Assembly (NCBI GenBank): GCA_040902535.1
Contig: JBBDXD010000010.1
Span: 62,001 to 126,000, forward strand
Direction: 5' to 3'
Length of the DNA: 64,000 nucleotides
Source of the DNA: Dehalococcoidia bacterium
GTDB taxonomy: Bacteria > Chloroflexota > Dehalococcoidia > DSTF01 > JACRBR01
In this document: in pieces, positions 1 through 64,000 of the stretch
Layout: each line of letters opens with the position of its first letter
Numbering within the stretch: the first letter of the stretch is position 1
Notes under the pieces: generated by a model
Told to the model about the DNA's origin: nothing
What the model saw: the letters and a program-made list of their open reading frames with translations, nothing else
The model's database searches: none
Program-made: the position numbers and the translations under genes

Positions 1-123
1 CAAGATGACCCCGGTTGGCAGGCCGGCGGATGCCGGCTCTCTCGACCCGGGAATCCCCGCAAGCACGGCTGTCATCACTATCGATACGACCGCCGCCGCT
101 GTGACAACGCACAGTTTGCGCAT
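1..123 (-). CDS. Secreted protein, N-terminal part only
   Basis: Forty-one codons run off the left edge. They begin Met-Arg-Lys, continue with a hydrophobic stretch and reach an Ala-rich region about 30 residues in, which is a typical Sec signal peptide. A strong ribosome binding site (AAGGAGGAGA, 127-136) sits just upstream of the ATG, and a promoter-like pair lies at 214-243. The mature protein is outside the window, so its function is unknown. It follows a run of minus-strand cohesin genes, so another member of that surface set is likely, but this is inference. Confidence 0.7.
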   Translation of the reverse strand, partial: MRKLCVVTAAAVVSIVMTAVLAGIPGSREPASAGLPTGVIL

Positions 124-213
124 GGCTCTCCTCCTTGACCCGATGCCTGCTGCCATCAATGTGTTCGTGAAGGCGTGGATAAATGACCCGCCACCGGGTC
201 AAACTGCCGGACT

Positions 214-243
214 TGTATACAGGAGGTACTCTCCTTAAGTCAA
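214..243 (-). promoter_or_regulatory. Promoter with palindromes for the partial gene at 1-123
   Basis: On the minus strand a TTGACT -35 box (238-243) and a TATACA -10 box (214-219) are 18 bases apart. The spacer holds an inverted repeat, AGGAG-N5-CTCCT (221-235). A second perfect palindrome, TGACCCG-N4-CGGGTCA (184-201), lies between the -10 and the gene. Either could be a regulator site; nothing identifies the regulator. Confidence 0.45.
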
Positions 244-299
244 CAGATTGTCACAGCGGCTTCCTGCCGCAATGCCTTGTCAAGTTCACGTTCGCCGCG

Positions 300-3062
300 T
301 CACCACGACCCCAGCGGAGCGCACCGAATGGGCTGCGGCGCGCTCACGAAGATAATCCAGGCTGCCGAGATCAAGTCTCCCGTTGAGTTCAGCGTGCCGT
401 TCAAATCCATGTCGTGCTGAGGCAGCGCCGTCTGCCCCTTGAACAACACGTTCGCCAGGCTCAGGAAGTCCCCCGTCGAGTTCACGTTGCCGTTGCCGTC
501 GAAATCGGGACAGCGCACCGGCCGCACGATCCCGTTCGTCGCAGTGAGCGGGATCGATGTCCCCGTAACATCCGTTAACGTCACGCCCGAGAGTGTCGCC
601 GGCCGCGCCCCCACGCGTGGCATCATCTCAGACACCGAAATGCGCGTGTTCGCGAGGACGCCCGCACCCGCCGGACCAAGTGCCGTTCCGGTCGTTGTGC
701 AGCTCACATTGATCGAGTCGAGCGCGGGAGCCTTCGTGCGTACACAGGACGACGTGCGCCCCGTCGAACCCAGCCACCCGCCATCGGTCGCCCATGGCAT
801 CTCCAGGATCACCGGACCCACCGTGTCGCTGGCGCTGTGCGCGATCGCAGGCGTACCGTAACCGCGTTGCACTTCCAGCACGTCCTGTGCGCCGCCCGGG
901 CCGTCGCCGGTTGCGGACACGAGCCGCACGTATTCGCGTAAACCACCGCTGGTGATCACCAGCGTCCAACCCGTTTCGAACGCCGGATCCTCATCCTTCA
1001 ACAGATCCAGGTCGTTATCAATCAGGTCGGGCAGGTCTTCGTTCACAAGGCCGTCGTTGTCGTTGTCGACGATCGCCTTGATGTCGCTCACCGGCAGTGT
1101 CGTCACAACGCCGTCCACCGCCGAAGAAAGCACCGTCGGCGGCGCCTGGCTCCCCCCGAATTGTCCCGTCGCCGGGAACGTGCTTCCCACCGTGTAGGCG
1201 AACGCGCCGAGCCCGTCCGCGTCATACACCAGGTCGTTCGTGGCATGGGCCGCCGCCGTTGTGCCGTACGCCGCGCGCGCCACGCGCACGCTGTTCGCTT
1301 CCGGCCCTATCACGCCGATGACGGCGCCCGGCGAATGCGAAACCGCGCTCGAACCCCAAAACCCGCGCACAAGCGTCGCGGAACTGCCGCTCTTGGCCGT
1401 GACCGCCATCAGTTCGTGATCCACTCTCATCACGCTGCCCACCGTCACCGCACTCGGCACGGTCGCCGACGTCGCCGACGCATTCATCCCCGTCGATAGC
1501 GTGCCCACGTTCGACCGGTACGTCCGCGCGAGATTCTGCGCCGGTTTGAGTTGTTCCGTGCCGATCTTCAACGAGTTCTGACCCGCGAGCGGCGCCGCAT
1601 TCGACACGCGGATGACGCGGTTTGGCGCCACAAGCTCCGCCAGCGCCGTGTGCGGCACCGCGGCGCCGATCGTGCGCGTCACAAACACGCGCTCCGGCCC
1701 TGCATATACGGGGATCCCATTGGCGTGGCTCGCCGCGCTCGTCCCGCGGTACCCGCGCACGACGGTGATATTCGGCGCCGCAACGCTCGCGATCAGCATC
1801 TCTTCGTTATCTGCCATCGCCGTCCAGCCCGGCTGCAGCGCGCTCGCATTCGCAACCCCCATGGACGTCTGCGTGTCATCGATCGCGCCCGAGAGCGTTA
1901 CGCCGCGATCCCACGGTGCCCCGGCGTCCGTGAGGTATCCCCGTCGCATGCCTGTCGTCGTCAACGTTTCAGGCGCCGGGTCCCACTTGAGCTTGAACTG
2001 GTAACCGCCAAGGTTCGTCACGTTCTGAATGCGCACCTCGACGTTCACATTCGCGTTCAGACCAGCGATCTGTCCCGCCGGTTGCAGGTACACGGAGATC
2101 AGCCCGGGCGTCGGGCTCGGAGAGCTGCTCGGCGCCGTCGCGCCGCCGACCGCGATCCAGCCGTCCAGCACTTCCTGCGCGATCAGCGGCGGGCACTCCT
2201 CGGGCGGACATTGCGGGTCCGGCGGCTGCGGGTGTGCCAGCTCCACGTCGAAGAGATCCAGGTTCACGACCGAAGCAGGCTTCACGTTCAGGCTCACCGT
2301 TGCCAGCAGTCCGTTTCCGTTCGGACCGTTCGGCGGGTTATCTCCCGTTGTCGTGCACGCGAACCACACATGGTTCGGCGACGCACCCTGTATCCCGCAA
2401 AACGACGTATCGCGACCTGTGGATCCCAGGAATGAACCGTTCGTTGTCGAGTTGTGCGCCACCCCTTCGAATGCGACGGTCGCCGATCCCTCGAGCGGTG
2501 ATACGTCGCTCACCATCAACGTCGTGTTCGCCGCGGTCGCCGATTGACCCAGCACCGCACTGCTCGCTTCCGACGTCACCGCATCGATCGGCGATGCCAA
2601 CGTCACGCCGGTTTCGAGGTGCGTCACCGCCGATGCGTTCAGACGCATCTCCGTGTAGTCCGTCAAGACCTGCGCGCCGATCGCGTGCGTCGCCGGACCG
2701 GTCGTACACCAGTTGCACCCCATCGCCGGCGTGCGAAACGCCCGCTGCACGACGATCGCCGTCACGTCTACCGATGTGATCCGCATCAGTTCCGTGTCGA
2801 TGCGCACAAGACCGCCCGCACGGAACAGCTTCGTATCGCTCACCAGGATCGCGGTCTCGAGCGTGCCGACAGGATTGCTCACCGTCGCGCCGCTGTTTCG
2901 CATCCCGCCCACAGGCGGATAGATGATCTGTTGCGGCGGATCGCCCGTGGCCACCGAAGCCGGCGGCTGCACCGCTCGCACTCCCGAACCCACGATCAGC
3001 GTGAGTGCCACCATCGCCGGTACGACGAACGTGGTCGCCAGAATTCTCCGATATGAACCCAT
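300..3062 (-). CDS. Secreted cohesin-like protein with C-terminal dockerin-like pair
   Basis: Product of 920 residues. The chosen ATG at 3062 begins the signal peptide (residues 1-30); the frame is open 40 codons further upstream, but that part has no export character. A partial cohesin-like half lies near residue 211 (Phe-Leu-Gly-Ser-Thr-Gly-Arg, then a Cys pair). A second cohesin starts near residue 335 and its second half appears only near residue 762. Between these lie repeat modules containing Glu-Leu-Met and Arg-Gly-(Tyr/Phe), plus an acidic Asp/Asn-rich segment. The last 75 residues hold two calcium-type loops, each ending Asn-Ser-Thr-Gly-Asp. It is probably a calcium-dependent surface assembly protein; its partner is unknown. 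It lies 61 bases downstream of the membrane-anchored cohesin gene at 3124-4128. Confidence 0.8.
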   Translation of the reverse strand: MGSYRRILATTFVVPAMVALTLIVGSGVRAVQPPASVATGDPPQQIIYPPVGGMRNSGATVSNPVGTLETAILVSDTKLFRAGGLVRIDTELMRITSVDVTAIVVQRAFRTPAMGCNWCTTGPATHAIGAQVLTDYTEMRLNASAVTHLETGVTLASPIDAVTSEASSAVLGQSATAANTTLMVSDVSPLEGSATVAFEGVAHNSTTNGSFLGSTGRDTSFCGIQGASPNHVWFACTTTGDNPPNGPNGNGLLATVSLNVKPASVVNLDLFDVELAHPQPPDPQCPPEECPPLIAQEVLDGWIAVGGATAPSSSPSPTPGLISVYLQPAGQIAGLNANVNVEVRIQNVTNLGGYQFKLKWDPAPETLTTTGMRRGYLTDAGAPWDRGVTLSGAIDDTQTSMGVANASALQPGWTAMADNEEMLIASVAAPNITVVRGYRGTSAASHANGIPVYAGPERVFVTRTIGAAVPHTALAELVAPNRVIRVSNAAPLAGQNSLKIGTEQLKPAQNLARTYRSNVGTLSTGMNASATSATVPSAVTVGSVMRVDHELMAVTAKSGSSATLVRGFWGSSAVSHSPGAVIGVIGPEANSVRVARAAYGTTAAAHATNDLVYDADGLGAFAYTVGSTFPATGQFGGSQAPPTVLSSAVDGVVTTLPVSDIKAIVDNDNDGLVNEDLPDLIDNDLDLLKDEDPAFETGWTLVITSGGLREYVRLVSATGDGPGGAQDVLEVQRGYGTPAIAHSASDTVGPVILEMPWATDGGWLGSTGRTSSCVRTKAPALDSINVSCTTTGTALGPAGAGVLANTRISVSEMMPRVGARPATLSGVTLTDVTGTSIPLTATNGIVRPVRCPDFDGNGNVNSTGDFLSLANVLFKGQTALPQHDMDLNGTLNSTGDLISAAWIIFVSAPQPIRCAPLGSW

Positions 3063-3123
3063 AATCAGATGCCCTGCTAGCTCCCACCTGCATGGCTCTC
3101 GAATCCGCGAGAGGTTGGATAAA

Positions 3124-4128
3124 CTAGCCTGTCCGTGCGCTCCTCGATGATCTCCAACCGAAGAACACCAGCGCCGAACCAACGATGCTCAGTGCTGCAA
3201 CCGGAAGCCACGGCGCCGCCGGCTTGTCACCCGAACCCGGACCGTGTCCCGCAATCGGAAAATCGCTGTCCCCCGCTGCCGCGCCGTCCGCGCTGCCCGT
3301 GCTCGAACCGGAGTTCGACCGTGGCGCGACGCGTCCCGTGCGACTGCCCGCAACGCCGCTCCCGTCATCATCCCCGCCGTTGGACTGCGAAGGCAGGTAC
3401 TCCCGCTGCGTGCCGGACTGGTTCGCCCCCGGGATCGCCGTTGGTGTGAGGTTCGCCGCGTTCGGCGTCGGCGTCGATGGCAGGTTCTGCGGCGTTGGTT
3501 CGCCTTCTCCCACTACGCGCACCACGGACTCCGCAAGCCGGATCAGGTTCGATTCCGGGCCGTCTTCATCCATTTGTCCGTCGTCGTCGTAGTCGAAGCC
3601 GTCCGTCGGATCCTCATTGAACCGCCCGTCGCCATCGTTGTCTTCGCCCCAGGCATCGTCGCCCAGCGGCGAAGCCAGATTCCACCCTCGGAACACCAGC
3701 GAACTCGTGCCCGCGCCGATCGCCTTGAAGCGCAACGTCGCTGCTTCGCCGCCGCCGTTGACGCCCGAGTCAGCGCTCCCTGTCGTATTGCAGCCGTACT
3801 GAATGTAGTCGTCGCCCAGGTACTTCGAGCACGAACTCATCCGCCCCGTGCTCGTGATCAGGTCGGTCGGCGTAGCGCTTACAAACTCCAGGATGTCCGG
3901 GTCAAATCCCACCCGGACCTCGAAGGCCCCCATGTTCTGAAAGTTCTGTGCCGAAAATTGAATCTCGAACTCGTCCCCCACGGATCGGTTCTGCGATGCC
4001 GGCGTCAGCGCCAGCTCCGTCGTCCCTGCCGCGTCCAGGTGCCGGGCGCTCGAACCTACGACAAACGCCGCCGCCAGCATCCCCAACCCCAACCACGTCA
4101 GGGCGTGTTGTCTCATCAGCTTTACCAT
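3124..4128 (-). CDS. Membrane-anchored single-cohesin protein
   Basis: Product of 334 residues from the ATG at 4128 (an ATG four codons later is also possible). Residues 1-31 are a signal peptide. A cohesin-like module follows (about 36-175) with the pattern Gly-Ala-Phe-Glu-Val, then Ser-Thr-Gly-Arg and two Cys. Next comes an acidic segment (about 183-222) rich in Asp-Gly-Asp and Asp-Asp-Gly that looks calcium-binding, then a Pro/Thr/Ser linker, a transmembrane helix near 305-325 and an Arg-rich tail. This is the layout expected of a cell-surface docking receptor. It has no dockerin of its own. Ligand specificity cannot be read from sequence. Confidence 0.8.
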   Translation of the reverse strand: MVKLMRQHALTWLGLGMLAAAFVVGSSARHLDAAGTTELALTPASQNRSVGDEFEIQFSAQNFQNMGAFEVRVGFDPDILEFVSATPTDLITSTGRMSSCSKYLGDDYIQYGCNTTGSADSGVNGGGEAATLRFKAIGAGTSSLVFRGWNLASPLGDDAWGEDNDGDGRFNEDPTDGFDYDDDGQMDEDGPESNLIRLAESVVRVVGEGEPTPQNLPSTPTPNAANLTPTAIPGANQSGTQREYLPSQSNGGDDDGSGVAGSRTGRVAPRSNSGSSTGSADGAAAGDSDFPIAGHGPGSGDKPAAPWLPVAALSIVGSALVFFGWRSSRSARTG

Positions 4129-4202
4129 CTGTTGGGAACCCACTCCTCGCCAACCACCATCCAACTTCAAACGTGTCCAACTGCCACGCATTTCAGAACA
4201 AG

Positions 4203-4243
4203 CGTGGGGAGCCAGCCCGCCGAAACAGGCACAGCTCCCCACG
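4203..4243. terminator. Hairpin between cohesin genes
   Basis: A 10-bp perfect stem (CGTGGGGAGC, 4203-4212, with its complement at 4234-4243) and a 21-base loop lie just upstream of the 3124-4128 gene. There is no T-run on either side, so it may be a processing or regulatory structure rather than a simple terminator. Confidence 0.4.
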
Positions 4244-4259
4244 TGTGTCTTTTCCCCGA

Positions 4260-4289
4260 GAGGGGAGGCCCAGTATAGGGCCTCCCCTC
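4260..4289 (-). terminator. Strong hairpin after the 4306-6876 gene
   Basis: A 12-bp perfect stem (GAGGGGAGGCCC, 4260-4271, with its complement at 4278-4289) and a 6-base loop begin 17 bases past the stop of the upstream minus-strand gene. Position and stability suggest transcription termination, although no T-run follows. Confidence 0.5.
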
Positions 4290-4305
4290 CGAGATCAGAA
4301 GCTCA

Positions 4306-6876
4306 TCAGAGCGGACCGTTCGAGAGTGCCTCGACCGGCGGCTGAGCCGGGAATGTCCCGTCCTCAGGCAGACCGGACTGCGAGCACGTCGAACCGTTGC
4401 GTCCGAATACCTTCTGCAGGTCCTTGATGTCGACGTCGAAGTCCTTCAACGCCGGCTCAAGGTCGTACCACGGGTCGTAGCGCAGGCTGCCGAAGAAGGC
4501 ACCGTAGCGCCACGCGATCGCCTGGTCGTCGAGCACGTCGACGATGCAGTCGAGGTTCAGGTCGCCTTCGAGGATGCGCACCGTCACATCGACGTCGTCG
4601 CAGTCCGCGATAAGACCACCGGTGACGATACCAGGAAGCGGGTTGCCGAGTCCGTCGGCGACCGGGTCACCGAAGATGTCGGCTGCTTCACAGTTCTCGT
4701 CGAGGATCCGGCGAACAACACCGTTTTCCTGCCCCGGGTGGAGCCGGAATTTCATGTCGCTCTCGGGAGTCACTTCGAGTATCGCCACCGTACCACTGCC
4801 CGTCGGGCCGAGTTCGATGCCTGGCACGTTCGGGTCTTCCTTCGACACACAGCCGAAGAGGATCGCATTCTCGTTGACGATGCTGAAGTTGCAGTCGCCA
4901 ATGCCGGGGATGCGGCCCGTGCTGTAGAGGAAGTCCGTCCGCGTCACGTTGATGTCGAAGATCTTGTGGTCGAACTTGACCTGGAACTCAAACGCACCAA
5001 GGCCCTCCGGGTCGAAGATGTTCGTCAGCACTTCGGCCAGGAGCAAGCGGCCTTCGCCGTTCTCGTTGCAAATCGTCGAGCCGGGTCCGAACGAGCCGAA
5101 CGGAGGCGGCGCGTTCTGGTACACGCCGTCGTACGGCGGCTCGCAGATCCAGAGGTTGACCACGTTGTCGCGCTCCGGAGTCTCCGGGTGCTTGTCCTTG
5201 TACATCGCCACGTCCGGCGGCAGGCAGAACACGTCGCCGGTGCCGGTCGCTTCGACCGGGTCCGCCCACGTGGCGACCGCCGTGTTCTCGCACGTGATGT
5301 TCGCGGGCGAGTCAAGCACGTCCGCTACCACGTCAAACGAGGCAGATGCGCCTGGCGCGACCGTCAGGTCGTAGGTGCACGTGACAGAGTTGCCCGGTGC
5401 CGGGTTCGCCGGGACCGGTGCTGCACACGTCCAGTCCGTACCGCTAGCCGATACGATCGACTGGTTGATGTCAACGGTGTCGGTGACCGAAATCGCCGAG
5501 GCCGTCGATGCGGCCGCGTCGTTGTCAACCGTGACCGTCCACGTCACCTGGCTGCCGACGCCGACCGAAGCCGCGTCCGCTTCCTTGGTGACCGTCAGGT
5601 CCGCCGGCGCAACCGTCTGCTGAAGCGCCGTAGCGTTGTCGCAGATCTGGCCGTCGCCGTTGAGGTCGACGTTCGCGAGCCGCTCGTTGAGACAGCTGAA
5701 GATCGCCGCCTCCAACGCGTCGAGCGGGTTCGGGAAGATCGCAGCTGCGTCAATCAGGTGCTGCAGGAAGTCGGGGTCGGGCACGCCAACCTGCGGCGGC
5801 AGCACGTTCGGCACGAAGTCGATAACGGCCGCTACGTTGAGGTGCGTCTTGCCCGCTGCCTCCAGCGGAATGTCGACCGTCAGGTCAACCGTAAAGCTCT
5901 GACCCGGGTCGAGGTTCAACGCCCCGCCGCCACCGATGGTCCACTGGTTAGAGGGAGCATCGAGGACGTTGCAGAGCGGCGTACCGCTGAATCCGTCGTA
6001 GTTCGGCGGAAGGTCCGGGTGGTTGATCACGCATGCCGTCAGGACCTGGTCGTCCGGCAGGTCGTCGATAACCGTGGGGTTCGGCGCAGCCGCCGGACCG
6101 CCGTTTGTCACCGTGACCGTGTAGGTCAGGGGTTGCCCCGCCAGGGGAACTGTCGGGTTAGACGTCTTCGTAATGCTCAGGTCGGCCGAGTCCAGCTTCT
6201 GGACAAAGGCGCCCGTGCACGTCAGGTCGACAGTGCCGCAGTCGAACGCGGAGATGTTCGTGCCCGCCGCGAACGTCAGTGCATCGACACCGTTGTCAAT
6301 GGCGGTCATGTCGATCGTCGCGAGCAGGAAACCGGTCGTTTCGAATGCCAGCGCCGCGTCACCCATGGCGCCCGAACAGAAGATGATCGTGTCCGTGGCC
6401 GCCACAGTGTTCGCGTTCTCCGCCTTCGGGAACTGTGCACCGAAGCCCGTGCAGTCCGTGCCCGCGCCCAGGCCGCCCATCGCGACGCCCGTTGCGCCCG
6501 CGTTGGCGTCCGGGTTGTCGTCGACCGCGGGTGCCGCGTCGGCCACTTCCGGCGCCGTGTTCAACTGGTTCGCTGGTACACCACCACCGGCGTACTCAAC
6601 GCGCGCGTCGAACGCAGTAATCGCCGAAATGTAGTTCCGCACGCAGACCTGGACATCGTGCTGCTGGCCGACCAATACGGCCGTCGCACTGTCCGCGATG
6701 TCACAGTCGTCGCCGTCGTTGACGACGTCCAAGTACAGCTCCAGCTGTCCCACCGCCTCGGCGGTGTTCTTGCCGGATGTTACATGGACGCTGCTGAGCG
6801 TCACCATGACGATCGCGGCAACCGCGAGCAGCATGATCGGTCGCACCAGCGTCCACTGCCTCAATGAATGAAGCAT
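4306..6876 (-). CDS. Two-cohesin secreted protein with DUF11 repeats and dockerin
   Basis: Product of 856 residues. After a signal peptide (1-40) comes a cohesin of the first type (about 42-225), recognised by Asn-Thr-Ala-Pro-Glu and Asp-Asn-Pro-Asp-Ala-Asn. Two DUF11-like beta-sandwich repeats follow (about 232-350 and 430-545; Thr-Tyr-Thr-Val-Thr-Val-Thr-Asn style). A cohesin of the second type spans about 553-765 (Leu-Gly-Ala-Phe-Glu-Phe; Tyr-Ser-Thr-Gly-Arg). A dockerin-like end (about 767-829) has one full 12-residue loop, Asp-x-Asn-x-Asp, and a degenerate second loop. The last 280 residues are very similar to the end of 15674-18226. Having both a cohesin and a dockerin, it could link into chains. 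Confidence 0.82.
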   Translation of the reverse strand: MLHSLRQWTLVRPIMLLAVAAIVMVTLSSVHVTSGKNTAEAVGQLELYLDVVNDGDDCDIADSATAVLVGQQHDVQVCVRNYISAITAFDARVEYAGGGVPANQLNTAPEVADAAPAVDDNPDANAGATGVAMGGLGAGTDCTGFGAQFPKAENANTVAATDTIIFCSGAMGDAALAFETTGFLLATIDMTAIDNGVDALTFAAGTNISAFDCGTVDLTCTGAFVQKLDSADLSITKTSNPTVPLAGQPLTYTVTVTNGGPAAAPNPTVIDDLPDDQVLTACVINHPDLPPNYDGFSGTPLCNVLDAPSNQWTIGGGGALNLDPGQSFTVDLTVDIPLEAAGKTHLNVAAVIDFVPNVLPPQVGVPDPDFLQHLIDAAAIFPNPLDALEAAIFSCLNERLANVDLNGDGQICDNATALQQTVAPADLTVTKEADAASVGVGSQVTWTVTVDNDAAASTASAISVTDTVDINQSIVSASGTDWTCAAPVPANPAPGNSVTCTYDLTVAPGASASFDVVADVLDSPANITCENTAVATWADPVEATGTGDVFCLPPDVAMYKDKHPETPERDNVVNLWICEPPYDGVYQNAPPPFGSFGPGSTICNENGEGRLLLAEVLTNIFDPEGLGAFEFQVKFDHKIFDINVTRTDFLYSTGRIPGIGDCNFSIVNENAILFGCVSKEDPNVPGIELGPTGSGTVAILEVTPESDMKFRLHPGQENGVVRRILDENCEAADIFGDPVADGLGNPLPGIVTGGLIADCDDVDVTVRILEGDLNLDCIVDVLDDQAIAWRYGAFFGSLRYDPWYDLEPALKDFDVDIKDLQKVFGRNGSTCSQSGLPEDGTFPAQPPVEALSNGPL

Positions 6877-6986
6877 AACCTTGCTTAACCTCCATACGGC
6901 GGGGTGCCTTCGGGGTTAGGGCTTCCGTTTTGTTCCACCTCTGCTGTGCTTGTTGTGCTCTGCCGTCACCTCCTCGCTTTGCGGTT

Positions 6987-7024
6987 CCCCGCCGTGGATG
7001 GGATGTCTCCCACCCACGGCGGGG
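6987..7024 (-). terminator. Hairpin after the 7051-10053 gene
   Basis: An 11-bp perfect stem (CCCCGCCGTGG, 6987-6997, with CCACGGCGGGG, 7014-7024), extendable by three inner pairs, lies 26 bases past the stop of the minus-strand gene. There is no T-run. It probably limits read-through into the next gene. Confidence 0.5.
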
Positions 7025-7050
7025 CTGCTGGCTGCCTTCGTGTCCCTGCC

Positions 7051-10000
7051 CTAGAGGCAGGGCTGGCCACCCGTACCGAAGATCCTCGCGGCCGATGCCA
7101 GGAAGTCTCCGGTCGATTGGACGCTGTTGTTGCCATCAAGGTCGTACACGCCGTCCTTGCCGGTCGTGCCGCTCTTGAAGTGCACGTTGGCGATCGCCAG
7201 GAAGTCACCCGTCGTCTGGACGCTCTTGTTGCCGTCCACGTCAAGCACTTCCTTGCAGTCGCCCACGCCGTCTCCGTCCGTGTCCGCCACGGCCGGGTTC
7301 GTGCCCCACTTGCAGTTCTCCCACCGGTCAAGCAGACCGTCGCCGTCCGTGTCAGCGCTTGCCGAAGGGCCGCACTGCACAAGCGTCAGCCTGCTGGTGT
7401 TGAGGTTCGGGTTGGTGGCAGCGCCGCCGTTCGGCGGGTTGCACTCGGCGCCGTCGATCTGGCCGTCGCCGTCACTGTCGGTCGCCGTGCCGTTGTCGCC
7501 GCCCAGGTCGTCGCCACCCGGGGAGCCGTCGGGGTCGTTGCCACCGAGCGTGCCCGCCGTGGTGTTGCCGTCCAGGTCGTCGTCGAACGTCACGTCCAGA
7601 TCTGGTGACCGCGTGATGACGCCCGCGCAGTTCGCGCCCGTCGGCTCACCCGTGTCCACCAGGCCGTCGCCGTCGCCGTCCACGAAGCCGCGCCACGTGA
7701 CGCCGCACTCCGTCGGACCGCCGTCCCACCACGGCACCGTCAGGTCCTCGAAGCCCATGCGGGTGACCGAGAACTCCTTCACGTGCGCGTTGCCGTAGGC
7801 AATCAGGCCGCACTCGGAGCCCGGGAACGTCTCGTTCGGGTCGTTGATCCCGTCATTGTCGCTGTCGACGCTGAACGGGCTCGTGCCCAGGATCGTCGCT
7901 TCCATGCGGTCCTTCAGTCCGTCGCCATCGCTGTCGACGTCCTCTGTGCCGCAGATCGTCGGGGTCGCCGTGCTGCAGCCGGCCGGGCCGTCGCCGTCGA
8001 CGTCCTCGTTGGCCGTGCCGCTGAACGTGCCCGTCCGGTAGAACCGCTCCACGTCCGGAAGCAGGCCGTCCCGGTCATTGTCGTTCGCGCCCGGGAAGCC
8101 CGGTACGCTCGCCAGGCTGGCCGGGTTGGTGCCCAGGGCGCACTCCGCGCCGTCCAGGTACCCGTCGCCGTCGCTGTCCGGGTCCAGGGCGCCGAGCGAC
8201 GCTCCGATCTCCGGCAGGTCAGCCTGCTTTTGCGCCTTGTCGGCGTCCCCGCTGATGTAGACGCCGTTGCCGGCGGACCCATTCAGCGTGAAGGTGTTCG
8301 CGCCCACGGCCGAGATGACGAACGTGCCGTTCGCCGCCGTGTTACCCAGGACGCCGGTGATCGTCACCGAGTCGCCATTCGAGTAACCGTGGCCCGTCAC
8401 GCCGACAACGATCGGGGTGGCGTTGGATGCGCTGTTCACGTTCTTGAGCGGCCGGATGTCCTTGTGGCAGCGGCTCGCACCGCCCGTGGTGCCGACAGGT
8501 GCGGCGAGCGCATCGAAGTACATGGGCTGTACGCCGCCGTCCAGCTTGTCGTTGACGCCGTCCTGGTCGTCGTCGCCGTCGCAGGCGTCGCCGAGCCGGT
8601 CGCCGTTCGGCATTGCGCCGTCGAAGTTGTCCTGCGTGCCATTCGAAACGGTGCCGCAGTTGTCACCTTCGGTCGTGTCGCCGCCGGCGCACTCCACGAG
8701 CTGCGCACCCGAGATGACGTGGCTGCTGCCATCGCCGCTCGTGTCGAAGTTCGTGCTGTGCAGGTCGCCGAGCGTGCCGTCGCCGTTGGAGTCCGGCGAG
8801 TCCGGAATGCCATCGACGCCCGCGTCCAGGCAGAAGCCGCCGTCCGCGTCGCCGTCGCCGTCCGTGTCTCCGGGCAGCACCGACTGCGTGTCCGTCGGGT
8901 CGGTCAGGAACTGGTTCGGGCCCAGCATCTCTTCCCAGTCCGAGCGGCCGTCGTTGTCCGAGTCGGAGTCGGTCGGGCTCGTGCCCCACGCAACCTCGAC
9001 GCCGTCCAGCAGGCCGTCGTCGTCCTGGTCCGGGTCGCCGTCAGCGGCGTCCGTCGCGCTCGCGCCCGCGTTCGACGTGGGCGAGAGACAGTCACCGTCG
9101 GCGTCCGTGAAGGAAATGCCGATCGCCTTGCAGTTCGTGATCACCTTGGCGTGCGCGTCGCCCGTGTGCGGGTCGCCGGCGCTGATAATCGCCGTCCACC
9201 GCGCGTACAGGCCGTTTGCCGCCGGGTTCGCCGTGTAGGCGCCATCGGTGTGCGTGATGCTCGCCTGCGGCGTGTCCAGGCACAGCAACTGCGTGCCGGG
9301 CGGTGAGGGAGCGCCGCCGAGCAGCGCCAGGCTCACCTGCGTCCCCGCCGGAGAGAACTGCGGGTGCATGGTGATCAGGTTGATCGGCGTGATCGTGCCC
9401 AGCTGGTTGCTGATGCCGCCGTCGCCGCCGATCCACACCGTCGTCGCGTCCGCGCGGAAGCGCACGATCTTGTCGTACACGCTCGTGCTCGGGATCGCCG
9501 TGTCGAGGAATGTCTCGTCGGCGAAGCCCTGCACGTTCTTGCCGTTGATCGTCACGTCGGGCGGCCCGCTCGTCGTGGACCACGCCGTCGTCTGCTCCCT
9601 GTAGTCCTCGCCGGTGCTGCCCGTGCCGCCTGGCGAGGCAAACGCATCGACCGTGGAGTCGCAGAAGAGGTCGATGAAGCTGATGATGTCGCCGGAAATC
9701 GAATTATCGACGATCGCTGCATCGTTGTCGACGACCCAGCCGGGGCCGGTGTACGTCAACGGCAGGCCGGCGCGCGTGCCCAGGCCGATCGTGTTGTACG
9801 CCGTAATGCCCGGGCTGCTGCCAATCGTCTTGGTCTCAGCGCCGCAGACCGGGACCAGCGGCACCGCGATGGTGCCGGCCTCTGCCTGGGCCTCCGTAAA
9901 GGGCAGGGTGTCGTTCAGACAGTTTCCACCGTCGATGGTGAACGTCTGAACTCCCGGCCCATGGTCGGCGAAGGAGCGTTCCGAAACGCTCAGCCCCGCC

Positions 10001-10053
10001 GCTATGGCGATAGCGAACAGTCCGAAGACCGACGCCAGTTTAAAGAATCGCAA
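7051..10053 (-). CDS. Large secreted Ca-repeat (TSP3-like) protein with dockerin-like end
   Basis: Product of 1,000 residues. The start is a TTG at 10051-10053: AGGAGG lies 7 bases upstream (10061-10066) and the next residues form a clean signal peptide. The N-terminal ~320 residues have no recognised fold. From about 330 onward Asp-Gly-Asp-Gly and Asp-Ser-Asp-Asn-Asp-Gly repeats resemble thrombospondin type 3 calcium repeats. A Gly/Thr-rich beta module (His-Gly-Tyr-Ser-Asn-Gly-Asp) is inserted mid-way. The last 70 residues hold two 13-residue dockerin-like loops with Thr-Gly-Asp. It has no cohesin, so I read it as a client protein of the surface assembly. Confidence 0.78.
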   Translation of the reverse strand: MRFFKLASVFGLFAIAIAAGLSVSERSFADHGPGVQTFTIDGGNCLNDTLPFTEAQAEAGTIAVPLVPVCGAETKTIGSSPGITAYNTIGLGTRAGLPLTYTGPGWVVDNDAAIVDNSISGDIISFIDLFCDSTVDAFASPGGTGSTGEDYREQTTAWSTTSGPPDVTINGKNVQGFADETFLDTAIPSTSVYDKIVRFRADATTVWIGGDGGISNQLGTITPINLITMHPQFSPAGTQVSLALLGGAPSPPGTQLLCLDTPQASITHTDGAYTANPAANGLYARWTAIISAGDPHTGDAHAKVITNCKAIGISFTDADGDCLSPTSNAGASATDAADGDPDQDDDGLLDGVEVAWGTSPTDSDSDNDGRSDWEEMLGPNQFLTDPTDTQSVLPGDTDGDGDADGGFCLDAGVDGIPDSPDSNGDGTLGDLHSTNFDTSGDGSSHVISGAQLVECAGGDTTEGDNCGTVSNGTQDNFDGAMPNGDRLGDACDGDDDQDGVNDKLDGGVQPMYFDALAAPVGTTGGASRCHKDIRPLKNVNSASNATPIVVGVTGHGYSNGDSVTITGVLGNTAANGTFVISAVGANTFTLNGSAGNGVYISGDADKAQKQADLPEIGASLGALDPDSDGDGYLDGAECALGTNPASLASVPGFPGANDNDRDGLLPDVERFYRTGTFSGTANEDVDGDGPAGCSTATPTICGTEDVDSDGDGLKDRMEATILGTSPFSVDSDNDGINDPNETFPGSECGLIAYGNAHVKEFSVTRMGFEDLTVPWWDGGPTECGVTWRGFVDGDGDGLVDTGEPTGANCAGVITRSPDLDVTFDDDLDGNTTAGTLGGNDPDGSPGGDDLGGDNGTATDSDGDGQIDGAECNPPNGGAATNPNLNTSRLTLVQCGPSASADTDGDGLLDRWENCKWGTNPAVADTDGDGVGDCKEVLDVDGNKSVQTTGDFLAIANVHFKSGTTGKDGVYDLDGNNSVQSTGDFLASAARIFGTGGQPCL

Positions 10054-10070
10054 GGTAGAACCTCCTGCAT

Positions 10071-10139
10071 TGTCCGTTCGTGGGACTCCCGTCTTGCGGT
10101 TGTTTAGGTTTGCTTCAGCCCTGTACCTCCTTGTCGGAC
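10071..10139 (-). promoter_or_regulatory. Structured leader just upstream of the ribosome binding site
   Basis: TGTCCG (10134-10139) and CGGACA (10071-10076), read on the minus strand, can close a 57-base internal region that contains a GGGAGTCCC palindrome. The 3' arm ends 4 bases before AGGAGG, so folding could affect translation. I match it to no known riboswitch class. Confidence 0.3.
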
Positions 10140-10260
10140 ACACTCACGGATCAGTCGCCGAAGGGCAGACGGGGGGAAACAGCGTGCAATGCACACCCCG
10201 CTACGCTCGCAGCGCGCAGGCACTCGATGGCAATCAGACGTAATGGCGGGGACGGGCGTT

Positions 10261-10289
10261 ATTACAGCACTGTTACGGGACGATGTCAA
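10261..10289 (-). promoter_or_regulatory. Promoter for the 7051-10053 gene
   Basis: TTGACA (10284-10289) and TGTAAT (10261-10266) on the minus strand are separated by exactly 17 bases. An ACAG-N2-CTGT palindrome overlaps the -10 box. The implied leader is about 200 bases long. Confidence 0.6.
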
Positions 10290-10473
10290 CAGGTACCGCC
10301 TATCCGTCAAGGATCTAAAAAGCCGATATTTCGCCGCGGATTAGAGACGGATTTGATATGTTCGGATCCCGGTCACCCGCCGCCCGCTCGCCGTTTGACC
10401 GCCTGCCGTGCCATGTGGTATCCAGCCCGTCTCGAACGCGGTTGCGCGGCGTAAAATTGGGGATGGGTTTTCG

Positions 10474-10920
10474 ATGTTCCGACCACTCGCTTTCGCCGCC
10501 TGCGCCCTCGCGCTCGCCGCCGCCTCTTTCGCCTGCGGCGGCGACGACGATGAACCCGAGCCCCAGCCAACCGCTATCGCCTACGACCTCCAGATCGTCA
10601 CCCAGCGCTGCGCCTCCAACCAGGAGACCCGCAACGTCACCGTCACCGGCACCGTCCGCAACATGACCGACACGCCGCTCGAAAGCCTCGAAGCCGTCGC
10701 CTCCTTCATCGATAACGGCGGCCAGCTCGTCGATGAGCGGACGCAGGCCCTCAACACCCCCGTGCTCGCTCCCGCCGCCGTCTCTTCGTTCGAGCTCTCG
10801 ACGCCGGACTCAGCGGCCATCGAGCAGTGCATCGTCCGCTTCAGCGACACCCGCGGCACCTTCCTCGATGTCGATTACCATCTCGTGCAGCAGCCCATCG
10901 CCCAGGGCGGCGACGAATGA
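10474..10920 (+). CDS. Small exported, probably lipid-anchored protein
   Basis: Product of 148 residues. The ATG at 10474 starts a hydrophobic signal with a Cys near residue 19 followed by Gly-Gly-Asp-Asp-Asp. The lipobox (Ser-Phe-Ala-Cys) is not ideal. The rest has the look of a small beta-sandwich of the FxLYD kind (Gly-Thr-Val-Arg-Asn, then Leu-Glu at mid-protein), often found in secreted proteins of unknown role. The last bases overlap the next gene (ATGA), so the two are co-translated. Confidence 0.65.
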   Translation: MFRPLAFAACALALAAASFACGGDDDEPEPQPTAIAYDLQIVTQRCASNQETRNVTVTGTVRNMTDTPLESLEAVASFIDNGGQLVDERTQALNTPVLAPAAVSSFELSTPDSAAIEQCIVRFSDTRGTFLDVDYHLVQQPIAQGGDE

Positions 10921-11678
10921 TCCGCCGCGCGCTCGTCCTGCTGTTGGCGGCCGCCGCGCTCACCGCCGGCTGCGGCAGCGATGACACCGAGAGCCAGGTC
11001 GAAATCCCTCCGCTCAAGACCGACTTCAGCGGCTTCACCGATCTCGGCAAGGTCATCCTCACGTACATGAAGGACACCGGCGCCACCATCGATGCCTGTC
11101 CCGACGCCATCCTCCAGGCATGGGACATGCCGGAGATCGGCGAAGCCCCCCGCTGCACGCACGCCAACACCGATGATGATCCCGAAGACGAGATGGTCAT
11201 CGTCGTCAGCATGATGGAGGGCGACCTCCTGCTCGCCACCGATGTTGTCGTCTACGATGCCGTCCCCGACGAAGAGATGCGCATCGCCTTCGAGACGCTG
11301 CCACACTACGGCGCGCTCGTGCCCCAACGCGACACGAAGCGCTCGCTGCTCAGCACCGGCGACATCAACGGCGATGGCTCCGGCGAGATCGTCTTCGTCA
11401 CGCACCAGTGCATCGACGCGAAGTGCTTCCCGACGGTCTACGCCGTCGGCGGCCGCCGCGGCCAGGACCTGTACGCCGACCTCATCCCCAAAATGCCGGA
11501 CGATCTCGAGCCATGGGGCGTCGCCGCTTCAGTCCAGGATCTGGAGGACGACGGCATCAGCGAGATCGTCATCGAAGGTCTCGCGTCCACGGATCCGTAC
11601 GCGCCCGGCAGCCCGTACCGGCGGATCTACCGCTGGGACGGCGCCATGTTCATCCCCGGCGAGCCAATGGCAGATTAG
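10917..11678 (+). CDS. Lipoprotein with FG-GAP-like repeats
   Basis: Product of 253 residues starting at the ATG that overlaps the previous stop. Residues 1-18 are a lipoprotein signal with a good lipobox, Leu-Thr-Ala-Gly-Cys. The mature part contains Asp-Ile-Asn-Gly-Asp-Gly and Asp-Leu-Glu-Asp-Asp-Gly segments followed by Ile-Val, typical of FG-GAP/VCBS-type calcium-binding beta-propeller blades. It is likely an extracytoplasmic lipid-anchored protein. It shares a transcription direction with the cohesin gene 81 bases downstream. Confidence 0.65.
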   Translation: MIRRALVLLLAAAALTAGCGSDDTESQVEIPPLKTDFSGFTDLGKVILTYMKDTGATIDACPDAILQAWDMPEIGEAPRCTHANTDDDPEDEMVIVVSMMEGDLLLATDVVVYDAVPDEEMRIAFETLPHYGALVPQRDTKRSLLSTGDINGDGSGEIVFVTHQCIDAKCFPTVYAVGGRRGQDLYADLIPKMPDDLEPWGVAASVQDLEDDGISEIVIEGLASTDPYAPGSPYRRIYRWDGAMFIPGEPMAD

Positions 11679-11704
11679 GGGTTCTCATCCCATCGGCACG
11701 GGCC

Positions 11705-11710
11705 TATAAT
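11705..11710 (+). promoter_or_regulatory. Possible -10 box for the 11760 gene
   Basis: TATAAT stands out in very GC-rich DNA 50 bases before the start codon. No convincing -35 box is visible, so this is tentative. Confidence 0.3.
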
Positions 11711-11759
11711 CGCCGCACCGCCGGGAGATTGCCTCCGGGCGTCTGCGCAGGAGGCGATG

Positions 11760-13970
11760 ATGAGGCTCACATCACAACACATCAAGATCGCGGTGCTCGT
11801 CGTATCCGTGCTCGCGGTTGGCTCGGCATGGCTCGTCGCCCGTGAAGGCGCGCGCGCCGGCGCTCCGCCGCTCGAGCTGAGCCTCGATGCCGACCCCGCC
11901 AACGGCTCCGGGCCCTGCGACCCGATCGACGCCACCACCACCGTCCCCCTCAACACCACGCACACAGTGGCGGTCTGCCTGAGCAACTACTTCACGGACT
12001 TCGGTTCGCCGAACGCGTTCGACGCGCGCGTCAGCTACACCACGCTGAACACCGCGCCGGAAGTCGCCGACGCGGCGCCGGCGCTGAACGACAACCCCAA
12101 CGCCAACGACGGCGCTGGCCCCAACTCACTTGGCACCAGTTGGGATTGCACCAGCTTCGGACAGTCGTTCCCGAAGGGAGACAACCCGAACACCGTGGGT
12201 ACCCGTGACGCGACGATCTTCTGCAACGGAGGAAGCCTGGAGCTCGAAGCAGAGCCCGGCCTGCTCGCTACGATCACGTTCCAGTCCGGCAATACCAACG
12301 GCATCGACTCCCTGGCCTTCATCTCGGGCACGAACATTTACGCACTGGACTGCAACCTCGGCGACCTCGTCTGCACCGGCGCAACCATCACCAAGGGCTC
12401 CACGCCGCCGACGAGCACGCCTTCGCCCACCCCGACAAACACGGCGACACCCACGAGCACATCGACGCCCGCCTCCCTCTCCGACATCGACGGCGACGGT
12501 GTGCTCGATGTGGACGACAACTGCATCGATGTGGCGAACCCCGGCCAGGAGAACATGCCCATCTCACCCATCGACAACGGGCCGACCCCGAACGACGACA
12601 TCACCGTACCCAATGACGACAACATCGGTGACGCCTGCGATGCCGACCGCGACAACGACGGCCTGCATGATCTGCTCGAACTGATCGGCTGCGGCTTCGG
12701 TCCGACCGATCCCGGCACCACGGTGCTCGACGATACCTACGACGATGACGGCGACGGCGACCCCGTGCCCCCGTTGGGCACGGACTCCGACCTCTCCGAC
12801 GACGGCCCCTCCTGGGACACCGACGGAGATGGCGTCCTCGACGGCGAAGAATGCCGCCTGGGCAGCAACCCCAACAACCCGCTGCTCAAGCCCGCCGCGC
12901 AAGCCGGCGACAACAACGACGATGACGGCGACGGCATCTCCAACCGCTCCGAGCGCGCAGGCTGGGGCACGCTGCCTCATCTGACCGACAGCGACGGCGA
13001 CGGCCTCAGCGACTGCCACGAGATCGCCGACATCGATGGAAACGGCATCGTCAACTCCACCGGCGACATGACCTACGTCGCTGAAGCAGTCTTCATTCTT
13101 AGCCCACCGACCAAGAGCGGCGTCATGGACCGCGATAAGTCCGGCACCCTGAACTCCACCGGCGACCTCCCGTTCTTCTTCGCCGCCGTGTTCCTGCCCA
13201 ACTCCTGTCCGCCGCCGCAGCCGTTCGTGCCCGGCGATGGCGATCTGGACGGCATCGGCGATGCGACGGATAACTGCCCGTCCGTCTACAACCCCTTGCA
13301 GACGAACACGCTTCTTCTTCCTATAGATAACGGTCCCGGCGTCGCCGGCAATGACGGCACCGTGCCGAACCAGGACGCCCTCGGCGATGCCTGCGACAGC
13401 GACGCCGACAACGACGGCCTGCCCGATCTCCAGGAAGTATCCGGCTGCGGCTTCCCACCCACCGACCCCGGCTTCCCAACGCTCGATGTCACGTACGACG
13501 ATGACGGGAACGGTGACCCGGTCGGGCCGATTGGGGGAGACAACGACCTCTCCGATGATGGACCATCATGGGACTCTGACGGGGACGGCGTCCTCGATGG
13601 CTATGAGTGCAGCCACGGGGCCAACCCCGCCAACCCCTTGCTGAAGCCGCCGGCCGCACCTGGAGACGGGCTGGACGACGACGGCGATGGCCTCACCAAC
13701 GGCATGGAACGCCGCGGCTGGGGCACCGACCCATCGAAGGTTGATACTGACGGCGACGGGCTGGGCGACTGCCGGGAGGCATTCGACGTCACCGGTAACG
13801 GCACCATCAACTCGACCGGCGACTTTGAAGCGGTCGCGAAGGCAATCTTCTTCCCATCGCCGCCGACCAAGAGCGGTGACTTCGACCTGGACAAGAACGG
13901 ATCGGTCAACTCCACGGGCGACCTGGCGTTGATCGCCAACGTAGTCTTCGGGCCGGGGCCCTGCCTCTAG
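11760..13970 (+). CDS. Cohesin protein with duplicated TSP3-dockerin-like modules
   Basis: Product of 736 residues. The second of two adjacent ATGs (11760) is 5 bases from AGGAGG (11749-11754) and is preferred. Residues 1-30 are a signal peptide; a first-type cohesin spans about 35-210; a short Thr/Pro linker follows. Then the same block occurs twice, each time about 240 residues: thrombospondin type 3-like calcium repeats and a pair of loops ending Asn-Ser-Thr-Gly-Asp (pairs near 422-470 and 676-736). It therefore has one cohesin and two dockerin-like pairs, a possible branching adaptor. Its stop is one base from the stop of the convergent cohesin gene. Confidence 0.8.
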   Translation: MRLTSQHIKIAVLVVSVLAVGSAWLVAREGARAGAPPLELSLDADPANGSGPCDPIDATTTVPLNTTHTVAVCLSNYFTDFGSPNAFDARVSYTTLNTAPEVADAAPALNDNPNANDGAGPNSLGTSWDCTSFGQSFPKGDNPNTVGTRDATIFCNGGSLELEAEPGLLATITFQSGNTNGIDSLAFISGTNIYALDCNLGDLVCTGATITKGSTPPTSTPSPTPTNTATPTSTSTPASLSDIDGDGVLDVDDNCIDVANPGQENMPISPIDNGPTPNDDITVPNDDNIGDACDADRDNDGLHDLLELIGCGFGPTDPGTTVLDDTYDDDGDGDPVPPLGTDSDLSDDGPSWDTDGDGVLDGEECRLGSNPNNPLLKPAAQAGDNNDDDGDGISNRSERAGWGTLPHLTDSDGDGLSDCHEIADIDGNGIVNSTGDMTYVAEAVFILSPPTKSGVMDRDKSGTLNSTGDLPFFFAAVFLPNSCPPPQPFVPGDGDLDGIGDATDNCPSVYNPLQTNTLLLPIDNGPGVAGNDGTVPNQDALGDACDSDADNDGLPDLQEVSGCGFPPTDPGFPTLDVTYDDDGNGDPVGPIGGDNDLSDDGPSWDSDGDGVLDGYECSHGANPANPLLKPPAAPGDGLDDDGDGLTNGMERRGWGTDPSKVDTDGDGLGDCREAFDVTGNGTINSTGDFEAVAKAIFFPSPPTKSGDFDLDKNGSVNSTGDLALIANVVFGPGPCL

Positions 13971-13971
13971 G

Positions 13972-14976
13972 TCAGGAGCCCCGGCGCATCCAGAAGCGGT
14001 AGCCGAGCACACCCGCGACGGCTACCGCGCCGATGCCCACGAGGATCAGCACCAGCACGACCCAGTCGGTGTCCGACTCGGAGTCAGAGTCATCTTCACC
14101 ATCTGCAGCGTCGTCGCCGCTCGAAGTCGGTCGCCCGTCAGGCGAAGCGCCCGCCGTCGCCGCTCCCCGCTGCGCCACGCTCGTCGCAGCCGCGCTCGTC
14201 GATTGACTGTCGGGAGTTTCCGTACCACCGCTGACGACCGCCGTCGCCGACCCGCCTGCGACCGCCGTCTCCGCCTCCGCTACCGCTGCCGCCGTCTCCG
14301 TCGCGATCGCCTCGGGCGGCACATCCTCTCCGACGTAGATCGTGGCGTTCTCACACATCACTTGCCCTGGTGTCGGGCAGTTCACACCAAACACGTTTGT
14401 ACGCGGTCCAAGCTCCAACGTCTCCACGCCATCGCTCGTTGCCCGAAGTGTCAGTGTCGCGAGCAGTCCCGGCGATGCGGTCAGGTCCGTGTCTGGCGTC
14501 ACGAACGACGTCAAGCAAAAGATGAAGGCGTCGGTCTCCGGCGTATTCGGATCCTCCCCCTTCGGAAAGACCTCCGCCGGCGGGATCGAACAGTCCCACC
14601 CCTCACCCAGCCGCACACCTTCCGTTCCACCATCTCCATCGTTCGCATCGGGGTTGTCGTCCAGTGCCGGTGCCTGGTCTTCGATTTCCGGCACCTCGGT
14701 CGCCTCTGGGTCGTAGAGCACGCGGATCTCGATCGCGTTCGGCGCTATCTGGTGGCCGGAGATGCAGACGCCTACCTCGTACGTCGCGCCCGAGGCCACT
14801 TCCGTCACGCTGTCGATGCTCGGCTGACCGCCGTCCGTCCTGCACGCGCCGTTATCGATATTCGCGTCAATGCTGATGAAGATGACCGGCTCCTCCTGCG
14901 CGTCGGAGCGCGCCGCCGGGATCGCGCCGAGCATCCCCAGCACCAACGCGAGTGCGATGAGCCGCCAAGCCTTCAT
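13972..14976 (-). CDS. Membrane-anchored single-cohesin protein
   Basis: Product of 334 residues; AGGAGG lies 7 bases before the ATG. A signal peptide (1-26), one first-type cohesin (about 28-220, with the conserved Asp-Asn-Pro-Asp-Ala-Asn-Asp segment and paired Cys), an Ala/Thr/Ser-rich linker ending in an acidic stretch, a transmembrane helix (about 302-325) and an Arg-rich tail. It has the same plan as 3124-4128 and 22199-22852 but with the other cohesin type, so it may receive different partners. It sits 36 bases downstream of a lipoprotein gene in the same direction. Confidence 0.82.
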   Translation of the reverse strand: MKAWRLIALALVLGMLGAIPAARSDAQEEPVIFISIDANIDNGACRTDGGQPSIDSVTEVASGATYEVGVCISGHQIAPNAIEIRVLYDPEATEVPEIEDQAPALDDNPDANDGDGGTEGVRLGEGWDCSIPPAEVFPKGEDPNTPETDAFIFCLTSFVTPDTDLTASPGLLATLTLRATSDGVETLELGPRTNVFGVNCPTPGQVMCENATIYVGEDVPPEAIATETAAAVAEAETAVAGGSATAVVSGGTETPDSQSTSAAATSVAQRGAATAGASPDGRPTSSGDDAADGEDDSDSESDTDWVVLVLILVGIGAVAVAGVLGYRFWMRRGS

Positions 14977-15012
14977 GCCCTGTCCTCCTGAAGAAGCTGA
15001 GAGGTGTTTGAC

Positions 15013-15597
15013 CTAGGTGAACACGAACTCTGCGAGGAAGGAGTTGAATACGTCCTCATAATCGGCGAGCTGACCGCCCGGCGCGGAAAGCGAGATCGAC
15101 CACGCGCACTCGTCCTCGACCGTGATCACATCCCGTCTCGAGAGCGTAATGTCTTCGCGCGTCTGGCCGTACTCGACCTGCGAAGCCTCCTGTCCCGATA
15201 CCTGAACCGTCCTCGGAGTAAGCTCGCTTCCGGTCAGCTCCTCAAGCGTAGCCGTTTTTGCTTCCACGTACTCCTGCAGCGAAAGAGCTGCCGGGATCGT
15301 TTCGCAGGTGACCGCGATGCTCGCTTGGACGGGGTCCGCTCCCGCCGGCGCCAGGAACAGGTCAGACGAAAGATTACCGAAGACGATGGCGTTCGGGTCG
15401 AATGTCCAGCCCTGCGGGATCCGCGCGCTGTACCCCTTCGATGGGAAACTGACATCCTGACCGATCACCGTAGGGTCCGCGCGGGCGACCGTCGTTCGGG
15501 TGTCCCCGCCGTCGTCAGGGTCGTCATCGCCATCGTCGGTGCACGAAGCCTGCACGAACACGGCGCCAAAGAGCAAGGACATAAGAAGCAGTCGCAT
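15013..15597 (-). CDS. Lipoprotein, PsbP/LpqN-like
   Basis: Product of 194 residues from the internal ATG at 15597, which begins a lipoprotein signal ending Val-Gln-Ala-Ser-Cys. An acidic spacer (Asp-Asp-Gly repeats) follows. The remainder, with Ile-Pro-Gln-Gly-Trp near the start and a Ser-Gly-Gln-Glu-Ala strand, resembles the PsbP/LpqN alpha-beta fold found in many small surface lipoproteins; this assignment is from pattern only. It probably lies in one transcript with 13972-14976. Confidence 0.6.
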   Translation of the reverse strand: MRLLLMSLLFGAVFVQASCTDDGDDDPDDGGDTRTTVARADPTVIGQDVSFPSKGYSARIPQGWTFDPNAIVFGNLSSDLFLAPAGADPVQASIAVTCETIPAALSLQEYVEAKTATLEELTGSELTPRTVQVSGQEASQVEYGQTREDITLSRRDVITVEDECAWSISLSAPGGQLADYEDVFNSFLAEFVFT

Positions 15598-15673
15598 AAA
15601 TGTGCCGCAGTATGCCACAGGCACGAACATAAACGGAAGTGAAGGCGACTCGGGGGTCGTAGTCGACCGGGAA

Positions 15674-18226
15674 CTACGGCGATGTATTAGACAGGCCGTT
15701 CACCGGCGGCTGTTCTGGAATCGGATCCTCGCACGTGCTGCCGTTGCGCCCGAATACTTTCTGAACGTCCTTCACATCAATGTCGAAGTCCTTGAGCGCC
15801 GGTTCCAGGTCGTACCACGGGTCATACCGCGTGCTCCCGAAGAACGCACCATACCGCCATGCGATGCCCTGGTCGTCCAACAGGCTCACGCTGCAGTCGA
15901 GGTTCAGGTCACCCTCCAGGATGCGCACCGTCACGCTGACGTCGCCGCACTCCTCGATCAGCCCGCCGGTCACAATCCCCGGCAACGGCACGCCGAAAGC
16001 CGACGCCAGCGGGTCGCCGTAGATGTCCGCCGCCTCACAGTTCTCGTCCAGGATCACGCGCGTCACCCCGTTCTCTTGTCCCGGGTGCAGCCTGTACTTC
16101 ATGTCCGGTTCCGGAACGATCTCCAGCACCGCGACGACGCCCGCACCCATCGGACCCAGGCCCACGCCCGGCGTGTTCGGATCATCCTTCGAGACGCAGC
16201 CGAACAGGATCGCGTTCTCGTTGATCACGCTGTAATCGCAGCCGCCAATGCCGGCGATCCGCCCCGTGCTGTACAGGAAGCCCGTCGACGACACTTCAAT
16301 GTCAAAGACCTCGCGGTCGAACTTCACCTGGAATTCGAACGCCCCCAGACCCTCGGGGTCCGTCACGTTCACCAGCACCTCCGCCAGAAGCAGCCGGCCT
16401 TCGCCGTTGTTCTCGCAGGGCGCTGATCCCATCGTGAATGAACCCGGCGGATTCGGTTCCGCGAACGTGCCGTCATACGGCGGCTCACAAAGCCACAGAT
16501 TCACCACGTCATCGATGTCCGGGTCCGACGGGTCAGCGTCCTTGTTCAGGCTCACGTCACCGTCCCCGACCGGCGTCCCGGTTGCCGTCGGCGTACCCGG
16601 CGTCTGAGTCACCGTCGCCGTCGGCACGGCCGTATTCGTCGCCGTCGCCTCCGCCGTATGCGTCGCCGTCGCCGTGTTCGTCGCCGTCGGCACCGGCGTC
16701 TGCGTGTGCGTTGGCGCGAATGTCGCCGTGGCGGTCGGCGTGTGCGTATCCGTAGGTGTCGGCGTGTGCGTGTTCGTCGGTGTCGGCGTGTGCGTATTCG
16801 TCGGTGTCGGCGTGTGCGTATTCGTCGGCGTTGGCGTGTGCGTATTCGTCGGCGTCGGCGTGTGCGTATTCGTCGGCGTGTGGGTATTCGTCGCCGTTGG
16901 CGTGTGCGTCGGCGATACGGTGTTCGTCGGCGTGTGGGTATGCGTCGCGGTCGCCGTCTTTGTGGCGGTTGGCGTCACCGGCGTCGGCGTCTTGGTCGCC
17001 GTGGCCGTCGCCGTCTTCGTCGGACTCGGCGTCTTCGTCGGCGTGCGCGTCGCGGTGTTCGTCGGGTTCGGCGTCGGTGTCGAAATCGCGCTGAGCTGAA
17101 TGCTGCGGTCCTGTTGCTTGCCGCCTTGCCCGTCGGGCTTCTCCGCAAACATATGGAACGAAGAGCCCGAATGGCTCCCGGCGCCCTGACCGGCGCCCCA
17201 GTAACCGCTGTACGCCAGGTGCCCACCCCACACGAACACCACCTTCGAACCGGCGTTCGTGTACGTCACGAGTATTTCGGCCATCGAATTACTGTTGTCG
17301 AAGACCGCCGGCGTGTGCGTCGGCACGCTGATCGCGGTGATCGTTCCGCCGTAAATCCCCAGGCAGCGCGTGAGCCCGGAGTTGGTCTCCGCACCCGCGA
17401 CACTGAGCGCCGGCGCCAGGAACGGGTCGCTCGGGAACGCGAAGCACTGCGGCGGATTCAACGGTAGGCCAGGGCACAGGTCCGGGGCTGCGGCGCTCCC
17501 CGAGCACGGGTCGGCGCCCGTCTGCGTGACGTTGTACTTCGTCAGGAAGTCGTACGCCTTGATCCCGTTCCGCGAGAAGTCGTAGGCGATCACGAACGTG
17601 TGCGTGCCCGGCGTGTTCGGAAGACCCTTGATCTCGTAGCGGAACGGCACCGAGTCGCCTTCCGCGTACGTCGAGTTGCCGCCGTTCAGGTTGCCGTTCT
17701 GCCAGTCACAGTGCAGATCCAGGAACTTCGGCGAACCGTTCGAGCACTGGTCGAGGTTTACCACGATCGCATCCTCGAACGTCGTCGTCGCAATCAGCGT
17801 CGCGTGGCTCGTGTCCGAGGAGCGGTAGACGTTGACGTCGTAGAACCCCTCCAGATCAGTGAGCAGGTATTCGTAGTTGAACGTGCCGTTCTCGTCGGCG
17901 ACCACGCTGTCGTACGGTGCCGGCGGGATCGGATTGTGCGCTGCGTCGCCGCTGACGACGCTGCCGTCCGGCCGTACCGTGACGATGTCATAGGAGACGT
18001 TCGGGTCCATGTTCGTGCCGGTGACATACACCGTGCTGAACGGGACGTAGAACGGCGCGTCCGTCGTCACCGAAGGATCGTTCTCCACGGAGGCGATCGA
18101 ATACACGACGAACGTCGCGGCGCACACGACTATCGCCGCAACGACGCTCCTGACCCGGTGAGAACCGAGCAAATTGGCCCCCCATGCACCCTTCATCTTC
18201 CGGAGATCACTCCGGCCGAAGGGCAT
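15674..18226 (-). CDS. Secreted stalked cohesin-dockerin protein
   Basis: Product of 850 residues from the ATG at 18226 (a later ATG at 18196 would give a shorter signal peptide; an upstream TTG is also open). The N-terminal third (about 50-370) is beta-rich with an immunoglobulin-like start and no firm assignment. A Thr/Pro/His-rich stalk follows (about 377-555), largely a Thr-Asn-Thr-His-Thr-Pro repeat. Then come a second-type cohesin (about 556-764) and a dockerin-like end (about 765-820), nearly the same as in 4306-6876. It is a likely two-ended linker of the surface assembly. Confidence 0.8.
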
Positions 18227-18265
18227 CCTCAACTACGGTCTGCTGCGGCGGGGAACCTGCGGGCG

Positions 18266-18295
18266 ATTCTGCGGCCCAGGGGGCCGCAATGTCAA
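18266..18295 (-). promoter_or_regulatory. Promoter with palindromic spacer for 15674-18226
   Basis: TTGACA (18290-18295) and CAGAAT (18266-18271) on the minus strand are 18 bases apart. The spacer is almost wholly a perfect palindrome, GCGGCCC-N3-GGGCCGC (18271-18287), which would suit an operator. Confidence 0.5.
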
Positions 18296-18422
18296 TACCA
18301 TTACAAACGCGCCCCCAAGAATCTCGTCATTGACGCGCTCCTGATTATGGAAAGAAGACCCCCCGTCGTGTCTGCAAATCCCGGAGCCCACGCTTGCCGG
18401 CGGGAAGCGCATCCGTGGCGCC

Positions 18423-19913
18423 TCACACACAGTCCTGCTGCTGGAACACCCGGCGCGCGAACTCGATGACGTCCCCCGTGGAGTTCAGGGTCCCGTTCCT
18501 GTCAATGTCGAACGCCTGCGTCGCTCCCGCCGAGCTGAACACCGCCCGCGCCACCGACTGGAAGTCTCCCGTCGAGTTCACCGCCCCGTTCCCGTCGACG
18601 TCTACCGCTTCCCGGCAGTCTCCCAGCCCGTCACCGTCGCTGTCCGTCGATGAGATGCTCGTGCCCCAGCCCCGGCGCTCCCACCCGTTCGGCAGCCCAT
18701 CGCCGTCCGAGTCGAGGTGGTCGTCCGGGAGCGCCACCGGCTTGCTCAGCCGGTCCCGCGGGTTCGCCCCCTGCCCGCACTCGTAGCCATCCATGACGCC
18801 GTCGTTGTCCGTGTCCCACGACGGGCCGTTGTCGCCGGCGTCTGTGCCCATCGGCAGCGCCGGATCGCCGTCCCCGTCGTCGTCGTTCGTCACGTCGCCG
18901 CCCCCCGGCGAAGGATGTGCCGCCACGATGGCGTCGAACGCGCCGCAGTTCGCGAGCGGACTCTCGTCGGCATCCGGCAGGCCATCGTTATCGATGTCTC
19001 CGTCCGTCTCACACGCGTCGCCCTCGCTATCGGAGAGCGCGTTGGGCACGGTGAGATCATCACCATGTAAGTTCGGACCGTTGTCCAGCCTGTTGTCCGC
19101 GTTCTGCTGGCCTGTATTCACCACCAGCGGGCAGTTGTCGTATGCATCGGGAACCTGGTCCCCGTCGGTATCCGGCCCCACCAACACCGTGCGTTTCACC
19201 GTCGCCTTGACGCCTGCCCCGTCGATGACGTCAAGCGTGATCTGATACGAGCCCGGCGCCGTGAAGGTGTGAAGGCTGCTCTGCGGCGCGTACGGCGGCG
19301 CCACGACGGTCGACTCACTGCTCGCGTCACCCCAGTTGATGTTCGCGTCCAGCGGCTCCAGGTCAGCGTCCGAAGCGGACCAGTCCAGCGTCACGTCGAG
19401 CGGGTCCGGCCCGCCGATCGGGTCCACCTGCGCCGTCACCGAGGGGTTGGCGTTCGGAACCGGTGTCGCCGTCGCCGTCGGCGTGATGCTCGGCGTAGCC
19501 GTCCTCGTCGGCGTGCGCGTCGCCGTCGGCGCCGCGACGATCACCGTGCCCTTCATCGTCACGGGGTGGATCTCGCAGTGGTACGTGTACGTGCCCGGCG
19601 TGTTGAACGTGACGCTGTACTCCGTACCGGGTGGCGGCAGCTCGCCATGCCATGCCGGCACCACGCCCGGGTCAGACGTCGTGGTGTGGTTGCTGATGTC
19701 GCCGCCCGCCAGATTATTGCTCAGCCACCGCACCGTGTCCCCCGCCTGGATCGTCACGACCTTTGGCGCGAACACGTAGTCGACGGTTGACACGTTCACG
19801 GTCGTCGCCGCTTCGGCGCGGCTCTCGCGCTCGACATACGCCGATGCCGTCAACATGACCAGCGCCGCGACCACGACCGACGAAACGGCGCCGAAGCCAA
19901 TCAAGAGCCGCAT
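18423..19913 (-). CDS. Cupredoxin-PKD-TSP3 protein with dockerin-like end
   Basis: Product of 496 residues; the ATG at 19913 has GGAG 7 bases upstream and starts the signal peptide. Residues about 38-126 are a plastocyanin-like domain with the copper ligands visible: His in Asn-His-Thr-Thr and the Cys-x-x-His-x(3)-Met cluster near its end. A short Thr/Pro linker, a PKD-like domain (about 150-240) and thrombospondin type 3-like repeats (about 240-410) follow. Two 13-residue loops with Asn-Ser-Thr-Gly-Asp close the protein. It is probably a copper electron carrier or copper binder held at the cell surface by its dockerin-like end. Confidence 0.82.
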   Translation of the reverse strand: MRLLIGFGAVSSVVVAALVMLTASAYVERESRAEAATTVNVSTVDYVFAPKVVTIQAGDTVRWLSNNLAGGDISNHTTTSDPGVVPAWHGELPPPGTEYSVTFNTPGTYTYHCEIHPVTMKGTVIVAAPTATRTPTRTATPSITPTATATPVPNANPSVTAQVDPIGGPDPLDVTLDWSASDADLEPLDANINWGDASSESTVVAPPYAPQSSLHTFTAPGSYQITLDVIDGAGVKATVKRTVLVGPDTDGDQVPDAYDNCPLVVNTGQQNADNRLDNGPNLHGDDLTVPNALSDSEGDACETDGDIDNDGLPDADESPLANCGAFDAIVAAHPSPGGGDVTNDDDGDGDPALPMGTDAGDNGPSWDTDNDGVMDGYECGQGANPRDRLSKPVALPDDHLDSDGDGLPNGWERRGWGTSISSTDSDGDGLGDCREAVDVDGNGAVNSTGDFQSVARAVFSSAGATQAFDIDRNGTLNSTGDVIEFARRVFQQQDCV

Positions 19914-20095
19914 GCAGTTGCTCCAGTGCCATAGTGCCAATGTTGAGCGGGAGCCGCAGTCTAACCCATGGGCGCCCAGCCGACAACGGGGCCGTCAATG
20001 CGGCCAACGTCGCGTTTTCCGCCGTCATGCGCGCATGGCTGCGGCCCTCTTCCTATGCAACGCAGCGTCCGCCCGCGCCGGTTGCTCGTCACACA

Positions 20096-20124
20096 ACAAA
20101 GAGGGCCGCATGCGCGCGGCCCTC
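20096..20124 (-). terminator. Terminator of the 20146-21867 gene
   Basis: A 9-bp perfect stem (GAGGGCCGC, 20101-20109, with its complement at 20116-20124) and a 6-base loop. Read on the minus strand it is followed by TTTGTTG. It is the clearest terminator in the cohesin block. Confidence 0.75.
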
Positions 20125-20145
20125 TTCTCTAATCACCGTTGCTCA

Positions 20146-21867
20146 TTACCACCAGTGGTGGTGCTTCTTGTGTTTCTTGCAGGTGGGCGTCTCCAGCACC
20201 TGCCGCAGGTCATCGAAGTCGATGACGCCGTCGTCGTTCACGTCGTACTTCGCCTTGTAACGCCGCTCACCCTCTTCGCTGCCGAAGCGCAGGATGATGC
20301 CGATCGCCAGGCTGATCTTCTCGCCGAACGTCAGGCACTCGGCTTCCGGCGTGCGCGTCACCTCCGGCGTGCGCGTTACCACCGCCGTGCGCGTCATCTC
20401 CGGCGTGCGCGTCCGCGTCACTGTGCGCACCGCGGTCGCCGTGCGCGTCACCGTCGCGGTGCGGGTCGCCGTCGCTGTCGCCGCCACCGTCGTGTTCGTC
20501 GCCGTCGCGGCCACCGTGTTCGTCGCCGTCGGAATCGCCGTGTTCGTCGATGTCGGTATCACGGTGTTCGTCGCCGTCGGTATCACGGTGTTCGTCGATG
20601 TAGGAATCGCCGTGTTCGTCGCCTGCGCCGTATTGGTCGGCGTCGGCGTGTTGGTAGATGTTGGCACCGCGGTTTCCGTCGCCTCCGTCGTTGGCGTAGG
20701 CGTCGGCGTGTTGGTCGATGTCGGCACCGCCGTCTCCGTCGCCTCACTCGTCGGCGTTGGCGTCGGCGTATTCGTCGATGTCGGCACCGCCGTCTCCGTG
20801 GCCTCACTCGTCGGCGTTGGCGTCGGCGTATTCGTCGATGTCGGCACTGCCGTTTCGGTCGGACTCGCCGTTGCGGTCGCTTCCCCCACGACCGTGCTGG
20901 TCGCCGTCGGAATCACCGTATTCGTCGCTGTCGCGATCGCCGTATTGGTGGCGGTCGCAGTCGGCGTAAACGTCGCCGTCGGCGCCACGGTATTCGTGGC
21001 AGTCGGACTCACCGTGTTCGTCGCCGTCGCGATCGCGGTATTGGTCGCGGTCGGAGTCGATGTGAACGTCGCCGTCGCCGCCACCGTGTTCGTCGCGGTT
21101 GGCGTCGCCGTGCTGGTCCGCGTCGCCGTCGGGCTCGGCGTATTCGTGCGCGTCGCCGTCGGGCTCGAAGTGTTCGTCGCCGCCGCGACGGTGTTCGTCG
21201 CCGTGGCGGTCGCCGGCGCCCCCTTCGTGATCGTCGCGCCGGTGCAGGTCAGCGTGCCGTCGCCGCCAAAGGCTGGGCAGTCCAGCGAGTAGATGTTTGT
21301 TCCAGCGATGAACGTCAAGGGGTCGATACCTGGCACACTCCCCGACTGGAACGTGATCGTGGCAAGGAGTCCGGGTTCTGCTGCAAGCTCGATGGTACCA
21401 TTGAGCCCCTGGCAAAAGATCGTCGCGTCCCGGACCCCCACGGTGTTGGGATTATCTCCCTTCGGGAAGGACTGTCCGAAGCTCGTGCAGTCCCAGTTGA
21501 TCCCGAGCGAGTTCGGGCCCGCGCCGTCGTTCGCGTCCGGGTTGTCATTCAACGCCGGCGCCGCGTCCGGCGTTTCAGGCGCCGTGTTCAGCACGCTGTA
21601 GCTCATACGCGAGTCGAAGGCATTCGGCGAACCAAACTCGGTGAGATAGTGCTCAAGGCATATGGCCACCGTGTGGGTCGTGTTCAGTGGCACGGTAGCG
21701 ATCGGGTCTATCGGGTCGCAGGGACGCGTGCCGTTCGTCGGGTCCGCGTCAATGCTCATGGTCAGCGGACCCTGCGCTTCACCCATGCGGGCGATCGCGA
21801 GCACCAGGATCGCCCCCAGCACCGCCAACGGGAGAATGCCGATGACAACGCGCTTACGCCTAGACAT
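20146..21867 (-). CDS. Secreted stalked cohesin with one EF-hand loop and His-rich tail
   Basis: Product of 573 residues. Signal peptide (1-31), first-type cohesin (about 33-215), then a stalk of almost pure Thr/Ala/Pro/Asn/Val repeats (about 217-500). The last 70 residues contain one canonical 12-residue calcium loop (Asp-x-Asn-x-Asp-Gly, with Asp at position 12) preceded by a helix, then a tail of Lys and His ending His-His-His-Trp-Trp. This is half of a normal dockerin, so binding to a cohesin is less certain than for the paired forms. The tail could bind metal. Confidence 0.75.
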
Positions 21868-22019
21868 GCCTGCCGCCTCTCATTCCCGAACCCATACTCG
21901 TCGAACGTAGTAGCATCCCTGACATTACGCGTACACAACAAAACGCGGGCGGGCTATGCTCGTCTCGTCAACCTTCTTGCGGCGGGGGTCGGTCACCAGA
22001 TGCGGGTATCCGGCGCGCA

Positions 22020-22050
22020 AGTATAGCGTGGGAGCGCCCCGCACTGTCAA
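22020..22050 (-). promoter_or_regulatory. Promoter for 20146-21867
   Basis: TTGACA (22045-22050) and TATACT (22020-22025) on the minus strand. The spacer is 19 bases, slightly long, and forms an imperfect palindrome (GTGGGAGCG against CGCCCCGCAC). Confidence 0.45.
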
Positions 22051-22116
22051 CAGATTGCAACGCCCTTCGTCGCACCGCGTCAAGTCACGTCGCGCAGCGC
22101 GCCCGCAACTCGCCGT

Positions 22117-22145
22117 TTGCCCCGCCCCGCCACAGTGTGGATAAT
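22117..22145 (+). promoter_or_regulatory. Promoter for 22199-23507
   Basis: TTGCCC (22117-22122) and GATAAT (22140-22145) are 17 bases apart and end about 54 bases before the start codon. It is divergent from the promoter at 22020-22050. Confidence 0.45.
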
Positions 22146-22198
22146 GCGCCGCGGACAGGGGAGGGACGGTCCCCCTTCGCTGTGCCCCGTGGAGTAAC

Positions 22199-22852
22199 AT
22201 GAACCGCCTCGCCAATCTGCTTCTCATCTTCGCTGCCATCGCCTGCTCCGCCCTGCTCACAGCCTCCGCCCTCGCGGCACAGGAGGGCGCCGCATCCATC
22301 ACAACCACCACCGAAGAAGTCGACCGCGACGGTGAGCGCGTCATTCGCATCGATGTCTCCGTCGAGAACGTGTCGAACCTCGGCGCCTTTCAGTTCGTCA
22401 TGAACTTCGATGGCGAAGTCGTACATCCCACCGAGGACAACACCGTCCAGATCGGCGAATTCCTCGCGTCGTCGGACCGCGAGGTGTTCTGTCCCGAAAC
22501 CGTCATCGACGCCAACGCGCTCCGCTATTACTGCGTCACCCTGGGAGAAGAACCGCCCGATGGCGCCGAAGGCAGCGGCTTGCTCGCCAGCATCTTCTTC
22601 ACGGCGAACGAAAGCGGCAGCACGACGCTCGACTTCACCCGCGCCCAACTCGCCACCCCGGAGGGCGACCCCATCGACACGACGTGGGAGCCTGGGGAGA
22701 TCGTCATCCCCGCCGAAGACAACGATGGCGGCTGGGCCATGTGGGCGGCGATCGGCGGTGCCGTCGTGCTCGTCGGCGTCGTAGCGATCGCGGGCCTGTC
22801 GCTCTACCGCCGGCGTCGCGCCAACACCGGCCAGGTGCCGCTGGGTCAGTAG
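22199..22852 (+). CDS. Small membrane-anchored single-cohesin protein
   Basis: Product of 217 residues, the simplest form of the family. Signal peptide (1-27), one second-type cohesin (about 33-175; Leu-Gly-Ala-Phe-Gln-Phe, then two Cys about 20 residues apart), transmembrane helix (about 180-202) and an Arg-Arg-Arg-Arg tail. GGAG lies 4 bases before the ATG. It is a likely surface receptor for a dockerin partner. The next gene, a lipoprotein, starts 1 base after its stop. Confidence 0.85.
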   Translation: MNRLANLLLIFAAIACSALLTASALAAQEGAASITTTTEEVDRDGERVIRIDVSVENVSNLGAFQFVMNFDGEVVHPTEDNTVQIGEFLASSDREVFCPETVIDANALRYYCVTLGEEPPDGAEGSGLLASIFFTANESGSTTLDFTRAQLATPEGDPIDTTWEPGEIVIPAEDNDGGWAMWAAIGGAVVLVGVVAIAGLSLYRRRRANTGQVPLGQ

Positions 22853-22853
22853 G

Positions 22854-23507
22854 ATGCGCCTGCGCCTCTGCGTGGTCATGGCGCTTGCCTCACTCGCCAT
22901 CGCCTGCAAAGGCGACGACAACGACTTCGACGCCGCCGCCCTGCAACCCGTGCTCGAACGCTCCGCACTCGCCCTCGCCGACCTGCCCGATGACTGGAGC
23001 GAGAACGCCGCCCTCGCGCCGCCCGCCGCCGAGCCCGGCGAACCGATCTTCGGCTACTGCAATCAGCAACTCGCTGCCACCCCGGCCGCCAGCGTCCAGG
23101 CGGGCTTTCAGCGCACCGCCCAGGGCCCCTTCGTCATCACCGCCGTGCGCGCCTTCGCCGATGACGGCGCCACCCGCTTCATGGAGCAGATGAGTGACAT
23201 CGCAACCGAGTGCCGCCGCTGGTCCCAACGAGACGATCGCGGCACCACATCGGAGTGGACGCTCGCTCCGCTTCCCGATGCGAGCGCTGATGGTGCGGTC
23301 GCCTTCCACGTCGCGGTCACCTACGCCGATGGCCTGTCGCAGACGTCCCACGTCGTGCTGTCACACGCCGGTCAATTCGTCACGGAACTCGTCCACGGAG
23401 CAAGGGCCGATGTCACGGTCCTCGATTTGGCGCTCACGCAGGAACTCTCGACGATCGCACGCGAGCGGCTGGAAGCGGCCGTCTCCGAAGCCTCAGCCGG
23501 CTCCTAG
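22854..23507 (+). CDS. Lipoprotein of unknown function
   Basis: Product of 217 residues with a lipoprotein signal ending Leu-Ala-Ile-Ala-Cys-Lys-Gly-Asp. The mature part is an alpha-beta domain with no firm match; it has three further Cys and resembles small extracytoplasmic sensor-like domains in general layout. It directly follows the cohesin gene at 22199 (one untranslated base), so the two are translated from one transcript. The last 4 bases overlap the convergent gene. Confidence 0.6.
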
Positions 23508-26500
23508 AGACAGGGGACAAAGCTGAAGATCCGGCGCGCCATCTGCAGGAAGTCGCCCGTCGTGTTCACATTGCCGTTCTTGTCAAGGTCGTACAGCATC
23601 GTCTTCACCGGGAAGTTGAACATCGCCTTCGCATAGATCAACAGGTCACCGGTCGAATTCACCGTCCCCGTGCCGTCGACGTCCAGCACTTCCTGGCAGT
23701 CGCCGATGCCATCCCCGTCCGTGTCCACCAGCGCCGGATCCGTGCCCCAGCCACGCCGCTCCCATCCGTTGAGCAGCCCGTCGCCGTCGTCGTCGAGATC
23801 TTCGTCGGCAGGCTCCGCCGGCACCGACGTGTGATCGCGCGGGTTTGTCCCCTGTGCGCACTCGTAACCATCGAGCGCGCCGTCGCCATCCGTATCCCAC
23901 GAAGGCCCGTTGTCTCCTGTGTCGAAGCCGTCTTCCGGCGCCGGGTCGCCGTCACCGTCGTCGTCATTCGTCAGGTCCCCGCGCGCCGGGCTCGGGTGTC
24001 CGGCCGCCAGCCCCGTGAAGGCGCCGCACACCAGTGGGTCCTCGGCGTCATCCGGGAGCAGATCGTTGTCGTCGTCCAGGTCGCAGGCGTCACCGAGCGC
24101 ATCCGCATTCGCCACCGTCGTGTCGATTGATGCCGTCGCCGGGCCATTGTCGTGTGGCAACGCGTCGAAGTTCGCCTGGTCGGCGTTCTCCACCAGCACG
24201 CAATTGTCCACATCGTCGCCGATGCCGTCGCCGTCCGTGTCGGGCGCCGGCGTGCTCGTCACGGTGGGCGTCGGTGTGTGCTCCACCACCGTCGGCGTCG
24301 GTGTGAAGGTCGGTACCGCGGTGTTGGTCGCGGTCGGAGTGTCCGTCGCCGTCGGCACGGCCGTGTCCGTCGCCGTCGCCGTTGGTGTCTGCGTATCCGT
24401 CGCGGTGGCGACGGCCGTGTGCGTCGGCGATGGCGTGGCGGTCGCGATGGGCACAGACGTGTTCGTCGCGGTCGGCTGCGACGTGTTGGTCGCCGTCGGC
24501 ACTGGCGTGTTCGTCGCGGTCGGCACCGGCGTGTTCGTGCGCGTCGGCGACGGTGTAACCGTCGCCGTGCGCGTTGCTGACGCCGTCGCCGTATGAGTCC
24601 GAGTGGCCGTAGCCGTCGGCGTTGGATCGACGAACGTCGCGTTATACGTCGCGGTCGCGCCCGCCGTGATGATGACGCAGCCGACAATCGGCGGCGTGCA
24701 CGATCCGTGTACGCCCGACCACGCACTGAAATAGACGTTGCCGCCGCCCGGATTCTGCGGCGACGGTGCCAACAGCGTGTGCTCCGAGTTCCGCGGCACG
24801 CTGCGCGTGAACGGTACCGTCTGCGTCGTGCCATCGACGGTGATCTGGATTCCCGTCCGGTTCGACGTGAGCGTGAGGTCGACGCGGTTTGGCGTGATCG
24901 AGATCGATTCGCTGTCCTGCAAGCCGCCGCTGTCCGACACGGTCAACGTGATCGTGTAGAACGTGAAGTCGCCGTGGTCGTCGGCGCCGATCTGACCGCC
25001 GCTGCCGGTCGGCTGAGACTCGAGGTGATTGTGGCAGTTGATGAACTCCACCTCGCTGCAGTGCTCAAGGAGGACCGTCCACTGCAGGCCGGTGCCGGAC
25101 AGCGTGCCGTCCTCCGGGTCCGTGCCCGTACCGCTGAACGCGATGATGTCGCCGACGTCGTAGCGGCCGCCATCAGTCGGCGTCACGATGTCCGCCGTCG
25201 GGGCGTTGTTGCCGACCGAAATGTCCACGATGGCGCTGTCAGTCAGGTTGAGCGGGTCGGTGACGGTCAGCGTCGCGGTGTAGTCGCCGTCGTCCGTGTA
25301 CTCGTGCGACGGGTTCGGCAAGGTCGATGTCGCGCCATCGCCGAAGTCCCAATCGTAGGTGATCGCCTGCCCGCCATCGGGATCGCCGGATCCGGCGCTC
25401 GTGAAGTTCACCGTCAGCGGCGCATCGCCTGAGGTGGGCGAACCACCGGCGACGGCCACCGGCGGCCGGTTGTCACCGATGAAGCGGATCCGCCGGATCT
25501 CCCCGCCGTCAAGCGCCAGGTAGTAGACGTCACCGCCGGGGCCAACTTCGATCTGCACCGGTCCGGCCCCGTTGCTCGTGAAAACGTCGTCACTTCCCGG
25601 GATCATGTTGTTCGACGCGTCGACCTTGAGCACGCTGATCTCGTCGCGCGCATAGTCGCCGAAGAAATACGTATTCTGAAACGCCGCGCTGTAGCCGTTC
25701 ACGCCGGTGAACTGACCGCCGACGACGGCTGAACTCGGCGGGTGCTCGTACGCGTGGAGCGGCAACTCTGCCGTGCCGAGGTCGTAAAGGTCCTGGCATT
25801 CCGAGAACGCGGCGTACCCGTCCTGCTCGAAGGGACCCTCGTAGCATGGCCAGCCAAGGTTGTCGCCGGCGTTGATGACGTTGATCTCTTCCCAGTCGTT
25901 CCACCCGACGTCACCGCTGAAGATGACGTTCGTGCCCGGCTGGAAATTGAAGCGGAACGCGTTACGCAGGCCCATCGCCCACACCTTCGACTCGTTATCG
26001 TTCGCGTCGCCCGTCCAGAACGGGTTGTCCGCCAACCCGTCGCCCGTGTCCGGGTTCACGCGCAGGATCTTGCCAGCAAGGCTCGTAACGTCCTGGACGC
26101 GAACGGCGCGCGAGTCGACGGTCACGTAACTGGCGCCGTCGCCGGTCGTGACGTAGAGCATCTCGTCGGGACCGAACCGCAGATTGCCGATGGCGTGGCT
26201 GAAGTGATCGACCGGAATGCAGTCGATGTTTTCCGGCCAGACGCGCTCGCCACCGCTCATCTCGTCGCACGAGGGGTCGGCCGCCGTCGTCGCGAACGTG
26301 CCCAGCAGCACTTCCCGCGTCGCGGGGTTTGCCACGTTTCCGGACGGCGTGTTGGCGCGGACGCGCATCACCTTGTTCGTCTTCGGACCGTTCGGGTCGT
26401 TCTCATTGTGTTCGTGCGTGTACGCCAGGTACACCCAGCCGTTCGTCGCGAAGTCCGGGTCGAGCGTCATGCCCAGCAGCCCGCGGTCCTGTACGTCGTT

Positions 26501-27532
26501 GACGTCCGGCACCGTGTAGTAGTTGTGGAGCGTCGTCCCGTCCCACACCTTCACCTCGTCGTACCGGTAGGCGATGAAGATGCGGCCGTCGGGCGCGAAC
26601 TCAAAGACCGTGGGAATGAACGCCGGCAAGTTGTCGACGACGACGTCCTCCACGAAGCCGCCCAGGTCCGGACGGAACTCGAAATCGAAAAATATCTGCG
26701 CCCCGCCCGCGTTCTCGTAGTACTCGACGACGACCGTATGATTCCCGGCCGTCATCTGTTTATTGGCCGAATGCTCTGTGGGCCCCTGGTCGATCCAGTA
26801 GTCGAGGATCAGCTCACTGTCGACGTACACGCGCACGCCATCGTCGCTCAGTGCGTTGAACTGATAGACGCCTTCCTGGAACGCCATCGTGCGCGTCCAC
26901 CGCACGCTGAACGTGTTGTTTGCGATAACGCCGGGAAACGGCGATCCCGGTGCCGTGTCGTTCCAGATGAATGCGATCGCCTCGCCGTCGTTGCGCGTGC
27001 GTTCCGGCGTGCCTACGAGGTTCGCGTCGTCAAAGTACTCCGCCTGCCATCCCTGCGGGATCGTGTTCACGTCTTGAATCGTCGCGATGATCGTCGCGGC
27101 GTTCACGACGTCGTAAAGTTCAACCTTGATCGTGTTCGCGCCACTGAGCTGCCGGTCGACGAAGTACGTCGTCGGCCCCTGGTCGACCCACGCGTCGAGA
27201 ATGAGCACGCCGTCGTCGTACACGCGCACGCCATCGTCGGCGGTGACCGTAATCCGATACATGGCGTTCGCATAGCTATCGGCGCGCTCGAACTTCGCGC
27301 TCCAGTTGTCCGCGGTGGTCGTTCCGCCGGGCGATCCGGAGAAGAACTCGTCTAGATCCGCCCCGTAGTCCGCCGTGTGACGCACGGTCCCGTTGACGGT
27401 CAGGTTGTTGTAGAACGTGCCTGTCCACGTGCCGGCCGCGGCCTCAACCTCGTGAGGCGCGCGCGCAGGCACCAGCGCGAGCGCCGCCAGCACCATGAGC
27501 GTCAACGTGAAGACAACCGTCTTCGCGGGCAT
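23504..27532 (-). CDS. PA14-sugar dehydrogenase-like propeller-PKD protein with dockerin-like end
   Basis: Product of 1,342 residues; the internal ATG at 27532 has GGGAG 5 bases upstream and starts the signal peptide. Two PA14 domains come first (about 33-160 and 160-295; each has Asp-Asp-Gly-Val-Arg-Val-Tyr). A six-bladed propeller of the glucose/sorbosone dehydrogenase family follows (about 298-685; Thr-Thr-Gly-Asp-Gly-Ala, Gly-Leu-Arg-Asn-Ala-Phe, Gly-Trp-x-Asp-x-x-Glu-Ile-Asn). Then a PKD domain (685-775), further beta domains, a Thr/Pro stalk (about 972-1095), TSP3-like repeats and two Thr-Gly-Asp loops. It could be a PQQ-type sugar oxidoreductase or a carbohydrate-binding enzyme displayed on the scaffold. 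Catalysis is not proven. Confidence 0.82.
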
Positions 27533-27772
27533 GCGTTCTCCCAACTGCCAGGCGGCCGGCGTACCGATCCCGAACAAAGCCAGAAACGTACAACCTGAAG
27601 GAGGCGTTGCAGAAAACGCCGCGCCGGCCCGAAACGCCGGCCGGGGATCTGCGCCGAACCCGCTCGATTCTAACCCAGACGCGTCAAGTTCGTCCGCCCA
27701 AACGTAAAGAAACCCCGGCGCTGTGAACGCAGTCATCCATAGGCCGGGGCATTGGGATGGGCCGCGTGTCTA

Positions 27773-27801
27773 TTGACAGAATGGCTGCCCTCAAGTACGT
27801 T
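27773..27801 (+). promoter_or_regulatory. Promoter upstream of the large scaffold gene
   Basis: TTGACA (27773-27778) and TACGTT (27796-27801) with a 17-base spacer. The transcript would start near 27808, about 160 bases before the coding region, and would meet the terminator at 27849-27875 first. Confidence 0.5.
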
Positions 27802-27848
27802 TGGCTAGCCTGTTTCACAGGTCCCGCCGCACAACGTTGTTCTTCAGG

Positions 27849-27875
27849 GGGAGCCAGAAGGCTTCCCTTTTTTTC
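27849..27875 (+). terminator. Intrinsic terminator inside the scaffold leader
   Basis: An 8-bp stem with one G-T pair (GGGGAGCC, 27849-27856; GGCTTCCC, 27861-27868), an AGAA loop and a run of seven T. It lies between the promoter at 27773 and the scaffold coding region, so it either ends a short RNA of about 68 bases or works as an attenuator. Confidence 0.7.
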
Positions 27876-27935
27876 CGAGAGCCCGCGGTTCGCAATCACC
27901 GTGGGTGAATCACGTTCTGCTTCTTAGGACTCGGC
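27876..27935 (+). promoter_or_regulatory. Structured leader RNA after the terminator
   Basis: CCGAG (27876-27880) can pair with CTCGG (27931-27935), enclosing a 7-bp hairpin (CCCGCGG, 27883-27889, with CCGTGGG, 27900-27906, one G-T pair). With the preceding terminator this is a leader that could switch between folds. No known class is assigned. Confidence 0.35.
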
Positions 27936-27967
27936 ATTAGCAAGGAAGCTGGTGGGGTAGTTGACGG

Positions 27968-30900
27968 TTGCTATTCGGATCGATGCTTTGGCGACTCGCT
28001 GGCGCCATGTTGGCGCGCTCGTCGCGCGCAACGCGGCGGATGCTTCCGGCCGCCCTGCTGCTCGCCGCCGCGACGGCGCTCGCTTGGCTGCTCTTCACCT
28101 CAACGTCCTCCCTCAAAGCATCGCCTGACGATACAGGTCTTCTCAGTCCTTCACTCGAGTCCGTAGGAAGCGGCGATGGGTTCGAAGCCAATCCCGAGAA
28201 CGCCTTCATGGATGACGGTATCGCCGCGTCCAACATCGATGGTGCGGGCGACAGCCATCTCTACTTCGGCTATCCCATCGCCTTGCCATCCTCAACGCTC
28301 GTCGAAGGTGTCGAGATCCGCGCCGACTGGTGGATGGATTCGGTTGACGGGACGAGCAACCTGACGATCGATCTGTCCTGGGATGGTGGCGCGAGCTGGA
28401 CGTCAACTCAGGCCACGTCACTCGAAGATACAAGTGAGCGCACCGACATCCTCGGCGGTCCCGCCGACACATGGGGACGATCATGGTCGCCGCAGGAACT
28501 CGAAAGCCTCAGCGTGCGCGTCACCGCCAGTAGCGACGATCCCGCCCGCGATTTCCACCTCGACTGGATTGCGGTGCGTATCTTTTATTCATCGATTCCA
28601 ACGCCGACCCATACGGCGACGCCCACCGAAACGGCGACCACCGTCCCGACCGCCTCTGACACGCCGACGCCAACCGAAACGGCAGTCGCGACGGATACCC
28701 CGACGCCAACGCCTACGGAAACCGAAACGCCGACCGCCACCGAAACGGCGACCGCCGTCCCAACCGCCACTGACACGCCGACGCCAACCGAGACGGCAGT
28801 CGCGACGGATACCCCGACGCCAACACCTACTGAAACCGAAACGCCGACCGCCACCGAAACGGCGACCGCCGTCCCGACGGCCACCGACACGCCGACGCCA
28901 ACCGAGACGGCAGTCGCGACGGATACCGCAACGCCAACGCCTACGGAAACCGAAACGCCGACCGCCACCGAAACAGCGACCGCCGTCCCGACCGCCACCG
29001 ACACGCCCACGCCGACCGAGACGGCAGTCGCGACGGATACCCCGACGCCAACGCCTACCGCCACCGAAACAGCGACCGCCGTCCCGACCGCCACCGACAC
29101 GCCCACGCCGACCGAGACGGCAGTCGCGACGGATACCCCGACGCCAACGCCTACCGCCACCGAAACAGCGACCGCCGTCCCGACCGCCACCGACACGCCT
29201 ACGCCGACCGAGACGGCAGTCGCGACGGATACCCCGACGCCAACGCCTACTGAAACCGAAACGCCGACCGCCGTCCCAACCGCCACTGACACGCCCACGC
29301 CGACCGCCACGCCTGACGGCACCGAAACGCCGACGCCAACGCCCACCGAGACCGAGACGCCCGCCGCTACCGAAACGGCGACCGCCGTCCCGACCGCCAC
29401 CGACACGCCCACGCCGACCGCCACGCCTGACGGCACCGAAACGCCGACGCCAACGCCCACCGAGACCGAGACGCCCGCCGCTACCGAAACGGCGACCGCC
29501 GTCCCGACCGCCACCGACACGCCCACGCCGACCGCCACGCCTGACGGCACCGAAACGCCAACGGCCACCGAGACCGAAACACCGACCGCCACCGAAACGC
29601 CGACGGACACTGCCACGCCGCAACCCGCTGGACAGACGACGCTGACAGCATCCGTACAGGCAGGCGCAACAGAGATCGCCGTCGCCGATACGGCGGGTTT
29701 CACGACGGGCGACACCATCGTCATCAACCCCGGCGGAGCAAATGAGGAGACGAATGAAGTAGCGGGTTTCGCGTCGATCCTGCTCGTGACGCCATTGCTG
29801 CAAGATCACGACGCGGGCGAGACGGTCATGGTGCTGGAGGAGGCAACCCCGACAGCGACGGCTACAGCAAGCGTTGCAGGACCGATACAGCGAATTCTTC
29901 CTACGAACCAGGTCATCTCGCTGCCTGGGACGTTCAGCACGGACATCACCGTTGAACAGGTCCCGAATCTCGGTGCGTACGAGGCGATCGTCAACTATGA
30001 CAGCGCCGTCGTAAGTCCGACGACCGCGATTAACAGTACATTTCTGGGAAGCACGGGCAGGAGCGTCTTCTGTCCGGCGCCATCCTCTACCCTCGTATCC
30101 GGCACGATCCTGCAGTTTCGCTTCGGCTGCGTGACGACAGGGACAACGCCCGCCGGCCCGAACGGTGCGGGCCTGCTCGCGACGATCAATTGGGACGCAG
30201 TCGCCTTGGGCACCAGTGCCCTAATTCTCGCGCCGTCGCTCGCGAATGAGTTGGGCGACGATATCCCCGCTACCGGATTCAGCGCGAGTGTTGAAGTCAG
30301 CGATGGACCGACGTCCACCCCCACGCCAACGAACACCCCATGTCCTGGCGGCAGCTGTCCCACGGATACGCCGACGCCGAGCCCGACAAGCACGCCCGTG
30401 ATCAACTGCGGCCCAAGCGGCGCGACCGTCTGCTTCCTCCCACAGGATGACTCGCACGCAAAGGGCGCGTTGTTTACCGCCGCCGTTGCAATGCAGGCCG
30501 GCGCAAATCTCGGCGCCTTCGAATTTCAGCTGGCCTACGACCCGGAGGTTATGAGCGCAACCGGAGCGGTCCCAGGGTCATTCCTCTCTAGCTCGGGTAG
30601 AGCCGTGAATTGCCTTGTCCCGGTGCTCTCAGACGGGCTCGTCCGGTTCACGTGCGTGACGCTTGGGGATACACCCATCGCCGGTGCTTCCGGCAACGGC
30701 ATCCTTGCGTTCGTCGAGTTCTCCGCTGTTGAAGAGGGTTTTTCGATCCTCGATCTTCAGGACGTGACCCTGACGGATCCGTCTGGACGAGTGATCCCCG
30801 CAGCCGCCGTCGATGGAACGCGGACGATCTTGCCGTGCCTGGGTGTCTGTCCGTCGCCGACATCCACGCCAACTTCAACACCATCACCGACGCCCACCAA

Positions 30901-33900
30901 TACCGCGACCGAGACGTCGACGAGCACCCCCTGCGCCGGACCATGTCCCACCGACACGCCGACGCCCACGTTCACTGTTACGCCTACGCCCACCACGACT
31001 CCTACACCCACCACGACCGTTCCGCTCGCGCTTCGCGTCAGCCCTGTGTCCCAGAACGAGTTGGCCTCACTGAGTTTTGCGGTCGATGTCGTTGTGGAGA
31101 ACGTGGTCAACCTGGGCGCCTACGAGATCGGCCTGCTCTACGATTCTGCTTTGATCTCCTTGGTCTCGGCGGTCGACGGTCCGTTTCTGGGTAGTACCGG
31201 GCGCGAAGTGAGTTGTCCATCGTTTTCAGATGGTGCCGGAAGCGTCCGCTTTGGCTGCGCAACTCTCGGCTCGGTTGCTCCTGGCGCATCCGGGACAGGC
31301 GTCCTCGTTACGTTCACCTTCACCGGCATCCAGACAGGCACGTCTGACCTCACGCTCAGCGCTCCGATCCTGGCGGACGTCGCGGCCAACCCGGCGTCAA
31401 TCGGAGTCATTGAATCCGGCACCGTCACGATCGATCCGTGTCCAGGCACCTGCCCCACTCCCACGTCAACTCCCACACCCGGCACACCTACGCCGACCGC
31501 TACGCCCGGCGGCGTGTCGCAGGTTGGTGTAGCGCCGGTGAGCCTCACTGCCCCGGTGGGCACAGAATTCTACGTAGATGTGTTGATCTCCAACAGCGCA
31601 AACATTGGTTCGTACGAAGTCCTGCTGCGTACGGCCTTCAATGAGCTGGGTGAGGTCGAGTTCGGCGTACTTGAATTTGTCCAATTTACGGACGGTCCCT
31701 TCTTGGAAAGCTCCGGAAGGATCGCCACCTGTCTCGACCCCGCCATCGATTCGATAAGCGTGCGGGTGGGATGCGTCACGACCGGGCCTAACCCGCCGGG
31801 TCCCGCGGGAGCAGGCGTCCTCGCGACCGTCAGATTTCGCGTGTTAAAGCCTTCGACGCGCCCAATGTTGATCGCGGTTGATCCGCTGACCGGCGGTCTT
31901 AGCGATCCGCTGGGCGCGCCGCTGCCATTCACGGTCTCGGGTGACACCACCGTGACCATTCCGGCTGCGGGTTCCGGATCAACGACCGCCGGTGGATTGA
32001 TCCGTTCGCATGGCGCTGGAACTCCCGGCCCCGGAATCAAACCTCCTGGCGCTATCGCTGCCAAGGACGCCGCCGGACAAATGAAACTCGTCATGCCGCC
32101 GCTCTCCGCCGACGCTGACATCGACTTGAATCCGGCAATTCGATCCGAACCTACGCGGCATCCTTATCGCGCGGCGTTGCTCACGATCGCGGCGACGGCT
32201 GCCTTGATCGCAGCGATCGCCTTGTTCTGGACGTACGCGCCTCGAGAACTCTTCCGCCCTCTATCCGGTGCAGCGACGGCCGCCGTACTGCTACTTGTCT
32301 TTATGACGCTGCCGGCACAATTGAAGCTGAGTGCAGCTAATGTTGTCGCGGTGTTCAAGTCACCTTCGTCAGCAAACCTCTTTATCGGCGGCCCTCAACT
32401 CGTCATTGAGGAGAGGATCGCCATAGTGACTGAACCGGGACTTGCGTCGTTCGAAGTCGAAGTGGCCTATCACTCCGGCGTCGTCGACGTGGACGTTGCT
32501 GAGGGCCCATTCCTCCAGAGCTCTGGACTCGACACGACCTGTACAAAGACGAGCCTTGCGAGTAACCGGTTCGTCTTCTCGTGCGCGCTCGACGGCGATC
32601 CTCCCGCTGGTCCGACTGGCGAAGGCGTCATCGCCATATTGAGCGTCTACCCCGATAGTTCGCTCATGCTGCGCCCAACGAGGGAGAACGGCGTTCTCAC
32701 CGTTCTTGACAATGTGCGAACCGGTGTCCGTCTCTTCGACGCGTCCGGCGATGCGCTCGATGCCGGATCCGTGGGCGATGCTTTAATCGCCGTGCGCGCC
32801 CTCGAGGGCGATCTGAACAAGGACTGCATCGTCAACGTGATCGATGATCAACTGATCTCCGTCCGATATCTGGCGCGACCCGGAAACCTCTGGTACCAGC
32901 CCTACTACGATCTTGAACCGTCGTTCACCGACGACGACATCGATATCAAGGATCTGCAGTTCGTGTACGGACGCAATGGAAGCACGTGCCAAAAGCCGGT
33001 TCCTTCGCAGACTCCTCCACCGGGGACCACGCCCGTAATTCCGTCCACAGCGACCCCGTCGCCGTCCGCAACGGCGAGCCGGACGCCGACCGACACCGTC
33101 ATCGCCACCGCCACCAACACCGCCGTCCCGACGGCGACCCGCACGCCCACGCCGACCGACACCGCCATCGCCACCGCCAGCAACACCGCCGTCCCGACGG
33201 CGACCCGCACGCCCACGCCGACCGACACCGCCATCGCCACCGCCACCAACACCGCCGTCCCGGCGGCGACCCACACGCCCACGCCGACCAACACCGCCAT
33301 CGCCACCGCCACCAACACCGCCGTCCCGACGGCGACCCACACGCCCACCGCAACGGCGACGCGCACACCAACCAGAACGCCTTCACCCACACGGACAGCC
33401 ACGCGCACCGCAACCGCCAGTCGCACACCCGCCGCCACCAGGACGCCTACCGCGACGGCGACACCGGAAGCGCGCACCGCTACCGCGACCCGCACCGCTG
33501 TGCCCACCGCCACCAACACACAGACCGCTACATCGACAGCGATCGCTGCAACGCGCACGCCGCGCGCTACGCACACCGCGGCCATTACGGCAACGCGCGC
33601 GCCTGAAACCGCGACGCGGACGGCGACGAAGACCGCCGTCCCGACCGCCACCAACACCCGCACCGCGACGGCAACCCGCACCGCCGCGCCGACAGCCACG
33701 CGCACGCGTACCTTCACGCCAACCGCGACGAAGACCGCCGTCCCGACCGCCACCAACACCCGCACCGCGACGGCAACCCGCACCGCCGCGCCGACAGCCA
33801 CGCGCACGCGTACCTTCACGCCAACCGCGACGAAGACCGCCGTCCCGACCGCCACCAACACGCGGACCGCGACCTCCACGGTCGTCGCGGCAACCCGCAC

Positions 33901-34618
33901 GCCTGACGCGACGCGCACGACGGTCGTCACTGTGACCCGCACCCCCGGCGTCACGCGCACCGTGGTCGTCACCGTGACACGCACAGCCGTCGCCACAGCC
34001 ACCAACACCCGGACGGCCACTGAGACGCAGACGCCAACCGCTGCTAATACGCCAACGGCGACTTCGACGCGGACGCCAACCGCTACGAACACGCACACGG
34101 CGACCGCCACCGCAACGCCTACAGCGACCCAGACCGCGACGCCGACGCGCACGTCCACGACAACGCCTTCGCCGTCGCACACGCCACAGGCGTCCGAAAC
34201 GCCGACGCCGTCCGCCACCTTCGTGCCCTCCAGCACGCCGACTCGGACGTCGACTGCCGTCGCCACGAACACGTCGACGGCCACGCGGACCGCCACGCCC
34301 GGCGCGACGGGCACGGCGGGTGGCGCCACGTCCACGCCACGCTCCGCGACTACAACGCGCACCGGCGTCGTCCCCGCGGCGAGCCGCACCACCGGGCCGG
34401 CCGTCGCGACGCCGACCCGCGTCAACATCGTGCTCGGCGGAGAGCGGACCGCTACGCCTGTGCGCTCCCCCGGTGCGCTGCCGAGGACCGGCGTTTACGA
34501 CGTGCAGGACGGCCGGACGTCGGGCGCCCAGTTGATCGCCACGCTGGTCGTGCTCGGACTTGGTGCTCTCGCAGCCACCGCGTTCATAGTGCGGCGCAAT
34601 GCAACGACGAAGCGCTAA
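27968..34618 (+). CDS. Giant five-cohesin scaffold protein with dockerin and LPRTG anchor
   Basis: Product of up to 2,216 residues; the start is unclear (TTG 27968, or ATG 27983 or 28007). Signal-like segment (about 20-45), beta-sandwich domain (about 60-215), Thr/Pro/Glu stalk (216-550), then four second-type cohesins near 637-780, 811-957, 1018-1156 and 1181-1336, joined by Pro/Thr linkers with Cys. Two hydrophobic segments lie at about 1399-1457, mid-protein. A fifth cohesin (1468-1607) and a dockerin-like end (1608-1677) precede a 470-residue Thr/Ala/Arg stalk, then Leu-Pro-Arg-Thr-Gly at 2171, a membrane helix and a basic tail. It has the most cohesins in the window and is the natural central scaffold. 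Confidence 0.82.
28681..29560 (+). repeat. 114-bp tandem repeat coding for the first stalk
   Basis: The same landmark (GGCAGTCGCGAC) recurs at 28681, 28795, 28909 and 29023, a 114-bp (38-residue) period, then at 29119 and 29215 with 96-bp periods that have lost 6 codons. A variant (GACGGCACCG) repeats at 29315, 29429 and 29543, again every 114 bp. All steps are multiples of three. Copy number is likely to vary. Confidence 0.85.
33101..33364 (+). repeat. 66-bp tandem repeat in the second stalk
   Basis: Units begin at 33101, 33167, 33233 and 33299, exactly 66 bp (22 residues) apart. Each encodes Thr/Ala-rich sequence with Asn-Thr-Ala-Val-Pro. Confidence 0.8.
33628..33865 (+). repeat. 102-bp tandem repeat in the second stalk
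   Basis: Units begin at 33628, 33730 and 33832, exactly 102 bp (34 residues) apart. The first two are identical as far as I can read; the third breaks off after about 35 bases. Near-identity suggests recent duplication. Confidence 0.8.
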
Positions 34619-34815
34619 GCCATTGGTTCGGAACGCCCGCCCGTGATCAATGCAATCCGATTGCGTACCGGAGGCCGCGCGAACGCCCCCGAGATCACGA
34701 TAGCTGTCGAAAGTGAGGCTCCGCGCAGCTTGTCGCGGCTGACCACGCAGCGATTGCCCCTCGCCGCGTACCGATGCCACGACGGCTCGCCTGGTATAGA
34801 TCGCGCAAGGCGCCG

Positions 34816-35320
34816 GTGAACCGCGAAGCGCTCGACGAACTGTTCCAGTACACCGCGTTTACGTGGGCGTCCTGCGGCAACGCCGTCCGCAAACTGCCGT
34901 CCGAAGCTTTGACGCGCGAGCAGCCCGGCACGGGATGGGCGTCGCTACGGCAAGTGCTGTGTCACCTCGCCCTGGCCTGGGATGACGGGCTTCGTCGTCA
35001 GCTCGGCATCGACGACCCGCTCAACGTCATCCCTGAGGCGATTGTCACGTGGGACGAGATAGAGGCGCATCGGCAGAAGGTCCGCGGCTGGCTCCGCCGC
35101 GTCATCGACGAGACCGGCGAAGCAGCTCCACCCCCTTACGGAACCGATGTGGGACGGGCCGCCGGCCATGCAGGTGAGCAAAGCAGACCTCCTCGCGCAC
35201 ATCCTGCTGCACGAGCGCGGCCACCACGGCGACGTCACAAGCGTGCTCGCGCAGATCCGCGCGGACCCACCCGCCGTCGACTACCTCGTGTACCAGTTCT
35301 TCAAGCGCCAGCACGAGTAA
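34816..35320 (+). pseudogene. DinB-family protein gene broken by a one-base frameshift
   Basis: From a GTG at 34816 (AAGG just upstream) the frame reads as a DinB four-helix protein through about 35130. The matching C-terminal half, with the metal-site His of the His-Glu-Arg-Gly-His-His type, continues in the next frame to a TAA at 35318-35320. The switch falls at a run of five C (35131-35135); removing one C restores a single frame of about 167 codons. It may be a true pseudogene or a sequencing error. DinB proteins are putative metal-dependent thiol transferases. Confidence 0.7.
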
Positions 35321-35535
35321 CGCCGGGAAGGGCCGCCGAATGAGATCCGCCTTGCGGACATGACGCCTCCGCCCGTCGGCCGCGGCGCGCGCGTAGCGCT
35401 CATCGTGGCGCAGGAAGATTGCCGTAGACGCGCGCTTCCGCCGGGTCGCCCGCGCCACCTGCGCGGCGAGCTCGCCAGCACGTAGGCCGGCCGAAGACGC
35501 CGGAATCTCGGAGCGTCGCACCGGCGGCTGGAACC
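35321..35535. other. Gap without a recognisable gene
   Basis: This GC-rich stretch has short open frames on both strands but none with a recognisable product or ribosome binding site. Confidence 0.5.
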
Positions 35536-35564
35536 TTGACCCGCCTCCGGCGCAGGGTTACACT
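35536..35564 (+). promoter_or_regulatory. Heat-shock operon promoter
   Basis: TTGACC (35536-35541) and TACACT (35559-35564) with a 17-base spacer. The CIRCE operator begins 7 bases after the -10 box, overlapping the expected transcription start, so HrcA binding would block initiation. Confidence 0.75.
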
Positions 35565-35571
35565 TTTCGCA

Positions 35572-35598
35572 TTAGCACTCTAACCGGGAGAGTGCTAA
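35572..35598 (+). promoter_or_regulatory. CIRCE operator
   Basis: A perfect TTAGCACTC-N9-GAGTGCTAA inverted repeat, the known HrcA binding site. It lies 16 bases before hrcA, so the operon is autoregulated. Confidence 0.97.
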
Positions 35599-35614
35599 AT
35601 CGAAGCTGAGAGCC

Positions 35615-36667
35615 ATGCTGACTGAACGTAGAGCCAGGCTCTTGAGCCTGATCATCAGCGAATACGTCGATAGCGCCGTGCCCGTCGGGTCGGACGCGAT
35701 CGTCCGCAAGCACCGGCTGGGCTTCTCTTCGGCGACGATCCGCAACGAGATGGCGCGCCTGGAAGAAGAGGGCTTCATCAGCCATCCCCACACGTCGGCG
35801 GGGCGGGTGCCATCGGACAAGGGATACCGCTACTACGTCGAGGCGCTCATGAAGGAGCGCGACCTCTCGCTCGATGCGAAGCAGATGATCCGGCACCAGT
35901 TCCACCAGGCGGGCCGCGAGGAAGACGAGTGGATCCACCTGGCGGCAGCGGTCCTGGCGCGGGCGGTCGAGAACGCGGCGGTGGTGACGTTGCCGCGGTC
36001 GCCTGAAGCGCGCCTCAAGCGGCTGGAGATGGTGAGCATCCAGGACACGGCGGCGCTGCTGGTGCTGGTGTTGCAGCAGGCGCGCCTGAAGCAGCAGGTA
36101 CTGATATTTCCGGATCCGATCGAACAGGACGAACTGACGGCGATCGCGAACCACCTGACGCAGGCGTTTGTGGGCCACTCGGCGGCGGAGATCGCGCGGT
36201 CGCAGGTGCAGCTGACGCAGCTCGAGTGGCACGTCGCGAATGCCGTGCGCGAGATCATGGCGTCGTCGGACACGAGCGGTTACGACGAGGCGTACCTCGA
36301 AGGCGTGCGCAACGTGATGAAGAAGCCGGAGTTCGCGACGAGCGAGAAGATGATCAACCTGCTGGATGTGCTCGAGCAGCGCAACCTGCCGAAGATCATC
36401 CCGTTTCGCGAACTTTCGACGGACGGCGTGACGGTGATGATCGGCGCGGAACACGAAGAGGACGCGATGCGCGACTACAGCGTCGTCGTGGCGCCGTACG
36501 GCAAGCAGGGCGGCGTGCAGGGCGCGATGGCCGTCGTCGGGCCGACGCGCATGCACTACTCGGAGACGATCTCGACGGTGCGCTTCATGGCCGGCGTGAT
36601 GAGCGAAATGCTGCAGACGTTCTACGGCGATGACGAAGAACGCCAGCCGGAAGAGCCCGCCGAATAG
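35615..36667 (+). CDS. hrcA: Heat-inducible transcription repressor HrcA
   Basis: Product of 350 residues, normal for the family. The N-terminal winged helix (about 1-75) has the family segments Ser-Ala-Thr-Ile-Arg-Asn-Glu-Met and His-Thr-Ser-Ala-Gly-Arg-Val-Pro-Ser. The rest is the GAF-like dimer and regulatory domain. It represses this operon through the CIRCE site and is released when the chaperone system is occupied by unfolded protein. First gene of hrcA-grpE-dnaK. Confidence 0.97.
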   Translation: MLTERRARLLSLIISEYVDSAVPVGSDAIVRKHRLGFSSATIRNEMARLEEEGFISHPHTSAGRVPSDKGYRYYVEALMKERDLSLDAKQMIRHQFHQAGREEDEWIHLAAAVLARAVENAAVVTLPRSPEARLKRLEMVSIQDTAALLVLVLQQARLKQQVLIFPDPIEQDELTAIANHLTQAFVGHSAAEIARSQVQLTQLEWHVANAVREIMASSDTSGYDEAYLEGVRNVMKKPEFATSEKMINLLDVLEQRNLPKIIPFRELSTDGVTVMIGAEHEEDAMRDYSVVVAPYGKQGGVQGAMAVVGPTRMHYSETISTVRFMAGVMSEMLQTFYGDDEERQPEEPAE

Positions 36668-36732
36668 CGCTGGCGTCCAGCGTTTCGGGCGGCGCCTCAC
36701 AGATAGACCACACAAGATGAAGGAGACAGCCT

Positions 36733-37272
36733 ATGACCACGGAACGCGAGAATGAAGCGACATCGGACGCGGCGGCATTGCCGGACGACCCGGAGGCGTT
36801 GAAGGCGCAACTGGAAGAAGAGCGCGCCAAAGCGCAGTCGTACATGCAGAGCTGGCAACGCGCGGCCGCGGATTATCAGAACTTCAAGCGCCGGGTGGAG
36901 GAGGAGCGCAGCGAGACGGCGCGTTTCGCGAACGCCTCCCTGATCATCAACCTGCTGCCGCTCGTCGATGACCTGGAACGCGCGCTGCACAACGTCGACA
37001 CGCATCTTGCCGGGCTGACGTGGGTCGACGGCATGCGGCTGATCTATCGCAAGTTCCAGGCGCTGCTGGAGATGGCCGGCGTGTCGGAGATCGAGGCGGA
37101 CGGCCACACGTTCGACCCGTCGCTGCACGAAGCTGTGGCCCAAGTGCCGGGCGAAGAAGGCAAAGTCGTGTCGGTGGCGCAGCGCGGCTACAAGCTCGGC
37201 GACCGGGTGATCCGCCCGGCGATGGTGATCGTCGGGACGGGCGGCGGCGTGCCGCAGCAAGAGGACCGATAA
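36733..37272 (+). CDS. grpE: Nucleotide exchange factor GrpE
   Basis: Product of 179 residues. A long N-terminal coiled-coil region (about 20-85), including Tyr-Gln-Asn-Phe-Lys-Arg-Arg, precedes the C-terminal beta domain with Val-x-Gln-x-Gly-Tyr near residue 155. It opens the nucleotide site of DnaK. The coding region starts 65 bases after hrcA and ends 54 bases before dnaK. Confidence 0.95.
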   Translation: MTTERENEATSDAAALPDDPEALKAQLEEERAKAQSYMQSWQRAAADYQNFKRRVEEERSETARFANASLIINLLPLVDDLERALHNVDTHLAGLTWVDGMRLIYRKFQALLEMAGVSEIEADGHTFDPSLHEAVAQVPGEEGKVVSVAQRGYKLGDRVIRPAMVIVGTGGGVPQQEDR

Positions 37273-37326
37273 CGCGGCGCGGCAGGAGAGCCGGCCGGAC
37301 GAAACGATCGAGAAGGAGAAAGAACG

Positions 37327-39219
<1,893 letters not shown>

Positions 39220-39245
39220 TTTCCCCGGTCGCAGCAGATCACGCG

Positions 39246-39280
39246 AAGGGCGCGCGCCGCGAGGTGCGCGCCCTTTTGTT
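39246..39280 (+). terminator. Terminator of the hrcA-grpE-dnaK operon
   Basis: A 10-bp perfect stem (AAGGGCGCGC, 39246-39255, with GCGCGCCCTT, 39266-39275) followed by a T-rich stretch, 26 bases past the dnaK stop. Confidence 0.85.
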
Positions 39281-39554
39281 GTGAGGCGGGATGTCGGAGG
39301 TCGAAGGCCGCGGCGAGGTTCGATGGCCTGGCTCGTTACGGCGCTTGGCGGGGCGTGTAATGCCACGTTGCTGCGAGGGGCTCGGATTGTTTCCGGGACG
39401 GGATCCTTCACTTCGTTCAGGATGACGTTCGCGGCAGACAAGGCGTTCGTGCTGATTGATCGCTGTTGTCTGGCTTGCGGCGGGGTTGCGTAGATCGGGC
39501 GTCGGGTAGCGGGGCGGCGGTGCGCCGACACTCGAGGCGGTGGAGGTGCGAGAG
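39281..39554. other. Gap after the dnaK terminator
   Basis: No gene is visible. The only marked element is a 26-base stretch at 39401-39426 (GGATCC...AGGATGAC), which looks like a dispersed intergenic repeat seen in many environmental genomes; only one copy is in this window. Confidence 0.4.
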
Positions 39555-41108
39555 ATGTCCGAGCGACGATTCCCCATCGGTCTGCTGCTGATTGCGCCGG
39601 TCGCGCTTGGCTTCGCGGTGTACGCATTCACGGGGCAGGCGCAGGTGCTCGATCCCGACGCGACGGCGACGATTGAGGCTGATGATACGGCGACGCGCAG
39701 CCCGTTCTGGAGCGAGATGGATACGGCGATCGCGGCGGAGAACACGGCCGACGCCTTGAACCCGCAGAGCACCGCGACCGAGCGACCCACATCGACGCCG
39801 ACGGCAACGTCGACGCCGGGACCGCAGGCCCGTCGCGGCGACTTCGGCGAGGGCGCGTGGGTGCGCGTGAACGCCGGCGAAGGCGACTGCCTGAACGCGC
39901 GCAACCAGCCTTCGCTGGCGAGCGAATGGGTGATCGTGAACGCCTGCCTGCCGCATGGCTTTGAGGGTTACGTCAGCGGCGAGGCGCAGAACGCCGATGG
40001 GCACTGGTGGTGGTTCATCGCAGGCGCGGGCTGGGTGGCGGAGGACTACCTGGAGTACGCCGGCGACGTCGACATTCGCGCGCGGACGCTGCCGGAACTG
40101 GCGGGGCGCGGGATGATCGCGTTCCTCCGACAGGACGCCGCCTACAACACATCGATCTGGGTGATGAACACCGATGGCAGCGGCCAGCGGCTGGTGCGGG
40201 CGGGACGCGCGAACGAGCATCCGAGCGACGTCGGCTGGTCCCCGGACGGCGGCTCGCTGACGTTCTCGTTGCCGCGGCTCGACGGATCAGATCCGACGGC
40301 GTGGGACATACACATCCTGCCTGTTGATGGCGCGGCGGAGACCGTGATCGAGAACGCGTATGGCGTCGCGTGGTCGCCGGATGGCGTGACCTTCGGCACC
40401 GTCGCCGACGCCCGCGTCGAAGGGATGAGCGGGCTGAATGGCGTACCGGCCGTCGTCAACGCCGCCACGGGCGAGCGTCGCGTCTACGGCACGCAGCGGT
40501 CGTGGCTGCAGGCGCCGCTATCGTTCAACCATGACGGCACGAAGTTGCTGGTCACCTACTCGGACTGGGAGAACGGGGACGACCCCGGGCCGCGCTTCAT
40601 GGTCTGGGACCTGGAGGGCAACGAGATCGCGCGCGTCGAAGCGCCGGCGGATACGTATTACGCGAGCCCGATCTGGTCGCCGGTGGAAGACCGGATCATG
40701 TTCCACGCCGGCAGCGCGCAGGGGCAGCCGCAGTACGCGGTGTACGACCTCGACCGGCGGGACATCGTCGCCGGTGCGCGCGTGCCGAAGGCGAGCGACA
40801 AGATCGGTGGCAAGTGCGGCAGTTGGAACATGTGGGCGGCCGCGTGGAGCCGCGACGGCGGCAGCGTGCTGTACAGCTTCGACTCGGGCGAGACGGGCGC
40901 GAACGGCATCTGGGTGTGGGACCTGGCGTCCGGGGCGCAGTCGCTGGTGCCCGCGATCGCGACGTCGAACGCCTCCGCCGGGCCGGACGGCTATGCGACG
41001 TTCTCGTCGCATGGCGGCGGCAGCAGCGGCTATATCTTCATCGCCGCGCCGGGCGGTGGCTGGCCGCTGTTGTTGACGGACGGGACGAGTCCGGTTTGGG
41101 GACCGTAG
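39555..41108 (+). CDS. Membrane-anchored protein with TolB-like propeller
   Basis: Product of 517 residues from the ATG at 39555, which has GGAGGT 7 bases upstream. An N-terminal membrane or signal segment (about 6-28) is followed by a Thr-rich linker, a small SH3-like domain (about 90-170; Trp-Val-Arg-Val-Asn, Trp-Trp-Trp-Phe, Trp-Val-Ala-Glu) and a propeller of PD40/WD40-like repeats (about 180-517; Trp-Ser-Pro-Asp-Gly recurs). It probably lies outside the membrane as a binding platform; the ligand is unknown. It follows the dnaK terminator and seems to be a single-gene unit. Confidence 0.75.
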   Translation: MSERRFPIGLLLIAPVALGFAVYAFTGQAQVLDPDATATIEADDTATRSPFWSEMDTAIAAENTADALNPQSTATERPTSTPTATSTPGPQARRGDFGEGAWVRVNAGEGDCLNARNQPSLASEWVIVNACLPHGFEGYVSGEAQNADGHWWWFIAGAGWVAEDYLEYAGDVDIRARTLPELAGRGMIAFLRQDAAYNTSIWVMNTDGSGQRLVRAGRANEHPSDVGWSPDGGSLTFSLPRLDGSDPTAWDIHILPVDGAAETVIENAYGVAWSPDGVTFGTVADARVEGMSGLNGVPAVVNAATGERRVYGTQRSWLQAPLSFNHDGTKLLVTYSDWENGDDPGPRFMVWDLEGNEIARVEAPADTYYASPIWSPVEDRIMFHAGSAQGQPQYAVYDLDRRDIVAGARVPKASDKIGGKCGSWNMWAAAWSRDGGSVLYSFDSGETGANGIWVWDLASGAQSLVPAIATSNASAGPDGYATFSSHGGGSSGYIFIAAPGGGWPLLLTDGTSPVWGP

Positions 41109-41135
41109 CGAGGTTCGCCTCGCGTCGGTCCTGGC

Positions 41136-41676
41136 TCACGTTACCGGCGCTCGATACCGAACAAAGTAAGACGGCCGCGCGCGGATCGACGATGAGGCGA
41201 TCTTCTCGAGTTCGTAGATCCTTGGGACTGCGCCTCGAAATCGGACCAGTTCAACCTTGACGCCGAGGTTTCGACATCTGGCTATAGCCGGTACAAGGTC
41301 AGCGTCAGCAGTCGCAAGTATCGCCACGTCAATCGTTTGCCGAGCAGCGCAGAAAAGCATGCCACTCGCGAGCAAGACGTCGGTCTGCTTCTTGAGCCAG
41401 ATGCTCACGCCGTTGCGAACACGCTTCGTCATGTAAGCACCCGGAGGAACGATTACGGCGTCGTCCCGACTCACACGATCCAGGTAGGCGCGTTCTCTCG
41501 CATATCTGTCATCACCGAGCTGCTCGCGAACGGATGGCAAATTCGACGCGAACGAGTTGCCGCGGACCCGCGACGGATCGCGCTAGCTGACCGACGTCGT
41601 ACAGCTCTTCCCAACCGCATTCGCGGAGCCGAAAGCGAACGTTGTGGCCGTCGATGAAGACGCCTACGCGCTTCAT
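41136..41676 (-). pseudogene. NYN/LabA-like nuclease-fold gene with a frameshift
   Basis: The ATG at 41676 opens a frame with the NYN start pattern (Val-Gly-Val-Phe-Ile-Asp-Gly-His-Asn) that stops after 54 codons. The rest of the domain continues in another frame from about 41540 to 41136: Lys-Gln-Thr-Asp-Val-Leu-Leu, then Ala-Thr-Ala-Asp-Ala-Asp-Leu with the conserved acidic residues. Deleting one base in the TTT near 41541 joins the halves into a normal protein of about 180 residues. NYN proteins are PIN-like ribonucleases. It is either a pseudogene or a base-call error. Confidence 0.65.
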
Positions 41677-41695
41677 CCGAGAATTGTATAAGCGC

Positions 41696-41724
41696 TTGAC
41701 ATCTGCCCCCCCTGACGATACTAT
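41696..41724 (+). promoter_or_regulatory. Strong promoter of a short transcript
   Basis: A consensus TTGACA (41696-41701) and TACTAT (41719-41724) with a 17-base spacer, among the best promoter matches in the window. No protein gene lies downstream on this strand before a terminator. Confidence 0.6.
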
Positions 41725-41730
41725 TTTATA

Positions 41731-41797
41731 GCTACCCCGTCGTCGCTCCGGCCACGGCGGGTGAACAGGAGTCTACGGACTCCTGTTCGTCATTTTT
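41731..41797 (+). ncRNA. Candidate small RNA with UNCG-capped terminator
   Basis: The stretch between the promoter at 41696 and a terminator is about 67 bases. The terminator is an 11-bp perfect stem (GAACAGGAGTC, 41763-41773, with its complement at 41778-41788) closed by a UACG loop between C and G, a very stable tetraloop, and followed by five T at 41793-41797. The RNA would end just before the 3' end of recG on the other strand. No known RNA family is recognised. Confidence 0.5.
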
Positions 41798-41800
41798 CGC

Positions 41801-44305
41801 TCAGTGCTCCTCATCCACGATCGAGTCGATCAGGCGGGCGACGGCGCGGTTGAGTGATGCGTGCCCTTCGAGCTTGAGGCCGGGGTCGGCGTCGAGCATG
41901 CGCTCCGCTTCGGCGCGCGTGAGTTCGATGAGCTTCACATCGCTCAGGCGGGCGACGCGCAGGCCGGGCAGGCCTGACTGCTTGGTGCCGAAGAACTGGC
42001 CCGGGCCGCGCATCTCCATGTCGGCCTCGGCGAGGCGGAAGCCGTCGCTGGTCTGCTCCATGAGTTGCAGGCGGCGCTGCGCCTCTTCGCTGGGCTCTTC
42101 GCTGAGGAGCAGGCAGTAACTCTGATCGGCGCCGCGTCCGACGCGGCCGCGGAACTGGTGTAGTTGCGCGAGTCCGAAGCGGTCCGCGCCTTCGATCAGC
42201 ATGACGGTGGCGTTCGGGATGTCGATGCCGACTTCGATGACCGCGGTGGACACGAGGATGTCGGCTTCGCGGACGCGGAAGCGTCGCATGACGGCGTCTT
42301 TCTGCTTGCCGGACATGCGCCCGTGCACCAGTTCGACGCGCAGGTCCGGGAAGACATCGCGGCGCAGGCGCTCGTACTCGGCGCTCGCCGCCTTCACGTC
42401 GAGCGTCTCCGACTCTTCGACGAGGGGGCAGATGACGAACGCCTGGCGGCCCTGTTCGACCTGGTCGCGGACGAATGCCTCGGCGTCGGCGCGCTCGTTC
42501 GGCGTCAGCCACGTCGTCTTGATGCGCTGCCGTCCCGGCGGCAACTCGTCGACGACGGAGATATCGAGGTCGCCGTAGAGCGTGAGCGCGAGCGTGCGCG
42601 GGATCGGCGTCGCGGTCATGACGAGCATGTGCGGCGTGTGGGCGTTCTGCGAGCCTTTTTCGCGCAGGGCGGCGCGTTGCATGACGCCGAACCTGTGCTG
42701 CTCATCGACAACCGCGATGCCGAGATCGTTGAAGCGCACGTCGCCCTGGATCAGCGCGTGCGTGCCGCATGCGATGTCGATCTCGCCGCGCTCGAGCTCG
42801 GCGTAGAGGCGTTGTCGCTCCTTCGCCGCGACGCTGCCGGTGAGCAGCGCGATGCGCACGGGGAGGGACAGAAACGACGGGTGCGCCGTCGCGACGTTCT
42901 TGTCGAGGCCGTTGGCGTTGAACAGATCCTTGAGCGTGCGAAAGTGCTGCTCTGCGAGGATCTCCGTCGGCGCCATCATGACGGCCTGGCGACCGTTTTC
43001 GATGGCGGCGACGAGCGCAGCGGCGGCGATGACGGTCTTGCCGCTGCCGACATCGCCCTGCACGAGGCGGCTCATCGGAAGCGGCTTGCGGGCGTCGTTC
43101 AGCACGTCGAAGAGGACGCGTTCCTGGGCGCCGGTGAGCGTGAAGGGCAGGCTCTCCTTGAACGCGCGCTCGGCGCCCGCAGACAGCGGCATCGGCTCGG
43201 CGGGCGCGGACTTCTGGAACAGGCGCCGGCGCAGCAGCATAGTGAGCTGGATGGGCAGCAGCTCTTCGAACGCGAGGCGGCGGCGGGCACGCTCGAGCGC
43301 TGCGCGGTCCGTCGGGTAGTGCATCTGCGAGACGGCGGGCGCGATGCCGGTAAGGTCGAGGCGCCCGCGCATGTCTTCTGGCAGCGGATCAGGGAGCTTG
43401 TCGATGTATGCGTCGAGCGCCTCGCGCATGACGCGACGGACGGTGCGGTTCTGCAGCCCCTGCGTCAGCGGATAAATCGGCACCAGGCGGCCGGTGTGCA
43501 TGAGGTCGTTGCTCCACAGCTCCCACTCCGGGTTGTCGAACTCGGGACGGCCATCGCGCACGGAGACGCGGCCGGAGACGACGATCTCGGCGTTGACCGG
43601 CAGTTGCTTCGCGATCCACGGCTGGTTGAACCAGACGCATTTCACCATGCCGGACGAGTCGCCGACCTGCGCTTCGGTCGAGCGCATGCGGAAGCCCATC
43701 TGACGCTCGTTGGCGCCCCACACGTGCACGCGGACGGTCTGTTCGCGGCCGGGCTCGAGTTCCGACACCTTCACCGGTTCGCCGTAGTCGACGTGGCGGC
43801 GCGGGAAGAGCAGCAGCAGGTCGCGCACGGTGCCCACGCCGAGCTTGTCGAACTTCACGGCGAGCGGAAACGACACGCGCTTGAGCGCGTAGATCGGCGC
43901 TTCAACGCCGAGACCTTCGAGTTCGCCGGGCGCGAAGCGTTTCGCCAGCGGCCCCGGCGTGAGCTTCGGCTGCGGCGGCTTGCGGGGTGCCGTCTTCTTC
44001 GCGGCAGGGGCAGGCGCCGCTTGTGACGTGCGAGTGACGCCGTTTCCGTTCGCCTGCGCCCGCAGCAGGGCGAGCGTCGCATCGAGCCAGTCTTTTCTGC
44101 GCGCTGGCGTCAGCGAGCGATAGCCGTGAACCGGCAGCACCTGCACGCGCGCGTAGACGTCGCTGCTGAGTTGGGACGCCTCGTGGGTGGTGATGTTGCG
44201 GAGAAACGCATCGAGGCCGGAGGTGACGGCGCGGTCGGCGTAGCGCTTCGAGCGTTCGAGCTCGAGGACTTTGCGGAGGCGATCTTCGGTCGGGGTGCGG
44301 GCCAG
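41801..44305 (-). CDS. recG: ATP-dependent DNA helicase RecG
   Basis: Product of 834 residues if read from a CTG at 44303-44305, which has GGAGG 8 bases upstream (44314-44318). The first usual start codon in frame, GTG at 44146, would drop 53 residues that look like the helical N-terminus of RecG proteins from this phylum (Arg-Lys-Val-Leu-Glu-Leu-Glu). The wedge domain is at about 130-300. The helicase part shows Gly-Asp-Val-Gly-Ser-Gly-Lys-Thr, Asp-Glu-Gln-His, Thr-Ala-Thr-Pro-Ile-Pro-Arg-Thr and Gln-Phe-Arg-Gly-Arg-Val-Gly-Arg-Gly. RecG remodels stalled replication forks and branched DNA. Confidence 0.93.
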   Translation of the reverse strand: MARTPTEDRLRKVLELERSKRYADRAVTSGLDAFLRNITTHEASQLSSDVYARVQVLPVHGYRSLTPARRKDWLDATLALLRAQANGNGVTRTSQAAPAPAAKKTAPRKPPQPKLTPGPLAKRFAPGELEGLGVEAPIYALKRVSFPLAVKFDKLGVGTVRDLLLLFPRRHVDYGEPVKVSELEPGREQTVRVHVWGANERQMGFRMRSTEAQVGDSSGMVKCVWFNQPWIAKQLPVNAEIVVSGRVSVRDGRPEFDNPEWELWSNDLMHTGRLVPIYPLTQGLQNRTVRRVMREALDAYIDKLPDPLPEDMRGRLDLTGIAPAVSQMHYPTDRAALERARRRLAFEELLPIQLTMLLRRRLFQKSAPAEPMPLSAGAERAFKESLPFTLTGAQERVLFDVLNDARKPLPMSRLVQGDVGSGKTVIAAAALVAAIENGRQAVMMAPTEILAEQHFRTLKDLFNANGLDKNVATAHPSFLSLPVRIALLTGSVAAKERQRLYAELERGEIDIACGTHALIQGDVRFNDLGIAVVDEQHRFGVMQRAALREKGSQNAHTPHMLVMTATPIPRTLALTLYGDLDISVVDELPPGRQRIKTTWLTPNERADAEAFVRDQVEQGRQAFVICPLVEESETLDVKAASAEYERLRRDVFPDLRVELVHGRMSGKQKDAVMRRFRVREADILVSTAVIEVGIDIPNATVMLIEGADRFGLAQLHQFRGRVGRGADQSYCLLLSEEPSEEAQRRLQLMEQTSDGFRLAEADMEMRGPGQFFGTKQSGLPGLRVARLSDVKLIELTRAEAERMLDADPGLKLEGHASLNRAVARLIDSIVDEEH

Positions 44306-44335
44306 GGGCGCGGCCTCCGGGCGTGTTCAAACTAG

Positions 44336-44799
44336 GTCATACGTTCGATTGCAGCGTAGGACGGAGAGAGATCCCCGTCAAGATGCACGAAGAACACTTG
44401 GAACCCAGAACTTGGGTGCGATGATCCAGGTTCTTGGTTCGAGGTTCTCGGTTCTTCAATGCGGTGGGGCGCCGGGCGTCTCCGTCGGGCGCTTCAATCA
44501 GGAGCCACCGGCAGCAGGGCAACTCGCTGGCGGCTCCAGGACGCTTGCGGCGCCCCACCGATCTGTCCGGTACGTCTGCAGGCGTTGCCGCCCCGAAGAC
44601 GTAGCCGTGAACACCCGCATGATGCCTGTGCCCGCGGCGCAAAGCCGGACGCTTTACCGTCATCCAGACGACGGAAGACCGACGGTTGTTCCCGGTGGAT
44701 TCGGAGGCTGGTGATTGGTGGCTGGTGGCTGGTCGCGCCGCGGCGGACAACAGATGACAAACAACAGACAACAGAGAACCGGCGACAAGTGGTTCGGCG
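44336..44799. repeat. Gap with short-period repeats
   Basis: No gene is recognised. The stretch holds low-complexity blocks: GGTTCTTGG/GGTTCTCGG motifs near 44430-44460, TGGTGGCTGGTGGCTGG near 44715 and an ACAACAGA-type repeat at 44747-44778. Confidence 0.6.
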
Positions 44800-45273
44800 T
44801 TAACCGTGCGCGACGAGCATCACCGGGAGCTTCGAGCGCCAGAGGACTTCTTCGGCGATGCTGCCGGTGTCGCGACGTTGGAAATTGCTGAGCTTACGCG
44901 TCGCCATGGCGACGACATCGGAGCGCAGTGCGAGGGCGGCGTTGAGGATCTCCTCGGCGGGGTCGCCGCAGACGACCTTGCCCGACGCCTCGACGCCGAG
45001 CGCTTCGAACTCTTCGACGTGGCGCTGGACGTAACGCTCGTTCGCCTGCCGCACTTCGATGGTCGTCGCGGTGCCGGTGACGATGGTGGCGGCGCGGCCA
45101 TTCTCGCGCACGGGGCGGTGGTGCTCGGGGTGCGGCATCGATGCGCCCGCCGGCGGTTCGACGAGCAGCAGGTCGACGCGGCAGCCGAGGCGCTTCGCCA
45201 GGTCCGCCGCATACGGCACGACGGACGCAGAAGCGTGGCTGCCATCGATCGGGACGAGCATGCGCTTGAACAT
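44800..45273 (-). CDS. Universal stress protein family
   Basis: Product of 157 residues; the ATG at 45273 has AGGAG 8 bases upstream. It shows the UspA start (Met-Leu-Val-Pro-Ile-Asp-Gly-Ser) and the C-terminal Leu-Pro-Val-Met-Leu-Val strand. The usual Gly-rich ATP loop is replaced by a Thr-Arg-Lys-Leu-Ser-Asn segment, so nucleotide binding is uncertain. Transcribed away from the YqeY gene. Confidence 0.85.
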   Translation of the reverse strand: MFKRMLVPIDGSHASASVVPYAADLAKRLGCRVDLLLVEPPAGASMPHPEHHRPVRENGRAATIVTGTATTIEVRQANERYVQRHVEEFEALGVEASGKVVCGDPAEEILNAALALRSDVVAMATRKLSNFQRRDTGSIAEEVLWRSKLPVMLVAHG

Positions 45274-45445
45274 GAGCTGGTCTCCTGCAGGTGCATCGGT
45301 CACAGGGAAATGGTCGGCACGCGGCGGGACATTCATAGGCTCTCTGGCCGCGAAACTCGCAATGTGACACCATGCGATGCCCTGCGAGATGCCGCTTTGC
45401 GTCATGGATTGGCCGCGAATTGGAAACGTGCGTGAGAGTTGAACG

Positions 45446-45916
45446 GTGGCACTGAAGGCCAAGCTGGCTGAGGACTTGAAGGACGCGATGCGCGCCTCCG
45501 ACTCGCTGCGTCGCGACGTGCTGCGAGGGTTGCTGACGGCGATCAGCAACACGGAGATCGCTCGCGTCAACGTGAAGGACGCTTCGGCCGGCCGCGAAGA
45601 CCTCACCGACGAGCAGACGATCGACGTCGTCCAGAAGCAGGCGAAGCAGCGGCGGGAGAGCATCGAGGAGTTCACGAAGGCGGGGCGGCAGGACCTGGTC
45701 GACCGCGAGACCGCCGAACTGCAGATCCTGTCGTCGTACCTCCCGGAGCAACTGAGCCGTGACGAGATCGCCGAGGAAGTACGCAAGGTGATCGCCGAGA
45801 CGGGGGCGAGCGGCGCCGGGGACAAGAACAAGGTGATGCCGGCGGCGATCGCGCGCATGAAGGGCCGGGCGGACGGGCGGGCGATTAATGAGGTGGTGTC
45901 GGAGTTGTTGGGGTGA
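45446..45916 (+). CDS. GatB/YqeY domain protein
   Basis: Product of 156 residues from a GTG. Family pattern throughout: Lys-Arg/Arg-Asp-Val-Leu-Arg near the start, Lys-Gln-Ala-Lys-Gln-Arg-Arg-Glu-Ser, and Tyr-Leu-Pro-Glu-Gln-Leu in the centre. The YqeY fold matches the tail of the GatB amidotransferase subunit and may bind tRNA, but the function of the stand-alone form is not settled. Confidence 0.92.
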   Translation: MALKAKLAEDLKDAMRASDSLRRDVLRGLLTAISNTEIARVNVKDASAGREDLTDEQTIDVVQKQAKQRRESIEEFTKAGRQDLVDRETAELQILSSYLPEQLSRDEIAEEVRKVIAETGASGAGDKNKVMPAAIARMKGRADGRAINEVVSELLG

Positions 45917-45924
45917 GGCTGGGT

Positions 45925-46010
45925 TACGGCAAACGGCAAACGGGCAAACAGCAAACGCCGGGAAACAACGGACAACAAACAACAGACAACAGACCACAAG
46001 CGACAGACGG
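45925..46010. repeat. Short-period repeat block
   Basis: GGCAAAC-like units followed by ACAACA/GACAACA units fill the gap between the YqeY gene and the methyltransferase. The sequence is A-rich and unlike the flanking genes. Confidence 0.65.
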
Positions 46011-46071
46011 CAATCGCGCATGGATGGGGGCATGGCGTGTGCGGCGTTTGCGGTCGCTGTCGGGGGATGGC

Positions 46072-46632
46072 ATGAACAAGGTGCACCTGGAGTACTGTTC
46101 GAGCGAGGAGTGGGCGGCGGCCCTGCGCAAGTGGATCGTCCCCATGGCGCTGGAAAACGTCGATCTCGGTGACGACACGCTTGAAGTCGGTCCCGGGCCG
46201 GGCCGCACGACGGATTTGCTCCGCGAGATGACACCGAAGCTCACCGCCGTCGAGATCGACAAGGACCTCGCCGATGCGCTCTCCGCGCGCATGGCAAACA
46301 CCAACGTCAAGGTCGTGAACGCCGATGCGACGTCGCTGCCGTTTCCGGACGGTCGCTTCAGCGGCGCGGTGTCATTCATCATGCTCCACCACGTGCCGAC
46401 GCCGGCCGATCAGGACAGGTTGCTGGCGGAGGTGGCCCGCGTGCTCAAGAAAGGCGGCACGTTCGCCGGCTGCGACAGCCTGGACGGGGAAGGCTTCCGC
46501 CAGATGCACGTGGGAGACATCTGCGTGCCGATCCCGCCGGATGGGTTTGCCGAGCGCCTCAAGAACGCCGGCTTCTCGGACGTCACCGTCGACCCCAACC
46601 CGTATGTGCTGAACTTCCGCGCGGTGCGCTGA
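46072..46632 (+). CDS. SAM-dependent methyltransferase
   Basis: Product of 186 residues from the internal ATG at 46072; the longer open frame upstream is the repeat block. The SAM motif Glu-Val-Gly-Pro-Gly-Pro-Gly-Arg is near residue 40, then Val-Glu-Ile-Asp for the ribose and Leu-His-His-Val at the active face, as in UbiE/type 11 enzymes. The substrate is unknown. It is followed after 1 base by a second methyltransferase gene. Confidence 0.85.
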   Translation: MNKVHLEYCSSEEWAAALRKWIVPMALENVDLGDDTLEVGPGPGRTTDLLREMTPKLTAVEIDKDLADALSARMANTNVKVVNADATSLPFPDGRFSGAVSFIMLHHVPTPADQDRLLAEVARVLKKGGTFAGCDSLDGEGFRQMHVGDICVPIPPDGFAERLKNAGFSDVTVDPNPYVLNFRAVR

Positions 46633-46633
46633 T

Positions 46634-47365
46634 ATGCCGACGCGCGCGGAGCGCGAGCCACGCGACTGGGTGGAGTGGCACCGCGCGTACGATGATCCAA
46701 ACTCGCGATTGTCGCGCCGGCTGCGGATCGTGCAGGCGCATCTGCGGCGAGCGCTGGACGAGCGGGCGGGCGCGGTCCGCATCGTCAGCATGTGTGCGGG
46801 CGAGGGGCGCGACGTCATCAGCGTGCTCGCCGGGCATTCGCGGCGTGATGACGTGCGAGCGCTGCTCGTCGAACTGGATCCACGGCTCGCCGAGAACGCG
46901 AAAACAGCGGCGCGCGCGGCCGGTCTCGACGGCGTCGAGGTCAGGTGCGCTGACGCGGCGCTCACCGACAGCTACGCGGGTGCGGTACCGGCGGACATCG
47001 TCGTGGCGTGCGGCGTCTTCGGCAACATCAGCGACGCGGACATCCAGCAGACCGTCGATCAGCTTCCTGGACTCTGCGTGCCGGGCGCGACGGTGATCTG
47101 GACGCGCGGCGGCACGGCGGAGCACGACATCGCGCCGGACATCTGCCGCTGGTTCGAGGCGCGCGGCTTCGAGCGGATCGCGTTCGACTCGTCGCCGGAT
47201 GAGGACCACTTTCGCGTCGGTGTGCATCGGCTGGCGGGCCCGACGAAGCCATTGCAACGCGGCGAGCGGCTGTTCACGTTCGTCAGGCTTCCGCTCGCAG
47301 CCGCCGCGAGCGAAGCTGCTGCATCGCAAGAGACAAGCGACGCTGTCGATGGTTCCGGCTCATAA
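46634..47365 (+). CDS. Class I SAM-dependent methyltransferase-like protein
   Basis: Product of 243 residues. The SAM loop reads Ser-Met-Cys-Ala-Gly-Glu-Gly-Arg-Asp (about 53), with Val-Glu-Leu-Asp-Pro next and Ala-Cys-Gly-Val-Phe-Gly-Asn-Ile at motif IV. The last 40 residues are Ala/Ser-rich. It is translationally close to the previous methyltransferase. Target unknown. Confidence 0.8.
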   Translation: MPTRAEREPRDWVEWHRAYDDPNSRLSRRLRIVQAHLRRALDERAGAVRIVSMCAGEGRDVISVLAGHSRRDDVRALLVELDPRLAENAKTAARAAGLDGVEVRCADAALTDSYAGAVPADIVVACGVFGNISDADIQQTVDQLPGLCVPGATVIWTRGGTAEHDIAPDICRWFEARGFERIAFDSSPDEDHFRVGVHRLAGPTKPLQRGERLFTFVRLPLAAAASEAAASQETSDAVDGSGS

Positions 47366-47391
47366 GATGAGCCGCTACGATGCTGCTCGTT

Positions 47392-48417
47392 ATGAGCGAC
47401 GACACGCTTGAAGGGATCGATGAACCGCGCGTGAGCGCGTGGCTGGCGGAGCACGTGCCCGACGCGACGCCGCCGTTTCGCTACGCGCTGATCACGGGCG
47501 GCCGCTCGAACCTGACGTACGAGGCGAAAGACGCCGCCGGCAACCGATACGTCGTGCGGCGGCCGCCGCTGGGACATCTGCTCGCGACGGCGCATGACGT
47601 CGCGCGCGAGTACCGGATCGTGGCGGCGCTCGCCGGGACGCGCGTGCCGGTACCGCCGCCTGTCGCCGTGTGCGAGGACGCATCGGTGAATGGCGCGCCG
47701 TTTGCGGTGACGCGCTTCGTCGAAGGGGTCGTGCTCGATTCGCCGGAGAAGGCTCCGGCGCTGGACGATGCTACGAAACGCAGCCTCGCGTATCACCTGA
47801 TCGACGTGCTTGCCGACTTGCACGCGGTCGACATCGTCGAGGTCGGACTCGCGGACCTCTCGCGTCAGGACGGGTATATCGAGCGGCAACTGCGCCGCTG
47901 GTCGAAGCAGTGGGCGGGCTCACGGACGCGCGACCTGCCCGTCATCGATGAGGTCGAGCGGCGGCTGTCGGCGGACGTGCCCGTCCAGCGCGGCGTCTCG
48001 ATCGTGCACGGCGATTACCGCTTCGGCAATTGCACCGCCGCCGTCGAGGAGCAGCGGATCGCGGCGGTGCTCGACTGGGAGCTGTGTACACTCGGCGATG
48101 CCATGGCAGACCTGGGGCACCTGAGCGTGTACTGGCATGATCCGGCGCGCCCCCTGCCGCTAACCAACGACCCGACATCGGCCGGGGGATTTCCGCCGTT
48201 CGACGAGTTGCTGGAACGGTACGCCGCGCGGACGGGGCGCGACGTCGCAGCGCTCGGGTACTACCGGGCGTTCGCGGCGTGGCGGCTGGCCATCATCGCG
48301 GAGGGTGTGGCATCGCGGCACCGCGAGCATCACCCGGAGGACGTGACAGCGCTGGAGGCGTCGCGCGCGGCGGTCCAGCGACTCGCGGAGTCGGCGTTGG
48401 CGTCGCTCAGCCGTTAG
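47392..48417 (+). CDS. Phosphotransferase (APH/ACAD10-like)
   Basis: Product of 341 residues; the Met of Met-Ser-Asp-Asp-Thr is preferred, although an ATG 4 codons earlier is open. Kinase-like features: Gly-Gly-Arg-Ser-Asn-Leu-Thr near 33, His-Gly-Asp-Tyr-Arg-Phe-Gly-Asn near 205 (catalytic loop) and Leu-Asp-Trp-Glu-Leu-Cys-Thr-Leu-Gly-Asp (metal site). Relatives phosphorylate small hydroxylated substrates, including hydroxyacyl-CoA in ACAD10; the substrate here is open. Confidence 0.85.
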   Translation: MSDDTLEGIDEPRVSAWLAEHVPDATPPFRYALITGGRSNLTYEAKDAAGNRYVVRRPPLGHLLATAHDVAREYRIVAALAGTRVPVPPPVAVCEDASVNGAPFAVTRFVEGVVLDSPEKAPALDDATKRSLAYHLIDVLADLHAVDIVEVGLADLSRQDGYIERQLRRWSKQWAGSRTRDLPVIDEVERRLSADVPVQRGVSIVHGDYRFGNCTAAVEEQRIAAVLDWELCTLGDAMADLGHLSVYWHDPARPLPLTNDPTSAGGFPPFDELLERYAARTGRDVAALGYYRAFAAWRLAIIAEGVASRHREHHPEDVTALEASRAAVQRLAESALASLSR

Positions 48418-48438
48418 AGGAACGCCGAGCGCGTTCCT
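48418..48438 (+). terminator. Hairpin directly after the phosphotransferase stop
   Basis: AGGAACGC-N5-GCGTTCCT, an 8-bp perfect stem starting on the base after TAG. A TTCCTTTTCG stretch follows 7 bases later. It is placed between convergent genes. Confidence 0.5.
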
Positions 48439-48466
48439 GATCGGTTCCTTTTCGTCGCTGCGCGAC

Positions 48467-48504
48467 GGAACAGCCGAGGGCGGGTGTTCTCCACGCTTCG
48501 CGTG
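48467..48504. repeat. Two-hairpin dispersed repeat, copy 1
   Basis: GAACAGCC-N6-GGGTGTTC (one mismatch) followed by CACGC-TTC-GCGTG. Copies 2 and 3 are at 60115 and 63719. REP-like element between convergent genes. Confidence 0.75.
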
Positions 48505-48574
48505 TCGTCATTGATGCGGTGTGGGACGTAGCGACCGTGGGTATCCGCAGATGCGGCAGATGGAGGCAGCTTTT

Positions 48575-49897
48575 CTAGCCGCCGGACGCGGCGACGATCT
48601 CGAACTCGGATTGCGATGCCTTCACGACTTCGCCGATGCCGCCCGACGGAATGCGCAGCATGAAGAACGCCAGCGCAAGATAGAGTGCGGCGCTCACCGC
48701 CATTACGGCAGGCAGGCCGATCGCGACGGCGAGCACGGATGAACCCAGCGCCGCGACGGGCATCGTGCCGTTGAACGTGATGCCGTGCAGCGACATGACG
48801 CGGCCGCGATAGTCGCGGGGCGTCGACTCCTGGATCATCTGCTGCACGACGCCGAGCTGCATGGAGAACGCGAGCGACAGGAACCCCGCGGTGATGATCG
48901 AGACCACCGGGTCGCGCGAGATCGCCATGATCGTCAGCGCGATCGGCGCCGCGATCGCGCCCATCCAGATGCGCTCCTTGCGCGCCTGCGTCGGCCACCA
49001 GACGAGGATCAGGGCGCCGAACAGTGAACCAAGCCCCGACATCGCGAACATCAATCCGAGGGCGCCGGAACCCTCATCGAGCACGTTCTTCACGTAGGCG
49101 GGGGCGAGCACGGCCATCGTCGGAAAGATGAATGTCGTGTTGAGCGCGGTCAGCGCGAGCAGCACCATGAGATTCGGGCGGCCGCGCGCGTGACGGAAGC
49201 CCGCCTTCAGTCCTTCAATCGACGACATCTGCGGACCAGCGGGGCGCGGCTTCGAGCGATAGCGGATGATCATCAGGCTCAACACTACGGCGATGAAGCT
49301 CGCGGCGTTGATGAAGTACGCCGCGGCTAGGCCGAAGCCGCCGATGACGCCGCCCGCGATCGCAGGCCCGATCATGCGCGAGCCGTGGAACGTCGACGAG
49401 TTGAGCGCGACGACGTGGCTGATCCGCTCGGGCGGCACGAGTTCGGGCATCAGCGCCTGGTAGGCGGGCATGTCGTAGCCGAAGGCGATGCCGAGGCAAA
49501 CCGTCGCGACGAGGATCATCCAGAACTCGACCGCGTCGGTGAGGATGAGCACGCCGACGATCGCCGCGAGCATGCCCATGAACACCTGGGTAACGAGCAG
49601 GATCTTCCGCTTGTCGCCACGGTCGGCGAGCACGCCGCCGAAGAGCATGATGATGAGGCTGGGGAGCGCGTTCGCGAAGTTCATCGTGCCGAGCGCGAGT
49701 TCGGAGTCCCACAGTTCGAGGACCAGCAGCCCCTGGGCGACCATCTGCATCCAGGTGCCGATCATGGAGATCGCCTGGCCGGTCCAGACGGTGCGATAGT
49801 CGGGTTCGGCGAGCACGGACAGCGCCTCCGGCATGGGGATACCGAGGAAGCGCGGCGGCGCCGCTACGGGCTCGATCGTCGTGGTCGTGGTCGCCAT
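48575..49897 (-). CDS. MFS transporter (EntS-like exporter family)
   Basis: Product of 440 residues from the ATG at 49897. Twelve hydrophobic segments are visible, with the motif A loop Gly-Gly-Val-Leu-Ala-Asp-Arg-Gly-Asp-Lys-Arg between helices 2 and 3. Tyr-Arg-Gly-Arg-Val-Met-Ser near 365 is typical of the MFS_3/EntS branch, which exports siderophores and drugs. The substrate here is unknown. A palindrome 88 bases upstream may be its operator. Confidence 0.88.
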   Translation of the reverse strand: MATTTTTIEPVAAPPRFLGIPMPEALSVLAEPDYRTVWTGQAISMIGTWMQMVAQGLLVLELWDSELALGTMNFANALPSLIIMLFGGVLADRGDKRKILLVTQVFMGMLAAIVGVLILTDAVEFWMILVATVCLGIAFGYDMPAYQALMPELVPPERISHVVALNSSTFHGSRMIGPAIAGGVIGGFGLAAAYFINAASFIAVVLSLMIIRYRSKPRPAGPQMSSIEGLKAGFRHARGRPNLMVLLALTALNTTFIFPTMAVLAPAYVKNVLDEGSGALGLMFAMSGLGSLFGALILVWWPTQARKERIWMGAIAAPIALTIMAISRDPVVSIITAGFLSLAFSMQLGVVQQMIQESTPRDYRGRVMSLHGITFNGTMPVAALGSSVLAVAIGLPAVMAVSAALYLALAFFMLRIPSGGIGEVVKASQSEFEIVAASGG

Positions 49898-49984
49898 GGT
49901 GGCGGAAATATACACGGTGGCGATCGGTCGTGTTGGGAAGAGTGCTCCCGGCGTCCGCTGCGTTACGCGACGCGACGGGTGACT

Positions 49985-50004
49985 GCTGACAGTATGGTGT
50001 CAGC
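49985..50004. promoter_or_regulatory. Candidate operator upstream of the MFS gene
   Basis: GCTGACA-N6-TGTCAGC, a perfect 7-bp inverted repeat with the spacing common for TetR- or MarR-type dimers. No regulator gene lies next to it. Confidence 0.4.
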
Positions 50005-50066
50005 GTGTTGGATGCTGGGGGCAGCAGAGCCGTTCACAGCGGCTCCGGACGGTGCGGCGTATGTTG

Positions 50067-50492
50067 CTATGGCGGGGATGGGGCGATCAAGAGTTGCCAC
50101 AGATGTCGGGCGAAGGCCGCGCGTTCCGCACCGGGTGAGACAGGGGGGAGTTCGACCCGGCGCACTTCGCGTAGAAGATCCAACAAGCTTGTCCACACGC
50201 GATCGTCGTCGCGCTCGCTCATGAAGGCGGTGACGTCCTGGATGGTAATCGCCTGGATACGATCATCATCGACACCAAGATCGAAACAAACATGGCCGCT
50301 ACCCTGAGTGTAGGTAGGACCTTGACGACCACCGATGATCATCCGGAGTCGATCTTGCTCCGGGTCGAGGTCGAACGCCAGATTCTCGTTGAAGAAGCGG
50401 TCGCCGACGTCGCGGTTGACCACCATCACCTTTTCCATGAGCTGTTGCCAGCCGCTGTGCAGTTGCGCCTTCAGTTTCTCATTGGTGTACAA
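50067..50492 (-). CDS. Hypothetical protein
   Basis: Product of 141 residues from a TTG with GAGG 7 bases upstream. A soluble alpha-beta composition with Asp-Leu-Asp-Pro-Glu-Gln-Asp near 41 and no known motif, signal or membrane segment. Codon use is like that of its neighbours. The 170 bases between it and the MFS gene hold the palindrome at 49985. Confidence 0.5.
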   Translation of the reverse strand: MYTNEKLKAQLHSGWQQLMEKVMVVNRDVGDRFFNENLAFDLDPEQDRLRMIIGGRQGPTYTQGSGHVCFDLGVDDDRIQAITIQDVTAFMSERDDDRVWTSLLDLLREVRRVELPPVSPGAERAAFARHLWQLLIAPSPP

Positions 50493-51024
50493 AGAAACGC
50501 CTCAAATGGATCGACTTCCTTAGATTGCCAGGCAGTTCTGATCTGGGTGGCACCGCCGCTCGGGTCGTCTCGGGCTACGATGTGCAGGTACAGTCTTGGA
50601 CGGCCGGGAGGGCGCCGAGCGCGTAGTAATGGATTGAACCATCGGCTTGTCTCACGCAGATACTCGGGCGCTCGACCGCCGCTTTGAGCAGGAGCGCGCT
50701 CGCGTTCACCTCGGGATGATCGGCGCATGCATGGGCTGTATGCTCGGTCGGAGAGCTCCACGCTCAGTCCGCGACAGTCTGTGGTTATCCAGAGGGTTGC
50801 CACAACGCATGGCCAAACACCAGTCCCATCCAAGGGAGATTCGGCGGGAACATGCTACTCACACAGTCACCGGAGGTGTCAATTGGCCCAAATGATCCGC
50901 CTCTGGCGACAGAATGTCGATCCCCTTCAGGCGGATGGACCAATCAAAGTAGCGGATCGCGCTACGCCGACCGAATAGACGCGATCGATCGATTGCCGAA
51001 GCTGACGTCTTCTGCAACACGTAC
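50493..51024. other. Gap of 530 bases without a confident gene
   Basis: A minus-strand frame (50471-50833) ends in a protein-like stretch (Tyr-Leu-His-Ile-Val-Ala-Arg-Asp-Asp) just before the 50067 gene, but its first half does not look coding. It may be the remnant of a gene. The base composition is less GC-rich than its surroundings. Confidence 0.35.
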
Positions 51025-51468
51025 TTAAGCCGACACAGCCTCCGGTGTGGCGAACTGCGTGTCGATCTTCGCCGAGGCGTTGAAGAAATCCTGCAGCGAC
51101 TGGTTGAAGCGGAAGAACGCATCGACGCGGTAGCCGTCGTGGGACTTCGCGAAGCCTTCGGGCGTCTGCAGGTCGATGGTGTTGAGCGTGTGCGTCAGGT
51201 CCGCCGCGCCATGCTTCTTGATGTTCTCGACCATGTCCTTCCAGGCGTCGTAAGGAAGCTCGAGCCAGAAGTCCATGTCGCGCAGCGCGTTTTCGTTCAC
51301 CTCGCGCACGTTGCTGCACTCGAACGCTTCGAAGGTCAGTTCGTAGATCTTGATGCCGACTTTGACGCCGGCGACCGTGTCGATTGTGCCGAGCTGACGG
51401 AACTTCGGGTCGTTATTGACGAGGTCCTTGATCGCGTCGAACCACTCGACCGATGGGAACGTTGGCAT
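51025..51468 (-). CDS. SCP2-like sterol/lipid-binding domain protein
   Basis: Product of 147 residues with GGAGG 5 bases before the ATG. Length, the central Val-Gly-Ile-Lys-Ile-Tyr-Glu-Leu strand and the Arg-Phe-Asn-Gln-Ser-Leu-Gln-Asp-Phe-Phe helix fit the SCP2 lipid-carrier fold; the match is by pattern only. It lies 27 bases after the ferritin-like gene, so the two form an operon. Confidence 0.55.
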   Translation of the reverse strand: MPTFPSVEWFDAIKDLVNNDPKFRQLGTIDTVAGVKVGIKIYELTFEAFECSNVREVNENALRDMDFWLELPYDAWKDMVENIKKHGAADLTHTLNTIDLQTPEGFAKSHDGYRVDAFFRFNQSLQDFFNASAKIDTQFATPEAVSA

Positions 51469-51495
51469 GATGTCCTCCTGTGACGCGCTGCGGGC

Positions 51496-52875
51496 CTAAC
51501 TTTCGCTGCTGGCCCGGAGGCCGGAGTTCATACGTTCGGCGCGGTCAAGCGTAGCCCACTTGAGCCGTTCGAGGTATCGCCTCACGAAGTGGGCGCGCAT
51601 CTGCCGGTAGGCGGCGAGCCCCGCTTCGCTCTGATCCTTGCCGCCGCCGAAGTAGATCGCGAATGCGGGCCTGGTCGCGTTGTCTTTGCGGTCTTCGGTC
51701 TCCTGCGAGAATTCCGCCTTGTCGAAGTAACGCTGCAACTCTTCGCGGCGGTCGGGGCGGTGCAACAGCACGTACTTGAGGTGGGAGAAGGCGTAGTTCA
51801 GGTGCCGGGCCTTGTCCTGCAGGCACCGTCCGAAGATGAACTGCTCCGCGGGATTCTTCGCGTACATCTCGCAGAAGGCGTATTCCGACAGCGTCAGGCT
51901 GTCCTGCAGGCACATCTGGACGGCGATCATCTCCGTGAAGTTGCGCGCATCGACGGCGCTGCGGAATGACCAGCCCGGCGCCTGCACGCCCAGCCCGCCG
52001 CCGTTGGAGAGCGCGCGCTTGCGGAATACCTCGACGGCGCGCGCGTCTTCGAAGATCACGGTCGCGAGGTAGAGCTTCACTTCGTGGTAGCCGTAACTGA
52101 TCTCCGGCTCCCAGCGGCCGAGCACGTCTGCTTCCATCTGCGCCTTTTCGCTGAAGTACGTACACACCTGGTCGATGGCGCGCTCGAGATCTTCCGGCAG
52201 CGGCTCGATGCTGTCCCACGGCACGTCGGTCGCGGGACGCCAACGACGCTGGATCGCCTCTTCGTAGAGCGCGGCGCAGGCGTCGCTCCACACTTCCTGC
52301 TTCTCGAAGATCGAGTAGCCCATACCTTCGACGCCGGGGATCGGAATGGCGCCGCGCGGCATCTCCGTCTGAAACGGCCAGACGTCGGGGATGTCGCCGT
52401 ACTTGCCGATGTTGATCGCTTCGAGCGTCAGGCCGTGCTTCGTCGGCCGGCCGCGCGTGCCCCACTCGGTCGGCACGTCCATCCAGCTCAGGTCGACCTG
52501 CTGCTGCGGACCGCCCTGCGCCATGAACTGGGCGGCCTGCTCGGCGGTGACGCCCATGTCCATGTAGTTCATGAGGTCGGCTTCCGCCGCGCCCATCGTG
52601 AGCGCCTGTTTGACGAGGTCGAGCGGCCAGCCCTTCTCTTCGGCCTTGGCGACGATCTCAGCAGAGGGTTCGACGCCGCTCGTTGCTGCTTGCGCCGGCA
52701 TCTGCGCCAGGTAGCCGCGCGCCTGCTCGGGCGTCACGCCCTGGTCCATGTAGCCGATGATCTGGTCAGCGCCGGCGCCAGCGGCGAGCGCTTGTTGCAC
52801 GAGGTCGAGCGGCCAGCCCTTCTCCTGTGCCTTTGCGGCGAGATTGTCGGGGATGGAGACGGTCTCGTTGGCCAT
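51496..52875 (-). CDS. Ferritin-like protein with two N-terminal helical repeats
   Basis: Product of 459 residues; GGAGG lies 6 bases before the ATG. Residues about 10-58 and 70-118 are two copies of a UBA-like helical module (Lys-Gly-Trp-Pro-Leu-Asp-Leu-Val in both). The main part (about 150-450) is helical and resembles ribonucleotide reductase R2/ferritin-like diiron proteins: candidate ligands include Glu in Tyr-His-Glu-Val, Phe-Glu-Asp-Ala-Arg, Phe-Thr-Glu-Met and Lys-Ala-Arg-His. The substrate is unknown. Co-transcribed with the SCP2-like gene, which suggests lipid oxidation; this is inference. Confidence 0.65.
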   Translation of the reverse strand: MANETVSIPDNLAAKAQEKGWPLDLVQQALAAGAGADQIIGYMDQGVTPEQARGYLAQMPAQAATSGVEPSAEIVAKAEEKGWPLDLVKQALTMGAAEADLMNYMDMGVTAEQAAQFMAQGGPQQQVDLSWMDVPTEWGTRGRPTKHGLTLEAINIGKYGDIPDVWPFQTEMPRGAIPIPGVEGMGYSIFEKQEVWSDACAALYEEAIQRRWRPATDVPWDSIEPLPEDLERAIDQVCTYFSEKAQMEADVLGRWEPEISYGYHEVKLYLATVIFEDARAVEVFRKRALSNGGGLGVQAPGWSFRSAVDARNFTEMIAVQMCLQDSLTLSEYAFCEMYAKNPAEQFIFGRCLQDKARHLNYAFSHLKYVLLHRPDRREELQRYFDKAEFSQETEDRKDNATRPAFAIYFGGGKDQSEAGLAAYRQMRAHFVRRYLERLKWATLDRAERMNSGLRASSES

Positions 52876-53084
52876 GCGGCCCTCCTCTGGTGGAAGCGTG
52901 GTTGGGAAGCCGATGATTAACCTAGCGGGTGCTAAGGTAGCGCATTCTGTGATCGCATGGCGGCGGGCGTCAAGAGCAAAACAGTCATTGTGGCGCTCGA
53001 CGTAATCGTTCGGGGATTGTGGTCGATGCCTCGTGCGCGGTCAAGCGAAAGTGTGCTGCGGAAAGCGCAGGATACCGGCAACGG

Positions 53085-53507
53085 CTAAGCGGACAGTTCT
53101 TCGTTCGTACGGCGCGTGGTGAGCTGCGCAATGAGCGCGCCGATGCCGGCTTCGTCGTCGTACTCAAGCACGTCGAAGTTTGGGCGCAGGAAGCAGTCGA
53201 ACGACTGCCCGACGAGCGGGATCGAACGGCGGAGCTTGTCGATCAGCGAGAAGGTGCGGAGCCGGCCCCACTCCGAACCGAGCACCGCGACGACGCGTTC
53301 GTCGCCGTAGCTGAAGGCATCGGCGCCGCCGGTGGCGCTGACGACGGCACGGACCACGGCATCCTTGAATTGTTCGAGGCTTTCGGCGCCGCGCGCGGCC
53401 TTGATGGAGTCCGCACCCTCGGAATCGATCACGAGGAAGACGGGATTGACGCCTTCGGCGCGCATGGAGTCAATGAGACCGCGAAGCTGAGAGCGAAAGT
53501 CGTCCAT
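53085..53507 (-). CDS. Hypothetical small alpha-beta protein
   Basis: Product of 140 residues. An N-terminal helix, a strand Val-Phe-Leu-Val-Ile-Asp-Ser-Glu-Gly, then Ala-Phe-Ser-Tyr-Gly-Asp-Glu-Arg-Val-Val-Ala-Val-Leu. The order resembles a degenerate nucleotide-cyclase (GGDEF-like) fold without the signature, so I do not name it. No signal or membrane segment. Confidence 0.5.
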   Translation of the reverse strand: MDDFRSQLRGLIDSMRAEGVNPVFLVIDSEGADSIKAARGAESLEQFKDAVVRAVVSATGGADAFSYGDERVVAVLGSEWGRLRTFSLIDKLRRSIPLVGQSFDCFLRPNFDVLEYDDEAGIGALIAQLTTRRTNEELSA

Positions 53508-53565
53508 CGCTGGAAGTATCGGCGTCCGCGCGAGTCCGCTAGATGGCCGCAGGGTGCGTCCGAAG

Positions 53566-54456
53566 CTAATCGGCAGGTTCGACGGGAAGGGCGTCAGGTT
53601 CGGCGCGCTTGCGGGCCGCCTGGCGGAGGTCCTCGCCCACGCTCAAGGTTTCGGCCTCCTGGCGCATGGTCTTCGTGAGGCCGAGGCGCCGCGGCACGCT
53701 GACCCGGAGCCGCGGCAGCAGTTCGGCGGCGGCGAGCAACGGGCGCATCGGGAGCGCCGCGACGATCAGTTCTGGGTGGCCTTTGATCGCCTTGACGACG
53801 GCGTTCGCGACCTTTTGCGGCGCCACCGTGCCGAGTGCCAATGGACGTTTGGCGCCGGCGGCCGCGCGGTCCGCCCACATGCCGGCATCAGCGACGAAGC
53901 CGGGACAGACCACCGACGACGTGACGCCGGTGCCTTCGAGTTCGCCGCGGATCGATTCGGCAAAGTTGATCAGACCGGCCTTGGTCGTCGCGTAGATGGA
54001 GTCGTAGGGCACCGGCGCCTTGCCGGCGAGCGATGACACCTGGACGATGGCGCCGCTCTTGCGCGACAACATCGATGGCAGCACGAGCTTCGTCAGCCAG
54101 ATCGGCGCGCTGAGATTCGTCCGGATGACATCGTCGATCTGTTCGATCGAGAGATCTTTGAACGCCGAGACGAGTTCGATGCCGGCGTTGTTCACGAGGA
54201 TGTCGACGGCGCCGAACTCGCGCTCGGCCGTCGCGACGAGACGGCGCTGATCTTCGAGCGACGTGACATCGGCGGCGATCGCGATGACGCGCACGCCGGT
54301 CGCTTCGCAGATGCGGCGCGTGTCTTCGAGCTTATCGGCGGAGCGCGCGACGAGCGCGAGGTTGACGCCGTGCTGGGCGAGCGTCTTCGCGATGTAGACG
54401 CCGAGTCCGCGCGAGGCGCCAGTGACGATGGCGTTCTTGCCTCGAAGCTCTTTCAT
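53566..54456 (-). CDS. Short-chain dehydrogenase/reductase, copy 1
   Basis: Product of 296 residues. Classical SDR: Thr-Gly-Ala-Ser-Arg-Gly-Leu-Gly for NAD(P), Asn-Asn-Ala-Gly and Tyr-x-x-x-Lys (Tyr-Ala-Thr-Thr-Lys). The Arg in Ala-Arg-Ser-Ala-Asp after the second strand suggests NADP(H). The substrate is unknown. It is a tandem paralogue of the next gene, separated by 36 bases. Confidence 0.88.
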   Translation of the reverse strand: MKELRGKNAIVTGASRGLGVYIAKTLAQHGVNLALVARSADKLEDTRRICEATGVRVIAIAADVTSLEDQRRLVATAEREFGAVDILVNNAGIELVSAFKDLSIEQIDDVIRTNLSAPIWLTKLVLPSMLSRKSGAIVQVSSLAGKAPVPYDSIYATTKAGLINFAESIRGELEGTGVTSSVVCPGFVADAGMWADRAAAGAKRPLALGTVAPQKVANAVVKAIKGHPELIVAALPMRPLLAAAELLPRLRVSVPRRLGLTKTMRQEAETLSVGEDLRQAARKRAEPDALPVEPAD

Positions 54457-54492
54457 GGCGTCCCTCCCCGCAAATCCTGACCGGAAGAGCCG

Positions 54493-55380
54493 CTATCGGT
54501 CCGACGTGGCTTCGGCGCGCTCGGACTCCGCTGCCGTCCTCGGCGCGTCGCCCTTCATTGCCGCGGCGACCCGGTCGGCTTCCACTTTGAACACCTTCCC
54601 GACGCCGAGGCGGCGGATCACGGTGAACCGGAGCCCGGGCATGAGGTCCCCGAGCGCCAGCAGCGGCCGCATTGGCCCTGACGCGACGATGACCTCCGGG
54701 TGGCCGGCGATCGCCTTGATGACGCCGGCGGCGACCTTCTGCGGCGACACGGTGCCGAGCGTGCGCGGAAGCGTCGCGCCCATCGCCGCGTGGTCGGCCC
54801 ACATGCCGGCATCGGCGACGAAGCCGGGGCAGACGACGCTCGACACGACGCCGGTGCCGTCGAGCTCGGAGTGCAGCGACCCGGCGAAGTTCACGAGCCC
54901 CGCCTTCGTCGTCGCGTAGATCGTGTTGTAGGGAATCGGCGACTTGCCGGCCATCGAGGCGACCTGCACGATGGCGCCACTCTTGCGCGACAACATGGAC
55001 GGCAGCACGAGCTTCGTGAGCCGGATCGCAGAAATGAGGTTCGTGCGGATGATGTCCTCGATCTGCCCCGGCTTCAGGTCATTGAACGCACACACGATTT
55101 CGATCCCGGCATTGTTGATGAGGATGTCGGTCGAGCCGAACTCGCGTTCCGCCGTCGCGACGAGGCGGTGCTGGTCTTCGACGGAGGTGACATCGGCGGC
55201 GATCGTGATCACGCGCACGCCACTCGCTTCGCAGATCCGGCGTGTGTCTTCGAGCTTGTCGGCGGAGCGTGCGACGAGCGCGAGGTTGACGCCGCGCTCG
55301 GCGAGCGCTTTCGCGATGTAGACGCCGAGCCCGCGCGACGCGCCGGTGACGATCGCGTTCTTGCCCCGGAGATCCTTCAT
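54493..55380 (-). CDS. Short-chain dehydrogenase/reductase, copy 2
   Basis: Product of 295 residues, closely similar to copy 1 over the first 250 residues; the C-terminal 40 residues differ. It has the same cofactor and catalytic motifs. The pair probably arose by tandem duplication with some divergence of substrate, and is likely one transcript. Confidence 0.88.
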   Translation of the reverse strand: MKDLRGKNAIVTGASRGLGVYIAKALAERGVNLALVARSADKLEDTRRICEASGVRVITIAADVTSVEDQHRLVATAEREFGSTDILINNAGIEIVCAFNDLKPGQIEDIIRTNLISAIRLTKLVLPSMLSRKSGAIVQVASMAGKSPIPYNTIYATTKAGLVNFAGSLHSELDGTGVVSSVVCPGFVADAGMWADHAAMGATLPRTLGTVSPQKVAAGVIKAIAGHPEVIVASGPMRPLLALGDLMPGLRFTVIRRLGVGKVFKVEADRVAAAMKGDAPRTAAESERAEATSDR

Positions 55381-55507
55381 GACATGCCTCCTGCCTGCTG
55401 GTGGTGGGACGCGATCATAGCACCGGCGGCGGGCTGCGTCATTGGTCGGTTTGGGCGGGAGCCTGGATGCTGGATGCTGGGAGATTAGGGGTTAGAGGCT
55501 GGTCGTT

Positions 55508-55540
55508 CGAAGGCTCCGCCTTCGCGGCACGCCTGGCGTG
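55508..55540. repeat. Two adjacent hairpins, REP-like
   Basis: CGAAGGC-TCC-GCCTTCG (55508-55524) and CACGC-CTG-GCGTG (55528-55540), separated by 3 bases. The second stem is the same as in the dispersed repeat at 48467, 60115 and 63719. A GGATGCTGGATGCTGG repeat lies just before, near 55464. Confidence 0.5.
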
Positions 55541-55555
55541 AGGGTTCGGCGTGGG

Positions 55556-56161
55556 TTAGCGGCCGCGGGTGCGTTCGCGGTCACGCTCCTTGTCGACGAG
55601 GAGCTGGACTTCCTGCGGGCGCGGGATGCCGGAGAGGACGAAGTCGCCTGCGCTGGTCGATGCGGTCTGGCAGATGATGTCGCCGTAGTTCAGCGTCGTC
55701 TGCAGGAGGCCGCTGCGCTCGACGGTCATGTCCTGGACGTTGACGAGGTCGGCGGTCGAAAGCTTGTGGTGGAACGGGTGATTCTTCTTCGAATCGACGA
55801 TGCGCTGGTTCGTGATCACCCAGATGTCGTGGCGGTACCTGTACCAATTGAGGAAAATGCGCGCGGCCCAGTAGAGGAGCCAGACCGCGGCGGCCATCCA
55901 GAAGATCTGCGCGACGATGCCATCGTAGGCGTCGGTCCACGACAGGACGAGCGCGATCACGGTCACCGGCACGACGCCCCAGAGCGCGAGCCAGACCGTG
56001 TGCGGCCACAGAAAGATCCAGTGCCGGCGGCAGACCATGATGACGTCCTCGTTCGCCTGCAGCGGGAACGGGACGGTCTCAGTGACTCCGACAGGCGCCG
56101 GCGGAACGGTCGCGTCGGGTTCGCTCGCGTCGGGATCGGTGGGGTCGGGTTCGGTCGTCAT
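55556..56161 (-). CDS. Membrane protein with bacterial PH domain
   Basis: Product of 201 residues from the internal ATG at 56161 (AGGAGG 6 bases upstream). A Pro/Asp-rich N-terminus (1-32), two membrane helices (about 55-115), then a PH-like beta domain with Trp-Val-Ile-Thr-Asn-Gln-Arg-Ile-Val, the hallmark of the YdbS/DUF304 family. It is cytoplasmic-membrane located; the role is not known. Confidence 0.8.
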   Translation of the reverse strand: MTTEPDPTDPDASEPDATVPPAPVGVTETVPFPLQANEDVIMVCRRHWIFLWPHTVWLALWGVVPVTVIALVLSWTDAYDGIVAQIFWMAAAVWLLYWAARIFLNWYRYRHDIWVITNQRIVDSKKNHPFHHKLSTADLVNVQDMTVERSGLLQTTLNYGDIICQTASTSAGDFVLSGIPRPQEVQLLVDKERDRERTRGR

Positions 56162-56297
56162 GGCGGGCCTCCTGCGCTCGGGCCAATCGTGCCATCCCGA
56201 TCGCCGGTGTACAAGTGGGCGCTGGTTCCGGTCGTTCCGGCATGTCGGATGAAGCGGAGCACGCCGCGGATAGCGATCGGGCGCGACCGAAGCCCGG

Positions 56298-56771
56298 CTA
56301 ACCCGATGTGATCTGTCGCAGATGCTGGAGATCGTGGTCGGCGCGATGGTGCAGCAGGTCGCCGAGCGTGCGATGGACATCGCTCTGGCGATAGGGCCGC
56401 GACAACGTCGCATCGGCCATCCGCCGCAAGATTTCGACGTTAGACCCGCGGGTCGCGCGAAACGCGTCGAGCGCCACGGTGATGTCGCGCTCACCGTAGA
56501 AGAAGCTCTGCGACCACGCCTGCTCGTCGTAGGACGCGATGAGCGGGTCGTCCTCCGTAAGTATGCGGCGGATGCGCCATCCGAAGCCGATCTCGGAGTC
56601 GGCGAGGTGCGCGATCACTTCGCGGGGCGACCAGCCGTCGGATGCCGGCGATGGGTGCGCGGCGAGCGCACGCGCAATGATGTCTGGTGCTTGCGCCATG
56701 CCATCGAGCAGCAGCGACGGGACGTCGCGATCGGCCTCGCAGATCGTGCAGTAGCTCTTGATCGTGTTCAT
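56298..56771 (-). CDS. DinB-like protein
   Basis: Product of 157 residues. A helical DinB_2 pattern with the three expected metal His: His-Leu-Ala-Asp-Ser-Glu near 55 and His-His-Arg-Ala-Asp-His near 142. An N-terminal Cys-x-x-Cys pair (residues 8-11) is unusual and could hold another metal or act in redox chemistry. It is distinct from the broken DinB gene at 34816. Confidence 0.75.
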   Translation of the reverse strand: MNTIKSYCTICEADRDVPSLLLDGMAQAPDIIARALAAHPSPASDGWSPREVIAHLADSEIGFGWRIRRILTEDDPLIASYDEQAWSQSFFYGERDITVALDAFRATRGSNVEILRRMADATLSRPYRQSDVHRTLGDLLHHRADHDLQHLRQITSG

Positions 56772-56774
56772 GAA

Positions 56775-56822
56775 ACTGCCGTTCGCCTTTGCTGTTTGCT
56801 GTTTGCTGTTTGCCGTTTGCCG
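56775..56822. repeat. TTTGCTG/TTTGCCG heptamer repeat
   Basis: Five successive units of about 7 bases (TTTGCTG, then TTTGCCG) fill the gap between moaC and the DinB-like gene. Its complement resembles the GGCAAAC block at 45925. Confidence 0.7.
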
Positions 56823-56841
56823 TCGCCGTAGGCGACACGAG

Positions 56842-57348
56842 CTACGGCAGCGTGATGTCGCCGGACTTGCCGCCGGACTTGCGTCGCAGGCGCACCTGCT
56901 CGATCTTCATCGCGCGGTCGACGGCCTTGCACATGTCGTAGACCGTCAGCGCGGCGACCGTCACCGCCGTCAGCGCTTCCATCTCGACGCCGGTCTTGCC
57001 GGTCGTGCGCACCGTCGCTTCGATCTCGATCGACGATCGGGTTTCGTTCGGCGTCAGCGTGACGTCGATGCCGGTGAGGGCGAGCGGGTGGCACATGGGG
57101 ATCAGGTCATGCGTGCGCTTGGCGGCCATGACGCCGGCGATCTGCGCGACGGCGAGCACGTCGCCTTTGGGGACGCCGCCCGACTGGATGAGCGCCAGCG
57201 TCGCACGCCGCATGGCGATGCGGCCGGATGCGGTTGCTTCGCGCTTTGTGTCAGCTTTGTCGGAGAGGTCGACCATGCGGGCGCGGCCGTGCGCGTCGAT
57301 GTGGCTGAGCTTGCCGAATGCTTCGTCGTCGGGTTCGGTGGCTGTCAC
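56842..57348 (-). CDS. moaC: Cyclic pyranopterin monophosphate synthase MoaC
   Basis: Product of 168 residues, normal size. Diagnostic segments: Met-Val-Asp-Leu-Ser, [13 protein letters not shown], Thr-Gly-Val-Glu-Met-Glu-Ala-Leu and Tyr-Asp-Met-Cys-Lys-Ala. It completes cyclic pyranopterin formation after MoaA in molybdenum cofactor synthesis. It lies 63 bases after moaA in the same direction. Confidence 0.97.
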
Positions 57349-57411
57349 TTGCGCCTCGCTTGTGTACGCACGTCCGGACGAAGTGTACGACGCGGCGCAC
57401 GACGCTGACAG

Positions 57412-58446
57412 TTAGCCGCCGATATACGACATCTCGACCTTCGGCAGGTCGTGCGTCGCGTCGGAGCGGATCTCCGAGTAGCGGTCGTCGCGGCCGCGCC
57501 ACGTCGAGCGCAAGATGGCGGCGATCTCGTCGTCGGAGGCGCCGGAGCGCAGCGTGCCGCGCAGATCCTGGCCGTTTGCCGCGAAGAGGCAGGTGTACAG
57601 CGAGCCCTCAGCGGAGAGGCGGGCACGGGTGCAATCGCCGCAAAACGGCCGCGTTACCGACGTGATGACGCCGACCTCGCCGCCGCCGGCGTAGCGCCAG
57701 CGCTTCACAACCTCGCCCTGGTAATTCGCCTCTGTGGCGGCGAGCGGCATCTCGCGCGAGATCATGCGCACGACCTCTTCGCCGGGCACGACGTCATCCA
57801 TGCGCCAGCCGTTGCTGGTGCCGACATCCATGTATTCGATGAACCGCACAATGTGGCCGCTGTCGCGGAAGTAGCGCGCGAACTCGAGCACCGTGTGGTC
57901 GTTGACGCCGCGCTTGACGACGGCGTTGATCTTGATCGGGCGCAAGCCGGCGTGCGCTGCGGCATCGATGCCTTCGAGGACGCTGGCGACGGGAAAGTCG
58001 GCGTCGTTCATCTCGCGAAAGACCGCATCATCGAGCGAATCGAGGCTGACCGTCACGCGGTCGAGGCCCGCATCGGCGAGCGCTTGCGCCTGCTGCGCGA
58101 GGAGCGAGCCGTTGGTCGTCAGCGCGATCTCGACGCCTTCGATCTCGCGCAGCATGCGGACCAACTCTGGCAGGCCGTTGCGCAGCAGCGGTTCGCCGCC
58201 GGTCAGACGCAGCTTGCGCACGCCGAACGTCGTGAAGATGCGCGCGAGCCGCGTGATCTCCTCGAACGTCAGGATCTCGTCGCGAGGAAGAAACGCGAAG
58301 TCGGTGCCGAAGACCTCGCGCGGCATGCAGTAGCGGCAGCGGAAGTTGCAGCGGTCGGTGACGGAGATGCGCAGGTCGCGCATCGGCCGGCCGAGCCGGT
58401 CGACGGTATCGACGAGCGGGATCAGTTCGCGCGGTTCAACCGCCAT
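57412..58446 (-). CDS. moaA: GTP 3',8-cyclase MoaA
   Basis: Product of 344 residues. The radical-SAM cluster motif Cys-Asn-Phe-Arg-Cys-Arg-Tyr-Cys is near residue 33. The second cluster Cys are in Phe-Cys-Gly-Asp-Cys and the later Tyr-Thr-Cys-Leu. The C-terminus ends Gly-Gly, required for activity. Gly-Gly-Glu-Pro-Leu-Leu is present. First step of molybdenum cofactor synthesis. Its start overlaps rdgB by 11 bases. Confidence 0.97.
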
Positions 58447-59059
58447 GTGACATCGCCTTCAAGACCGCGAGCGCTCTGCGCGCGGCTTTACCTCTATGTG
58501 AGATGGCGTTCTTCTCGTCCGGTGATAATTCGGCGCTGGTGACGCCGCGCTCCGGCACGAGGAAGATGGGATCGTAGCCGAAGCCGCCGTCGCCGCTGAT
58601 CGCGTGCGCGATGCGGCCCTCGAACACGCCGTCCACTGTTTGCACGTCGTCCGCGGGCGTCGCGATAGCGATGACGCAGCGGAAGCGCGCCGTGCGCTGC
58701 TCGTCGGGAACTCCGTGCATCTCGCGCAGGATCATCTCGCACTGCTCGCGTTCATTGAGGGAGCCGTCCGTCCGGTCACCCCCAGCATAACGGGCGGAAA
58801 AAATACCCGGGCGGCCGCCAAGGTGATCGACTTCCAGCCCGGAGTCGTCGGCGAAGGCGAGCAGCCCGGTGGCGCGCGCCGCGCCGACGGCTTTCAGTCT
58901 AGCATTCTCCTCGAAGCTAGCCCCCGTCTCCTCGACATCCCAGCTCAGCCCCAGGGAGGCCGGCGTGACAAGCTCGAAGCCGGAGCCTGCGAGCAGTTCC
59001 TGGAACTCGCGGAGCTTGCCGGGATTGTTCGTCGCGATCACCAGCTTCGGCCGGCTCAT
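58436..59059 (-). CDS. rdgB: XTP/dITP pyrophosphatase
   Basis: Product of 207 residues. It begins with Ile-Ala-Thr-Asn-Asn-Pro-Gly-Lys and contains Ala-Asp-Asp-Ser-Gly-Leu-Glu-Val and [12 protein letters not shown], all family signatures. It removes non-canonical purine triphosphates. It overlaps the genes on both sides, so tight co-translation is likely. Confidence 0.95.
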
Positions 59060-59841
59060 CGCGCGTCCTCCAGCGCCGCCGCGAACGCGTCCGCGATCGC
59101 GCTATGCCCGGCATCGTTCGGGTGGGGGTCGAAGGGCTGGTCTAGCACGTGCGTGAGTCGGCCGCCGTTCCCTTCGAACTGCGGTGCAGGTTCCGCGACA
59201 GCGACCCGATCGTAGCGCGCGGCGACATCGCGAATGACGTCGCCGAGTTGGGGCAGTACACGGCCGGCGGGCGCTTCCCACGCGTGGCCTGTGCCGGAGA
59301 AGAGGTTGGGATAGGCGAGCAGGACGATCGGCACGCGGCGGTCGGCATCGCGGATGTAGGCAACGATCGCATCGAGGTTCGTCTCGACGCGGGCGAGCGC
59401 ATCGTCGAGGGGGCAGGATGCGGGCAGCGGGTCCTCGACGCAGGCGGCGTTCGGGATCAGCGCCGCGAGGTCGTTGCCGCCGGCGGAGATCGTGACAAAC
59501 GCGACGCGACCCGCCTGGATCGACACGAGCGCGCGGGCGAGTTGATCGTCCATGACGTCCTGTGTCGTCGCCCCGGCGGCGGCGACGTTGTGCAGCGAGA
59601 CCTCCTCGCGCGCGGCGAGGAGCGCCGGGAAGCTCGTGGACGCGGGATCGCTGGCGCCGCTGCCGGCAGCTAGCGAGTCGCCGATCGAAACGTACACGTC
59701 GCGCGTTGCTTCGTCTGACGAAGACCGCAGCGAGGCAATGAGTACCGCCGCGCCGACGAACGCGAACAGCACGATGACGCCGAGCACGACGGCGATCAGC
59801 GGCCCGGCGAAGGCGTCGTCGTTGGATGTGCGACGTGGCAT
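59056..59841 (-). CDS. Membrane-anchored GDSL/SGNH esterase
   Basis: Product of 261 residues from the ATG at 59841 (a TTG 3 codons earlier is open). An N-terminal membrane helix (about 15-38) is followed by an SGNH domain: Gly-Asp-Ser-Leu-Ala-Ala-Gly, Gly-Gly-Asn-Asp and the C-terminal Asp-x-x-Pro-Asn-Asp-Ala-Gly-His dyad. It acts outside the membrane, perhaps on lipids or acylated glycans. Its stop overlaps rdgB (ATGA). Confidence 0.88.
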   Translation of the reverse strand: MPRRTSNDDAFAGPLIAVVLGVIVLFAFVGAAVLIASLRSSSDEATRDVYVSIGDSLAAGSGASDPASTSFPALLAAREEVSLHNVAAAGATTQDVMDDQLARALVSIQAGRVAFVTISAGGNDLAALIPNAACVEDPLPASCPLDDALARVETNLDAIVAYIRDADRRVPIVLLAYPNLFSGTGHAWEAPAGRVLPQLGDVIRDVAARYDRVAVAEPAPQFEGNGGRLTHVLDQPFDPHPNDAGHSAIADAFAAALEDAR

Positions 59842-59879
59842 GGGTGGCAATATAGCGGGCGGGTGTCAGCTTTCAGCTT

Positions 59880-60833
59880 TCAGCGGTCAGCGCTCAGCGG
59901 TTTGCATTCGAGATCCGAAGTCGAAGGTGGCGGCTGCCAGATTGTGCCTTCCAGGCGGGTGAGGGGATCTTCGATCTTAGGGAGATCGCGGAGATTGTCG
60001 ATGTGGCGCCACATGGCTATTGCCGAGAAGAGCGCGTCGAAGGCGTCTTCGCTGTTGCGGGCGTGGTCGAGCTGGGCTGGCGAGACGGTGACATTGGCGC
60101 GGGTTGGGAGGGGTGGAACAGCCGAGGGCGGCTGTTCTCCACGCTTCGCGTGTTGTGTTGGGATAGGCGGCGTTGGTTGTTCTGCGCGCGCGTTTTGAGT
60201 TGGCGTGACGCCGTGCGGTTGCGCGAGCCAGGTGTCGATGTAGCGGGCGCGGGCTTGCGGCGATGATTTTCGCACCGGGCCGGTGAGCAGGCGCGGATAG
60301 ATCTCGATCACGAGCGGGTAGCCGGGATCGTCGTACGGCCAGATGTGCATGCCGGCGGCGTGCAGTCGATGCAGCATCGGCATGCCGCGCAGGGATCCGG
60401 TACCGACGGCGCCGGCGCCGCCGGCCTGGAAGACGGACTTTGCGCCGGTCGCGGCTTCGCAGCGTCGCGCCGGCGGGCGAGCGGGATCGGCGGGCGGGCG
60501 TTGCTTGCCGGGGCGTCCCCAGAACGGCGGCTCGCACGCGCGCAGCCACGCTTCGTCGCGGTCTGACGCGAGGTACGCCCAGAGATCGTGCGCGGACGCG
60601 AAGCTGTGCTCGCGCATGAACCACGCGGGCATCGAAAACGCGAAGTCGAGGCCGATGATGACGTTGGGACCGCGCATCGCTGCGTCGAGCAGGTGCGCTT
60701 CGAGTTGTGCGCGGTCGCGGCCGTCTTCGAGGCGCACGACAGCACCGGCGGTGATCTCGGCGAGCCAGATCTTGCGGCGCGAGCCGCGTACGGCGCCCGA
60801 CCAATCGACGGCGATCGCGCGTGGCGTGCTCAC
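59880..60833 (-). CDS. DUF429-like protein carrying an in-frame repeat insert
   Basis: Product of 317 residues. The N-terminus (Ile-Ala-Val-Asp-Trp-Ser-Gly-Ala) and Gly-Leu-Asp-Phe-Ala-Phe-Ser-Met fit the RNase H-like DUF429 family, and Asn-Ser-Glu-Asp-Ala-Phe-Asp-Ala near 275 supplies the late acidic residues. Residues about 228-240 are encoded by copy 2 of the dispersed hairpin repeat, inserted without breaking the frame. The last ~15 residues run into a short-period repeat. It overlaps thpR by 4 bases. Confidence 0.7.
   Translation of the reverse strand: MSTPRAIAVDWSGAVRGSRRKIWLAEITAGAVVRLEDGRDRAQLEAHLLDAAMRGPNVIIGLDFAFSMPAWFMREHSFASAHDLWAYLASDRDEAWLRACEPPFWGRPGKQRPPADPARPPARRCEAATGAKSVFQAGGAGAVGTGSLRGMPMLHRLHAAGMHIWPYDDPGYPLVIEIYPRLLTGPVRKSSPQARARYIDTWLAQPHGVTPTQNARAEQPTPPIPTQHAKRGEQPPSAVPPLPTRANVTVSPAQLDHARNSEDAFDALFSAIAMWRHIDNLRDLPKIEDPLTRLEGTIWQPPPSTSDLECKPLSADR
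60115..60152. repeat. Two-hairpin dispersed repeat, copy 2 (inside a gene)
   Basis: The best-formed copy: GAACAGCC-N6-GGCTGTTC, a perfect 8-bp stem, then CACGC-TTC-GCGTG. It lies within the DUF429-like coding region. Confidence 0.8.
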
Positions 60834-61438
60834 GCGCGTCCGCCGAGCGCGAAGGTGTTCAGCGCCTGGTAGACGGCGCCGCCGCGGCCGAGCGTCGACT
60901 GCATCAGGCTGATGTGTTGCACGTGAAACATTGTGAACGGCGGCACCGGTACCCTCGCGAGCCCCATGGCGATGCGTTCTCGCTCCGAGGCGGGGGTGTC
61001 ATCTTGCACGCGGGCGAGCGTGAGGTGCGCGTTGAACGGGCGCTGTTCCGTCGCGAAACCGAGCGGCACGAGCGCTCGCTCGACGGCTGCAGCGAGCGCA
61101 GTGAGCGCCGCCGTGTCGCCGCCGACGCCGACCCAGACGACGCGCAGATTGCGCCGCCCGCCGAACGAGCCAATAGTGTCCGGACGAAGATCGAACGGCG
61201 GCGCATCCTGGAGGCCGATACGGAGGGCGGTGCTGATCGCCTCGACGCGTTGAGCATCCACGGCGCCGAGGAACTTCAGCGTGATGTGGACGCCTTCGGG
61301 GCGCACCCAGCGGAGTCCCGCGTCGATGCCGCTGTGTTTCAGCGCTTCGGCAGTCGCGGTGAGCTGGCTCTTCGTGGCATCCGGCAGTTCGATCGCGACG
61401 AAGAGACGCAGGGACGAGGGCAGATCGCCGCGCGGCAT
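60830..61438 (-). CDS. thpR: RNA 2',3'-cyclic phosphodiesterase
   Basis: Product of 202 residues. The two His-x-Thr/His-x-Thr-Leu motifs of the 2H superfamily are present (His-Ile-Thr-Leu-Lys-Phe-Leu-Gly near 51 and His-Leu-Thr-Leu-Ala-Arg-Val near 138), plus Arg-Leu-Phe-Val-Ala-Ile-Glu-Leu at the start. The ATG at 61438 overlaps the stop of the upstream amidohydrolase. Confidence 0.92.
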   Translation of the reverse strand: MPRGDLPSSLRLFVAIELPDATKSQLTATAEALKHSGIDAGLRWVRPEGVHITLKFLGAVDAQRVEAISTALRIGLQDAPPFDLRPDTIGSFGGRRNLRVVWVGVGGDTAALTALAAAVERALVPLGFATEQRPFNAHLTLARVQDDTPASERERIAMGLARVPVPPFTMFHVQHISLMQSTLGRGGAVYQALNTFALGGRA

Positions 61439-62328
61439 CACAGCATGAGCAGCGACGCGATGTTGCTACCGAGGACCGCAGCCAGTTCATCATCGGTCAG
61501 GCCGGCGTCGCGGGTGCGCTCCAGCGCCTTCGCCTGCGTGGTCAGCGGAAAGTCGCTGCCCCACAGGATGCGTTCGACGCCAACGAGGTCGATCACGCGG
61601 CGATAGACCTGCGGGTGGTAGAGCAGGTGTCCGGCGGCGGTATCGAACCAGACGTTTTGCAGCGCGTCGCGGAGTTCGGGCATGAGCGTGTAGAACGGCA
61701 GGCCGCCGCCCCAGTGCGCCGCGATCAGCGTCATGCCGGGCGACTGTGCGGCGAACGTGCAGAGGGCATCGAGCGAGAGGCCGCGCTTGCCGGCGTACAG
61801 GTGCCCGACGGGCTCGCTCGCGTGTACGAGCACCGCCAAATCGAAGGCCGCGGCGGACCAGGCGATGAGGTCGGCCTCGTCGCTGTTCGCGAGGTTGAAG
61901 CCTGTGCTCTCCGGGCGGAGTTCGCCGATGCCGCGCGCGCCGGCCGCCGCGAGCTGACGGATCTTCGAGCGTGATTCACCGACGGTGGCGCCGCCGACGG
62001 CTTCATCGGCATCGACGCCGCCGTGACGCCCTGCGCCCGCGAATGACATCGAGACGAACGGAATGAGGCGCCCGCGCGCGCGGATCGCTTCGTTGAGCAG
62101 ATATTCGTTGGTCTCGTCAATGAGGTCTTCGCTCTTCCATGTGAAGTTGCAGATGACCGTGCGGTCAACGCCGGCCTGATCCATCGAGGCGAGCACGTCG
62201 TCGGCGGTGGCCATCTTGGCGCCGGGATCGGCGTAGATATCGGCGAACGCCGGCTCCGTGGCGAGCAGTTCTTCGCGGCGTGCGATGACGTCCGGTGGAA
62301 ACGCGTGCGCGTGCGCATCGATGATCAT
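61438..62328 (-). CDS. Amidohydrolase family protein
   Basis: Product of 296 residues. The metal motif His-Ala-His-Ala is at residue 6, with later His in His-Ala-Ser-Glu and Ala-His-Trp-Gly-Gly-Gly, and Gly-Ser-Asp-Phe-Pro carrying the catalytic Asp near 270. This is the ACMSD-like (amidohydrolase 2) layout; members are decarboxylases or hydrolases. The substrate is unknown. Confidence 0.88.
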   Translation of the reverse strand: MIIDAHAHAFPPDVIARREELLATEPAFADIYADPGAKMATADDVLASMDQAGVDRTVICNFTWKSEDLIDETNEYLLNEAIRARGRLIPFVSMSFAGAGRHGGVDADEAVGGATVGESRSKIRQLAAAGARGIGELRPESTGFNLANSDEADLIAWSAAAFDLAVLVHASEPVGHLYAGKRGLSLDALCTFAAQSPGMTLIAAHWGGGLPFYTLMPELRDALQNVWFDTAAGHLLYHPQVYRRVIDLVGVERILWGSDFPLTTQAKALERTRDAGLTDDELAAVLGSNIASLLML

Positions 62329-62331
62329 GCG

Positions 62332-63603
62332 TCAGAGCGCGGACGCGCGTTCGAGCGCGCGGCCGAAGCGCATGATGGCTTCGGGGATCTCGTTCTCGGC
62401 GACGTTGCTGTAGCAAAGGCGGGCGTAATTGGCGCCGTCGCCGTTGTCGAAGAAGGCCTTGCCGCCGACGTAGCCGACGCCCTCTTCGAGCGTCGCCTGG
62501 TCGAGCGCGACGGGGTCGACGCCTTCCGAGAGTTCGAGCCAGACGAAGAAGCCGCCGGCGGGCACGTTCCAGCGCGCGAACTTCGCGCAACGCTCTTCCA
62601 GCGACGAAAGCATGAGATCGCGCTTGCCGCGGTAGATCTCGATCATGCGCGGGACGTGTTCGTCGTACTTGCCGGATTCGCAGAAGTCGGCGATGACGCG
62701 GGAGCCCCACGGCGACACGCCCATGTCGAAGCGCATGCGCGTGACGGCATCGACGATGTTTTGAGCGGCCATGATCCAGCCGATGCGAAGCCCAGTCGCG
62801 AGCGTCTTGCTGAAGGTGCCGAGCAGCACGGCGCCATCGCCGCCGGCGAGCGCGAAGAGCGACGGCAGCGGCTCCCGGCCAAACGTGATCGCGCCGTAGG
62901 CATCGTCCTGGATGATAAGGATGTTGTTGCGGCGGCAGATCTCGATCACGCGCTGGCGGCGCTCGATGGTGAGCGTCGATGCGGCAGGGTTCTGGAAGTT
63001 GGCGATCGTGTAGAGGAGCTTCGGCGTCTTGCCATCGGCTGTCACGCGCTCGACGATGCGGTCCAGTTCGTCGCAGTCGATGCCATCGGCATCCACCGTG
63101 ACGCCTTCGATGCCGGCGAGGCAGGACATGATGACGCGCGTGCTGCCGGGATAGCACGGCCGCTCGACGATCGCGACATCGCCGGGGTTGAGCAGCGCTT
63201 CGACGAGGTTTTCGAGGCCGCCGGATGATCCGCAGGTGAGCACGAAGTTCTCGGCTTTGAGGTCGAGACCTTCGCGGCGGTTGATGTCGCGGAGGAGCCA
63301 TTCGCGCAGGCCGGGGTAGCCCTGAGGGCCGCCGTACTGGAGCGCGAACATGCCTTCGCGGCGGAGGACGCGCTCGTTGCACTCGATCAGGTCTTCGACG
63401 GGGAGCGAGTCAGGGTCGGGGATGCCGCCGGTGAGCATGATCGGCGGGATGGCGTTCGGCAGCTCGGGGCGGACGCGCCACGGACTCCAGGCCATCTTCT
63501 TCGCGCGGAGCGATTCGGCGTGCTCCCAGTTATAGGCGGAACCGGCGTCGGCGCCCGCGCCCGAGGATGCGGCGATCCAGGGCGGCGGCTCTTGTTGGGT
63601 CAT
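62332..63603 (-). CDS. PLP-dependent aminotransferase, LysN/MocR-type fold I
   Basis: Product of 423 residues. The pyridoxal lysine lies in Thr-Phe-Ser-Lys-Thr-Leu, with Gln-Asn-Pro-Ala-Ala at the cofactor ring and Arg-Leu-Cys-Tyr-Ser-Asn at the C-terminus. The opening (Pro-Pro-Ile-Met-Leu-Thr-Gly-Gly-Ile-Pro-Asp) is typical of 2-aminoadipate/aromatic aminotransferases. Three bases separate it from the amidohydrolase, so they share a transcript. Confidence 0.9.
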   Translation of the reverse strand: MTQQEPPPWIAASSGAGADAGSAYNWEHAESLRAKKMAWSPWRVRPELPNAIPPIMLTGGIPDPDSLPVEDLIECNERVLRREGMFALQYGGPQGYPGLREWLLRDINRREGLDLKAENFVLTCGSSGGLENLVEALLNPGDVAIVERPCYPGSTRVIMSCLAGIEGVTVDADGIDCDELDRIVERVTADGKTPKLLYTIANFQNPAASTLTIERRQRVIEICRRNNILIIQDDAYGAITFGREPLPSLFALAGGDGAVLLGTFSKTLATGLRIGWIMAAQNIVDAVTRMRFDMGVSPWGSRVIADFCESGKYDEHVPRMIEIYRGKRDLMLSSLEERCAKFARWNVPAGGFFVWLELSEGVDPVALDQATLEEGVGYVGGKAFFDNGDGANYARLCYSNVAENEIPEAIMRFGRALERASAL

Positions 63604-63646
63604 ACGGTCACCTTGCAGCGGCTTATTGTATCGGACGCGTCGCGGC

Positions 63647-63756
63647 GAATGATCGGCCTGCGGCCGATGAACAGACGAGGGCGAGTCGCCGGTGAACGAA
63701 TGATCGGCCTGCGACCGATGAACAGGCGAGGGCGCCTATTCTCCACGCTTCGCGTG
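63647..63756. repeat. 51-bp tandem duplication ending in two-hairpin repeat copy 3
   Basis: Two units start at 63647 and 63698, each with ATCGGCC-TGC-GGCCGAT (one mismatch in the second). The element ends with copy 3 of the dispersed repeat (63719-63756), where the first stem has changed on both sides (AGGCG with CGCCT) and so still pairs. Confidence 0.75.
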
Positions 63757-63828
63757 CTGCTGTCATGTGGGTCGTGCGTTCGGCGATCGTCGGTATCCGC
63801 GGCACGGGACACGTCCAGCGCCTGGGCG

Positions 63829-64000
63829 TTAGCCTCGCCGCGTGACGCGATCGGCGGCGGCGCGGAAGCGTGCGTGGTGCTCGGCGGACTGGCGGAGCTT
63901 TGCGTTCCAGGCGGCCTCCCGGCCGAAGCCGTCGTCCGCCTCGCTGGCGCGGTCGGCGACTTCCTTGGTGGCGATGAGTGCTTCGGGAGAGTTCGCGGCG
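63829..64000 (-). CDS. C-terminal end of a protein, possibly crotonase-like
   Basis: The last 56 codons of a gene that enters from the right edge. It begins Ala-Ala-Asn-Ser-Pro-Glu-Ala-Leu-Ile-Ala-Thr-Lys-Glu-Val and ends with a basic helix. A Ser-Pro-(x)2-(x)3-Thr-Lys helix occurs near the C-terminus of enoyl-CoA hydratases, so that family is possible, but too little is present to decide. Confidence 0.45.
   Translation of the reverse strand, partial: AANSPEALIATKEVADRASEADDGFGREAAWNAKLRQSAEHHARFRAAADRVTRRG

Follow-up and report, generated by a model that had tools for sequence, protein, structure and literature searches.

Background

A terminator in the leader of a gene is a common arrangement, and the mechanism that it implies is in itself ordinary. 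In Rhodobacter sphaeroides, the abundant small RNA UpsM arises by termination in the leader of mraZ, and about 1% read-through makes the mRNA (PMC5089854). Terminator-type riboswitches and T-boxes, as represented in Rfam, likewise have a terminator in the leader. To our knowledge, the regulation of cohesin and dockerin genes outside the Firmicutes has hardly been studied. Here we describe the leader of a cohesin-repeat scaffold gene in which a strong predicted terminator lies between a promoter-like site and the start codon. If our reading is true, premature termination in the leader limits how much of a very large, secreted scaffold protein is made in a little-studied, probably chloroflexotal lineage (Chloroflexota), and a small RNA is made there. 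The stretch of DNA analysed (hereafter the window, 64 kb; G000:C10:62001-126000) belongs to a genome of 3.18 Mb in 28 contigs, and positions are those of the window unless a contig or locus is given.

Results

A cluster at 300-34618 encodes secreted proteins that carry cohesin- and dockerin-like modules as well as Thr/Pro-rich linkers; one of them is a scaffold with cohesin modules and a dockerin-like segment, and TTGACA promoters followed by leaders of 60-200 nt are found at several genes of this cluster. The scaffold gene (27968-34618, + strand) has two candidate start codons, TTG at 27968 and ATG at 27983, and its product of 2216 aa is the largest in the cluster. The name is fair because modules of the protein match Cohesin (PF00963), one with 3.4e-6 (region 30368-31000) and another with 0.024, in agreement with a preliminary description of this DNA that had spoken of a scaffold gene, the largest of its system. 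Homologues of the N-terminal domain occur in Caldilineaceae, Oscillochloris and Anaerolineales, which points to Chloroflexota as the probable lineage. A divergent gene on the - strand (23504-27532), with PA14, glucose/sorbosone dehydrogenase and PKD domains, has its probable start at 27532, its reading frame being open to 27736, and the nearest + strand gene upstream of the leader ends at 23507. Elsewhere in the window, a perfect CIRCE (35536-35598) directly follows a TTGACC-17-TACACT promoter upstream of hrcA-grpE-dnaK; a half-CIRCE likeness at 27925 was rejected, as the site is incomplete and the true CIRCE lies at 35572.

The leader begins with a sigma-70-like promoter on the + strand (27773-27801), composed of TTGACA (27773-27778), a 17-nt spacer and TACGTT (27796-27801), with transcription predicted to start at about 27808. 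The -35 is perfect and the -10 is weak (3/6 matches), which is why a stricter promoter scan omits the site. On a rough sigma-70 matrix, heuristic only, this promoter scores 14.0 and is the top + strand site in 27533-28010, where the runner-up reaches 8.4; on the same scale, window segments have a 90th percentile of 9.2 and the likely promoters of neighbouring genes mostly fall at 12-17. Many of the high scores elsewhere in the window lie upstream of cluster genes and hrcA, and TTGACA by itself is not enriched in the window over shuffles. The promoter proposed in the preliminary description is confirmed as the best + strand intergenic candidate, with the reservation of its weak -10. At the predicted 5' end of the transcript, the + strand carries a perfect dyad, CCTGT-TTC-ACAGG (27809-27821), which could be either an RNA hairpin or a DNA operator. 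This exact copy of the dyad is unique both in the window and in the genome. Its candidacy as a regulon operator was rejected: near-copies across the genome are no commoner than those of the reversed pattern, and therefore give no sign of a regulon.

Downstream of this promoter, at 27846-27874 on the + strand, lies an intrinsic terminator with a 10-bp stem (27846-27855/27860-27869), an AGAA loop and seven T (27868-27874); the stem is rich in G+C and the T run follows it immediately. A seven-T terminator had previously been placed at 27849-27875, and it is borne out here with coordinates shifted by a few bases. Under a strict definition (a stem of at least 8 bp, at least 4 G-C pairs and six T), the window holds 1 site on both strands taken together, against 0.017 expected from whole-window shuffles, and shuffling the intergenic region 20,000 times produced such a site in 19 cases. 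At the level of sequence, the predicted terminator in the scaffold gene leader is solid.

Runs of seven T are rare in the genome, with 15 in 3.18 Mb. Each of these sites was read individually by eye and submitted to a 40-base stem test, after which 5 of the 15 retained a stem of at least 8 bp, the scaffold leader site included, and most of the others had no good local stem; one, at C19:260212, has a longer hairpin that the 40-base test clipped. Three of the other four sites with a stem lie, as judged by eye, just past genes (C6:145879, C15:25901 and C15:91060), and the fourth lies upstream of an exchanger gene. Given this rarity, the five stems and the three positions at gene ends, seven T with a stem constitute a genuine signal for termination in this genome. 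The fourth site (L082:1470-1502; C1:5695) has its T7 hairpin about 22 nt before a gene for a sodium/calcium exchanger (PF01699) and may either close the preceding unit or be a leader terminator.

These counts bear on the proposal that the hairpin and its T run play no part in transcription, being a product of chance or a stabiliser of the mRNA 5' end. The absence of the terminator from the best homologue of the scaffold gene is consistent with this proposal, but both the low frequency of such sites among shuffles of the region and the position of T7 sites with a stem at gene ends elsewhere in the genome argue against it, and we consider it very unlikely. The terminator may also act as a guard against stray + strand transcription from the divergent promoter region, with a minor regulatory role, as its place in a divergent intergenic region, facing the scaffold gene, would suggest. 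The site is, however, downstream of the best + strand promoter and therefore would stop the scaffold gene's own transcript too, which makes a guard terminator rather unlikely.

A further alternative is a separate gene for a small RNA, with its end at 27874, in which case the scaffold gene is served by its own downstream promoter. The stretch 27808-27875 is indeed predicted to fold like a typical bacterial small RNA, in which an open linker connects a 5' hairpin to a seven-U terminator hairpin. Against a second promoter, the rough matrix detects no promoter-like site above background from 27875 to the start codon, where the best candidate scores 6.2 and has its -10 within the gene; moreover, the RNA has no relatives in 20 near genomes, and the alternative appears doubtful.

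Other hairpins with T runs were noted in leaders of the same genome. One lies in the rplJ 5' leader and ends in T6 (L060 6344-6365, minus strand), the identity of L10 being assigned by Pfam (8.9e-25); feedback control of the rplJ leader by L10 is known in other bacteria. Another locus, upstream of an ABC transporter ATPase (L078:832-1152, contig C3), combines a TTGACA-17-TACTAT promoter, a possible leader ORF of 42 codons (906-1034) and a T-tailed hairpin of 10 bp (1059-1090), and resembles a leader-peptide attenuator.

The part of the leader beyond the terminator had been credited with a second folded element at 27876-27935. One good hairpin of 9 bp (27881-27889/27898-27906, + strand) forms its core and stands out when taken alone (z -3.95 against shuffles), although it was picked after being seen; the whole element is borderline and little above shuffled sequence (z -1.6, p 0.054), and the entire lower leader, 27875-27967, does not differ notably from shuffles (z -1.0, p 0.15). 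The hairpin can thus be retained from the earlier claim, and the second folded element is the weakest part of the observation. A possible pseudoknot on the + strand (27875-27949), pairing CCGAG with CTCGG (27875-27879/27930-27934) and GCTTCTT with AAGGAAGC (27919-27925/27942-27949), was taken as chance, with a similar arrangement arising in 15% of shuffles. An apparent copy of the element at 27713-27765 (a 71% direct repeat) was likewise rejected, there being two copies only, likely by chance. The probable Shine-Dalgarno sequence GGTGGGG (27951-27957) is mostly paired in the folded leader, and therefore a translational effect of the predicted leader fold is possible.

We also considered a ligand-sensing riboswitch or another regulated attenuator, with the second element as part of the switch. 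The position of the terminator in a leader is consistent with such a device, as are the arguable pseudoknot past the terminator and an alternative fold pairing 27783-27795 with 27844-27856, whose energy lies within 1.3 kcal/mol of that of the best fold, for an RNA starting at 27780 only. This alternative fold is, however, equalled by 8% of shuffles, and a start at about 27780 lies inside the promoter spacer, upstream of the -10; the pseudoknot carries the chance level given above. For starts at 27800 and 27808, the best terminator-free fold is 7.8-8.2 kcal/mol worse, a gap no smaller than that obtained with shuffled upstream sequence, so that for these starts shuffles do equally well or better and no mutually exclusive antiterminator is found in the transcript. 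The Rfam search that the preliminary description had called for returned no riboswitch, T-box or ribosomal leader family at the gathering score, nor anything at E<10. Without a match in Rfam, an antiterminator above shuffles or relatives of the leader or its folded elements in the related genomes searched, the earlier suggestion of a riboswitch is not supported; we find no support for regulation of read-through, and a regulated device of this kind is quite unlikely.

To look for relatives of the leader, 99 related genomes, all of other genera, were searched at the DNA level, and only short GC-rich or terminator-like matches were obtained. Two covariance models, R1 for the lower element and R2 for the putative short RNA, were run on 20 genomes and recovered nothing above noise except the window; the best matches outside the window (E 0.33 and 0.04) were inspected and are not leader homologues. 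We then read the leaders of cohesin genes from four other members of the family (G003, L046; G001, L048; G006, L050; G007, L051). All four have TTGACA, a plausible -10 and a long leader. The G001 leader contains a five-T hairpin, which is weaker (-16.4 kcal/mol, z only -1.3), and the leader of G003, which holds the best scaffold homologue, has no terminator-like site, so that the arrangement is not conserved. The G006 and G007 leaders are alike: L050:6160-6770 and L051:1484-1950 share a recognisable long leader upstream of cohesin genes, with hairpins right after the promoter, and they are a better starting point for covariance analysis than the leader in the window. Taken together with the latter, the five leaders permit no meaningful alignment beyond the -35. 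From these sequences, long leaders look common for cohesin genes, and strong terminators do not. It is highly improbable, to our mind, that the leader in the window belongs to a class of regulatory leader RNA not yet described, one that acts on the cohesin scaffold genes of this lineage by premature termination and evolves too fast to be aligned between genera.

Discussion

The leader is laid out as a promoter, about 40 nt, the terminator, about 93 nt and the start codon, and by prediction the terminator thus lies between the sole promoter and the start codon. What can be read from the DNA are the predicted terminator, the promoter-like site, their spacing and the lack of a rival promoter-like site. 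We propose that transcription begins near 27808 and that most polymerases would halt at the T run near 27874, releasing an RNA about 65-70 nt long, in which 23 open nucleotides separate a 5' hairpin from that of the terminator, while a minority would read through into a leader with one more hairpin and produce the scaffold mRNA. We hold this reading, a promoter-proximal intrinsic terminator in the scaffold 5' leader with early stopping, a short RNA and partial read-through, to be probable, if by a modest measure.

Premature termination is favoured because the terminator is far above chance and T7 with a stem is a real signal in this genome, because the top + strand promoter is upstream and none above background follows 27875, because no + strand gene upstream needs terminating, because the same genome has a T-tailed hairpin in the rplJ leader, because the cohesin genes of relatives have TTGACA and a long leader, in G001 with a T5 hairpin, and because UpsM is a proven precedent. 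It is weakened because the -10 is weak, the start codon is uncertain, the best scaffold homologue (G003) does not share the arrangement and no leader homologue was found in the 99 related genomes. Among the meanings offered in the preliminary description, attenuation or a small RNA fits the order of the elements without a second promoter, whereas the riboswitch is unsupported; as the meaning of the predicted leader terminator, attenuation or a small RNA is likely, and plausible.

Compared with known systems, the scaffold leader differs from riboswitches and T-boxes in that no aptamer is matched and no above-chance antiterminator is found for the predicted transcript. It resembles the rplJ leader of the same genome in that a T-tailed hairpin precedes the start codon by some tens of bases, although rplJ is a ribosomal protein gene and its hairpin ends in six T rather than seven. 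The cohesin leaders of the four relatives are like that in the window in their TTGACA and their length, G001 also in its five-T hairpin, yet they cannot be aligned with it past the -35, and that of G003 is without a terminator-like site. UpsM/mraZ was demonstrated experimentally and is conserved in its family, whereas the scaffold leader is predicted and no conservation was found; the leaders measure 268 nt and about 160 nt, respectively, and the genes are unrelated. The likeness to UpsM/mraZ lies in the architecture: the 5' leader is long, and a strong Rho-independent terminator separates the gene from its only promoter (PMC5089854).
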